Positions 1 through 40,427 of a stretch of 40,427 nt of DNA are shown piece by piece; position 1 is the first letter of the stretch; each line of letters starts with the position of its first letter. Source of the stretch: an uncultured Lachnospiraceae bacterium (GTDB lineage: Bacteria > Bacillota > Clostridia > Lachnospirales > Lachnospiraceae); NCBI GenBank assembly GCA_947630085.1, contig CANRGP010000011.1:1-40427 (forward strand). Direction: 5' to 3'. The notes below the pieces were generated by a model. The model was not told the origin of the DNA. It did not search any database and worked only from the letters and a program-made list of their open reading frames with translations. A program made the translations under genes and the position numbers.

Positions 1-93
1 ATGGCAGTACTTATTGCGATAAAAGCAAGAGGTCATAAAGAAAACAGAAAAAGTGCCAACGAATACTTGACACAAACCAGCGTCACAACGGTA

Positions 94-122
94 TTGAATC
101 GGAGAGGATTCGGCATTATAAT
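94..122 (+). promoter_or_regulatory. Probable sigma-A promoter for the HD-domain gene
   Basis: TTGAAT at 94-99 and TATAAT at 117-122 are separated by exactly 17 bases. A transcript would start near 129, leaving a leader of about 85 bases before the HD gene. The leader is GC rich; I see no riboswitch motif in it. Confidence 0.6.
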
Positions 123-215
123 AGACAATATAAATACGGACAGGACGCCGCTCCGCGGCCGGTATCATCCGGACAGGGGAGAAAGGCGGCCGGAAGAGAA
201 AGGTGTGTAGAAGCC

Positions 216-857
216 ATGCCGGAAGCCATTTCCAAAGAACAGAGCGTAATGAATTACTATATCCTGTGCAGCCGTCTCAAAGACGTGATCCGCACCGGAT
301 GGAAGGACTGGAAGGTACGGCGCGGCCGGGTCGAGAGCGTGGCCGAGCACGTCTTCGGCGTCCAGATGCTGGCGATCGCGATGAAGTCGGAGTACCGGTA
401 CGACGTCGATATCAGGAAGGTGATATTGATGCTGGCGATCCATGAAATCGGCGAGGCGGTGATCGGAGATCTGACCCGCTTCCAGATCGGGGCGGACGAG
501 AAGGAGAAGATGGAGCACGAGGCGGTGCACCGGATCCTTGGCGGTCTGCTGGACGGGGAGCAGATCGAGGCGCTTTTTCTGGAGTTCGATGCCCACGAGA
601 CGCCGGAGGCTCTGTTTGCCTACCAGTGCGATAAGCTGGAATGTGATCTGCAGTGCAGAATATACGACCACGAGGGCTGCGTGGACCTGCGGGAGCAGGA
701 GGGCAATGCGGCGGCCGGCGACAGGCTCGTCCGGGAGCTGCTGAGGGACGGGACATCCTGGTCGTCTATGTGGATGGAGTTCGGCCGCAGGACATACCCA
801 TATGACGATCATTTCCGGGCCGTATCGGAATACGCACAGAACAGCTATCCGTTTTGA
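216..857 (+). CDS. HD-domain phosphohydrolase (YfbR/HDDC2-like)
   Basis: A 213-residue cytoplasmic protein that fits the small HD-domain nucleotidase group (E. coli YfbR, eukaryotic HDDC2), whose members dephosphorylate 5'-deoxynucleoside monophosphates with a divalent metal. Visible metal-site candidates are H45 in SVAEHVFGV, H76 in AIHEIGEAVIGD, and the aspartate in YQCDKLECD near residue 138. The signature doublet reads His-Glu rather than His-Asp, which is unusual. The start at 216 has a GAAAGG-like site upstream; an internal ATG at 249 is possible. The gene lies 42 bases before an M20 amidohydrolase on the same strand, so they are probably co-transcribed. Substrate is inferred from family only. 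Confidence 0.8.
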   Translation: MPEAISKEQSVMNYYILCSRLKDVIRTGWKDWKVRRGRVESVAEHVFGVQMLAIAMKSEYRYDVDIRKVILMLAIHEIGEAVIGDLTRFQIGADEKEKMEHEAVHRILGGLLDGEQIEALFLEFDAHETPEALFAYQCDKLECDLQCRIYDHEGCVDLREQEGNAAAGDRLVRELLRDGTSWSSMWMEFGRRTYPYDDHFRAVSEYAQNSYPF

Positions 858-899
858 CGGCGGGCGTTTGATTTTGATGAAGCGGGACGGAGGAAGACT

Positions 900-2339
900 A
901 TGAACGGTGAAAAGCAGGCGGCCATTGCCGCCATTGATGAAAAGGCCGATCTGATCCGGGAGGTGTCCGGACAGATCTGGGAATATGCGGAGCTGTCTCT
1001 CAGGGAGTTCCGCTCGGCGGAACTGTACTGCCGTGTGCTGGAGGAGGAAGGGTTTGAGGTGGAGAAGGGGATCTGCGGGATCCCCACGGCATTTTCCGCC
1101 TCTTTTGGAAGCGGCGGGCCGAGGATCGGGATCCTGGCGGAGTACGACGCGCTGTCCGGCCTTTCCCAGGCGGCGGGAAGCACGGAGCAGAAGGAGATCG
1201 TTCCCGGCGGCAGCGGGCACGGATGCGGCCACAATCTGCTGGGAGCCGGAGCGCTTGCCGCCGCTCTGGGGGTGAAGGCGTTTCTCAAGACGACGCAGGC
1301 GCGGGGGACGGTGATCCTCTACGGGTGCCCGGGCGAGGAAGGGGGAGCGGCCAAAGCGTTTATGGCGAGAGACGGACTCTGGAAGGGCCTGGACGCCGCG
1401 CTGACCTGGCATCCGGATGATGTGAACGAGGCGGCTACCGGTTCGTCAAACGCCTGCATCCAGGTCCAGTATAAGTTCCTTGGGACCGCGTCCCATGCGG
1501 CGGAAGCCCCGGAGCTGGGAAGAAGCGCCCTGGACGCGGTGGAGCTGATGAATGTGGGCGTACAGTTTCTGCGTGAGCATATGAGCGGCAGGGCGCGGAT
1601 CCACTATGCGATTACAGACGCGGGCGGGAGCAGCCCCAACGTGGTGCAGCCCAGGGCAAGCGTCCTTTATATGATCCGCTCGAACCGTGTGAAAGAGGCG
1701 GTGGAGCTGGAAAAGCGGGTGGACCGCATCGCCCGGGGAGCCGCCCTGATGACGGACACCCAGGTAGAAAAGAAATTCATCGACGGGGTCGCGGACACGG
1801 TCAGCAATTTCGTCCTGGAAAAGGTGCTTTACGACAATTTCGCCCTGATCGGGGTTCCGGAATATACGGAGGAGGAGCTTGCGTTTGCCGATGCGCTTGC
1901 CGCGACCTACCCCGGAGGCGGGGCCGCGGGAGTTGCCGCGGCAAACGACCCCGGGCTCAAGGAGAAGGTCGTCCGGATGCAGGCGGCCGCGGGCCATGCC
2001 ATGAATGCATTCCTGGCTCCGCTGTATACGGGCGACGCGTTTCATGCGGGCTCCACGGATGTGGGAGACGTGAGCTGGCTGACGCCTGCCGCGCAGATCC
2101 ATGTTGCCTCCTGGCCCAACGGGTGCCCCGGACACAGCTGGCAGAATGTTTCCTGCGGCGGGACCGAGATCGGCCGCAAGGCGGCTCTTACCGCGGGAAA
2201 AGTGATAGCGGCCGCGGCCGTGGATCTCTTCCAGGATCCGGAGATCCTCGCGCGGGCGCGGGAGGAATTTGAGCGGCGAACGGCGGAGGGATATGTGTGT
2301 CCCATCCCGGCGGATGCCCGTCCGGTGACGCCCGACTGA
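900..2339 (+). CDS. M20-family amidohydrolase (AbgB-like)
   Basis: A 479-residue metallo-amidohydrolase of peptidase family M20, closest in length and motifs to AbgB, which cleaves p-aminobenzoyl-glutamate. The metal-binding region includes GHGCGHN near residues 106-112 and the acidic pair in CPGEEGG near 150. A dimerisation domain follows (around 180-300). The C-terminal motif DVSWLTP followed by a Pro-Gly-His segment is typical of the AbgB/IAA-amino-acid hydrolase group. A GGAGGA-like site sits just before the ATG. No signal peptide is seen, so the enzyme should be cytoplasmic. The exact amide substrate cannot be told; aminoacyl-glutamate or N-acyl amino acids are possible. Confidence 0.85.
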   Translation: MNGEKQAAIAAIDEKADLIREVSGQIWEYAELSLREFRSAELYCRVLEEEGFEVEKGICGIPTAFSASFGSGGPRIGILAEYDALSGLSQAAGSTEQKEIVPGGSGHGCGHNLLGAGALAAALGVKAFLKTTQARGTVILYGCPGEEGGAAKAFMARDGLWKGLDAALTWHPDDVNEAATGSSNACIQVQYKFLGTASHAAEAPELGRSALDAVELMNVGVQFLREHMSGRARIHYAITDAGGSSPNVVQPRASVLYMIRSNRVKEAVELEKRVDRIARGAALMTDTQVEKKFIDGVADTVSNFVLEKVLYDNFALIGVPEYTEEELAFADALAATYPGGGAAGVAAANDPGLKEKVVRMQAAAGHAMNAFLAPLYTGDAFHAGSTDVGDVSWLTPAAQIHVASWPNGCPGHSWQNVSCGGTEIGRKAALTAGKVIAAAAVDLFQDPEILARAREEFERRTAEGYVCPIPADARPVTPD

Positions 2340-2485
2340 GAGACGCAGGCCGGCTGTGAGGGAAGAACCGGCGGGAGACGGACAGGTTACAGAGTGAAAA
2401 AACATCGGAAAACAGGCGAAAAAAAAGAATAATATAAAAATAGGTTACAGGTTAAATGCCTGGAAAAGAGGGTGACGGGTACGGT

Positions 2486-3841
2486 ATGAACGACGACAGG
2501 GAAAGGCTTGGGAAGGAACCGCTGGGGAAGCTGATGGTGCAGCTGGCGCTTCCAGCCGTGTTTGCGCAGATCATCAATATGCTTTACAATATGGTTGACC
2601 GGGTTTATGTGGGAAGGATACCCGAAGTCGGCTCCCTGGCCCTTGCCGGGCTGGGCGTGAGCTTCCCGATCATTATGCTGGTGTCCGCTTTTTCGGCTCT
2701 GGTGGGCATGGGCGGCGCGCCCCAGGCGGCGATACGGATGGGGCAGAAGGATTATGACGGGGCGGAGAGGATCCTGGGAAGCGGGACGGTCTTTCTGGTG
2801 ATTCTGGCTCTGATCCTCAGCGCCGTGTTCCAGGTGGGGAAAGAGCCGATCCTTCTCCTGTTCGGCGCCAGCGGTGAAACCGTCGGCTATGCGGAACAAT
2901 ATCTGGGGATCTACCTGTACGGGACCCTGTCGGTGCAGATCGCGCTGGGACTGAACCAGTTCATTTCCTGTCAGGGATATGCGAAGACCAGTATGATGAC
3001 GGTCCTGATCGGGGCGGTCCTGAATATCATCCTGGATCCGATCCTGATCTACGGACTGAATATGGGAGTGGCCGGCGCCGCGGCGGCTACCGTGATCAGC
3101 CAGACCGTGTCGGCTGTGTGGGTGATCTGCTTTCTGGTCAGCAAAAGAAGCACGCTGCGCCTGCGGGCGAGGTATCTGCGGCTCGACAGGAGCGCGCTCA
3201 CGCCGGTGCTTCTTCTGGGGCTTTCGCCGCTCATCATGCAGTCCACGGAATGCCTGGTGCAGCTCACCTTCAATAACGGGATGCAGACGTACGGGAACGA
3301 TTATTACGTGGGCGCGATGACGGTGATCTTCAGTCTCTCCCAGCTCCTGTATATGCCGGTTCAGGGAATTGCCCAGGGCGCCACGCCGATCATCAGCTAC
3401 TGCTTCGGAGCGGGAAAGACGGACCGGGTGATGAAAGCGTTCCGGCTGATGCTGGCGGTGATCTGCCTGTACACCGGAATTGTGGCCGGCGCATACATCC
3501 TGTTCCCCCGGGTCTTTGTTTCTCTGTTCAGTCCGGACAGCCGGATCGTGGATATCGCTTCGTACGGACTCCGGATCTACAGCTTCGGGTACCTGATCTT
3601 CGGGGTGCAGATGGCCTGCCAGCAGACATTCCTGGCCCTGGGCGAGGCGAAGATATCCATGTTCCTGGCACTGCTGCGGAAGGTTATCCTTCTGATCCCG
3701 CTTGCCCTGATCTTGCCGAAGCTCGGCCTGGGGACCGACGGCCTTTTCCTGGCGGAGCCCATTTCCGATATTACGGCCGCCTGTACGACGGGACTTTTGT
3801 TTGTTTTCAATATCCGGCGGATCCTGGGCGAAAAGAAATAA
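2486..3841 (+). CDS. MATE family efflux transporter
   Basis: A membrane protein of about 451 residues with the twelve-helix pattern of MATE exporters, which expel cationic drugs or metabolites using a sodium or proton gradient. The opening segment LGKEPLGKLMVQLALPA and the following NMLYNMVDRVYVG match the start of NorM/MepA-type proteins; the second half repeats the pattern (QSTECLVQLTFNN). I place the start at 2486, after GAGGG at 2468-2472, because family members usually begin just before LGKEP. The upstream ATG at 2456 adds ten residues and follows the 13-mer AGGTTACAGGTTA that also precedes another start in this window, so it stays possible. Substrate unknown. Confidence 0.88.
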   Translation: MNDDRERLGKEPLGKLMVQLALPAVFAQIINMLYNMVDRVYVGRIPEVGSLALAGLGVSFPIIMLVSAFSALVGMGGAPQAAIRMGQKDYDGAERILGSGTVFLVILALILSAVFQVGKEPILLLFGASGETVGYAEQYLGIYLYGTLSVQIALGLNQFISCQGYAKTSMMTVLIGAVLNIILDPILIYGLNMGVAGAAAATVISQTVSAVWVICFLVSKRSTLRLRARYLRLDRSALTPVLLLGLSPLIMQSTECLVQLTFNNGMQTYGNDYYVGAMTVIFSLSQLLYMPVQGIAQGATPIISYCFGAGKTDRVMKAFRLMLAVICLYTGIVAGAYILFPRVFVSLFSPDSRIVDIASYGLRIYSFGYLIFGVQMACQQTFLALGEAKISMFLALLRKVILLIPLALILPKLGLGTDGLFLAEPISDITAACTTGLLFVFNIRRILGEKK

Positions 3842-3864
3842 CGGCGCGGAAATAGAAAATATGC

Positions 3865-3892
3865 TTGCATTTTTCTCAAAAGGGTATATAAT
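3865..3892 (+). promoter_or_regulatory. Promoter of the HMA-domain gene
   Basis: TTGCAT at 3865-3870 and a perfect TATAAT at 3887-3892 with a 16-base spacer. The palindrome at 3897-3916 starts 4 bases after the -10 box, so a bound repressor would cover the transcription start. Confidence 0.75.
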
Positions 3893-3896
3893 AAAC

Positions 3897-3916
3897 ATAT
3901 GAACATCTATTCATAT
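3897..3916 (+). promoter_or_regulatory. ArsR/SmtB-type metal-sensor operator candidate
   Basis: The 20-base element ATATGAACATCTATTCATAT has 7-base inverted arms (ATATGAA / TTCATAT). Its core TGAACA-N2-TATTCA has the 12-2-12 layout I know from SmtB/ArsR-family operators in front of zinc or cadmium resistance genes. It overlaps the expected transcription start of the HMA gene. The cognate repressor is not in this window. Confidence 0.65.
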
Positions 3917-3945
3917 ATAGAGGTGCGTTTAAGGAGGATACCCGG

Positions 3946-4164
3946 ATGAAGAAAAAATTCAAATTGGAGGATCTGGACTGCGCCAACTGCGCGGCCAAGA
4001 TGGAGGACGCGATCAACAAGATCGACGGCGTGAAAGAGGCGACGGTCAGCTTTATGACACAGAGGCTCATTATCGAGGCGGACGACGAACGCTTCGATCA
4101 GATCATGCAGGAGGCCGCGGCAGTCTGCAGGAAAGTTGAGCCGGACTGCAGGATCGTGATGTAG
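3946..4164 (+). CDS. Heavy-metal-associated (HMA) domain protein
   Basis: A 72-residue single-domain protein with the ferredoxin-like HMA fold. The metal-binding loop is LDCANCAAKME, with cysteines C12 and C15 two residues apart, and the rest (KIDGVKEATVSFMTQRL) matches the strand-helix pattern of CopZ and of the N-terminal domains of CPx-type ATPases. The start follows AAGGAGG with good spacing. Such proteins carry Cu(I), Zn(II) or Cd(II) to a transporter. The expected partner P-type ATPase is absent: the next gene is uridine kinase, 32 bases on. The metal is unknown, but the operator upstream suggests zinc or cadmium control. Confidence 0.88.
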   Translation: MKKKFKLEDLDCANCAAKMEDAINKIDGVKEATVSFMTQRLIIEADDERFDQIMQEAAAVCRKVEPDCRIVM

Positions 4165-4196
4165 GGCTGTTTCCGGAGCGTGACGGAGGATAAAGG

Positions 4197-4814
4197 ATGA
4201 AGACGGTGATCATAGGAATCGCAGGAGGAACGGGTTCCGGCAAGTCTACGTTTACCAATCGGTTAAAAGAGGAGTTCGGGGACGATGTGACGGTGCTCTA
4301 TCATGACAATTATTACCGCGCCCAGGATCACATTTCTTTTGAGGAGCGCAAAAAGCAGAACTATGATCACCCCGACGCGTTCGAGACGGAGCTTCTGCTG
4401 GAACAGCTCCGGGATCTCCGGGAAGGAAAAACTGTGAACTGCCCGGTCTACGATTATTCCCTCCACACCCGGTCAAGCCGGGTGCTTACGGTACAGCCCA
4501 AGCGGGTCATACTGGTGGAGGGGATACTGGTCCTGGCGGATCCCAGGCTGCGCCAGCTCCTGGACGTGAAGATCTACGTAGAAGCCGATGCGGACGAGCG
4601 CATCCTTCGGCGCGTCATTCGCGATGTGAAGGAAAGGGGCCGCGATATCGAAGGCGTGGTCGAACAGTACCTCACGACGGTTAAGCCCATGCATTATCTT
4701 TACGTGCAGCCGACGCGCGCGCTGGCGGACCTGGTTATCAACAGCGGCATGAACCAGGTGGCCTTTGAGGTGGTGAGAAATTACATCCGGAAGCTTTTGG
4801 AAGACGCGGAGTGA
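4197..4814 (+). CDS. udk: Uridine kinase
   Basis: A 205-residue cytoplasmic enzyme that phosphorylates uridine and cytidine in pyrimidine salvage. The P-loop GGTGSGKS lies at about residues 10-17, followed by the family segment LYHDNYYR and the nucleoside-binding DHPDAFE. The motif VEGILVLADPRLR is characteristic. Length equals that of B. subtilis and E. coli Udk. The ATG follows GACGGAGGATAAAGG. It trails the HMA gene by 32 bases and could share its transcript, though no functional link is evident. Confidence 0.95.
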   Translation: MKTVIIGIAGGTGSGKSTFTNRLKEEFGDDVTVLYHDNYYRAQDHISFEERKKQNYDHPDAFETELLLEQLRDLREGKTVNCPVYDYSLHTRSSRVLTVQPKRVILVEGILVLADPRLRQLLDVKIYVEADADERILRRVIRDVKERGRDIEGVVEQYLTTVKPMHYLYVQPTRALADLVINSGMNQVAFEVVRNYIRKLLEDAE

Positions 4815-4836
4815 CCGCGGCCGGCGCGGGAACGCT

Positions 4837-5856
4837 TCATTCGGACATTACCCGGAGCAGGCTCCGGATGCCGGCCTCCGTGGAAGCCCAGGAGGTCACG
4901 ATGCGGATGCTGGTCCGGTTGTCCGCCAGATGCCTGTCCGGGTGACACCCGAATTCCGCTTCCAGCCTTGCCGCCAGCGGATCGGGGACGATGGGGAAAA
5001 GCTGATTGGTCTGGGGAGGATAAGCGAACTCATATCCGAGCTTCTCCAGGGCCCTCTGGATCGTTTCGGCCGATTCCCGGGCCTGGGCAGCCAGCCGGTA
5101 ATAGAGCCCGTCCTGAAATAATTCTTCAAACTGGATCCCCAGGATCCATCCCTTCGCAAGCATGGCGCCTCTCTGCTTCATCAGGAAGCGGAAGCCGGGC
5201 TTTAATTCATCGTTTATGATTACCAGCGCTTCTCCCAGGAGGGCGCCGTTTTTTGTTCCCCCGATATAAAAGATATCCGTGAGCGCGGCGACATCGGCTA
5301 TGGTCAGATCATTTTCGGGACTTGCCAGGGCGGCCCCGAGTCTCGCGCCGTCCAGGAACAGATACAGGCCGTTCTGCCCGCAGAAATGGTACAGGGCCGC
5401 GAGCTCTTCCCTGGTGTATATCGTTCCCGTTTCAGTCGAATCGGAGATGTAGACCATCTTTGGCTGAACCATATGCTCGTCGGTATGGGAGGAAAGTATA
5501 TCGCGGATCATGGACGGGTTCAGCTTTCCGTCTGCGCTTTCCGCCGTCAGCACCTTATGCCCGGAGGCTTCCGCCGCGCCCGTTTCATGGACATTGATAT
5601 GTCCGGTGGAGGCCGCTATGACCGCCTGATAAGGCCGGAGGGCGGAGGCGATCACGGCGGAATTGGCCTGTGTTCCGCCTGCAAGGAAATGGATCTCGGC
5701 GGACGGATCCGCGGCCTCCTTCCGGATCAGATCAGCGGCGCGGGCCGAATGCCTGTCCAGACCGTAGCCCGGATTGGATTCCAGATTGTGTTCCGCCAAT
5801 GCCGCAAGGATGCGGGGATGCGCTCCCTCGCTGTAATCATCGGAAAAACGGTACAT
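4837..5856 (-). CDS. Threonine aldolase family PLP enzyme
   Basis: A 339-residue fold-type I PLP enzyme of the low-specificity threonine aldolase family, which splits L-threonine or L-allo-threonine into glycine and acetaldehyde. The PLP lysine is K202 in IGGTKNG, the PLP-ring aspartate is D169 in LFLDGARLG, and LAGGTQAN near residue 58 binds the phosphate. Length fits the family. It is read towards udk, with only 22 bases between the two stop codons. A related beta-eliminating lyase activity cannot be excluded from motifs alone. Confidence 0.88.
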   Translation of the reverse strand: MYRFSDDYSEGAHPRILAALAEHNLESNPGYGLDRHSARAADLIRKEAADPSAEIHFLAGGTQANSAVIASALRPYQAVIAASTGHINVHETGAAEASGHKVLTAESADGKLNPSMIRDILSSHTDEHMVQPKMVYISDSTETGTIYTREELAALYHFCGQNGLYLFLDGARLGAALASPENDLTIADVAALTDIFYIGGTKNGALLGEALVIINDELKPGFRFLMKQRGAMLAKGWILGIQFEELFQDGLYYRLAAQARESAETIQRALEKLGYEFAYPPQTNQLFPIVPDPLAARLEAEFGCHPDRHLADNRTSIRIVTSWASTEAGIRSLLRVMSE

Positions 5857-5982
5857 GAGAAAACTCCTTTCTTTATCCTGCCTGCTGTTTACGGAACCAT
5901 TTTACCATTCTTTCCGCTTTTTTTCTACTTTTGTTTTCCGGGGTCCGGGGATCGTCCGCGCGGCCCGAAGATCTTTCCGGGG

Positions 5983-6010
5983 TTTACTTTTTTCCGGTTT
6001 GTGGTACAAT
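5983..6010 (+). promoter_or_regulatory. Promoter of the MYG1-family gene
   Basis: TTTACT at 5983-5988 and TACAAT at 6005-6010 with a 16-base spacer. This places a transcription start near 6017, about 60 bases before the chosen ATG at 6080, and argues against the longer reading frame beginning at 5855. Confidence 0.6.
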
Positions 6011-6079
6011 TCAGTTATGCCATATGCGATGCTTCCGAAATGCTTCAACCGGCAAAAAAGGTTACAGATGGAGGAGAAC

Positions 6080-7033
6080 ATGAGCGAAATCAAGGAAAAT
6101 CAGATGTGCTTGCACGAAAAAGGCTGCAAAAATATTCAAGAGGGTACAAAGGTTATAACGGTGATGCGGCATGACGGTCTTCCCGATCCGGTCCCGGAGG
6201 ATGAGGTACCCGTGCCGGATCAGGGCTTTACTCACGCCGGGACGTTTCACGCGGACGATGTGTTTTCCACGGCGCTCCTCCGGATCCTGAATCCCAGGTT
6301 CCAGGTATTCAGGGGGAGCCGGGTCCCGGATGATTTCTGCGGCATTGTTTATGATATCGGGCTGGGAGAGTTTGACCATCATCAGGCGGATGCGAGAAAG
6401 CGCCCCAACGGCATCGGCTATGCCGCGTTCGGGCTTTTGTGGGAAAAGTACGGCCCCAGGCTGGTGGGGGATGCGGAAGCCGCGGACTTTGACGAGGCGT
6501 TTGTAAGCGCTCTCGACGATGCGGACAACGGAGGGCATCCCTGCGTTCTTTCCGAGGCTGTCGCCTGGTTCAATCCGGAGTGGGACAGCATGGATTCGTC
6601 CGACGAAAGGTTTGTGGAGGCGGTCGGATACGCGGAGAGCATCCTGCGCCATTATCTTTCTCAGTTCGAGGCTCAGAAACGGGCGGAGGAGGAGGTGCGC
6701 GAGGCGATGGAAAGAAGCACGAATTCCGTGGTCGTTCTGGAAAGATTTGTCCCATGGCAGTCCGTTCTGACGCCGACCGACAAGAAGTTCTGCGTGTATC
6801 CCTCCAACCGCGGAGGATGGTCCGGACAGGGCGTTCCCGTGGCTCCCAGATCGTTCGCCACCAAGATCCCCTTCCCCGAGGAGTGGGCGGGAGCCGATGC
6901 GGAGGCGCTGCACCGGATCGATCCCGGCCTGAATTTCTGCCATAAGGCGCGCTTTCTGATCAGCGCTTCCGACAAGGAGACGGCGGTGAGAATGTGCCTG
7001 AAGGCGGAAGAGATCTGCAATAAAAAACAGTAA
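6080..7033 (+). CDS. MYG1 family protein (UPF0160, DHH-like metal hydrolase)
   Basis: A 317-residue protein of the MYG1/UPF0160 family, which is related to DHH phosphoesterases and in eukaryotes acts as a 3'-5' RNA exonuclease. Metal-binding motifs are THAGTFHADDVF (H57, D59, D60) and GEFDHHQ further on; PNGIGYAAFGLLW and ALDDADNG are family hallmarks. The ATG at 6080 has a textbook GGAGG five bases upstream; an in-frame ATG at 6068 overlaps that site. The frame is open back to 5855 but crosses the promoter, so those residues are not real. The N-terminal stretch up to about residue 50, with two cysteines, is longer than usual. Bacterial role is not established. Confidence 0.87.
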   Translation: MSEIKENQMCLHEKGCKNIQEGTKVITVMRHDGLPDPVPEDEVPVPDQGFTHAGTFHADDVFSTALLRILNPRFQVFRGSRVPDDFCGIVYDIGLGEFDHHQADARKRPNGIGYAAFGLLWEKYGPRLVGDAEAADFDEAFVSALDDADNGGHPCVLSEAVAWFNPEWDSMDSSDERFVEAVGYAESILRHYLSQFEAQKRAEEEVREAMERSTNSVVVLERFVPWQSVLTPTDKKFCVYPSNRGGWSGQGVPVAPRSFATKIPFPEEWAGADAEALHRIDPGLNFCHKARFLISASDKETAVRMCLKAEEICNKKQ

Positions 7034-7073
7034 AAAAACGGCGGCCGGGAGATGCAAAAGCACCCGGCCGCCG
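7032..7073 (-). terminator. Intrinsic terminator of the ATP-grasp/esterase operon
   Basis: An 11-base perfect stem (CGGCGGCCGGG, 7039-7049, with 7063-7073) and a 13-base loop. Read on the minus strand it is followed by seven thymines (7038-7032), the right polarity to end the transcript of the minus-strand operon 24 bases after its last stop. On the plus strand there is no U-tract, so termination after the MYG1 gene may be weaker. Confidence 0.85.
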
Positions 7074-7097
7074 CGGAAATATCCGGAAAATCTGCCG

Positions 7098-8294
7098 TCA
7101 GTTCCAGCATTCCAGCACGTCGTGGTAAAATCCGTTCAGTTCATCTTCGCTGTCGCAGAGTACCAGATACATCTGGTTCCCCATGGCTCCCGAGAGAGCG
7201 TCGGGGATACGGTCCACCATCTTCATCTTCGCCCCGTACCGTTCCATGATTTGTTCGTGGCTCAAAACAAAATTCTTCCCGTCGCGGCGGCCGGCAAAAG
7301 CGCAGAACGCGTGAGGGCCCTGCGGCAGGTCGGAGTGATCGAACGCGATCATATCCGCCCATATTTTATATACGTCCGTGGAGTGGGCGAAATTCATCAT
7401 ATCGGGTGAGAAGCCGCCGCAGGGGCGCATATTGACCTCCAGGGAAACGATCTCGCCGGCTTTTCCCAGCCCGGGCTGATCCTTTTGGAGACGGAAAAAT
7501 TCAAAGTGAATGAAGCGGCTGCGGACCCCAAAGCTCCGGACTGCCGCCCGTCCCGCCGCGCGGGTATCGTCGGGGAGATCCTTTACGATATAGTACACGG
7601 AATTGTCGCCGTTATTTACGATATCCATGATGGAGACGGGGGAAACATTTCCTGTTTCAAACAGGGGGTTCCCGTTGGAATCGATGATCGCGTCGTAGGA
7701 ATTGACCGCGCCGCAGACAAATTCCTCCATGATGTAGGGGACTCCGGGGATCCGGGAGGCGAAGAACTGTCCCAGCTCCTCGTCGCTGGAGATCTTGTGG
7801 GTGTCGGAAGCCCCGACGCCGTTGTCGGGCTTGGCGACGACGGGATAGCCTACTTTGTGGATGAAGGAACGGCACCCCTCATAGGTATCCACCAGATGGT
7901 AGCGGGCGGTGGGGATCCCGGCTTTTTTGTAGAATTCCTTCATTTTGGATTTAAATTTGATGCGCGGGATATCGGACACCTGGAAGCCGCTCTGGATATT
8001 GAAATCCGTCCGCAGCCGGGCGTCGCGCTCCAGCCAGTATTCGTTGTTGGATTCCAGCCAGTCGATCCGGCCGTATTTAAAAATAAAGAAGGCCACGGCG
8101 CGGTAGACTTCATCGCTGTTTTCCAGGCTGGAGACTTTGTAATACTCCGTCAGGCTCCATTTCAGCTCATCGTACAGCTCGTCATAGGGCTGGTCCCCTA
8201 TGCCCAGGACATTGAGCCCGTTGTTTCTCAGTTCACGGCAGAACATCCAGTAGTTGGTCGGAAAATTCGGCGAGATAAATACAAAATTTTTCAT
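7098..8294 (-). CDS. ATP-grasp domain protein
   Basis: A 398-residue protein of the ATP-grasp superfamily, which joins a carboxylate to an amine, thiol or similar group through an acyl-phosphate. The N-terminal domain (about 1-115) is pre-ATP-grasp (MKNFVFISPNFP). The central ATP-grasp fold shows VGYPVVAKPDNGVGASDT (glycine-rich loop with the ATP lysine), YIMEEFVCG, and the metal-binding EVNMRPCGG. Substrate cannot be inferred. It is last in an operon with two esterases, 33 bases after the middle gene, with a clear GGAGG ribosome site. The three together suggest synthesis and hydrolytic processing of an ester or amide product; that is inference. Confidence 0.85.
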   Translation of the reverse strand: MKNFVFISPNFPTNYWMFCRELRNNGLNVLGIGDQPYDELYDELKWSLTEYYKVSSLENSDEVYRAVAFFIFKYGRIDWLESNNEYWLERDARLRTDFNIQSGFQVSDIPRIKFKSKMKEFYKKAGIPTARYHLVDTYEGCRSFIHKVGYPVVAKPDNGVGASDTHKISSDEELGQFFASRIPGVPYIMEEFVCGAVNSYDAIIDSNGNPLFETGNVSPVSIMDIVNNGDNSVYYIVKDLPDDTRAAGRAAVRSFGVRSRFIHFEFFRLQKDQPGLGKAGEIVSLEVNMRPCGGFSPDMMNFAHSTDVYKIWADMIAFDHSDLPQGPHAFCAFAGRRDGKNFVLSHEQIMERYGAKMKMVDRIPDALSGAMGNQMYLVLCDSEDELNGFYHDVLECWN

Positions 8295-8327
8295 TTCATA
8301 ATCCTCCTCATTTCTTTATGTTTACGC

Positions 8328-9086
8328 TCAGCCCATATCCAGAAGATAGGGCGCGAAGTAGACTACCTGCTTGTACCACCATTCCCAGTCGTGCGCGCAG
8401 TCAAAACCCCAGTAATCCACCCAGGCGTAGATCTCTTTCCAGTCCAGGATCCCATGGAGCTGCCGCGTAGAGTCCGGCATTTCCCAGGGCCCCTGTCCCA
8501 CGCAGAACACCGCCTTGTGGCTGTTGTATTTTTCAATGTACGGGTGGCCGACAGGAAGGTTGGCCATATAGTGGACGGGCGAATTCAGATAGACAAGATC
8601 GTCCATATACGCGCCGAAGCCGTATTCCGCCGTGTAGATCCCGCTGAGGGCCAGCAGCCGGTCAAAGATATCCGGCCAGCGGAAGTACAGATTGGCGGCG
8701 TGGGTGGCGCCCAGGCTGGCCCCGAATACCATTACGCCGGGAAATCCCGTCCAGCCGTTGCGCTCGTTGGCGCGATTGCGGATAAAGGGGACCACCTCGT
8801 CCACGATATAGCGGTTCCAGGCTTCATGACGCTCGATGCGCCAGCGCGGATCGCCGTAGACATTGGACCAGGTTTCCGCGTCCATCGTGTCGATGGAGCA
8901 GACCATGAGCTTTCCGTCTTCTATCCAGGGTCCCCAGGTCCCGGCCATATGAAAATTCTCAAAGTCAAAAAAACGTCCGTTCTGGCAGGGAATGTAGATC
9001 ATGGGACGGCCTGCGTGCCCGTAGACCTTGCATTCCATGTCGCGTCCGAGGGACGGGCTGTACCATTTGCAGTACTGTGTCTCCAT
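8328..9086 (-). CDS. Alpha/beta-hydrolase esterase
   Basis: A 252-residue protein of the putative-esterase (esterase D-like) alpha/beta-hydrolase family. The nucleophile elbow is VFGASLGATHA with S124. A C-terminal WGFDCAHDWEWW holds the likely catalytic histidine, and an acidic residue of the triad lies before it. No signal peptide, so it should act in the cytoplasm. It is the second gene of the esterase/ATP-grasp operon, with AGGAGG upstream. Such proteins often hydrolyse acyl esters such as ferric-siderophore or feruloyl esters; the substrate here is unknown. It is clearly different in sequence from the first esterase, so this is not a recent duplication. Confidence 0.85.
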   Translation of the reverse strand: METQYCKWYSPSLGRDMECKVYGHAGRPMIYIPCQNGRFFDFENFHMAGTWGPWIEDGKLMVCSIDTMDAETWSNVYGDPRWRIERHEAWNRYIVDEVVPFIRNRANERNGWTGFPGVMVFGASLGATHAANLYFRWPDIFDRLLALSGIYTAEYGFGAYMDDLVYLNSPVHYMANLPVGHPYIEKYNSHKAVFCVGQGPWEMPDSTRQLHGILDWKEIYAWVDYWGFDCAHDWEWWYKQVVYFAPYLLDMG

Positions 9087-9157
9087 AAAAAGCTCCTCCT
9101 TGTGTGCCGGGGCTTCGCGGCATTTTCACTGCCGGGCCGCATCTGCCCGAAAATTCT

Positions 9158-9922
9158 TTACAGATCGTATAAAAGCGTTTCCATAAAAATGGGGATCTGC
9201 TTCTCCCAGCTCGCTTCGCTGTGGTCGCCGTGAGGCACCACGCGGGAGGTCACATAGACCCCCTTGTCCGCCAGAGCCCCCGCGGTCCTGCGGAACTGCT
9301 TCTGCATTCCGTCGTGGTTGGCGAACTCCTCCGAACCGTAATCCATATAGACGATCGTATCCGGGCCGACCGCCGCCCGCTTCACCATATGGTCGATGGC
9401 CGCCGGATGGGTCCAGAGAGACGGGGACAGAGCGGCCGCACGGGAGAAAAAGCGGTTGTAGGAGAGAACCGCGTACAGGCTCATCAGGCCGCCCATGGAG
9501 CTTCCGGCGATAAAGGTGTGTTCCCGGTCGGAAAGCGTGCGGTAATTCTGGTCGATATAGGATTTGAAAGAGCGGATCATCCAGCGCATCGTGAGCTTGC
9601 CCTTTCCGGTCACGCTCCCGAAACGGGAATCGCGGAAGGAAAAGGGAGAATATTCGTTGAGCCGTCCGCCGTCCGGATGGTGATTGCATTCCACGGCGGC
9701 GATGATCAGCTGCGTTTCGCTGGCGTCCATAAATTCTTTCATTCCCCAGGACTTTCCGTAGGTGGCGTCTTCATCAAAGAAAACATTGTGGCCGTCGAAC
9801 ATATACAGGACCGGGTAACGGCGTTCCGGCCGGCTTTCATAGGATTCCGGAAGATAGAGATACGCGCGGCGTTCTTCTTCGCCGGTCAGCTCCGGGATCG
9901 TCACATTCCAAGTTTCAATCAT
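9158..9922 (-). CDS. Alpha/beta-hydrolase esterase (Fes/IroE-like group)
   Basis: A 254-residue esterase. Its nucleophile motif is IAGSSMGGLMS (S132) and its probable catalytic histidine is in VPHGDHSEASW near residue 236. The opening YLYLPESYES and YPVLYMFDGHNVFFD are typical of the putative-esterase family that includes Fes, IroE and feruloyl esterases. I set the start at 9922 because GGAGG lies six bases upstream; the frame is open to 10021 but that part overlaps the promoter at 9971-9999. It is first in the three-gene minus-strand operon. It has no signal peptide. Substrate unknown. Confidence 0.88.
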   Translation of the reverse strand: MIETWNVTIPELTGEEERRAYLYLPESYESRPERRYPVLYMFDGHNVFFDEDATYGKSWGMKEFMDASETQLIIAAVECNHHPDGGRLNEYSPFSFRDSRFGSVTGKGKLTMRWMIRSFKSYIDQNYRTLSDREHTFIAGSSMGGLMSLYAVLSYNRFFSRAAALSPSLWTHPAAIDHMVKRAAVGPDTIVYMDYGSEEFANHDGMQKQFRRTAGALADKGVYVTSRVVPHGDHSEASWEKQIPIFMETLLYDL

Positions 9923-9970
9923 ACCGCTCCTCCGCTTTGACGCTTTGCTGTAATATATTTTACCCCGATA

Positions 9971-9999
9971 AATATAGCATATCGGCAGGAAAATAGCAA
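9971..9999 (-). promoter_or_regulatory. Promoter of the esterase/ATP-grasp operon
   Basis: On the minus strand TTGCTA (9999-9994) and TATATT (9976-9971) are separated by 17 bases. The start point would be about 40 bases before the ATG at 9922. Confidence 0.65.
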
Positions 10000-10047
10000 G
10001 AAAAGATCCCCGAATTTGCATAAAGAGAAATAAGAAAGGGAGATGTA

Positions 10048-10120
10048 AACCTGTACCCTGTTTAACCTATTTGGAAATAAAAAGGTTTCTAATCATGCCA
10101 TTTTTTTCAGGGTACAGGTT
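10048..10120. repeat. Long-armed 13-base inverted repeat
   Basis: AACCTGTACCCTG (10048-10060) is matched exactly by CAGGGTACAGGTT (10108-10120), with 47 AT-rich bases between. It lies between the divergent esterase operon and the secreted-peptide gene. The right arm adjoins the best -10-like sequence (TATATA, 10120-10125) of the peptide gene. It could be a pair of operator half-sites, a transcript hairpin or a small mobile-element relic. A second small inverted repeat, CGGAG / CTCCG (10151-10155, 10166-10170), lies just downstream. Confidence 0.8.
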
Positions 10121-10195
10121 ATATAGAATGAGAATGAAGATCAGAAAGAGCGGAGGACATACGTTCTCCGTTTGGCGAAAATAAAGGAGGACAAA

Positions 10196-10363
10196 ATGAT
10201 GAAAAAGAACCTTTGGGCAGGCGTAAAAAGAGTATTGGCGTGCATGACGGCGCTGGCCATCCTGGCAGCGGCGGGAAGCGCGGCGGCGCAGAGCAGGGCA
10301 ACCTCAAGGCCGGCCGTGCAGGTGTGCGTTGAAGAGGTTATAGACGGAGAGGCTCGCTACTAA
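10196..10363 (+). CDS. Small secreted peptide precursor (55 aa)
   Basis: A 55-residue peptide with a strong AAAGGAGG ribosome site five bases before the first of two ATG codons (10196, 10199). It has a Sec-type signal: positive N-terminus (MMKK...KR), hydrophobic core from about residue 13 to 26, and a small-residue c-region GSAAA predicting cleavage before Q32. The 24-residue remainder includes one cysteine and ends VEEVIDGEARY. I recognise no family. It ends 4 bases inside the stop end of the oppositely read HTH/TPR regulator (10360-10363), an arrangement like peptide/RRNPP-regulator pairs such as some shp/rgg loci. A role as signalling propeptide is inference; it might also be a secreted hypothetical. 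Confidence 0.65.
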   Translation: MMKKNLWAGVKRVLACMTALAILAAAGSAAAQSRATSRPAVQVCVEEVIDGEARY

Positions 10364-11676
10364 TCATTTATCTGGATATGGAAGGCATTTAAAAAGCCGT
10401 TCCTTAAAATCAAGGCGTTGGGCCGGTACCCAAGCAGGTTGTTCAGGTTGATGGAGTAGGTGGCAAGAAGCATACTCTCCTCGGCATGGGACGGAGAGAC
10501 CTCCATAAGCGCCTGGCAGCGGTAGAACAGCAGGGAGGCCAGGGTTTCAAGATTATAGTACATGACTGACCGCCCGGTCAAATACTGGCCGGTCATCTCT
10601 AGAAAGGCGTCATACTGCTTGTGCCGGTAGAGCATCCGGGCCTGGGTCCGCACCGTGATCGGAAGGATCTGCACCTGGAGCATTGCATCTGGACGGACCC
10701 GCTTTATGTATTCGGTGATATGGCAGAAGTACAGGCTGCACATATCGAAGCTGTCGAGGCAGCGGTAAGCAATGGCGATGCAGTTCAGGATGGAGAGCTC
10801 CTCCCATCCCAGGCGGAAGCAGCCGGCCTGGTAGATGTCGAAGTCGGGAAGAGTGTGGCGGAGGGCCTCCTTCAGCGCCTCGATCCTCTGGGCGGGGTCG
10901 CGGACACACAGGGCGGAGGCCACCAGGTAGTCCTGGTAGTAGAGGCGGCTCGCGGGATCGATGATCTGCTTCATGCTGTCCAGATAGTCGTTTACCAGAT
11001 TCTCGGGGAGGGTCCGTGTGTGCAGGAGCCTGAACTTCAGGTCGTGCAGCCGGGCCTCCTTTTCGTTTCCCCAGAACGAGAATATCCGTTCGGTGACGCC
11101 CAGCCTCTGGAGGAGGATCTCCGTCATGGCGATGTCGGGCTGGAGTTTTCCGCTCTCGATCTTTGACATCTTGGATTTGCTGCAGAGTCCCAGGCAGAGC
11201 TGGCGGAGGGAAACGTGCTGCTCGGTGCGAAGGTCGTGGATCAGGTCGCCGAGAGTGTAGACGTCGTCCGTATCGGCGTTGAAGATCCCGTCGGAGAAGC
11301 CGTCGGCTCCGGTGACCTCCGGAAAGGGGAAGGACTCCGCGGCCGCGTTGGGGAGCTTTTTCATATAGTCGGACATGGGAAAGTCCGTGCGCTGGATCAG
11401 AAGGTCCCTGCAGGCGTTGGCGTAGCAGCATCCGATGGCGTGGGCGGAATAGAAGACGGCCTTTATGTGGAAGGAAGCCTCCTCGTCCTGCCCCAGGAAA
11501 TGGCAGCACAGCCCGTACAGGAACGTGATCTCAAAAAGAGAAGCCGAATTCCAGTGAAGGGGCGTGATCTGCCTGTATTTTTCCGCGATCCTGTGCGCAT
11601 CTTCGTATCTGCGGACGGACAGGAGGTACTTGATATGTACGATCTGCGCATCCGTCAGAAGAAGATCCTTCTCCAT
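10360..11676 (-). CDS. HTH/TPR regulator, C-terminal part after in-frame TAG
   Basis: A 438-residue frame with an XRE-type helix-turn-helix in the middle (about residues 142-200, with SLRQLCLGLCSKSKMSKIESG) flanked by helical, TPR-like repeats. It lies in the same reading frame as the 171-residue HTH protein upstream. Between them are one TAG (11766-11764) and 29 sense codons, all open and protein-like. The ATG at 11676 has no Shine-Dalgarno sequence. I therefore think these are one gene of about 639 codons, architecture HTH-TPR-HTH-TPR, interrupted by a nonsense codon. The fold resembles peptide-binding RRNPP regulators (Rgg, PlcR, PrgX). The 3' end overlaps the secreted-peptide gene by 4 bases. 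Confidence 0.75.
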   Translation of the reverse strand: MEKDLLLTDAQIVHIKYLLSVRRYEDAHRIAEKYRQITPLHWNSASLFEITFLYGLCCHFLGQDEEASFHIKAVFYSAHAIGCCYANACRDLLIQRTDFPMSDYMKKLPNAAAESFPFPEVTGADGFSDGIFNADTDDVYTLGDLIHDLRTEQHVSLRQLCLGLCSKSKMSKIESGKLQPDIAMTEILLQRLGVTERIFSFWGNEKEARLHDLKFRLLHTRTLPENLVNDYLDSMKQIIDPASRLYYQDYLVASALCVRDPAQRIEALKEALRHTLPDFDIYQAGCFRLGWEELSILNCIAIAYRCLDSFDMCSLYFCHITEYIKRVRPDAMLQVQILPITVRTQARMLYRHKQYDAFLEMTGQYLTGRSVMYYNLETLASLLFYRCQALMEVSPSHAEESMLLATYSINLNNLLGYRPNALILRNGFLNAFHIQIND

Positions 11677-11763
11677 CGGAGAGAAGTGGCTTGCCTCCAG
11701 ATAGGCCAGAAGCTGTCCGCAGATCCTGCGGCAATCCTCGGGCGCCCCGTTATAGAGGCTTTC

Positions 11764-12279
11764 CTAGGCTATGGCGGTCAGGATCTGGAGCTCGTTCTGC
11801 GTCAGAAGAAGCTTCCCGAAATCATAGAGGTCGATCGCGGGGCGAGTGATATGGATGGCCGTTAAAAGAGCATCAAAAATAAGCCTGTGGCTGCACCGGT
11901 AAGAGCGAAACTGCAGGCGGCAGTGGAGTAAAAGCCATTCCTGATAATACAGCCGGTTATCGGCCCAGTTCTGGTCCTCCACCTTCTGAAGCTCTTCATA
12001 GGCGGGGCCCAGCTGCCACGAATCCAGATGGAACCGGGCCAGCTTGATGGCGTAAAAGCTGTTGAAATCGCTGCGGCTCGCAAAGATGGGATATCTCTCG
12101 CAGGGAGCGCCGGCGTGTTCCATCAGCGCCTGAAAGGTGGCCGGACTGACTCCGGATGTGCCGGATTCGATTCGGGAGAGTGCCTGAGTAGAGCAGACCC
12201 CTTCGGAGAGCTGCTCCTGTGTCAGGCCGGCTTTCAGCCTTGCTTCACGAATAATATCTTTTGCGCTTCCAACACTCAT
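11764..12279 (-). CDS. XRE-family HTH/TPR regulator, N-terminal part before in-frame TAG
   Basis: A 171-residue frame beginning with a clear XRE DNA-binding domain (residues about 7-62: IIREARLKAGLTQEQLSEG then ALSRIESGTSG), followed by helical TPR-like segments (YYQEWLLLHCRLQF, ALLTAIHI). It stops at TAG 11766-11764 inside what should be a helical repeat. The start has GAGGAG eight bases upstream and a near-consensus promoter at 12325-12353. The truncated product could still bind DNA but would lack most of the putative peptide-binding TPR array. See the downstream frame at 10360-11676 for the rest. Confidence 0.8.
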   Translation of the reverse strand: MSVGSAKDIIREARLKAGLTQEQLSEGVCSTQALSRIESGTSGVSPATFQALMEHAGAPCERYPIFASRSDFNSFYAIKLARFHLDSWQLGPAYEELQKVEDQNWADNRLYYQEWLLLHCRLQFRSYRCSHRLIFDALLTAIHITRPAIDLYDFGKLLLTQNELQILTAIA

Positions 12280-12324
12280 TTGTTCTACTCCTCTGCATAG
12301 ATGAGAACTCTGTTATAAAATGTA

Positions 12325-12353
12325 ATTATAGGATGCAGAAAGAGAAAAGTCAA
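12325..12353 (-). promoter_or_regulatory. Promoter of the HTH/TPR regulator gene
   Basis: On the minus strand TTGACT (12353-12348) and TATAAT (12330-12325) are separated by 17 bases, about 45 bases before the ATG at 12279. One mismatch from consensus. Confidence 0.8.
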
Positions 12354-12607
12354 TGAAACAGACGGCACCTCTGCGGCGAGAAAGTGACTGTCGATTTATG
12401 TTTCCAGATTATACATCACGGGGCATAAAAAAGGGGGCGATATAATAAAATATTGGCATTGTTCGCGCAAAACGAAAAAGAACTTGTATTGTTTATAAAT
12501 GATGTGAAAAACAGCCAGAATTTTTTGTAAAAGTTTAAATAATTGCAGACAATTAAGACAAAATTAAAGAATACACAAAAAATCTAATATTTTATCAAAA
12601 AAAAGTA

Positions 12608-12636
12608 TTGACAAATCCGGGCGGACCCGCTATAAT
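12608..12636 (+). promoter_or_regulatory. Perfect-consensus sigma-A promoter of an orphan transcript
   Basis: TTGACA (12608-12613), 17 bases, TATAAT (12631-12636): a full match to the sigma-A consensus, preceded by about 100 bases of A/T-rich DNA that could act as an UP element. It points away from the HTH/TPR gene into a stretch with no ordinary gene. Confidence 0.85.
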
Positions 12637-12699
12637 AAAACCATCAAAACAAGAGAGACAGAAAGCACCAGACAAGTGCAGAGAAGAGTTTAAAAATCC

Positions 12700-12983
12700 A
12701 ACGAAAGGAGGTACAGTCCAAAGAACACGTAAGCTTCGTTCCCGCTTGACGGATATGTGAGAGCCGGAACCAGGACACCAGATCTACAGCGGAAAACCCT
12801 GATAAAGATTCTAAGGCAGTTACCGATTCACCACTTTATGATATGACGAGAAAGTATGATAAAGGAAGCGTGGCACCGGGACAACGGTTAGAAAGATACG
12901 GATGAAAAGAGAAAAGGGAGACGGGTTGTAGAATGGATATACAATTTCATATAGATACTATAACGAAACGGAGGTACAGTCCA
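12700..12983 (+). repeat. Two direct copies of an SD-containing 21/22-base element
   Basis: AACGAAAGGAGGTACAGTCC followed by A at 12700-12720 recurs at 12962-12983 with one extra C after AACGAAA. The copies are 262 bases apart in the orphan transcript. In the second copy a GTG (12984) follows GGAGG at proper distance but opens only five codons; in the first copy the corresponding codon is AAG. Confidence 0.85.
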
Positions 12984-13000
12984 GTGGACGGGATAGTATA

Positions 13001-13048
13001 AAGAGGGTATCGGCGAAAGAAAGCGAAAAGCGGTGTCGATACCCTCTT
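13001..13048. terminator. Bidirectional terminator hairpin
   Basis: AAGAGGGTATCG (13001-13012) pairs perfectly with CGATACCCTCTT (13037-13048). On the plus strand it is followed by ACTTTATTC, on the minus strand by TATACT. It sits between the orphan plus-strand transcript and the stop codon of the minus-strand radical SAM gene, so it can serve both. Confidence 0.7.
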
Positions 13049-13051
13049 ACT

Positions 13052-13990
13052 TTATTCTTCCACACCCTCCAGATCAAACGGCGGCGTGTATTCTTCACGG
13101 GCGCTGCTTTTTTTCTGCATATATCCGGTGTCGAGCCCGAGATCCAAAGCCGCGTTCACGACGCTTTCGTATTCGTAGGTGGTGATCCGGCGTCCCAGCT
13201 GCGGGTGCCCCACGGCCTGATAGGCGGGGGTGTACTGGCTGAGAAGGCTGAGATAGTAGCCGCCGGGCGGAAGGTTTTCTTTCATCCAGCGGAGAAGGCG
13301 GATGGAGTCCTTTCTGGCGCCGGGGAGGACCAGGTGCCGGATAATGACGCCGGAGCGCATAAGGCCGCGGGAATCTATGACGGGAGGTCCGGCCAGCTCG
13401 ACCATCTTTGCCACCGCGCGGGAGGCGTGGGCGAAATAGTCCGGAGCGGCGGAGTAAGCGGAGGAAAGCCCGGGGTCGAAGTATTTCAGGTCCGGCATCC
13501 AGATATCGATGTAACCTGCGAGCGCCTCTATAACCTGTGTCCGTTCATAACCTCCGCAGTTTACGGCGACCGGGATCTGCAGACGGTCCCCCGCCGTGTC
13601 GAGAGCCCTGACGATAGACGGCAGATAGTGGGTGGGCGTCACCAGATTGATGTTATATGCGCCCTGGCTCTGCAGCCGCAGAAAGATGTCCGCGAGCCGG
13701 GCGGCCGATATTTCTCTGCCGAAATTTTCATGACTGACGGTGTAGTTCTGACAGAAGCGGCAGCGAAGCGTACAGCCGCTGAAAAAGACGGTTCCGCTCC
13801 CTCCCGGACCTTCCGGGTCCGGGCCGCTGATACAGGGCTCCTCCCACTTATGAAGGGCCGCTCTGGCTACCTTTACGCGGTCCGTTCCGGAGCAGAAGCC
13901 GGGGCGCAGGGCGCGGTCCGCCCCGCACATACGCGGGCAGAGACGGCAGCCGCGGTACTGGTTTTCGGATAGGATATCCTGCTCGGCCAT
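13052..13990 (-). CDS. Radical SAM protein, PflA/PflX-like activase
   Basis: A 312-residue radical SAM protein. The cluster motif is SGCTLRCRFCQN, giving CxxxCxxC at C73, C77 and C80, the spacing that binds the SAM-coordinating 4Fe-4S cluster. Upstream cysteines C15, C18, C22 and C33 may bind another metal site, as in the PflX/YjjW-like branch annotated as putative pyruvate-formate-lyase activating enzymes. LVTPTHYLPSIV and IWMPDLKYFDP are typical of that branch. No glycyl-radical enzyme lies nearby, so the target is unknown. Transcribed alone, with the terminator at 13001-13048. Confidence 0.85.
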   Translation of the reverse strand: MAEQDILSENQYRGCRLCPRMCGADRALRPGFCSGTDRVKVARAALHKWEEPCISGPDPEGPGGSGTVFFSGCTLRCRFCQNYTVSHENFGREISAARLADIFLRLQSQGAYNINLVTPTHYLPSIVRALDTAGDRLQIPVAVNCGGYERTQVIEALAGYIDIWMPDLKYFDPGLSSAYSAAPDYFAHASRAVAKMVELAGPPVIDSRGLMRSGVIIRHLVLPGARKDSIRLLRWMKENLPPGGYYLSLLSQYTPAYQAVGHPQLGRRITTYEYESVVNAALDLGLDTGYMQKKSSAREEYTPPFDLEGVEE

Positions 13991-14077
13991 AGACGTTTCT
14001 CTCTTTTCTGACGGTCTTTTTTATTACGCTTTTATTTTACACATTCTTCTTCCGGTTTTCAATAGGGATCCGAAGGA

Positions 14078-14167
14078 CGCCCCAAAGCAAATTCTGCCGG
14101 CCGGTGTCCGGGGCGCTTCACGTCCAGGACACCGGTTTTTTCGGGAAACCGTTTTTGCTTTGGGGCG
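14078..14167. repeat. Nested inverted repeats / terminator-like structure
   Basis: Outer arms CGCCCCAAAGCAAA (14078-14091) and TTTGCTTTGGGGCG (14154-14167) are perfectly complementary over 14 bases. They enclose an inner 9-base stem CCGGTGTCC (14101-14109) / GGACACCGG (14127-14135), followed on the plus strand by six thymines. It lies between two minus-strand genes, just after the small hypothetical gene, and probably ends or stabilises that transcript. Confidence 0.75.
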
Positions 14168-14179
14168 CCCGAGGGAGGA

Positions 14180-14437
14180 TCAGTCCTTAAACACGTCTCC
14201 GGGATAGTCGTACATTTCCGCGTAGGCTTCCAGCTCGGAATCCGATCGGGGAAGGGACGGGATCAGCCCGGTAAAATCCGTGGCAGAACCGATCTTGGGT
14301 CCGATGGCATCCTCATTCTGAAAACACCCGTAAGGATCCTCATCGGTACAGCCGCAGCCGTCTTCGTATGTGCTGGACTGCTGTTCCGGCTGTATGGGAG
14401 GAAATTTTCGGTTCGGATATCTTTGAAGCATATTCAT
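14180..14437 (-). CDS. Small acidic hypothetical protein
   Basis: About 85 residues, unrecognised. It has a basic, proline-rich start (MLQRYPNRKFPPIQP), a cysteine-rich acidic middle (DGCGCTDEDPYGC, three cysteines) and an acidic C-terminus ending YPGDVFKD. No signal peptide or membrane segment. The frame is open to a TTG at 14446; I prefer ATG 14437 or 14431, which follow a GGGGGTG site. A good sigma-A-like promoter lies at 14465-14493. The length, composition and lone position resemble small spore or coat-associated proteins of Clostridia, but nothing in the sequence proves it. Confidence 0.7.
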   Translation of the reverse strand: MNMLQRYPNRKFPPIQPEQQSSTYEDGCGCTDEDPYGCFQNEDAIGPKIGSATDFTGLIPSLPRSDSELEAYAEMYDYPGDVFKD

Positions 14438-14464
14438 CACCCCCAACCTATTTTTTCGCGGAGA

Positions 14465-14493
14465 AACATAAAATATACCGCGTCATTTGTCAA
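14465..14493 (-). promoter_or_regulatory. Promoter of the small acidic protein
   Basis: On the minus strand TTGACA (14493-14488) and TATGTT (14470-14465) are 17 bases apart, about 25-30 bases before the start codon. Confidence 0.55.
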
Positions 14494-14508
14494 ATTTCAT
14501 AGAAAGTA

Positions 14509-14538
14509 TTGCGAACAGCATGAAAAAGGGTGTAAGAT
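14509..14538 (+). promoter_or_regulatory. Possible promoter of the ABC transporter operon
   Basis: TTGCGA (14509-14514) and TAAGAT (14533-14538) with an 18-base spacer, 30 bases before the ATG. Both boxes are imperfect, so this is a tentative call. Confidence 0.35.
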
Positions 14539-14568
14539 AATAGAACAAATATTTCGGGCGGTGAAGTC

Positions 14569-15270
14569 ATGAGTTACATAAGCTTTGAAGATGTGAAGAA
14601 GATTTACAAGATGGGAGAAGTGACGATCCACGCGGCCGACGGAGTGGATTTTTCTATCGAAAAAGGAGAATTTGCGGTCATCGTGGGGCCGTCCGGCGCC
14701 GGCAAGACCACGGTCTTAAATATGCTGGGAGGCATGGATTCCTGCTCGGGCGGCGTGATCACCGTGGACGGGGAGCGGATCAGCGACTATACGCCGAAGC
14801 AGCTTACCGGGTACCGGAGGCACGATATCGGCTTTGTTTTCCAGTTCTATAATCTTGTCCAGAACCTGACGGCTCTGGAGAATGTGGAGCTGGCGGCGCA
14901 GATCTGCGACAAGCCGCTGGATGCGGCGGATGTGCTGGACCATGTGGGGCTTGGCGGCAGACTGAACAATTTCCCCGCACAGCTCTCGGGAGGGGAGCAG
15001 CAGCGGGTGGCCATAGCCAGGGCGCTTGCCAAGAATCCCAAGCTCCTTCTGTGCGACGAACCCACGGGGGCGCTGGATTATGTGACAGGTAAGGCGATAC
15101 TGAAGCTTTTGCAGGATACCTGCCGCCAGGGAGGGATGACGGTGGTGGTGATCACGCACAATACCGCGATCACTCCTATGGCGGACCGGGTGATCCATGT
15201 GAAGAACGGCCGTGTGGCTGCCATTGAGCGCAATGCCTCTCCCACGCCGGTGGAGGAGATCGAATGGTGA
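14569..15270 (+). CDS. ABC transporter ATP-binding protein (MacB/LolD type)
   Basis: A 233-residue ATPase that pairs with the FtsX-like permease encoded next. It shows the Walker A motif GPSGAGKT (about 40-47), a Q-loop in [21 protein letters not shown], the signature [15 protein letters not shown] and Walker [13 protein letters not shown], where the sequence after Walker B marks the MacB/LolD/FtsE class. Its stop overlaps the permease start (15264-15270), implying translational coupling. This class usually works as a mechanotransmission or extrusion pump for peptides, antibiotics or lipids rather than as an importer. Confidence 0.95.
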
Positions 15271-18200
15271 GAAAGAAAAACAGGCTGATCACCGATCTGC
15301 TTCGGGAGATCAGGAACACGTATAACCGGTTTCTGTCCATTCTGGTGCTTTCCGCCCTGGCGGTGGCGTTTCTTTCCGGCCTCCGGGCCGCCGCTCCGGA
15401 TATGCAGGATACCGCGGACAGATACTATGACAGTACGCATCTGATGGACGGTTATGTGCTTTCCACGCTGGGACTTACCGATGAGGATCTGGAAGCGCTC
15501 TCGGCAGCCGACGGGGTGGCGGAGGTGGAGGGAAGCTGGGCGGTAGACGCGGTGGCGGTGGACGCCATTGTCAGCGTCCGGGCCATGCCGGACAGGCTGA
15601 ACCTTCTGAGAACGGAGGAGGGCAGGCTCCCTGAGACGCCGGATGAATGTGTGACGGAAAAGCTTCTTCTTGCGGAGCTGGGACTCTCCGTTGGGGACCG
15701 TATCCGGCTGGATCCGGGACCCGACGAGGCCGACAGCCTGGTCCGCCGCGATTATACCATAGTGGGCACGGTCACAAGCCCTCTTTATGTGGGGACCGAC
15801 AGAGGCTCCTCTTCACTGGGAAACGGCTCGGTGAATGCTTTTGTCTATGTCCCGGCGGAGAATTTTGACTGCGATTATTACACCGTTGCCTATTTTACCG
15901 GCGACGGCCTGCAGGAGCTTGACAGCTACGGCGATGAATACGATCGGAGGCTGGAGGCCCTGGTGGATTCGATGGACGGCCTGGCGGAGGAGCGCTCCGC
16001 GCTCCGGTACGAATCGGTCGTCACGGATGCCAGCCGGGAGCTGGAGGATGCGCGCGCCGAACTGGCGGATGCGGAGAAGGAGCTGGAGGACGCCCGGAAC
16101 GAGGCCATGGAAGAGCTGGAGGACGCCCGGACAGAGCTCCTTCAGGCCAGGACCGGGCTTGACGCGGGCAGATTCCGGTATTACGACGGGGTGGACACCT
16201 ACAACCGGGAGATCGCCGACGCGGAGCAAGAGCTGGAAGACGCCCGGAACGAGCTGGAGGATGCGGAAAAGGAACTGGCCGACGGGCGAAGAGAATATGA
16301 AGACGGGCTCGCCCAGTATGAGGAGGGAGTCGCGGAGCTTGCCGACGCGCGCAGGCAGTATGAAGAGGGCGCCGCCGAATACGAGGACGGGAAGAGCAAA
16401 TATGACGAGGCTACTGACCAGTATGAGCAGGCGAGGCTGCAGTACGGAAACGGGGCCGCGGAGCTGGATTACGGCCGGGAGATTTATAAGGAAAACAAGG
16501 AAGCCTACCTTGCCGGTGTCGAGCAGCTGGACAGTGCCGCCGCCCAGCTGGCGGCGAGCCGTCAGGAGTACGAGCAGAATCTGGCGCTTCTGGACGCCGG
16601 GCAGGAGGCCCTCACAGCGCAGCGAGGGGAGCTCGATGCGAAAAGACAGGAGTATGAGGCGGGACTGGCGCTTCTTGGAAGCATGAGTGAATCCGACCCG
16701 GCATATGCTCCGCTCAAGGCGCAGCTGGACAGCGCGAAGACGGAGCTGGATGCCGGAGAGGCCGCGATATCAAAGGCGCAGCAGGATCTCGACCAGGGCT
16801 ATGCGCAGGCAGCGGCGGCCAATGAGCAGATGAATGCGGCGCAGCAGCAGCTTGACGCGGAATACGCGAAGCTGCCGGAGGCCGAAAAGCAGCTGGACGA
16901 CGCGGCGGCACAGATCCGCGATTCGGACCGGAAACTTGAGGAGGGCGCAGCGGAACTGGAAAGCGCCGCCGCGGAGCTCGCGGAGAACGAGGCTGTTTTA
17001 GCCGACGCCAAGCAGGAGCTGGACGACGCGGCCGCACAGATCGCGGACGGGCAGGCCCGGTCAGACCAGGCGAAAGCGGATCTGGAACAGGCGAGACAGG
17101 AGCTGCTGGACGGTCAGAAGCAGATCGACGACGGATGGGAGGAGTACCGCGACGGCGAGAAGGAGCTTGAAGAGGCGCGGATCGACGGGCAGAAGGAGCT
17201 GGAGGATGCCTGGAAGGAGCTGGAGGACGGAGAAGCCGAGTACAGAGACGGGCTGAAGGAGTTCTCCTCCGGGATCGCGGAAGCGCAGCAGGAGCTTTCG
17301 GATGCCGAAACAAAGCTGGAGGATGCCCGCGTCACGCTGGAGGATGCCCAGGAAGAGCTTGACGGGATAACCGGGTGTGAATGGTATGTGCTCGGACGGA
17401 ACACGAACACGGGCTTTGTGGGATACGGACAGGACTCCGACAGGGTCGGGAACCTGGCGAACGTATTCCCTGTGATCTTCTTCCTTGTCGCGGCTCTGGC
17501 CTGCCTGACCACCATGACCCGCATGGTGGAGGAGCAGAGGACGCAGATCGGCGCCCTGAAGGCTATGGGATTTTCCCGGCTGGCGATCTCCGCAAAATAC
17601 ATAGGCTATGCTCTGGCGGCAAGCCTGGCGGGAGGGATCCTGGGGCTTGCCCTTGGGAGGACCCTGATCCCGCAGGTGATCGCCAATGCGTTCAATATTA
17701 TGTACCATATCCCCGCCCTGCACTTTAAGCACCAGCCGCTCATGTATGCGGGGGCCGTGCTTGCGGCGGCGGCCTGCACTACCGGCGCCGCGCTGTGGGC
17801 GAGTCTGTCCACTCTGGTCGCCGCGCCCGCCGAGCTGATGCGCCCCCGCGCGCCCAAACCCGGCAAGAGGGTCTTTCTCGAGTATGTGAAGCCGGTGTGG
17901 CGGAGGCTTTCTTTCATCTGGAAAGTGACCATGCGCAACCTGTTCCGCTACAAGAGACGGTTCTGGATGACCGTGGTGGGCATTGCGGGATGTACGGCCC
18001 TGATCGTGACGGGGTTCGGTCTGCATGAATCCATTTTCTACATTCTGGACCGCCAGTTTGACGGGATTTCCCATTACGATGCGGGAGCCGGGCTGAATGA
18101 GGACGCCACGGAAGAAGAACTGGAACAGGTGGAAGAATATCTGGACCGGAGCCCGTATGTGGAGCGGCACCTGATCGTGAACCGGAGTATGGCGGAGGCG

Positions 18201-19052
18201 TCCTCCGACGGGGCTCCCAGCGACGTGTACCTGTTTACGGTGGACGATCCGGCGCGGTTTTCCGAATTTATTGCTCTCCGGCACAGGCTGGATGAGGATC
18301 CGGTCCTGTTCCCTGAGGACGGGATCCTGATCTCTGAAAAGCTCTCGGAGCTTCTTGGCGTGGAAAAAGGGTCCGTGATCACGCTGACCCTGGACGAAGA
18401 ACGGGCCGAGGCAAGAGTGGCGGACGTGGTGGAAAACTATGTGCAGCACTACATCTATCTGGGGCCCGCATATTATGAAAAGCTGTTCGGAGAGGCCCCG
18501 GAAGACAATATGATCCTGATCACCTATGTGGACGGTACGGATCAGGAAAAGTCCGACGAAGTCTCCGCCGATCTGATGCAGATGGAAGGGGTGTCTTCTT
18601 ATTCTTATATCGCGTCCATCCGCGACAGCTTCACGGACAGCATGGTCGCGATCGACTATGCCGTGATCATTATCATCATCGCGGCCGCCGCGCTGGCATT
18701 CGTGGTTCTGTATAACCTGACCAACATCAATATTACCGAGAGGACAAGGGAGCTTGCCACGCTGAAGGTGCTTGGCTTCTACGATACGGAGACGACCGCC
18801 TATGTATACAGGGAGAATATTTTTCTGACAGCGTTCGGGATCCTGCTGGGGCTTGTGGCGGGGCGATTCCTTCATGCCTGGCTCATCCGCACGGTAGAGG
18901 TGAATATCGTCATGTTCGGAAGGACCGCCCCGGCATATGCTTATGTGTTCGCCGCGCTTATGACCGTCGTGTTTTCGGTGACGGTCAACATTGCGGCTCA
19001 TTTCAAACTCAAGAAGGTAGATATGGTGGAGAGCTTAAAGACGGTCGAATGA
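15264..19052 (+). CDS. FtsX-like ABC permease with giant coiled-coil ectodomain
   Basis: A 1262-residue membrane protein. TM1 is near residues 22-42, followed by a MacB-like extracytoplasmic domain. Residues about 255-705 form a long coiled coil full of ELEDAR/ELxDAEKEL-like heptads. FtsX core 1 has three helices near 730-850 with the family motif [13 protein letters not shown]; a further helix near 905-925 precedes a second ectodomain; FtsX core 2 ends the protein with helices near 1130-1250 and the motif [14 protein letters not shown]. Such permeases with coiled-coil insertions are known in Firmicutes, but 450 residues is large. Cargo or partner unknown. Its 3' end overlaps pyrG, on the other strand, by 18 bases. 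Confidence 0.92.
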
Positions 19053-20642
19053 AAGCGCCGCTTCGATAAAGCCCCGGAACAGAGGATGGGGCTTGTTGGG
19101 CCGGGATTTCAGCTCCGGATGGGCCTGCGTCGCCAGGAACCAGGGATGGTCCTTCAGCTCGATCATCTCAACGATGCGTCCGTCCGGGGAAAGCCCGGAA
19201 AGGACCATGCCGTGGGAGGTCAGCGCCGTCCGGTAATCGTTGTTGACCTCGTAGCGGTGGCGGTGGCGCTCGGCGATCTCCTCCCTGCCGTACAGGGCGA
19301 AAGCCTTGCTGTTCTTGTCCAGGACGCAGGGATACGAGCCCAGCCGCAGGGTCCCGCCGATGTCTTCGATGCCGTCCTGCTCCGGCATCAGGTGGATGAC
19401 CGGGTTGGTGGTGGACGGATCCAGTTCTACGCTGTGGGCGTCCGTAAGACCCAGCACGTTTCTGGCAAATTCCACGATCGCCAGCTGGAGCCCCAGGCAC
19501 AGTCCCAGGAAGGGAACGCCGTGCTCCCGCGCGTAGCGGATGGCATGGATCTTGCCGTCTATGCCGCGGTCGCCGAAGCCTCCGGGAACCAGGATCCCTT
19601 TTACGTCTCCCAGGATTTCGGACACATTCTCAGGCGTTACCGTCTCGGAATCGATCCACCGGATATTGACTCTCGCGCGGTTGGCGACGCCTCCGTGCTT
19701 CAGGGCCTCCACTACGGATATGTACGCGTCGTGGAGCTGGATGTATTTCCCCACAAGCGCTACGGTCACTTCGCGCTGCGGGTGCTTCCAGGCGTCGATC
19801 ATGGCGCGCCATTCCTCCAGATCCGGCTGGGGGCAGGGAAGATCGAGACATTCACAGGCTACCTGGGCCAGATGCTCCTCCTCCATCGCAAGGGGGGCCT
19901 CATAGAGGACATCCACATCCAGGTTCTGGAGAACGTGATTTTTGGGAACGTTGCAGAAAAGAGCGATCTTGGCCCGGATACCGTCGTCCAGGGGGTGCTC
20001 GGTCCGGCAGACGATCACATCCGGCCAGAGGCCCATGCCCTGCAGATCTTTTACGCTGGCCTGGGTGGGCTTGGTCTTCAGCTCCCCGGACGCCTTCAGA
20101 TAGGGGATCAGCGTCACATGGATCAGCATGGCGTTTTTGGGGCCGACCTCCCGCATGAACTGGCGGATGGCTTCCAAAAAGGGCTGGCTTTCGATATCGC
20201 CCACGGTTCCTCCCACTTCAATGATCGCAATTTCCGTCTCTGTGGTAGAGAAATTGCGGTGAAAGCGGCTCTTGATTTCGTTGGTGATGTGGGGAATGAC
20301 CTGAACGGTTCCGCCGCCGTAATCGCCGCGGCGTTCCTTGTGCAGTACGCTCCAGTAGACCTTACCGGTTGTGACGTTTGAATTTTTGGTGAGACTTTCG
20401 TCAATAAAACGTTCGTAGTGTCCCAGATCGAGATCCGTTTCCGCCCCGTCGTCGGTCACAAAGACCTCTCCGTGCTGGACCGGATTCATGGTCCCGGGGT
20501 CGATGTTGATGTAGGGATCGAATTTCTGCATGGTGACCCGATATCCGCGGGCTTTCAGAAGACGTCCGAGGGACGCGGCGGTAATGCCCTTGCCCAGTCC
20601 GGAGACGACTCCGCCCGTGACGAATACATATTTAACCGGCAT
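19035..20642 (-). CDS. pyrG: CTP synthase
   Basis: A 535-residue enzyme that aminates UTP to CTP using glutamine and ATP. The N-terminal synthetase domain opens with [15 protein letters not shown], which contains the P-loop, and continues with [14 protein letters not shown]. The C-terminal glutamine amidotransferase domain has the nucleophile in FLGLCLGLQ and the catalytic His/Glu region in [11 protein letters not shown] chose the ATG at 20642, which follows GGGAGG at good distance; the frame is open eight codons further but lacks a site. Its last 18 bases overlap the end of the ABC permease. A TATAAT on the minus strand at 20689-20684 is the likely -10 box. Confidence 0.97.
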
Positions 20643-20766
20643 GATAAGAACCTCCCTTCCGTACAATAAAAAACAACGTTCCCATTATACTACAGAACGG
20701 ATTGTAAAATCTATAGTTTTTTGGCATTTTTTTAGCGTTTTTATATTATTTTTATCGTCTCTGTTC

Positions 20767-20795
20767 TTGATTTATGGAGAAACTGAAATTATAAT
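20767..20795 (+). promoter_or_regulatory. Promoter of ftsH
   Basis: TTGATT (20767-20772) and TATAAT (20790-20795) with a 17-base spacer, about 65 bases before the ftsH ATG. No CIRCE or other heat-shock operator is evident. Confidence 0.75.
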
Positions 20796-20864
20796 GGATA
20801 AGAATGAGTTTTGCGCTGACAGGAAAATGAACGCGTTTTGCGCAGGCAATGAGGAGAGCGGAGT

Positions 20865-22727
20865 ATGAATGACAGGAACAGAAATAACCAGGGCAAGGGC
20901 CCGAATTATAATCAGATATTCGGGATCGTTCTGACGGCCGGGATTATCACGCTTATCGTGGTCATGATGATGAGCGGCTTTATGAACCGGCAGACCACGG
21001 TCCCCTACAGCGATTTCCTGGATTATCTGGAGGCGGATCAGGTCGACAGCGTGACGATCCGGGGGAACGATATTGAATTCGTGCTGAAAACGGAGCGGGG
21101 GATCCCCAATCTGATGATCACATATACGACGGTCCGCATCGAGAGCGGGGACCGGCTGGCGGAGCGCCTGGAGGAAGCCGGCGTGGTCTACGAGCAGATC
21201 GAGCAGAACACGGCCGTCTGGAGCATCCTCAGCTCGGTGCTGATGTTCGGCGCCCTGATATTTATCATGAATATGATGATGCGCCGCATGGGCGGCGGCG
21301 TAATGGGCGTGGGAAAAAGCACGGCCAAGATGTATATGCAGAAGGAGACCGGCGTTACCTTCGCCGACGTGGCGGGGCAGGATGAGGCGAAGGAATCCCT
21401 GGTGGAGATCGTGGATTTCCTCCACAATCCGGGGCGCTACACCCATATCGGGGCCAAGCTTCCCAAGGGAGCGCTCCTGGTGGGGCCGCCCGGAACCGGC
21501 AAGACCCTGCTCGCCAGGGCAGTGGCCGGGGAAGCGCACGTCCCCTTCTATTCCCTGTCCGGCTCCGATTTTGTGGAGATGTTTGTGGGCGTGGGAGCTT
21601 CCCGTGTCCGCGACCTGTTCAAGCAGGCCCAGGACAACGCGCCCTGCATTATCTTTATCGACGAGGTGGACGCCATCGGAAAGAGCCGCGATTCCCGATA
21701 CGGGGGCGGAAACGACGAGCGGGAGCAGACCCTTAACCAGCTCCTCTCCGAGATGGACGGCTTCGATTCTTCCAAGGGACTTCTGGTTCTGGCGGCCACC
21801 AACCGGCCGGAGATCCTGGACCCGGCCCTCCTGCGCCCGGGCAGGTTTGACCGGCGGATCATTGTGGACAAGCCGGATCTGAAGGGGCGCGTCAATATCC
21901 TCAAGGTTCACGCCAAGAACGTGTCCCTGGACGAGACGGTGGATCTGGATGCCATCGCTCTGGCCACGTCGGGAGCCGTAGGATCGGATCTGGCCAATAT
22001 GATCAACGAGGCCGCGATCCTGGCCGTGAAGAACGGACGGAGCGCGGTGAGCCAGAAGGACCTGTTTGAGGCCGTGGAGGTGGTCCTGGTCGGAAAGGAG
22101 AAGAAGGACAGGATACTGAGCAAGGAGGAGCGCCGCATCGTGTCATACCACGAGGTCGGCCATGCGCTGGTAAGCGCCCTCCAGAAGGATGCGGAGCCGG
22201 TGCAGAAGATCACCATTGTTCCCCGCACCATGGGTGCGCTCGGATATGTGATGCAGGTTCCGGAGGAGGAAAAATATCTGAATACGGAAAAAGAGCTCAA
22301 GGCCATGCTGGTGGTCAGCCTGGCGGGCCGCGCGGCGGAGGAGCTCGTGTTCGATACGGTGACGACGGGAGCCGCCAACGACATTGAAAAGGCCACCCGG
22401 ATCGCCCGCGCCATGGTGACCCAGTACGGAATGTCGGAGAAATTCGGGCTTATGGGCCTGGCTACCCAGGAGGACCAGTATCTGAGCGGAAGGACGGTTT
22501 TAAACTGCGGGGAGGCTACGGCGGCGGAGATCGACCAGGAAGTGATGCGTATGCTCAAGGAGGCATACGCCGAGGCCAGACGCCTCCTGGGAGAGAACCG
22601 GGAGGCCATGGATCACATTGCCCGGTTCCTGATCGAGAAGGAGACGATTACCGGCAAGGAGTTTATGGAGATCTTCCATCGGATCCGGGACGGCGCTCCG
22701 GCGGAAGCGGCGCCTGCTACAGAATAA
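20865..22727 (+). CDS. ftsH: ATP-dependent zinc metalloprotease FtsH
   Basis: A 620-residue membrane-anchored AAA+ protease that degrades misfolded membrane proteins and selected regulators. TM1 is near residues 18-38 and TM2 near 105-125, enclosing a small extracytoplasmic domain. The AAA module has Walker A GPPGTGKT (about 206-213), Walker B IIFIDEVDAIG and the second region of homology (LLRPGRFDRRI). The zinc site is HEVGH (about 429) with a downstream aspartate. Length is normal for Firmicutes. The final bases overlap the oppositely transcribed permease gene by 11. Confidence 0.96.
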   Translation: MNDRNRNNQGKGPNYNQIFGIVLTAGIITLIVVMMMSGFMNRQTTVPYSDFLDYLEADQVDSVTIRGNDIEFVLKTERGIPNLMITYTTVRIESGDRLAERLEEAGVVYEQIEQNTAVWSILSSVLMFGALIFIMNMMMRRMGGGVMGVGKSTAKMYMQKETGVTFADVAGQDEAKESLVEIVDFLHNPGRYTHIGAKLPKGALLVGPPGTGKTLLARAVAGEAHVPFYSLSGSDFVEMFVGVGASRVRDLFKQAQDNAPCIIFIDEVDAIGKSRDSRYGGGNDEREQTLNQLLSEMDGFDSSKGLLVLAATNRPEILDPALLRPGRFDRRIIVDKPDLKGRVNILKVHAKNVSLDETVDLDAIALATSGAVGSDLANMINEAAILAVKNGRSAVSQKDLFEAVEVVLVGKEKKDRILSKEERRIVSYHEVGHALVSALQKDAEPVQKITIVPRTMGALGYVMQVPEEEKYLNTEKELKAMLVVSLAGRAAEELVFDTVTTGAANDIEKATRIARAMVTQYGMSEKFGLMGLATQEDQYLSGRTVLNCGEATAAEIDQEVMRMLKEAYAEARRLLGENREAMDHIARFLIEKETITGKEFMEIFHRIRDGAPAEAAPATE

Positions 22728-23829
22728 ACGCGGCGATGAGGAACAGCGCCAGGGCGGAGAAATTGACGAGGGTGAAAAACCCCAGATATTTTCCGGCCCT
22801 GGCGCTTTTTGTCTGCATATAGAGCCGGAAGGAGATCAGGCTGGCAAGGGAGGCGATGGGAGTCCCCAGGCCGCCGATGTTGACGCCGACCAAAAGAGAG
22901 TGCCAGTCGTCGGTGAAGCCGGAAAGCAGCACCGCCGCCGGGACGTTGCTGATGACCTGGCTTGCCAGAACGGAGGCGGCCAGAGGAGATCCCGAGAGCA
23001 TCCGGCGGAAGAAATCATGGACGGCCTCCATGACGCCCAGGTTCCCGGCGAACAGGAAAAAACAGACGAAGGTCAGAAGGAGGCCGTAGTCGATGTCCGC
23101 GTAGACGGCGCGGTCCTCCAGGAAGACGGCGGCGCATACGACCGCCAGAAGAACGGCGCAGGGAAGGACGCGGAACACGGACAGCAGGCATAATACAAAA
23201 AGCCCCGCATAGATTATGATATGCCGCGGCCCGCCGTCCGCCGGCTTCTCCGGAAGCACGACGGAGAGCTCACTGTCGGGAAGGAACAGGACGGATGCGC
23301 AAAGCAGGGGGAGCGTCGCCGCCGCATAGGGAAGCACGGTCCCGAAAAACTGCGCGGCGGTAAGTGAAAATGCCGAGTACAGATAGAGATTCTGCGGATT
23401 TCCCACAGGAGTCGCCATGCTTCCCAGATTGGCCGCAACCGTCTGCATTACCACCACGAAGATCATATACCGGCTTTCCCCGGTCATCTCCAGGATCAGG
23501 ACGGCAAAGGGCACGAACGCGATCAGCGCCACGTCGTTGGTCACCAGCATGGATGAAAAGAAGGGGAGCAGGATCAGAAGGAGAAAAAGCTTTCTCCTGG
23601 TCATCCTGCCGCCGAGAAGCCTCCGCGCGAGACGGTCAAACAGCCCGTGCCGCCTGAGTCCCGCCGTTACCGCCATCAGGCAGAACAGCAGGATGAGGAC
23701 GCGAAAATCGATATATCCGATATAATCGGGTGACGGCGGGACAAAAAACATGGATGCCAGGGCGCAGGCGGCGGATGCCGTCAGGACCGGTTCTTTTTTT
23801 ATAAAGGACGATATCTTTTTTTTCTCCAT
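22717..23829 (-). CDS. SLC13/ArsB-superfamily anion permease
   Basis: A 370-residue integral membrane protein of the ion-transporter superfamily that includes CitMHS, ArsB and SLC13 carriers. About ten hydrophobic helices are visible. Family motifs are MLVTNDVALIAFVP in the first half and SQVISNVPAAVLLSGF in the second, the two helix-break segments that bind the anion and cation, plus GSMATPVGNPQNL. Related proteins carry citrate, dicarboxylates, sulfate or arsenite; the substrate here is unknown. It is a single-gene unit starting after GGAGAAGG, convergent with ftsH. Confidence 0.85.
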   Translation of the reverse strand: MEKKKISSFIKKEPVLTASAACALASMFFVPPSPDYIGYIDFRVLILLFCLMAVTAGLRRHGLFDRLARRLLGGRMTRRKLFLLLILLPFFSSMLVTNDVALIAFVPFAVLILEMTGESRYMIFVVVMQTVAANLGSMATPVGNPQNLYLYSAFSLTAAQFFGTVLPYAAATLPLLCASVLFLPDSELSVVLPEKPADGGPRHIIIYAGLFVLCLLSVFRVLPCAVLLAVVCAAVFLEDRAVYADIDYGLLLTFVCFFLFAGNLGVMEAVHDFFRRMLSGSPLAASVLASQVISNVPAAVLLSGFTDDWHSLLVGVNIGGLGTPIASLASLISFRLYMQTKSARAGKYLGFFTLVNFSALALFLIAAFIL

Positions 23830-24051
23830 TTTCCTTCTCCGGATCGTACAGATTTGATTCTCACTGTATTGTAGACCGCTTCTCCGTTTTTTTCCAGTAT
23901 TTTTTGACGTTTTCGGCGGATTTCTCTTTCCGGCGGGCGGTTTTGCTCCGGCGGTTTATGCATACAGGCGGATATTTTATGAAAAGTTCTTGTCATTTAA
24001 AAAAAATTGTTCTAATCTATAGATGGAAGTTTTTATGAGAGGAGAAAATAT

Positions 24052-24672
24052 ATGGAGACGAACCGAATCATAATCAAGAATAACGGGACCGGAAGGGACA
24101 GATTGTTCGAGGAGCTGGAAAAGTTTGCTACATATCAGGAGCTGTCCTATAAAGAGACACTGCGTCTCCGCCTTCTTGCCGAGGAGCTGTTGGGAATGGT
24201 AGAAGAGATCGTGGGGGATTTCGGAGCGTATTTCTGGATAGAGGGGGAGGATAAGGATGTGAGCCTTCATCTGGAGACATATGTGGAAATGGATATTGCC
24301 AAGAGGGAGGAGCTGCTTTCTGTGGCGAGCTCCGGAAAGAATATGGCCGCCAGGGGCGTCATGGGCAAGCTGCGCGACCTGATGGAGACGTATCTCCTGA
24401 ATTATGACGAGGTCAGCCGCTATGCCGCCGACAGCGGAATGAATCCGTTCGCCTACGATGATTACGGGATGATGAATGCGGGAATGGACTGGAGCACCAA
24501 TTACTGGTCCCTGGACCGCTACAGGAGCGATGTGGAGGAGCACCGGTCAGAGACGGAAGGGGCGAGAGCCTGGGATGAACTGGAGAAGTCCATTGTGGCA
24601 AAGCTTGCCGACGATGTGCTTGTAGGCATCCGCTCCGACAAAGTGAAAATGATCATTAAGAAGAAATTCTGA
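24052..24672 (+). CDS. Conserved protein with degenerate GHKL/anti-sigma-like domain
   Basis: A 206-residue soluble protein, first of a six-gene plus-strand unit. The segment LRLRLLAEELLGMVEEIVGDF aligns by eye with the N-box helix of RsbW-type histidine-kinase-like ATPases, but methionine stands where the Mg-binding asparagine is expected, so ATP binding may be lost. The C-terminal half is acidic and rich in tyrosine and methionine (around residues 135-165), then ends basic (IIKKKF). Start after AGAGGAG. A possible promoter is TTGTCA (23990) with TAATCT (24013). Given the SpoIIE and STAS proteins in the same unit, a partner-switching role is likely, but this is inference. Confidence 0.65.
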   Translation: METNRIIIKNNGTGRDRLFEELEKFATYQELSYKETLRLRLLAEELLGMVEEIVGDFGAYFWIEGEDKDVSLHLETYVEMDIAKREELLSVASSGKNMAARGVMGKLRDLMETYLLNYDEVSRYAADSGMNPFAYDDYGMMNAGMDWSTNYWSLDRYRSDVEEHRSETEGARAWDELEKSIVAKLADDVLVGIRSDKVKMIIKKKF

Positions 24673-24710
24673 CAGGTGGGACTGACGGGACGGAGATCGG
24701 GAGGAACATC

Positions 24711-27545
24711 ATGGGCACCTATCTGAATATGCTTCCGGTAACGGCGGCTTCCGTTATCGTGACGGCAGGGCTTTATCTGGCGGAAAAGAAGACGCCGTTC
24801 GGCACATGGAAGCCCCGCGTCCGGCAGTGGATCTGCGGAGTGATCTTCGGGATCCTCGCCATATGCGGGACGGAGTTCGGGGCCGATGCCGAGGGGATCA
24901 CCTTAAATGTCAGTACCGCGCCGCCTCTGTGTGCGGGGCTGATCTTCGGAGCGCCCGCGGGGATCATATCCGGTGTGATCGGCGGCGTGGAGAGATATTT
25001 TGCCACATTCTGGGGTGCCGGATATTACGGACGCTTTGCGGGAACCTTTTCCATCCTGTTTGCCGGACTGGCGGCTGCGGGAATGCGGCGTTTTATGTTT
25101 GACGACAAGAAGCCCGCATGGTATTACGGGCTTTTCGGCGGGATCATTGCCGAAGTTGTGGATATGCTTATCCTTCTGCTCAGCCGGATAGACGATATCC
25201 GCTCGGCCTTCCATATGGTGGAGTTCGGGACGCTCCCGCTGGTTCTGATGAACGGGGCAACGGTGATGTTTGCTCTCCTGGCGGTTTCCGCCATCGGAAA
25301 ACCGGCCAGGAAAAAGAAAAAAAACCGCGAACAGCTTGCGCACGCGTTTCAGAAATGGCTTCTGGTGTGCGTGACGCTGGCCTTTCTGGCCACGGGAGTC
25401 TTTACGTTCTGGATAGAGGACGGCATATCCCGGAGCCAGAACGAGAGTGTCCTCCGGCTCAATCTCTTTGATGTGCAGAAGGACATCGAGGAGGCTTCGG
25501 ACAAAAATCTTCTGGAAATAGCCAGACGGGTGAAGGACTGGATGGAACAGAAGGAAACGGACAAAGACATGGATTTCCGCGATATGGCCGATGTGGCTTC
25601 CTCCTTCGGAGTAGCGGAGGTCGATATCATAGACGAGCGCGGGATCATTACCGCCAGCAACCGGGACGGAGTGATCGGGTATGATATGGCGGCATCCGAA
25701 CAGTCGGCGGCCTTTCTGGTTCTTCTGAACGGCGAGCAGGAGTATGTGCAGCGCTATCAGCCGTCGGGCCAGGACAGTTCCATATACCGCAAATACGCGG
25801 GGATCGCGCTGGAAGAAGGGGGCTTTCTCCAGGTGGGATATGACGCGGAGCGCTTCCAGGCGGATATCGACGAGCAGGTGTCCTATGCGGCCAACAACCG
25901 CCATGTAGGAGAAAAAGGCTATGTCATCATCTGCGACGAGGACTGGACGGTCGTCAGCGATACCCACGATCATAAAGGGCGCGACCTGAGCGATACCGGG
26001 TACAGGCTGGACGAAGACAATACCCCCCAGCTGAGCGCCTTTGAAGCGGAGGTCTGCGGGCAGGATTCCCTGTGTATGTACCTGAAGTCCGAGGGATATT
26101 ATATCATAGCGGTACTTCCCGAGAAAGAGGCGGTCTTTGCGCGGGACGTATCCATATATCTCTCCATTTTTATGGAGATCATAATTTTTACCGTATTGTT
26201 TATCCTGATCTATATCCTTACCAGGAATCTGATCGTGGATAACATTCACAAGATCAACCGATCGCTGACGCTGATCACGAAGGGCAACCTGGATGTGGAG
26301 GTGGATGTCCGCTCGAACGAGGAATTTGCTTCTCTGGCCGACGGCATCAACTCGACCGTTCATACTCTGAAATGTTACATCAAGGAGGCGGAGGCCCGCA
26401 TCGACAAGGAGCTCGCGCTGGCCAGGGACATCCAGCGTTCGGCTCTGCCCTCCGTGTTCCCGCCCTATCCCGGGAGAAGCGAGTTTGATATCTGGGCCGG
26501 GATGCGGCCGGCCAAGGAGGTAGGAGGCGACTTCTACGACTTCTATATGCTGGGAGAGAACAGGCTGGTATTCCTTGTGGCCGATGTGTCCGGAAAGGGA
26601 ATCCCCGCTGCGATGTTTATGATGACGGCGAAGACGCAGATCAAGAGTCTTACCGAGACGGGGATCTCGGTTGAGGAGGTGCTGACGGAGGCGAATGAAC
26701 AGCTCTGCGCCAACAATGACGCGGGAATGTTCGTTACCGCCTGGATGGGGATCCTGGATCTGGAGACCGGGAAAGTGGAGTACGGCAACGCGGGACATAA
26801 TCCGCCTCTTCTGCGGAGGGCGGACGGCTCCTATGAATATCTGAAATCCCGCTCCGGGCTGGTGCTTGCCGGTATGGAGGGGATCCGGTACCGGAAAAAT
26901 GAGCTCACGCTCCGGGCCGGGGATGTGATCTACCTGTATACGGACGGCGTCACCGAGGCTACGAATGCGGGCAAGGAGCTGTATGGCGAGGAGCGCCTGA
27001 TAAACCGTCTCGATCAAATTCCTGCCGAAAATCCCGAGGCCATATGCCGGGGCGTGATGCGTGACGTGGACGATTTTGTCGGGGATGCGCCCCAGTTTGA
27101 TGATATTACCATGCTGTGCCTGAAGTACCGGGGCTGCGGGGCGGAGATCACCGTCGACGCCGCGATGGATCAGATCGACCGCGTGCTTCGCTTCGTGGAC
27201 GGGCAGCTGAAAGCGGCCGAATGTCCGCCGAAGACGGCGGCACAGATCGATATGGCGGTGGACGAGATCCTGAGCAATATTATCCGCTATGCCTATGGGG
27301 ACGGATCCGGAAAGGCGACAGTCCGGGTAGAGATCACGCAGCAGCCTTCCGCCGTCCTGACATTCATCGACAGAGGGAGCCCCTTCAATCCTCTGGAGAA
27401 GGAGGATCCGGACGTGACGATTCCCGCGAAGGAACGCCAGATCGGCGGGCTGGGCATTTTCCTGGTGAAAAACACCATGGACGAGGTGGACTATGAGTAC
27501 CGGGAAGGCGCCAACCGCCTGAGGATCGTTAAGAAATGGCAGTAA
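24711..27545 (+). CDS. Receptor-SpoIIE phosphatase-anti-sigma kinase fusion
   Basis: A 944-residue membrane signalling protein with five parts. Residues 1-200: LytS-like 5TM receptor region (AGLIFGAPAGIISGVIGG). A helix near 214 and a helix near 481-505 enclose an extracytoplasmic Cache-like sensor. About 505-560: HAMP linker. About 585-800: SpoIIE-type PP2C phosphatase with metal-binding AKEVGGDFYDFY, VADVSGKGIPAAMF, YTDGVTEA and FDDITML. About 810-944: RsbW-like ATPase/serine-kinase domain with N-box DEILSNIIRYAYG and G-box IGGLGIFLVKNTMDEV. Phosphatase and kinase for one STAS protein would thus sit on one chain; the STAS gene lies at 29175. Signal and output are unknown. Confidence 0.92.
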   Translation: MGTYLNMLPVTAASVIVTAGLYLAEKKTPFGTWKPRVRQWICGVIFGILAICGTEFGADAEGITLNVSTAPPLCAGLIFGAPAGIISGVIGGVERYFATFWGAGYYGRFAGTFSILFAGLAAAGMRRFMFDDKKPAWYYGLFGGIIAEVVDMLILLLSRIDDIRSAFHMVEFGTLPLVLMNGATVMFALLAVSAIGKPARKKKKNREQLAHAFQKWLLVCVTLAFLATGVFTFWIEDGISRSQNESVLRLNLFDVQKDIEEASDKNLLEIARRVKDWMEQKETDKDMDFRDMADVASSFGVAEVDIIDERGIITASNRDGVIGYDMAASEQSAAFLVLLNGEQEYVQRYQPSGQDSSIYRKYAGIALEEGGFLQVGYDAERFQADIDEQVSYAANNRHVGEKGYVIICDEDWTVVSDTHDHKGRDLSDTGYRLDEDNTPQLSAFEAEVCGQDSLCMYLKSEGYYIIAVLPEKEAVFARDVSIYLSIFMEIIIFTVLFILIYILTRNLIVDNIHKINRSLTLITKGNLDVEVDVRSNEEFASLADGINSTVHTLKCYIKEAEARIDKELALARDIQRSALPSVFPPYPGRSEFDIWAGMRPAKEVGGDFYDFYMLGENRLVFLVADVSGKGIPAAMFMMTAKTQIKSLTETGISVEEVLTEANEQLCANNDAGMFVTAWMGILDLETGKVEYGNAGHNPPLLRRADGSYEYLKSRSGLVLAGMEGIRYRKNELTLRAGDVIYLYTDGVTEATNAGKELYGEERLINRLDQIPAENPEAICRGVMRDVDDFVGDAPQFDDITMLCLKYRGCGAEITVDAAMDQIDRVLRFVDGQLKAAECPPKTAAQIDMAVDEILSNIIRYAYGDGSGKATVRVEITQQPSAVLTFIDRGSPFNPLEKEDPDVTIPAKERQIGGLGIFLVKNTMDEVDYEYREGANRLRIVKKWQ

Positions 27546-27643
27546 GAGGTATTTTATCCGGGTATATATGACCTGATAAAATAAAGCCGGCCGGACCGCC
27601 TGACGGGCTGCCGGAAAATACAAAAAGAGAGGGAGGAACAACA

Positions 27644-28027
27644 ATGGACGAAAACATGAACACAAACACACAGCCGCCGGTATACGCCGTGCCGATCAAG
27701 AAGAGGGAGATCGCTCTCGCGATCATATTCAGCATCATTACCTGCGGAATATACAGCCTGTACTGGCTGGTGAAGCTCAACGACGAGGTGAATCAGCTGG
27801 CCGGAGAGCAGGGGGCCACTTCCGGAGGAATGGTTCTTGTGTTCGACATCATTACCTGCGGCATCTACGGATGGTACTGGCTCTACAAGATGGGAGAGCG
27901 CTGTGACAAGATCAAGAGGAGCAACAACAACTCTTCGCTGGTATTCCTGCTCCTTGGCATTTTCGGTCTTGGCATCATCAGCTACTGCCTGATCCAGGAT
28001 ACCATCAACAAGGCAGTCTCGGCGTAA
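27644..28027 (+). CDS. DUF4234-type small membrane protein
   Basis: A 127-residue protein with three hydrophobic segments. Two of them are internal copies: IITCGIYSLYWLVKLNDE (about residues 36-53) and IITCGIYGWYWLYKMGER, a pattern I associate with DUF4234. A third helix LVFLLLGIFGLGIISYCLI lies near the C-terminus. A short Asn/Thr-rich head precedes the first helix. Start after GAGGGAGG. It is in the same orientation as the SpoIIE fusion and 98 bases from it; no clear promoter or terminator is visible in that gap. Function unknown. Confidence 0.82.
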   Translation: MDENMNTNTQPPVYAVPIKKREIALAIIFSIITCGIYSLYWLVKLNDEVNQLAGEQGATSGGMVLVFDIITCGIYGWYWLYKMGERCDKIKRSNNNSSLVFLLLGIFGLGIISYCLIQDTINKAVSA

Positions 28028-28037
28028 GGGTGATTTG

Positions 28038-28406
28038 GTGGAAGCGAAAAAGAACCGGAAAGGATGGGTGGTGTACGTCCTTCTCATCCTTTCCGGACTC
28101 GCCTATTATATCTGGGTGAGACTGACCGGAATCGCGATTCCCTGCCTGTTTCACGCGGTTACCGGATTTCGATGCCCCGGCTGCGGCGTGACCACCATGG
28201 CAATGTGCCTGGCGGGAGGAGACTGGGCTGGAGCGTTTCAGGCAAATCCGTTCCTCTGCGCGACCCTGCCCCTTATCGCGGCGCAGATCGTCTACGCGGA
28301 GGTAAGAAGAAACAGAGGGAAGGAGCTGCCCGGATGGAACAGGCGGTGCCTTGCGGTATATACGGCGCTGCTCTGCCTGTTCGGAGCTGCCAGAAATATA
28401 TGGTGA
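28038..28406 (+). CDS. DUF2752 domain membrane protein
   Basis: A 122-residue membrane protein with three hydrophobic helices. The segment GFRCPGCGVTTMAMCLAGGD carries the CPGCG motif that defines DUF2752; the paired cysteines could bind metal or a cofactor. I start at GTG 28038, seven bases after AAGGG; a TTG at 28035 is also open. It follows the DUF4234 gene by 10 bases, so the two are translated together, and the two families often occur side by side. Function unknown. Confidence 0.82.
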   Translation: MEAKKNRKGWVVYVLLILSGLAYYIWVRLTGIAIPCLFHAVTGFRCPGCGVTTMAMCLAGGDWAGAFQANPFLCATLPLIAAQIVYAEVRRNRGKELPGWNRRCLAVYTALLCLFGAARNIW

Positions 28407-28431
28407 GAAGATCTTGCGGGAGGAGAGGAAA

Positions 28432-29160
28432 ATGAGGATACGGAAACTGGCTGCTTTGGCGGCCGCGGCCGCTGTGGCGCTTGCGGCCTGCTCATCTCCG
28501 GAAAGCGCGGAGAGCGGGACGGAAGCGGATACCGGCGCGGTGACGGTGACCACATCGCCGGACCGGGAGACGAATGAGGAGGTCCCGACGGAAACCGACG
28601 CTCCGGAAACGGAAGCTCCCGAGACGGAGACGCCGGAGACCGAAGCCTCCGCGGAGGAAACCGCCGAGACGGAGGCGGAGGAAAGCTCTTCTGAAGCAGA
28701 GTCCGCTGTCGGTGAAACAGACGGGTTCGGGTGGACAGAGGCCGGGTATCCCGGCGTGTACCGGCTCCGCTATGACGCGTCTCTGTTCGGCTGCGACGCG
28801 GAGGATTCCATGCTCCATCTGGGATACCAGGGGCCGTTGGAAACGGAAAGCAGCATTCCGGCTTACGTGACGGTCCAGGTGATGGACATGGGAGTGGACG
28901 ATCTGGTAAACGGGCTTGTCCTGCAGTCAGGAGACGACGGGACGACGGTTGCGGAAGGGGCCATCGGCGCCGATTCCGTTCCGACGAAGGTCGTGCAGCA
29001 GACGCAGGAGATCGACGGGACGACGCAGATTCAGATGTTCTTTGTAGTCGGAGCGGGCGAGAAGAGCGTTTTGATCGAGGTGTCCAGCTATGCGGGAGCG
29101 GGAGAGATCCTGGATTCCGCTATTGAGACGATCCTGGGGACCTTTGAACTGATTCAATAA
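28432..29160 (+). CDS. Putative lipoprotein with Thr/Glu/Pro-rich linker
   Basis: A 242-residue exported protein. The signal MRIRKLAALAAAAA ends in the lipobox LAAC, so it should be lipid-anchored at the cytoplasmic membrane. Residues about 25-95 are a low-complexity linker of Thr, Glu, Pro and Ala (repeats like TEAPETE), then a folded domain of about 140 residues begins at GFGWTEAGYPGVYRLRYD. The ATG at 28432 follows GGGAGGAGAGG; the frame is open upstream but crosses the DUF2752 gene. It is within the partner-switching unit, so it may sense or act outside the cell. No family recognised. Confidence 0.85.
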   Translation: MRIRKLAALAAAAAVALAACSSPESAESGTEADTGAVTVTTSPDRETNEEVPTETDAPETEAPETETPETEASAEETAETEAEESSSEAESAVGETDGFGWTEAGYPGVYRLRYDASLFGCDAEDSMLHLGYQGPLETESSIPAYVTVQVMDMGVDDLVNGLVLQSGDDGTTVAEGAIGADSVPTKVVQQTQEIDGTTQIQMFFVVGAGEKSVLIEVSSYAGAGEILDSAIETILGTFELIQ

Positions 29161-29174
29161 CAGGAGGTTGGGAA

Positions 29175-29471
29175 ATGAACATCAAAAAGACAAAAACGGG
29201 AAACGAACTGACGATCGCGCTCTCGGGACGGCTGGATACGAGCACCGCGCCCCTCCTGGAGCAGGAGCTTCAGAACTGCCTGACAGGGGTCGAGAGCCTG
29301 ATCTTTGATCTGGCGTCCCTTGAGTATATCTCTTCCGCGGGACTCAGAGTGCTTCTCTATGCGCAGAAGGTGATGAGCCGTCAGGGGAAGATGACGGTCA
29401 GGGGCGCAAACGACATGATCATGGAAGTGTTTGATATTACGGGCTTCGTGGATATCCTTACCATAGAATAG
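29175..29471 (+). CDS. STAS domain anti-sigma factor antagonist
   Basis: A 98-residue SpoIIAA/RsbV-type protein. The segment LEYISSAGLRVLL carries the phosphoacceptor serine (S53 or S54) and the family helix; LSGRLDTSTAPLLEQEL is the typical first half. In such systems a kinase phosphorylates the serine and a SpoIIE/RsbU phosphatase removes the phosphate, which sets whether the STAS protein can bind its target. Both activities seem to be in the 944-residue protein at 24711. Start after AGGAGG, 14 bases from the lipoprotein stop. No sigma factor is encoded nearby, so the final target is unknown. Confidence 0.94.
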   Translation: MNIKKTKTGNELTIALSGRLDTSTAPLLEQELQNCLTGVESLIFDLASLEYISSAGLRVLLYAQKVMSRQGKMTVRGANDMIMEVFDITGFVDILTIE

Positions 29472-29510
29472 CTTTTTTGGGAAGGACGGCGTGTTTTGAG
29501 AAAATCCGGT

Positions 29511-29540
29511 TGACGCACGGCCGGACTGTGTGATACATTG
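29511..29540 (+). promoter_or_regulatory. Promoter of the cobalamin-uptake operon
   Basis: TTGACG (29511-29516) and TACATT (29535-29540) with an 18-base spacer, directly before the riboswitch aptamer. Confidence 0.5.
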
Positions 29541-29557
29541 TTATCGAACTGAACAGC

Positions 29558-29731
29558 ATATGCTTCTGCGCCGGGAGGCGCCGGCGTCTTCGGACGCCGA
29601 GGGAACCGACTGAGACTGTCGGGCTATCCCAGTAACCGTGAAGCGGACGAAAGGACAATCAAGCCACTGCCGAAAGGTGGGAAGGCGTCCGAGTAGGAGG
29701 AGGCTAAGCCGGGAGACCTGTCTGCATATGA
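29558..29731 (+). promoter_or_regulatory. Cobalamin riboswitch aptamer
   Basis: The P1 stem is CATATGC (29558-29564) with GCATATG (29725-29731). Inside are the conserved parts of adenosylcobalamin aptamers: GAGGGAACC, AAGCCACTG, GGTGGGAAGG, and the B12 box AGCCGGGAGACCTGTC just before the closing P1 strand. It controls the btuFCD-type operon through the terminator at 29789-29819. The middle part (about 29612-29640) departs from the usual form. Confidence 0.93.
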
Positions 29732-29788
29732 AACACTTCTGGGGTTGGGTGGGAACTGCACGGGCCTGTGCGAGCCTGTGTGATTTTG

Positions 29789-29819
29789 TTGCTCTCCAAT
29801 CTGGGGGAGCAATTTTTTT
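29789..29819 (+). terminator. Riboswitch-controlled intrinsic terminator
   Basis: Stem TTGCTCTCC (29789-29797) with GGGGAGCAA (29804-29812, one G-U pair) and seven thymines after it. Placed 58 bases after the aptamer and 63 before btuF, so it is the expression platform: bound cobalamin would favour termination. Confidence 0.9.
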
Positions 29820-29881
29820 GGAAAAATAATGGAATTGCTCCTTATCTGTTCGTTCAAAAAATAGAAAAGGAGCGGATAAAA

Positions 29882-30811
29882 ATGAAAAACCAAAAACTTA
29901 TGACAGCGCTTGCCGCTGTCGTCCTGGCGTGCGCCGTTACCGCCTGCCGGGGAACCTCTCAAACACAGCAGGATGCGGCCATTACGGTGACGGATATGCT
30001 GGGGAGGGAGATCACTCTTGAGGAGCCCGCAGACCGGGTGGTCGCGCTTACGCCCTCGGACTGTGAGATCCTCTACGCCATCGGCGCGGGCGATACGTTG
30101 GTGGGACGCGGACAATACTGCGACTATCCGGCGGAGGTTTCCGAAGTCCCGGCGGTGCAGTCCGGCTCGGAAACCAACATAGAAGAGATCCTGGCGCTCG
30201 ATCCGCAGATCCTGATCATGAGTACCATGTCCCAGACGGAGGAGCAGGCCGCGCAGCTGGAGGAAGCGGGGATCCAGGTGGTGATCAGCGACGCGCAGGA
30301 TATAGACGGAGTCTATACCGCGATCGAGATGATCGGAAAGCTGATGGGCAAAGATCAGGAGGCGGCCGCGGTCGTGAACGATATGAAGACCACCTTTGCC
30401 CGGATCGAGGCCGATGCCTCCGGGGACGGATCGGAAACCATCTATTTTGAGGTATCCCCGCTGGAATACGGACTTTGGACGGCGGGATCCCATACGTTTA
30501 TGGACGAAGCCGCCCAGATGATCGGGCTTACGAACTGCTTTGCTGATGTGGAGGGCTGGGGAGAGATCTCCGAGGAACAGGTCCTGGAGCGCGACCCAGA
30601 TTACATTATGACCATAACCATGTACTATGGCGAGGGCCCCACGCCTGAGGAAGAGATCGCGGGACGCCCGGGATGGGAGAATGTGACCGCCGTGAAGAAC
30701 GGAGCGATCCTGAACCTGACGGATGATGAGCTGTCCCGCCCGGCTCCCAGGCTGACGGAGGGAGTAAAGAAGCTGTATGACTTTGTGTACGGAGAAAATG
30801 CCGAAGAGTAG
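29882..30811 (+). CDS. btuF: Cobalamin ABC transporter, substrate-binding lipoprotein
   Basis: A 309-residue class III periplasmic-binding-type protein. The signal peptide ends in the lipobox VTAC, so it is membrane-anchored. The start of the mature domain, DMLGREITLEEPADRVVAL, then LYAIGAGDTLVGR and ETNIEEILALDPQILI, is typical of BtuF/FecB folds. Vitamin B12 or a corrinoid is inferred as ligand because a cobalamin riboswitch precedes the gene; by sequence alone a siderophore would also fit. ATG 29882 has AAGGAG upstream; the frame is open to 29768 but that stretch crosses the terminator. Confidence 0.9.
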   Translation: MKNQKLMTALAAVVLACAVTACRGTSQTQQDAAITVTDMLGREITLEEPADRVVALTPSDCEILYAIGAGDTLVGRGQYCDYPAEVSEVPAVQSGSETNIEEILALDPQILIMSTMSQTEEQAAQLEEAGIQVVISDAQDIDGVYTAIEMIGKLMGKDQEAAAVVNDMKTTFARIEADASGDGSETIYFEVSPLEYGLWTAGSHTFMDEAAQMIGLTNCFADVEGWGEISEEQVLERDPDYIMTITMYYGEGPTPEEEIAGRPGWENVTAVKNGAILNLTDDELSRPAPRLTEGVKKLYDFVYGENAEE

Positions 30812-30830
30812 GGAAGCGGCGGCCGAGGAA

Positions 30831-30860
30831 GGGCGCGCCTGCCGGAAGGAAGGCGCGCCC
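30831..30860 (+). promoter_or_regulatory. Intercistronic hairpin between btuF and btuC
   Basis: GGGCGCGCC (30831-30839) pairs perfectly with GGCGCGCCC (30852-30860). There is no U-tract, so it is more likely to shield the 3' end of the btuF message or adjust binding-protein to permease ratio than to end transcription. Confidence 0.6.
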
Positions 30861-30898
30861 CAAAGGATCCCGCGCACTGCGGATGGAGGGGAAGAACG

Positions 30899-31942
30899 GT
30901 GAAAAGACGGACAGACAGACTTTCGGTTCCGGAACTTGCGGGATTTTCCGCCGTCACGCTGGCCGTTTTGTGCCTGTGCGTCTGCATGGGAAGCGTGAAG
31001 GTCCCCCTCGGCGCCACGCTGGCAGTGTTCAGGGACGAGATCGGCGCCCTTCTGGGGCTGGCAGAGCGCCCTGCGGGGCTTGAAGCGTCCATTATCTGGT
31101 CCGTGCGTCTGCCCCGCGTACTGTGCGTCGCCGTCACGGGGGCCTCTCTGGCCCTTGCGGGTGCGGCTATGCAGGGACTCCTGAAAAACCCGCTTGCCGA
31201 CGGTTCCACGCTGGGCGTCTCGTCCGGCGCGGCGCTGGGCGCGGTATGCGCCATCGCGTTCGGGATCACGTTTCCCGGCCTGCCGTTCGCGGGAACGATG
31301 GTGACCGCCGTGATCTTTGCTTTTCTGTCCCTTCTTGTGATCCTCTCGCTGGCGTACGGGCTGGACGATTCTCTTTCGGCAAATACCGTTATCCTGATCG
31401 GCGTGATCTTTTCGATGTTCGCATCCAGCCTGACCAGCATCATTGTGACATTTGCGGCGGACCGCATCCGGCACATTACGTTCTGGACCATGGGGAGCCT
31501 TTCCGGATCCAATTACCGGAACGCGCTGGTGCTTGCGATATCCTTTGCCGTTTTTGGCGGCATGATCTTTGCCAGCGGCCGGGAGCTGAACGCGTTTGCC
31601 GTGGGTGAGGAGAATGCCCGGAATATCGGAGTCAATGTGCGCCGCGTCAGGCTGCTGATCCTGGTCGCGGCGTCCGGCCTGATCGGGGTCTGCGTTTCCG
31701 TGGGCGGCTGCATTGGGTTTGTGGGGCTGGTAACGCCGCATATCGTCCGTATGGTGTCGGGGCCCAATCACAGGCGGCTCCTGCCGGCCTGCGCCCTGGG
31801 AGGGGCGTCGTTTTTGATGCTTGCCGATCTGGCGGCACGTATGATCCTGAATCCCGTTGAGCTTCCGATCGGGGTCGTGACAAGTCTTGTGGGCGCGGTG
31901 GTTTTTGTGGTGATATTCTACCGTTCAAGAAAGAGAGGCTGA
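30899..31942 (+). CDS. btuC: Cobalamin ABC transporter, FecCD-type permease
   Basis: A 347-residue membrane protein with the ten-helix FecCD/BtuC pattern. Recognisable segments are IIWSVRLPRVLCVAVTGASL, LKNPLADGSTLGVSSGAALG, and FVGLVTPHIVRM (the coupling region that docks on the ATPase). The start is GTG at 30899 after GGAGGGG. It forms the importer with the binding protein upstream and the ATPase downstream, whose ATG begins 2 bases after this gene's stop. Control is by the cobalamin riboswitch. Confidence 0.93.
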   Translation: MKRRTDRLSVPELAGFSAVTLAVLCLCVCMGSVKVPLGATLAVFRDEIGALLGLAERPAGLEASIIWSVRLPRVLCVAVTGASLALAGAAMQGLLKNPLADGSTLGVSSGAALGAVCAIAFGITFPGLPFAGTMVTAVIFAFLSLLVILSLAYGLDDSLSANTVILIGVIFSMFASSLTSIIVTFAADRIRHITFWTMGSLSGSNYRNALVLAISFAVFGGMIFASGRELNAFAVGEENARNIGVNVRRVRLLILVAASGLIGVCVSVGGCIGFVGLVTPHIVRMVSGPNHRRLLPACALGGASFLMLADLAARMILNPVELPIGVVTSLVGAVVFVVIFYRSRKRG

Positions 31943-31943
31943 T

Positions 31944-32747
31944 ATGCTGAAGGTAGAGGAGCTTTCGGTCAGATACGGGAAAGCCGTCATTGTGGACCGT
32001 CTGAGCTTTTCCGTGGATGAGGGAGAGTGGCTGATGATCGCCGGGCCGAACGGGGCCGGCAAGTCCACGACTCTCAAGGCCGTCATGCAGTCGGTCCCGA
32101 GCCGGGGAAGGATCCTTTTTGAAGGGGAGGACATCCGGAAGAAATCCCCGCGCCGGCTCGCGCAGTGTGTGGGAATGATGCTGCAGAGCCACCTGGCGGA
32201 ATACGCCTTTTCGGTGGAGGAGGTAGTGGATATGGGCCGGTACTGCCGCCGCGGGCGCTTCGGCAGGGAAGAGGAGGAGGACAGAAGGGCCGTGAACGAA
32301 GCTTTGGCTCTCACCGGCCTGGAAAAGATCCGAAGGCAGTCGGTCCTCACCCTTTCCGGAGGAGAGCTCCAGAGAACGTTCCTGGCGCAGATCTTTGCCC
32401 AGGATCCCAGACTTCTGCTTCTGGACGAGCCCGCCAATCATCTGGATCTGCCGTACCAGAAGCAGGTGTTCGGCCTGATCCGGGACTGGCTGAAAAAGCC
32501 CGGCCGCGCGGCTGTCTCTGTGGTTCATGACCTGTCGCTGGTAAAAGCCTACGGGACGAAGGCGCTTCTCATGGATCACGGAAGGGCGTCATCACAGGGA
32601 AGCATTCCCCAGGTGATGACGCCCCAGAATCTGGAATCCGTCTATGGAATGGATGTCTACGGCTGGATGAACGAAATGCTCGGACAGTGGAAAATGCCTA
32701 TTCCAACAGCTGAGAGAGAACTTCCAGAAGCTTATCCATATCGATAG
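31944..32747 (+). CDS. btuD: Cobalamin ABC transporter, ATP-binding protein
   Basis: A 267-residue ATPase of the FepC/BtuD group. Walker A is GPNGAGKS (about 36-43), the signature is LSGGELQRTFLAQ, Walker B is LLLLDEPANHLD, and the switch histidine is in SVVHDLSLVKAYG. It completes the btuFCD-type importer. The last 50 bases overlap the end of the hybrid histidine kinase gene on the other strand, so the C-terminal segment (about residues 250-267) is constrained by both. Confidence 0.93.
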   Translation: MLKVEELSVRYGKAVIVDRLSFSVDEGEWLMIAGPNGAGKSTTLKAVMQSVPSRGRILFEGEDIRKKSPRRLAQCVGMMLQSHLAEYAFSVEEVVDMGRYCRRGRFGREEEEDRRAVNEALALTGLEKIRRQSVLTLSGGELQRTFLAQIFAQDPRLLLLDEPANHLDLPYQKQVFGLIRDWLKKPGRAAVSVVHDLSLVKAYGTKALLMDHGRASSQGSIPQVMTPQNLESVYGMDVYGWMNEMLGQWKMPIPTAERELPEAYPYR

Positions 32748-35277
32748 GCTTCGCTACGTGGGCGTTCATGCCGCTTTCCAGCGACCGCTTGCGGTCCTCG
32801 TCGAACGCGTTGGCCGTCATGGCCACGATGGGGATCCGCGCCAGATCCGGATCGGAAAGGCCGCGGATGGCGCGCGCCGCGTCATAGCCGTTCATTACAG
32901 GCATCTGAATATCCATCAGGACCAAGGCGTAATACCCGGCCGCGGAACGTTTGACCATATCTACCGCCACGGTCCCGTCTTCGGCGGTTTCGACAAGAAA
33001 ACCGCGCTCCGTCAGAAGTTCTACCGCTATCTCCCGGTTCAGTTCATTGTCCTCTACCAGAAGCAGCCGGGTCCCCTTGAAGTCCTTTTCGGTCCGGGTG
33101 ACCTCCTGTTCGTTCAGGGGGTCTTCCGCGCAGGCGGAAGCGGCGATCAGAGTGTCGCGCAGCTCGGAGAGGAAGATGGGCTTGTTGCAGAACGCGGTCA
33201 CGCCGGCTTTGCGGGCTTCCTCCTCGAAATCCGTCCAGTCATAGGCGGTGACGATGATGATGGGGGCGGAATCGCCGACTGCCGCGCGGATCTGCCGCAC
33301 CACCTCCAGCCCGCTCAGATCCGGAAGCAGCCAGTCGATGATAAAGGCCCGGTATTCGTCTCCGAGTTCCAGAGCCTGCCGCGCGCGCAGCACGGCCTCT
33401 TTGCCGTGAAGGGTCCATTCGGGCCGCATTCCGATCTGACGCAGCATCTTGGTCACGCTGTCGCAGGTGGAAAAGCTGTCGTCCACCACCAGGGCGCGCA
33501 TCCCTTTCAGGACTTCCACGGCCTCCACCTTTTTGCTGTCCGACTGGAGACGGAAGACAAAGTTGATGATAAATTCGCTTCCCTTCCCCTGCTCGCTGTG
33601 GACTTCAATGGTTCCGCCCATGGTGTCCACAATATTTTTGGTTATGGCCATTCCCAGGCCGGTTCCCTGGATCCCGCTTACGGTGGAGGTGCGTTCTCTC
33701 TCGAAGGGTTCAAAAATATGCTCCGCAAATTCGGGGCTCATGCCGATGCCCGTATCCTTGACCCGTATCTCGTATGCTCCGTATCCCGTGGGCGCGCCGG
33801 GCTTCTGCCGCACCGTCAGGGCCACCGTTCCGCCGGAGGGCGTGAACTTGATGGCGTTGGAAAGGAGATTCAGAAGAACCTGATTCACATGGAGCTTGTC
33901 GCAGTAGATGTCCTCGTCGATCACATCCACGGTATCCATAAAAAAGCTGAGCTGCTTGGAGTGCATCTGCGTCTGGATGATATTCCGCATATCCCGGAAA
34001 ATGTCGGAGATGGAGCATTCCTTTTCTTCGATATTGAGTTTTCCCGACTCGATCCGGCTCATGTCCAGAATGTCGTTGATAAGGGACAGGAGATGATTGC
34101 TGGACGAGAGGATCTTTTTCAGATATTCCTGCACCCGCTCACGGTTGTCCAGATTGGCCTGCGCCAGCGTGGTGAAGCCGATGATGGCATTCATGGGGGT
34201 CCGGATATCGTGGGACATATTGGAGAGGAAAACGCTCTTGGCCCGGTCCGCGGCTTCCGCCTTCTGAAGCTTTTCGGAGAGCACGGCCCGCTCGACGGCC
34301 CGTTCCGTGGCCGCCCGGACATTGCGCCGTATCCACAGATAGTACAGGGACACGCACACGGCCATGATCAGCCCGATGATCAGAAAGATCCGGCGGACCG
34401 TGAAAACGTTTGCGAACGCTTCCGATTCGGGTACGGATACGGCGATGGCCCACTGGTTGATGCCCGCGGGGGCATAATACATATACTGCCAGCCTTCGGA
34501 CGCGGAGGAGCGGAAAATCACATAACCCTGCTTCAGATTGAGCAGATCATCCATATGGGCTTCCCAGTCCATTCCGTTCTTCGTCCTCCGGCTCGTGATG
34601 CCGGATCTGTACTGGCTGATATTGCCCAGATCTTTATGCCATGTATCCAGGATAAAATCACCGTTTTTGGTGTCGATGATATACACGCTTGCGCGCGCGT
34701 TGTAGATGTTGTCGACATTCAGGCTCTGCTGCAGACTCTCCAGCTCCGTGACGCCGTAGAGAAGGGCGGCCACCTGCCCGTCCTGGATGATGGGAACATA
34801 GTGGCGCAGCACAGGGGCCCCTGTGGCAAGGTTGTATACCCGGTTGGAAATGTGCTCGCCCAGAGGCGCTTCTTCCGCAAAAGAGATATCGCCGGAATCG
34901 ACTACGTCCGTGACCGTTCCGCCGGGGATCAGGATCCGGTTATCGGGGAGGAGGACCCTCACTTTCATGGTGTCCAGAAGAGGGGTGATGATCTCCATGG
35001 TACCCAGCGTGGAGTCGATATTGAAATTATCGGCCGTGGATATGATGTCGGCCGCCGCGTTGAGGATCCGGCTGTCCCGCTCCAGTTTGGTGGACACTTC
35101 CTGGATCACATTGTTCACACCCTCCTCCATACGGCTCAGGGAACGGGCCGACATCGCCGCGCTGATCTTGATGTATGCAGCGATAAAAAGCGCCGCGATC
35201 ATGACGATCAGGATCCCGGTAGCCGTAAGGCTCCTGTCTTTATGAATTGTTTTTCTGTTCTCGCTTCCGCTCTTCAT
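32698..35277 (-). CDS. Hybrid histidine kinase, Cache sensor and two receiver domains
   Basis: An 859-residue membrane kinase. TM1 (about 18-38) and TM2 (about 292-314) enclose a double-Cache-like sensor. HisKA has the phosphorylated histidine in NMSHDIRTPMNA (about H355). HATPase_c spans roughly 400-575 with LLSNAIKF and GTGLGMAI. Receiver 1 (about 595-715) has its aspartate in IIDWLLPDLSG (about D645); receiver 2 (about 735-855) in LMDIQMPVMNG (about D787) with VEDNELN. No HPt domain is present. ATG 35277 has AAGGAG upstream and overlaps the GNAT stop as ATGA; the frame is open to 35379 but that is inside the GNAT gene. Signal and output unknown. Confidence 0.92.
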   Translation of the reverse strand: MKSGSENRKTIHKDRSLTATGILIVMIAALFIAAYIKISAAMSARSLSRMEEGVNNVIQEVSTKLERDSRILNAAADIISTADNFNIDSTLGTMEIITPLLDTMKVRVLLPDNRILIPGGTVTDVVDSGDISFAEEAPLGEHISNRVYNLATGAPVLRHYVPIIQDGQVAALLYGVTELESLQQSLNVDNIYNARASVYIIDTKNGDFILDTWHKDLGNISQYRSGITSRRTKNGMDWEAHMDDLLNLKQGYVIFRSSASEGWQYMYYAPAGINQWAIAVSVPESEAFANVFTVRRIFLIIGLIMAVCVSLYYLWIRRNVRAATERAVERAVLSEKLQKAEAADRAKSVFLSNMSHDIRTPMNAIIGFTTLAQANLDNRERVQEYLKKILSSSNHLLSLINDILDMSRIESGKLNIEEKECSISDIFRDMRNIIQTQMHSKQLSFFMDTVDVIDEDIYCDKLHVNQVLLNLLSNAIKFTPSGGTVALTVRQKPGAPTGYGAYEIRVKDTGIGMSPEFAEHIFEPFERERTSTVSGIQGTGLGMAITKNIVDTMGGTIEVHSEQGKGSEFIINFVFRLQSDSKKVEAVEVLKGMRALVVDDSFSTCDSVTKMLRQIGMRPEWTLHGKEAVLRARQALELGDEYRAFIIDWLLPDLSGLEVVRQIRAAVGDSAPIIIVTAYDWTDFEEEARKAGVTAFCNKPIFLSELRDTLIAASACAEDPLNEQEVTRTEKDFKGTRLLLVEDNELNREIAVELLTERGFLVETAEDGTVAVDMVKRSAAGYYALVLMDIQMPVMNGYDAARAIRGLSDPDLARIPIVAMTANAFDEDRKRSLESGMNAHVAKPIDMDKLLEVLSQLLE

Positions 35278-35909
35278 ACTGTCTCCTTCCCCGGATCTTC
35301 CGCCCTGTGCGACGGCTGCCGTTCTGCCTGGCGGACCGTAAAACGCCGCTCCGCGGCAGGTCCAAGGTCTTTTCTCCATATTATGTCCAACGGAGGGATC
35401 GGGTGCTCACCCAGCGCCTTTTCCATCCAGATCATATCGTACCATCTGCCCAGCTTGTAACCGCAGCTGTGGAAATGCGCGGCCTCCCGGTAGCCCATCT
35501 TCCGGTGAAACGCGACGCTCCCCGGATTGGGAAAGGAGATGCAGGCGTTGACGTTGATGATATTCTGCCGGACCAGCTCCTCCTCAAGGACCAGATACAG
35601 GCACCGGCCCAGCCCGCGCCCTCTCTGCTCCCGGTCCACGTAGATGGAGGTCTCCACCGCCCAGTCATACGCCGGCCGGGCGTGGAACGGGGAGGCATAG
35701 GCATAGCCGACGATCCGCCCGTCCTCCACCGCGGCCAGATACGGATAGCGGAGGAGGGTATCGCGGATCCGCTCCCGGAACTCTTCCGGCGAGGGGACCC
35801 GGTATTCAAATGTGACGGCCGTATTCTCCACATAGGGCCGGTATATGGCAAGGAGTTCCTCCGCGTCGGCGCCGGACGCCTGGCGGATCAGAAGTCCGCG
35901 GCTGTTCAT
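35274..35909 (-). CDS. GNAT N-acetyltransferase (phosphinothricin acetyltransferase-like)
   Basis: A 211-residue acetyltransferase. YRPYVENTAVTFEYRVPS is typical of the Pat/MnaT (YncA) branch that acetylates phosphinothricin or methionine sulfoximine. The acetyl-CoA loop is QRGRGLGRCL, and YLAAVEDGRIVGYAYASPF and AFHRKMGYREA are family segments. The C-terminal 35 residues after about 175 are an extra basic tail. It follows DUF1846 by 15 bases, starts after GGAGG, and its stop overlaps the kinase start by 4 bases, so the three genes form one operon. Physiological substrate unknown. Confidence 0.88.
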   Translation of the reverse strand: MNSRGLLIRQASGADAEELLAIYRPYVENTAVTFEYRVPSPEEFRERIRDTLLRYPYLAAVEDGRIVGYAYASPFHARPAYDWAVETSIYVDREQRGRGLGRCLYLVLEEELVRQNIINVNACISFPNPGSVAFHRKMGYREAAHFHSCGYKLGRWYDMIWMEKALGEHPIPPLDIIWRKDLGPAAERRFTVRQAERQPSHRAEDPGKETV

Positions 35910-35924
35910 AACCTGTAACCTCCG

Positions 35925-37406
35925 TTAATGGTAGATCTTTTTGTGTTCATAGACAGGTTCCGAGGTTAAATCCACCCCGAGCTTCTGGAAGCTGCGGATG
36001 TCTACCCGGGACAGCATCACCGAGGTGTGGGCCTGGCAGCCCTTCAGCCTGGAAAGCTGCTCGAGGGCGGTCTGCGCGTTCCTGTCCGTGGCAGCGCACA
36101 TGGAGAGGGCGATCAGAACTTCGTCCGTATGGAGCCGGGGATTTTTGCTGCCCAGATAATCTGTCTTGAGCTTTTGTATGGGTTCAATGGCGGAAGGGGC
36201 GATCAGATGTATCCGGTCGGGGATCCCGCCGAGTGTTTTCACCGCGTTCAGAAGGAGAGCTGCGGAGGCACCCAGAAGGTCGCTGGTCTTTCCGGTCACG
36301 ATCTGCCCGTCGGGAAGCTCCATGGCCGCGGCGGGAGCGCCGGAGGAAGCCGAGAGCTCATTGGCGGCGTTTACGACGCGGCGGTATTCCGGAGATATGC
36401 GCGCCTGCTTCATCAGAAGCTCGATCTTATAGACCTCGCCCGACGCGTCCTCCCCTCCGGCCATCCGGGACAGGGCATGGTAGTATCTGCGGACGATCTC
36501 CTGCAGGGAGGCTTCCCGGCACGCCGCGTCGTCCACAATGCAGCAGCCCGCCATATTGACGCCCATATCCGTGGGGGACTTGTAGGGACATTCCCCGTAG
36601 ATCCCCTCAAAAATGGCGCTGAGGACCGGGAAGATCTCCACGTCCCGGTTGTAATTCACAGTGGTCTCTCCGTAAGCTTCCAGATGGAAGGGATCGATCA
36701 TGTTCACATCGTTCAGATCTGCCGTGGCCGCTTCGTAGGCCAGGTTCACGGGATGCTTCAGCGGCAGGTTCCAGATGGGGAAGGTCTCGAATTTGGCGTA
36801 TCCGGCCTGGATCCCCCGCCGGTTTTCATGGTAGAGCTGGGAAAGGCAGGTGGCCATCTTCCCGCTTCCCGGTCCGGGAGCCGTAACGATGACCAGGGGC
36901 CGGGAGGTCTTTATGTAATCGTTTTTGCCGAAGCCGTCTTCGCTCACGATATGGGCTACATTGTTGGGATAGCCTTCGATGCGGTAATGGCGGTAGACCG
37001 TAACGCCCATATGCTCCAGCTTGCTCCGGAAGGTATCCGCCGCCGGCTGCCCGGTATACTGCGTGATCACCACGCTTCCCACATACAGGCCCCGGTCCGT
37101 GAAGGACTGGATCAGCCGCAGCACATCCACGTCGTAGGTGATGCCCAGATCGTAGCGGATCTTGTTCTTCTCGATATCCGCCGCGTTGATGGCGATCACG
37201 ATCTCCGCCTGCTCCGACAGCTTCAGGAGCATCTGGAGCTTGCTGTTCGGCTGAAATCCGGGAAGGACGCGGGATGCGTGGTAGTCGTCAAACAGTTTTC
37301 CTCCGAATTCCAGGTACAGCTTGTCCCCGAACTGCCCGATCCTTTCACGGATGTGCTGGGACTGCATTTTCTGATATTTTTCGTTGTCGAATCCGGCGTG
37401 CGTCAT
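35925..37406 (-). CDS. DUF1846 (UPF0371) family protein
   Basis: A 493-residue soluble protein matching the length and motifs of DUF1846: FDNEKYQKMQSQHIRERI at the start, FGGKLFDDYHASRVLPGF, AINAADIEKNKIR, and the glycine-rich loop VTAPGPGSGKMATCLSQLY, which looks like a nucleotide-binding loop. No enzymatic role is known to me. It is probably first of a minus-strand operon with the GNAT and hybrid kinase genes. Start after AGGAGG. A TTTACC-N9-GGTAAA inverted repeat lies 45 bases upstream. Confidence 0.92.
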   Translation of the reverse strand: MTHAGFDNEKYQKMQSQHIRERIGQFGDKLYLEFGGKLFDDYHASRVLPGFQPNSKLQMLLKLSEQAEIVIAINAADIEKNKIRYDLGITYDVDVLRLIQSFTDRGLYVGSVVITQYTGQPAADTFRSKLEHMGVTVYRHYRIEGYPNNVAHIVSEDGFGKNDYIKTSRPLVIVTAPGPGSGKMATCLSQLYHENRRGIQAGYAKFETFPIWNLPLKHPVNLAYEAATADLNDVNMIDPFHLEAYGETTVNYNRDVEIFPVLSAIFEGIYGECPYKSPTDMGVNMAGCCIVDDAACREASLQEIVRRYYHALSRMAGGEDASGEVYKIELLMKQARISPEYRRVVNAANELSASSGAPAAAMELPDGQIVTGKTSDLLGASAALLLNAVKTLGGIPDRIHLIAPSAIEPIQKLKTDYLGSKNPRLHTDEVLIALSMCAATDRNAQTALEQLSRLKGCQAHTSVMLSRVDIRSFQKLGVDLTSEPVYEHKKIYH

Positions 37407-37450
37407 GAAAACCTCCTGCGTATGAGAGAATGGCCTGCTGTCATATCCAG

Positions 37451-37471
37451 TTTACCATAAGAAGCGGTAAA
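37451..37471. promoter_or_regulatory. Inverted repeat, possible operator
   Basis: TTTACC (37451-37456) and GGTAAA (37466-37471) are perfect inverted arms 9 bases apart in the divergent region between DUF1846 and the formate/nitrite channel. It could bind a dimeric regulator of either gene. No nearby regulator is an obvious partner. Confidence 0.35.
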
Positions 37472-37499
37472 TTGCACGAGAAACTTTTGATATTTCCCA

Positions 37500-37528
37500 A
37501 TGACAAATCCTGCGGTTTCCTGTATAAT
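37500..37528 (+). promoter_or_regulatory. Promoter of the formate/nitrite-family channel
   Basis: ATGACA (37500-37505) and TATAAT (37523-37528) with a 17-base spacer, about 43 bases before the ATG at 37571. Confidence 0.7.
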
Positions 37529-37570
37529 GCTGGTATGGGAATTACAAAGAAAAAACAGGAGGACGATACG

Positions 37571-38362
37571 ATGATATCTCCGGCAAAGATAGCGGAAACG
37601 TATGTAACGATTGGTGAGAGCAAGGCAAAGACGCCGGTCCCGAAGCTTCTGGCCCTTGCCCTTCTGGCGGGCGGCTTTATCGCGCTGGCGGGAGCGTCTA
37701 CGACGGTTGCTTCCGCCGTCATGGAGAACCCCTCCGCGGCGCGGGTGACGACGGCGCTTCTGTTTCCCGCGGGGCTGGTCATGGTGGTTCTGGCCGGGAG
37801 CGAGCTTTTTACCGGCGACAATCTGATGGTCATATCCCTGATGAAGAAGAAGATCACCGCGGCGGAGCTTCTGAGGACATGGGCGGTGGTATATGCGGGA
37901 AACCTTCTGGGGAGTATCCTGATCGCCGCCCTGTTCGTGTACAGCCATATTCCCGGGACATTCGGAAACGCGGTGGCAGAAAGCCTGGTGAACACGGCGG
38001 CGGCCAAGACGGCGCTGCCCCTGCCGGACGCCCTGATACGCGGCATCCTGTGCAACTTTCTGGTGTGTATCGCCGTATGGATCACCGCGGGAGGCTCTAC
38101 GGCCACGGAGAAGATCTTCGGCCTGTTCCCGCCCATCTTCCTGTTCGTGCTTGCCGGATATGAGCACAGCGTCGCCAATATGTTCTACATACCCGCGGGG
38201 ATTTTCGCCGCGGCCGAATACGGCATCGCGGCCGAGGGTCTCAACTGGGGAAGCTTTTTTGTGAGAAATCTGCTCCCGGTCACCGTGGGCAATATCATAG
38301 GAGGCGCCGGGGCGGTGGGGCTCGGATATTATTTCATTTATCTGCGGGACGCCAGGGACTGA
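37571..38362 (+). CDS. Formate/nitrite transporter family protein
   Basis: A 263-residue membrane protein with six helices, the size of FocA/NirC channels. The family segment AGSELFTGDNLMVI is present, and the second-half motif GILCNFLVCIAVWITAG carries the conserved asparagine and the region of the pore. Such channels pass formate, nitrite or hydrosulfide. ATG 37571 follows AGGAGG by eight bases; the frame is open to 37430 but crosses the promoter. A cysteine-synthase locus lies downstream, so hydrosulfide is a possible substrate, but this is only inference. Confidence 0.92.
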   Translation: MISPAKIAETYVTIGESKAKTPVPKLLALALLAGGFIALAGASTTVASAVMENPSAARVTTALLFPAGLVMVVLAGSELFTGDNLMVISLMKKKITAAELLRTWAVVYAGNLLGSILIAALFVYSHIPGTFGNAVAESLVNTAAAKTALPLPDALIRGILCNFLVCIAVWITAGGSTATEKIFGLFPPIFLFVLAGYEHSVANMFYIPAGIFAAAEYGIAAEGLNWGSFFVRNLLPVTVGNIIGGAGAVGLGYYFIYLRDARD

Positions 38363-38374
38363 CCGGCGTCCCGC
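38344..38374 (+). terminator. Terminator-like hairpin overlapping the channel's stop codon
   Basis: GCGGGACGCC (38344-38353) pairs perfectly with GGCGTCCCGC (38365-38374). The channel's TGA (38360-38362) is in the loop. No U-tract follows; instead the right arm is repeated in the tandem array that follows. Confidence 0.6.
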
Positions 38375-38497
38375 GTTGCGGGTGCGCGCGGGAACTGATC
38401 GGCGTCCCGCGCTGCGGGTGCGTGCAGGGACTGATCGGCGTCCCGCGCTGCGGGTGCGTGCAGGGACTGACCGGCGTCCCGCGCTGCGGGTGCGCGC
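38355..38497. repeat. Four tandem ~36-base GC-rich repeats
   Basis: Units of 35-37 bases begin with GGGACTGA, continue with the core GGCGTCCCGCGCTGCGGGTG and end GCGTGCA or GCGCGC. Copies start at about 38355, 38390, 38427 and 38463, and a broken fifth follows. Each unit contains a small hairpin (CCCGC / GCGGG). The array fills nearly the whole gap between the channel gene and the Rrf2 gene. Confidence 0.9.
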
Positions 38498-38518
38498 GGG
38501 AACCCCGGTCCGGCACGG

Positions 38519-38950
38519 TCATATCACATAATCGTAACCGTCTGATTCCCGGTGCATCAGATCGGCCAGCGTTATGCCGTCCAGGTACTCGGCAATGACC
38601 CGGTCAAGCCCCTGCCACATGGAGAGCGTCCGGCATTCGGACATCCTCCTGCATCCGTCGCTGCCTGCGGTCAGGCAGGCTACCGGAGCAAGAGAGCCCT
38701 CCGTCAGGCGCAGGATATCGCCCGCCGTGTAGGATTCCGGCGCTTTTGTCAGGCGGTAGCCCCCGCCCTTTCCGCGAAGTCCTGACAACATTCCCTTCTG
38801 CACCAGGGTCTTTACGATCCCTTCCAGGTATTTCTCCGAGATCTCCTGTCTTTCGGCTGTCTCCTTCAGCGGCACATAGCCGTCTCCCTGATGCTCCGCC
38901 AGGTCGATCATTACCCGCAGGGCATAGCGCCCTTTCGTTGAAACCAGCAT
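38519..38950 (-). CDS. Rrf2 family regulator (IscR/CymR-like)
   Basis: A 143-residue winged-helix regulator. The start MLVSTKGRYALRVMIDLAEH and LRGKGGGYRL are classic Rrf2. Three cysteines, C92, C100 and C106 (spacing 7 and 5), lie where IscR holds its 2Fe-2S cluster at C92, C98 and C104, so a cluster-binding sensor is likely. It is divergent from cysK, which fits either an IscR role or a CymR-like role in cysteine control. An 11-base palindrome lies between its -10 box and its ribosome site, suggesting autoregulation. Confidence 0.92.
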   Translation of the reverse strand: MLVSTKGRYALRVMIDLAEHQGDGYVPLKETAERQEISEKYLEGIVKTLVQKGMLSGLRGKGGGYRLTKAPESYTAGDILRLTEGSLAPVACLTAGSDGCRRMSECRTLSMWQGLDRVIAEYLDGITLADLMHRESDGYDYVI

Positions 38951-38962
38951 TTCTTTCCCCCC

Positions 38963-38973
38963 TTTGATTCAAA
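38963..38973. promoter_or_regulatory. Palindromic operator candidate at the Rrf2 promoter
   Basis: TTTGATTCAAA is a perfect palindrome around one central base. It begins 3 bases downstream of the -10 box of the Rrf2 gene, where a bound repressor would block initiation. ATTCAA recurs at the -35 box (39000-39005). Confidence 0.45.
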
Positions 38974-38976
38974 CCC

Positions 38977-39005
38977 ATTATAATACACGGAAAATAGGGA
39001 TTCAA
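38977..39005 (-). promoter_or_regulatory. Promoter of the Rrf2 gene
   Basis: On the minus strand TTGAAT (39005-39000) and TATAAT (38982-38977) are separated by 17 bases; the start codon follows about 27 bases later. Confidence 0.75.
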
Positions 39006-39036
39006 TAGACTTTCGGAAAATTTTAAAGGATACCTG

Positions 39037-39065
39037 TTGACAAAGAAAAGAAAGAGGCGTATAAT
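39037..39065 (+). promoter_or_regulatory. Consensus promoter of cysK
   Basis: TTGACA (39037-39042), 17 bases, TATAAT (39060-39065), a full consensus match. Downstream, TTAAACC (39075-39081) and GGTTAA (39103-39108) form an imperfect inverted pair that could be the Rrf2 regulator's site. Confidence 0.85.
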
Positions 39066-39122
39066 CCCAATATGTTAAACCCATAAACAAACAAGTTAAA
39101 TAGGTTAATGGAGGTAAGAAAA

Positions 39123-40048
39123 ATGAGCCGTATTTTTACATCTGCCGATCAGCTGGTCGGAAAGACACCGCTTCTGGAGCTGACACATTTGGAGAAGGAG
39201 GAGGGACTGTCCGCCAAGATCCTGGCGAAGCTGGAGTATTTTAACCCGGCCGGATCGGTCAAGGACCGGATCGCAAAGGCCATGATCGAGGACGCGGAGG
39301 CGTCCGGAAAGCTGAAGCCCGGATCCGTTATCATCGAACCCACTTCGGGAAATACCGGGATCGGTCTGGCAAGCGTGGCGGCGGCCAGAGGATATCGGAT
39401 CATCATCGTTATGCCGGAGACCATGAGCGTGGAGAGACGCCAGCTGATGAAGGCATACGGCGCGGAGCTGGTCCTGACGGAAGGGGCCAAGGGCATGAAG
39501 GGAGCCATTGCCAGGGCGGAGGAGCTGGCCGGGGAGATCCCGAACAGCTTTATCCCCGGACAGTTTGTTAATCCGGCCAACCCGAGGACGCATTTTGAGA
39601 CTACGGGGCCGGAGATCTGGGACGACACCGACGGAGCCGTTGACATCTTTGTGGCCGGAGTCGGAACCGGAGGCACCGTTACCGGAGTGGGGACCTAAAG
39701 AGCAGGAACCCGGGGATCCAGGTGGTTGCCGTCGAGCCCGCCGCCTCTCCGGTCCTCAGCAAAGGAACTGCGGGAGCCCATAAGATCCAGGGGATCGGCG
39801 CGGGATTTGTGCCGGATGTGCTCAATACGAAGATCTATGACGAGGTCATTGCGGTGGAAAATGAGGACGCATTTGCAGCCGGAAGAACCATCGGCCGGAA
39901 AGAGGGCGTACTGGTAGGGATCTCCTCCGGCGCGGCGGTCTGGGCGGCCGTTCAGCTGGCAAAGCGTGAGGAGAACAAAGGAAAGGTCATCGTTGTCCTG
40001 CTTCCGGATACGGGCGACAGGTACCTGTCTACTCCTTTGTTTGAGTGA
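39123..40048 (+). pseudogene. cysK: Cysteine synthase A, broken by a frameshift
   Basis: O-acetylserine sulfhydrylase joins O-acetylserine and sulfide into cysteine. The first 192 codons run from ATG 39123 (GGAGGT seven bases upstream) with the PLP lysine K47 in NPAGSVKDR, the phosphate-binding SGNTGIG and the late [10 protein letters not shown], then stop at TAA 39696-39698. The rest ([13 protein letters not shown] ... [11 protein letters not shown] ... [15 protein letters not shown]) continues in another frame to 40048. Restoring four bases (GAGT) near 39692 would give the usual GVGEYLK and 309 residues, the normal length. All else is intact, so the lesion is recent or a sequencing error. 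Confidence 0.9.
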
Positions 40049-40052
40049 TCTG

Positions 40053-40166
40053 CGGAAGGGAGCGGATGCCCCTTCTGCGCATGAAAAAGCGGAAGAGAGC
40101 GGATGTTCCTTCTGCCGCATGAGAAAGCGGGAGAGGGCGGATGCCCCTTCTGCCGCATGAAAAATA
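40053..40166. repeat. Three tandem ~38-base repeats after cysK
   Basis: Units of 37-38 bases start at 40053, 40090 and 40128. Each reads like CGGAAGAGAGCGGATG followed by a CCCCTTCTGCCGCATGA-like half and a short A-rich end. GCGG and CCGC within each unit can pair. The array lies between the cysK stop and its terminator and so would be in the 3' UTR. Confidence 0.88.
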
Positions 40167-40170
40167 AGAA

Positions 40171-40212
40171 CAGCCTGCGGATCGGGAATTTCCCGGTCCG
40201 CGGGCTGGTTTT
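40171..40212 (+). terminator. Intrinsic terminator of cysK
   Basis: CAGCC, GCGGA and CGGGA (40171-40187) pair with TCCCG, TCCGC and GGCTG (to 40207), linked by two T-G pairs, giving an almost unbroken 17-base stem with a three-base loop, followed by GTTTT. Confidence 0.88.
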
Positions 40213-40276
40213 GTCTGACAGGAGATCATGAGGAACCGCGTTTGGCAGGATCCGAACTGTGCCGTCCGGCAGGAGC

Positions 40277-40426
40277 TTATTCCTGGGGGACCAGATAGAG
40301 ATCGTCCCAGGCGCCCCATCCGCCGGGACCTGCGGAAACGTAGATCCCTACGGTTACCGGAGTTCCGTCTTCGGAAACGGTAATGCCGTCAACGGTGGGA
40401 TTGGTCCAGTTCTGCCATCCGGTCAC
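40277..40426 (-). CDS. C-terminal fragment of a secreted carbohydrate-active protein
   Basis: A partial frame entering from beyond the window and ending at TAA (40279-40277). The visible 49 residues include TGWQNWTNPTVDGITVSEDG, VGIYVSAGPGGWGAWDD and the end LYLVPQE. Alternating tryptophans and the final WDDLYL strand look like a beta-sandwich carbohydrate-binding module of the type attached to endo-galactanases (GH53) and related polysaccharide hydrolases. Only this module is visible, so the enzyme family is uncertain. Confidence 0.65.
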   Translation of the reverse strand: MTGWQNWTNPTVDGITVSEDGTPVTVGIYVSAGPGGWGAWDDLYLVPQE

Positions 40427-40427
40427 C

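Follow-up and report, generated by a model that had tools for sequence, protein, structure and literature searches.

A candidate pheromone–receptor pair in Lachnospiraceae with a receptor of two PlcR-like units

In the 40,427-nucleotide stretch of DNA from an uncultured Lachnospiraceae bacterium that was analysed here (the window), a small ORF for a peptide of exported type converges on the gene of a transcriptional regulator, and the locus is quite probably a pheromone–receptor pair, similar to the RRNPP systems, with a receptor built from two PlcR-like units. The convergent ORF of exported type, the two-unit PlcR-like build of the receptor, a palindrome with its spacing to the promoter, and the clusters of neighbouring genes are all features of the sequence itself, in the window or in its relatives.

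The putative pheromone precursor is encoded by an ORF of 55 codons on the forward strand (10196–10363), an assignment based on its sequence, its codon use and its presence at the same place in orthologues. The ATG is preceded by AAAGGAGG, with a GGAGG ribosome site at 10186–10190 (forward strand), and the product runs from a basic start through the hydrophobic core VLACMTALAILA and an Ala-rich stretch, which could hold a candidate signal peptidase cut site, to a tail ending in VQVCVEEVIDGEARY. The stops of this ORF and of the regulator gene, on opposite strands, have 4 bases in common (10360–10363). A first-pass annotation of this DNA had pointed out the 55-codon ORF with its ribosome site, export-type signal and final VIDGEARY, as well as the tail-to-tail overlap with the regulator by 4 bases, and both descriptions hold in the sequence. 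The same annotation had made its proposal depend on the ORF being coding: in a codon model trained on 16 long ORFs of the window, chosen by us, the log-odds are +5.4 in the peptide frame and negative in the other five, so that the ORF looks coding, and an equally high value was reached in 8 of 1000 base shuffles of the ORF. In the only near pair of relatives compared for synonymous and non-synonymous change (loci L044 and L046), the peptide DNA is identical.

Relatives of the regulator are scattered. Within the genus it was found in 2 of 26 genomes, that of the window and one other (L038); in the family, 16 of 397 genomes match the C-terminal part at E 1e-10 and 37 of 397 match the profile at E 1e-15, four of the latter, the window's included, belonging to the close clade; in the class, 5 of 391 genomes match, again including the window's. 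A scan of contigs with a profile built from four intact orthologues gave at least 37 loci; the 13 listed with a near-full-length match (L034–L046), a number that is a lower bound, were used as close orthologues, and 24 loci with short matches were dropped. The close loci come from Lachnospiraceae, Acetatifactor, Roseburia inulinivorans DSM 16841 (L036), Butyrivibrio and Falcatimonas, the Falcatimonas genome (G096) being assigned to Clostridiaceae by the tree tool, yet listed in the family of the window; L044 and L046 are near-identical. A search of plasmids with the N-terminal part as the query gave no relative, and neither did a search of viral contigs.

The small ORF is kept in place beside these regulators. 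By eye, an ORF resembling an exported peptide lies on the opposite strand at the 3′ end of the regulator in 11 of the 13 close orthologues, and no peptide ORF was seen there in L038 and L041. A strict rule was also applied, asking for at least two K/R, a hydrophobic core of 12 residues, a ribosome site, a length of 35–90 codons and a stop within −60 to +120 nt. It holds in 8/13 close orthologues against 3/229 other genes (Fisher p 8e-10), and it misses L036, L040 and L045 among those recognized by eye. The control genes are the longest non-overlapping ORFs, some of which may not be genes; one of the three positives among them (L028) is a distant member of the family, and the distant regulators L029–L031, also included in the control, were all negative. 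Treating L044 and L046 as a single locus and taking L028 out of the control changes the figures to 7/12 against 2/228 (p 3e-9). Among 39 distant loci (35 from the longer family and class listings, plus L028–L031), the strict rule holds for 13 of 20 fused two-unit genes, for all three adjacent unit pairs and for 3 of 16 solitary units; the distant two-unit receptors, 16/23 altogether, thus differ both from the control (2/228, p 5e-18) and from the solitary units (3/16, p 0.003). All the 3′-side matches listed at the distant loci are convergent. L027, an order-level relative outside the 39-locus count, has a 21-codon ORF at that place instead. As a side observation, the two-unit regulator occurs twice in a row in L044 and L046 (5194–10893), and a peptide ORF that follows the strict rule is found at the second copy only.

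Conservation of the small ORF beside orthologous regulators, on which the annotation had staked its case, was therefore found both near and far (8/13 by the strict rule, 11/13 by eye, 16/23 among distant two-unit receptors). Its broader claim, that a secreted peptide and a regulator of RRNPP type form a pair, is favoured by an ORF that stays in place and has codons of coding type, but it loses ground with L038, the one further member of the genus that carries the regulator, in which the absence of the ORF counts against a pair. A small precursor gene adjacent to the receptor, as in RRNPP systems, is thus present, its export signal being recognized by sequence only, and the 4-nt overlap in the window agrees with the convergent, overlapping peptide genes of group III Rgg/SHP systems. 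In the close orthologues the stops overlap by 4–6 nt in 6/13 loci and are separated by gaps of 29–76 nt in 5/13. Overlaps of this kind, recurring in many loci, could indicate that the arrangement works through RNA, that the regulator is tuned by antisense RNA or convergent transcription and that the peptide is incidental; this is very unlikely, because export signal and ribosome site together occur far above control, L037, L043, L044 and L045 have gaps of 29–76 nt and no overlap, and the codon use of the window ORF looks coding.

In the window as assembled, the regulator gene itself is interrupted. On the reverse strand, 12279–10360 is split by an in-frame TAG (11764–11766) into 171 and 438 codons: the upstream part (11764–12279) carries the first HTH (about 12252–12115) and the start of unit 1, and the downstream part (10360–11676) the rest of unit 1, the second HTH (about 11253–11089) and a TPR-like unit 2. 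The XRE HTH of the annotation is present (Pfam HTH_3, E 2e-10), but the single open frame of an HTH/TPR regulator is not, given the TAG, and the usual order of one HTH followed by TPR repeats, also proposed there, gives way to a two-unit protein with a second HTH. The C-terminal part has a weak match to Pfam RNPP_C (E 7e-4), below the cut-off of the family. A profile of intact relatives follows a single frame across both parts, with ‘1 TAG’ inside, and the orthologues aligned to the window regulator are intact and span both parts. Recoding of this TAG was set aside as unlikely, since TAG ends 2 of the 16 other window genes looked at as an ordinary stop; an independent start of the downstream part was also discarded, no start with a ribosome site being found in the first 200 codons past the TAG. 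The source assembly is a draft of 111 contigs, 79% complete, and the TAG may be genuine or a consensus error. The system is probably decaying here, because the receptor is interrupted by a stop and no cluster of the kind found in the relatives adjoins it.

In the close clade the regulator is one chain of 611–637 aa with the order HTH-TPR-HTH-TPR, and in three relatives it consists of two adjacent genes. The N-terminal part of the window regulator resembles the C-terminal unit (28% identity over query residues 140–302, E 1.5e-7) and this likeness, together with the two HTH domains, indicates a tandem of two HTH-TPR units. When a profile of 21 single-unit members was compared with solved structures, PlcR (2qfc) was by far the best match, aligned over positions 1–292 of 304 (E 8.6e-27); lower matches include ComR, the response regulator aspartate phosphatase H (RapH), many generic TPR proteins and entries titled only ‘Transcriptional regulator’, which we take to be Rgg proteins. 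The near-full-length match to PlcR comes through these single-unit relatives, more distant than the window clade, whose own 13-row profile reaches PlcR over the HTH only. At E 0.01, Pfam RNPP_C was matched by 13/21 single units and by 5/33 two-unit proteins; NCBIfam matches were mostly of HTH type and, in the sole row with cut-offs given, all lay far below the cut-off. An N-terminal HTH followed by a TPR domain, as in RRNPP receptors, is therefore found unit by unit. The window clade (611–637 aa) falls outside the 250–500 aa that RRNPP_detector keeps by default, a range that is the search rule of one tool and not a biochemical requirement, and the unfused pairs have 308–319 aa per gene.

The relationships among the units were examined in a tree of 89 units, made by a quick method and with several long branches, so that its deep order is unsure. 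The first halves of the distant fused proteins mostly fall into one group and their second halves mostly into another (support 98 for the second units, a weak 69 for the first), and in the unfused pairs L146, L147 and L153 the first genes group with the first halves and the second genes with the second halves; both halves of L142 and one of L170 lie outside the two groups. In the window clade, the first halves make up one clade and the second halves another (14 rows and support 100 in both cases), apart from the others. This grouping suggests that the two-unit receptor is old and was perhaps fused separately more than once. In L146, L147 and L153, moreover, the longest frames of the two adjacent PlcR-like genes overlap by 19 nt, and a convergent peptide of exported type adjoins the second receptor gene.

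A candidate operator is associated with these genes. The palindrome AAATGGAAA-N8-TTTCCATTT, first seen by reading the promoters of the family, precedes the regulator or the divergent operon in 10/13 loci (not in L035, L039 and L042) and the peptide gene in 6/11 (not in L035, L042, L044, L045 and L046). It was scored as present when at most 13 of 400 dinucleotide shuffles were as good, figures that are flattering because the consensus was read from the same sequences. In 59 relatives without the close regulator, the pattern GGAAAN{5,8}TTTCCATTT occurs 31 times, against 16 for the reversed pattern, that is about one per two genomes, so that a chance match within 300 nt of a given gene is rare; in four genomes with an intact regulator, the pattern is found at the locus or its operon in every case. 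In L042, the site precedes an operon of a radical SAM gene, an MFS gene and, lastly, the peptide. Additional matches away from the locus are four in G096, one in G204 and two in G338. Two of the four extra copies in G096 (loci L098 and L099) lie between convergent genes, far from the regulator, where the role of an operator makes little sense. In the genome of the window, the single match to the pattern lies elsewhere and not at the locus.

The position of the palindrome relative to the promoter was considered in 8 of the 11 peptide promoters; L035 and L042 were omitted because they have no site, and L046 as the twin of L044. In five of them (L034, L036, L037, L039, L044) the distance from the start of the right half-site to the start of a −10 hexamer, allowing one mismatch at most, is exactly 38 nt, an agreement with a chance of about 3e-7 by our own figure, which assumes 0.022 per position in A+T-rich DNA; the spacing is 40 in L045, 34 or 42 in L040 and 35 in L043. 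In the peptide promoters of L044 and L045, the right half-site alone is good. Among 10 divergent promoters, the hexamer is at 38–39 nt in L036, L038, L040, L041 and L044 and at 41 in L034; it is also at 38–39 before the second MFS gene of L040, and among the promoters on the regulator side it has this spacing in L044 only. A spacing of 38 nt sets the candidate site just upstream of the −35 region, an activator-like place.

The window holds a degraded copy of this operator on the forward strand, ATTTGGAAA-N8-TTTCTAATC (10069–10094), with 5 mismatches to the 18-base consensus, followed by the −10-like box TAGAAT (10124–10129, forward strand) exactly 38 nt after the start of its right half-site. 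The operator-like site alone is not significant (65/400 shuffles are as good), and site and box at 38 nt together are equalled in 3/4000 shuffles, or in 5/4000 if 37–39 nt is allowed, by a rule derived from the relatives and then applied to the window. No palindrome was found before the regulator of the window in the shuffle-tested promoter search. A perfect 13-nt inverted repeat (AACCTGTACCCTG / CAGGGTACAGGTT, at 10048–10060 and 10108–10120) flanks the operator-like site and may be another binding site. Its arm was also considered as a dispersed element and rejected: the 11-base core occurs 4 times in the genome, including the two copies at this site, and the reversed control occurs once.

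The genes around the receptor suggest what else might be controlled. Within about 4 kb of the regulator, radical SAM genes are present in 6/13 loci (L034, L037, L038, L040, L042, L043) and MFS-like genes in 5/13 (L036, L039, L040, L041, L042), so that 9/13 loci have one or the other; the neighbours were identified by Pfam in L034, L038, L040 and L042 and by similarity in the rest. The lone radical SAM gene near the regulator in the window (13052–13990) lies outside the two clusters of the relatives. This company raises an alternative in which the small ORF encodes one of the cluster's own products (a bacteriocin, a RiPP precursor or a small membrane peptide) under the control of the regulator and no ligand. 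The palindrome common to the small ORF and the RiPP-like operon would fit, as would L042, in which the small ORF comes last, behind the radical SAM and MFS genes, but we consider this unlikely: in L034, L038, L040 and L042 separate short ORFs, precursor-like in our reading, adjoin the radical SAM gene, and the small ORF stays with the receptor both in the distant family and in L036, L039, L044 and L045, where no radical SAM gene belonging to either of the two clusters was seen in the stretch analysed.

Some other features were recorded along the way. In L045, three short ORFs with Ala/Gly-rich ends and a bacteriocin-like look lie downstream of the palindrome (5566–6082, reverse strand). Solute-binding proteins of the peptide-uptake type (SBP_bac_5), a common family, are present in 5/5 genomes looked at and also in 11/14 control genomes. 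In the window, a Cobalamin riboswitch (79.9 bits) is found at 29559–29739 on the forward strand; 12600–12990 (forward strand) comprises a promoter-like stretch and, after it, about 350 nt with no convincing ORF, gave no Rfam match at the gathering score, and has two near-identical 17-nt pieces holding GGAGGTACAGTCC at 12704 and 12967.

The peptides of this family have 40–76 aa, a Sec-like signal and an acidic tail. In 30 tails, D/E make up 17.8% and K/R 4.2% of the residues; the corresponding values for long ORFs from these loci are 13.0% and 11.3%. A richness in hydrophobic residues up to the C-terminus, as in group III Rgg/SHP systems, is thus not found. No single core is common to the 30 tails compared, so that the signal would differ from species to species; L035, L037 and L039 have PCGD in common. 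The VIDGEARY ending is likewise not a conserved motif, since the tails are so variable between species. A cysteine motif was tried and dropped as too weak (Cys in 16/30 tails versus about 11 expected). The properties of the tails also bear on the idea of a toxin–antitoxin-like pair, in which the XRE regulator would guard a small hydrophobic peptide. A short peptide with a hydrophobic core does adjoin an XRE protein, some of whose HTH matches are to antitoxin models, but such a pair is highly improbable, as in 25/30 peptides more than 20 residues, acidic overall, follow the core, the single-unit profile matches PlcR over nearly its full length, and the candidate operator is common to divergent operons.

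If the locus is a pheromone–receptor pair, as we favour, the small peptide of intact relatives would be exported by Sec and trimmed outside, and an oligopeptide permease would bring the trimmed peptide back into the cell, where one of the receptor's TPR grooves would bind it. With its two HTHs the receptor would be a dimer by construction; it would sit on the palindrome just upstream of the −35 region and switch on its own peptide gene, giving positive feedback, and it would also activate the divergent operon, which in many cases encodes a transporter or a radical-SAM RiPP-like cluster. Export, trimming, re-import, binding, and activation rather than repression are steps that we infer by analogy with RRNPP systems.

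Among these systems, PlcR–PapR shares the HTH and TPR unit, the single-unit profile being aligned over nearly the whole of PlcR, and PapR too is a small exported precursor encoded beside the receptor gene, with a palindromic operator. The present family differs in having two units, in one chain or in adjacent genes, a convergent and often overlapping peptide gene, and variable acidic tails. Group III Rgg receptors are single units. The sections consulted of two papers on the group III Rgg/SHP systems of streptococci describe a peptide gene convergent with the 3′ end of the receptor gene and overlapping it, as seen here (PMC3679016, PMC13361665); the four SHPs given there are hydrophobic and of 22–26 aa, unlike the longer peptides with Sec-like signal and acidic tail found here. 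Moreover, RaS-RiPP clusters, streptide and others, are under Rgg/SHP control in streptococci according to the part of PMC13361665 used here, a similar case of a quorum-sensing receptor adjoining a radical-SAM peptide cluster, though a streptococcal one with another receptor architecture and other precursors. In Clostridium acetobutylicum, the available portion of PMC7376267 reports the Qsr/Qsp systems, clostridial RRNPP receptors with small precursors of 39–50 aa, each with one positively charged and one hydrophobic region; unlike the present receptors, each Qsr has one HTH motif and seven predicted TPRs, and towards their C-terminal ends the Qsp precursors have a conserved L, P and W, which the present peptides lack.

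No description of such peptide signalling in Lachnospiraceae, nor of this family of fused or tandem receptors, was found in the openly licensed literature searched, and the portions consulted of PMC9765709 and PMC12700828 contain no tandem receptor. In the corresponding portion of the RRNPP_detector paper, receptors of 250–500 aa are kept by default, and Lachnospiraceae are not named in the list of families with BGCs beside candidate systems (PMC10075063); two-unit receptors escape this filter, which may be why they have been overlooked.

A bolder reading, whose chances we put just short of even, makes this a separate class of peptide receptor. In it, a pair of diverged PlcR-like units, joined by fusion in no fewer than two lineages or still encoded by adjacent genes, would constitute an obligate heterodimer, usually as a single chain. 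With two grooves and two HTHs, such a receptor could recognize an asymmetric operator and perhaps tell apart two states of a single exported peptide, in a widespread and overlooked form of Lachnospiraceae signalling that switches on radical-SAM peptide products. Lachnospiraceae are major residents of the gut, and the candidate operator and the peptide ORFs offer a direct and testable way into the RiPP-like clusters of species that can be cultured, Roseburia inulinivorans among them.
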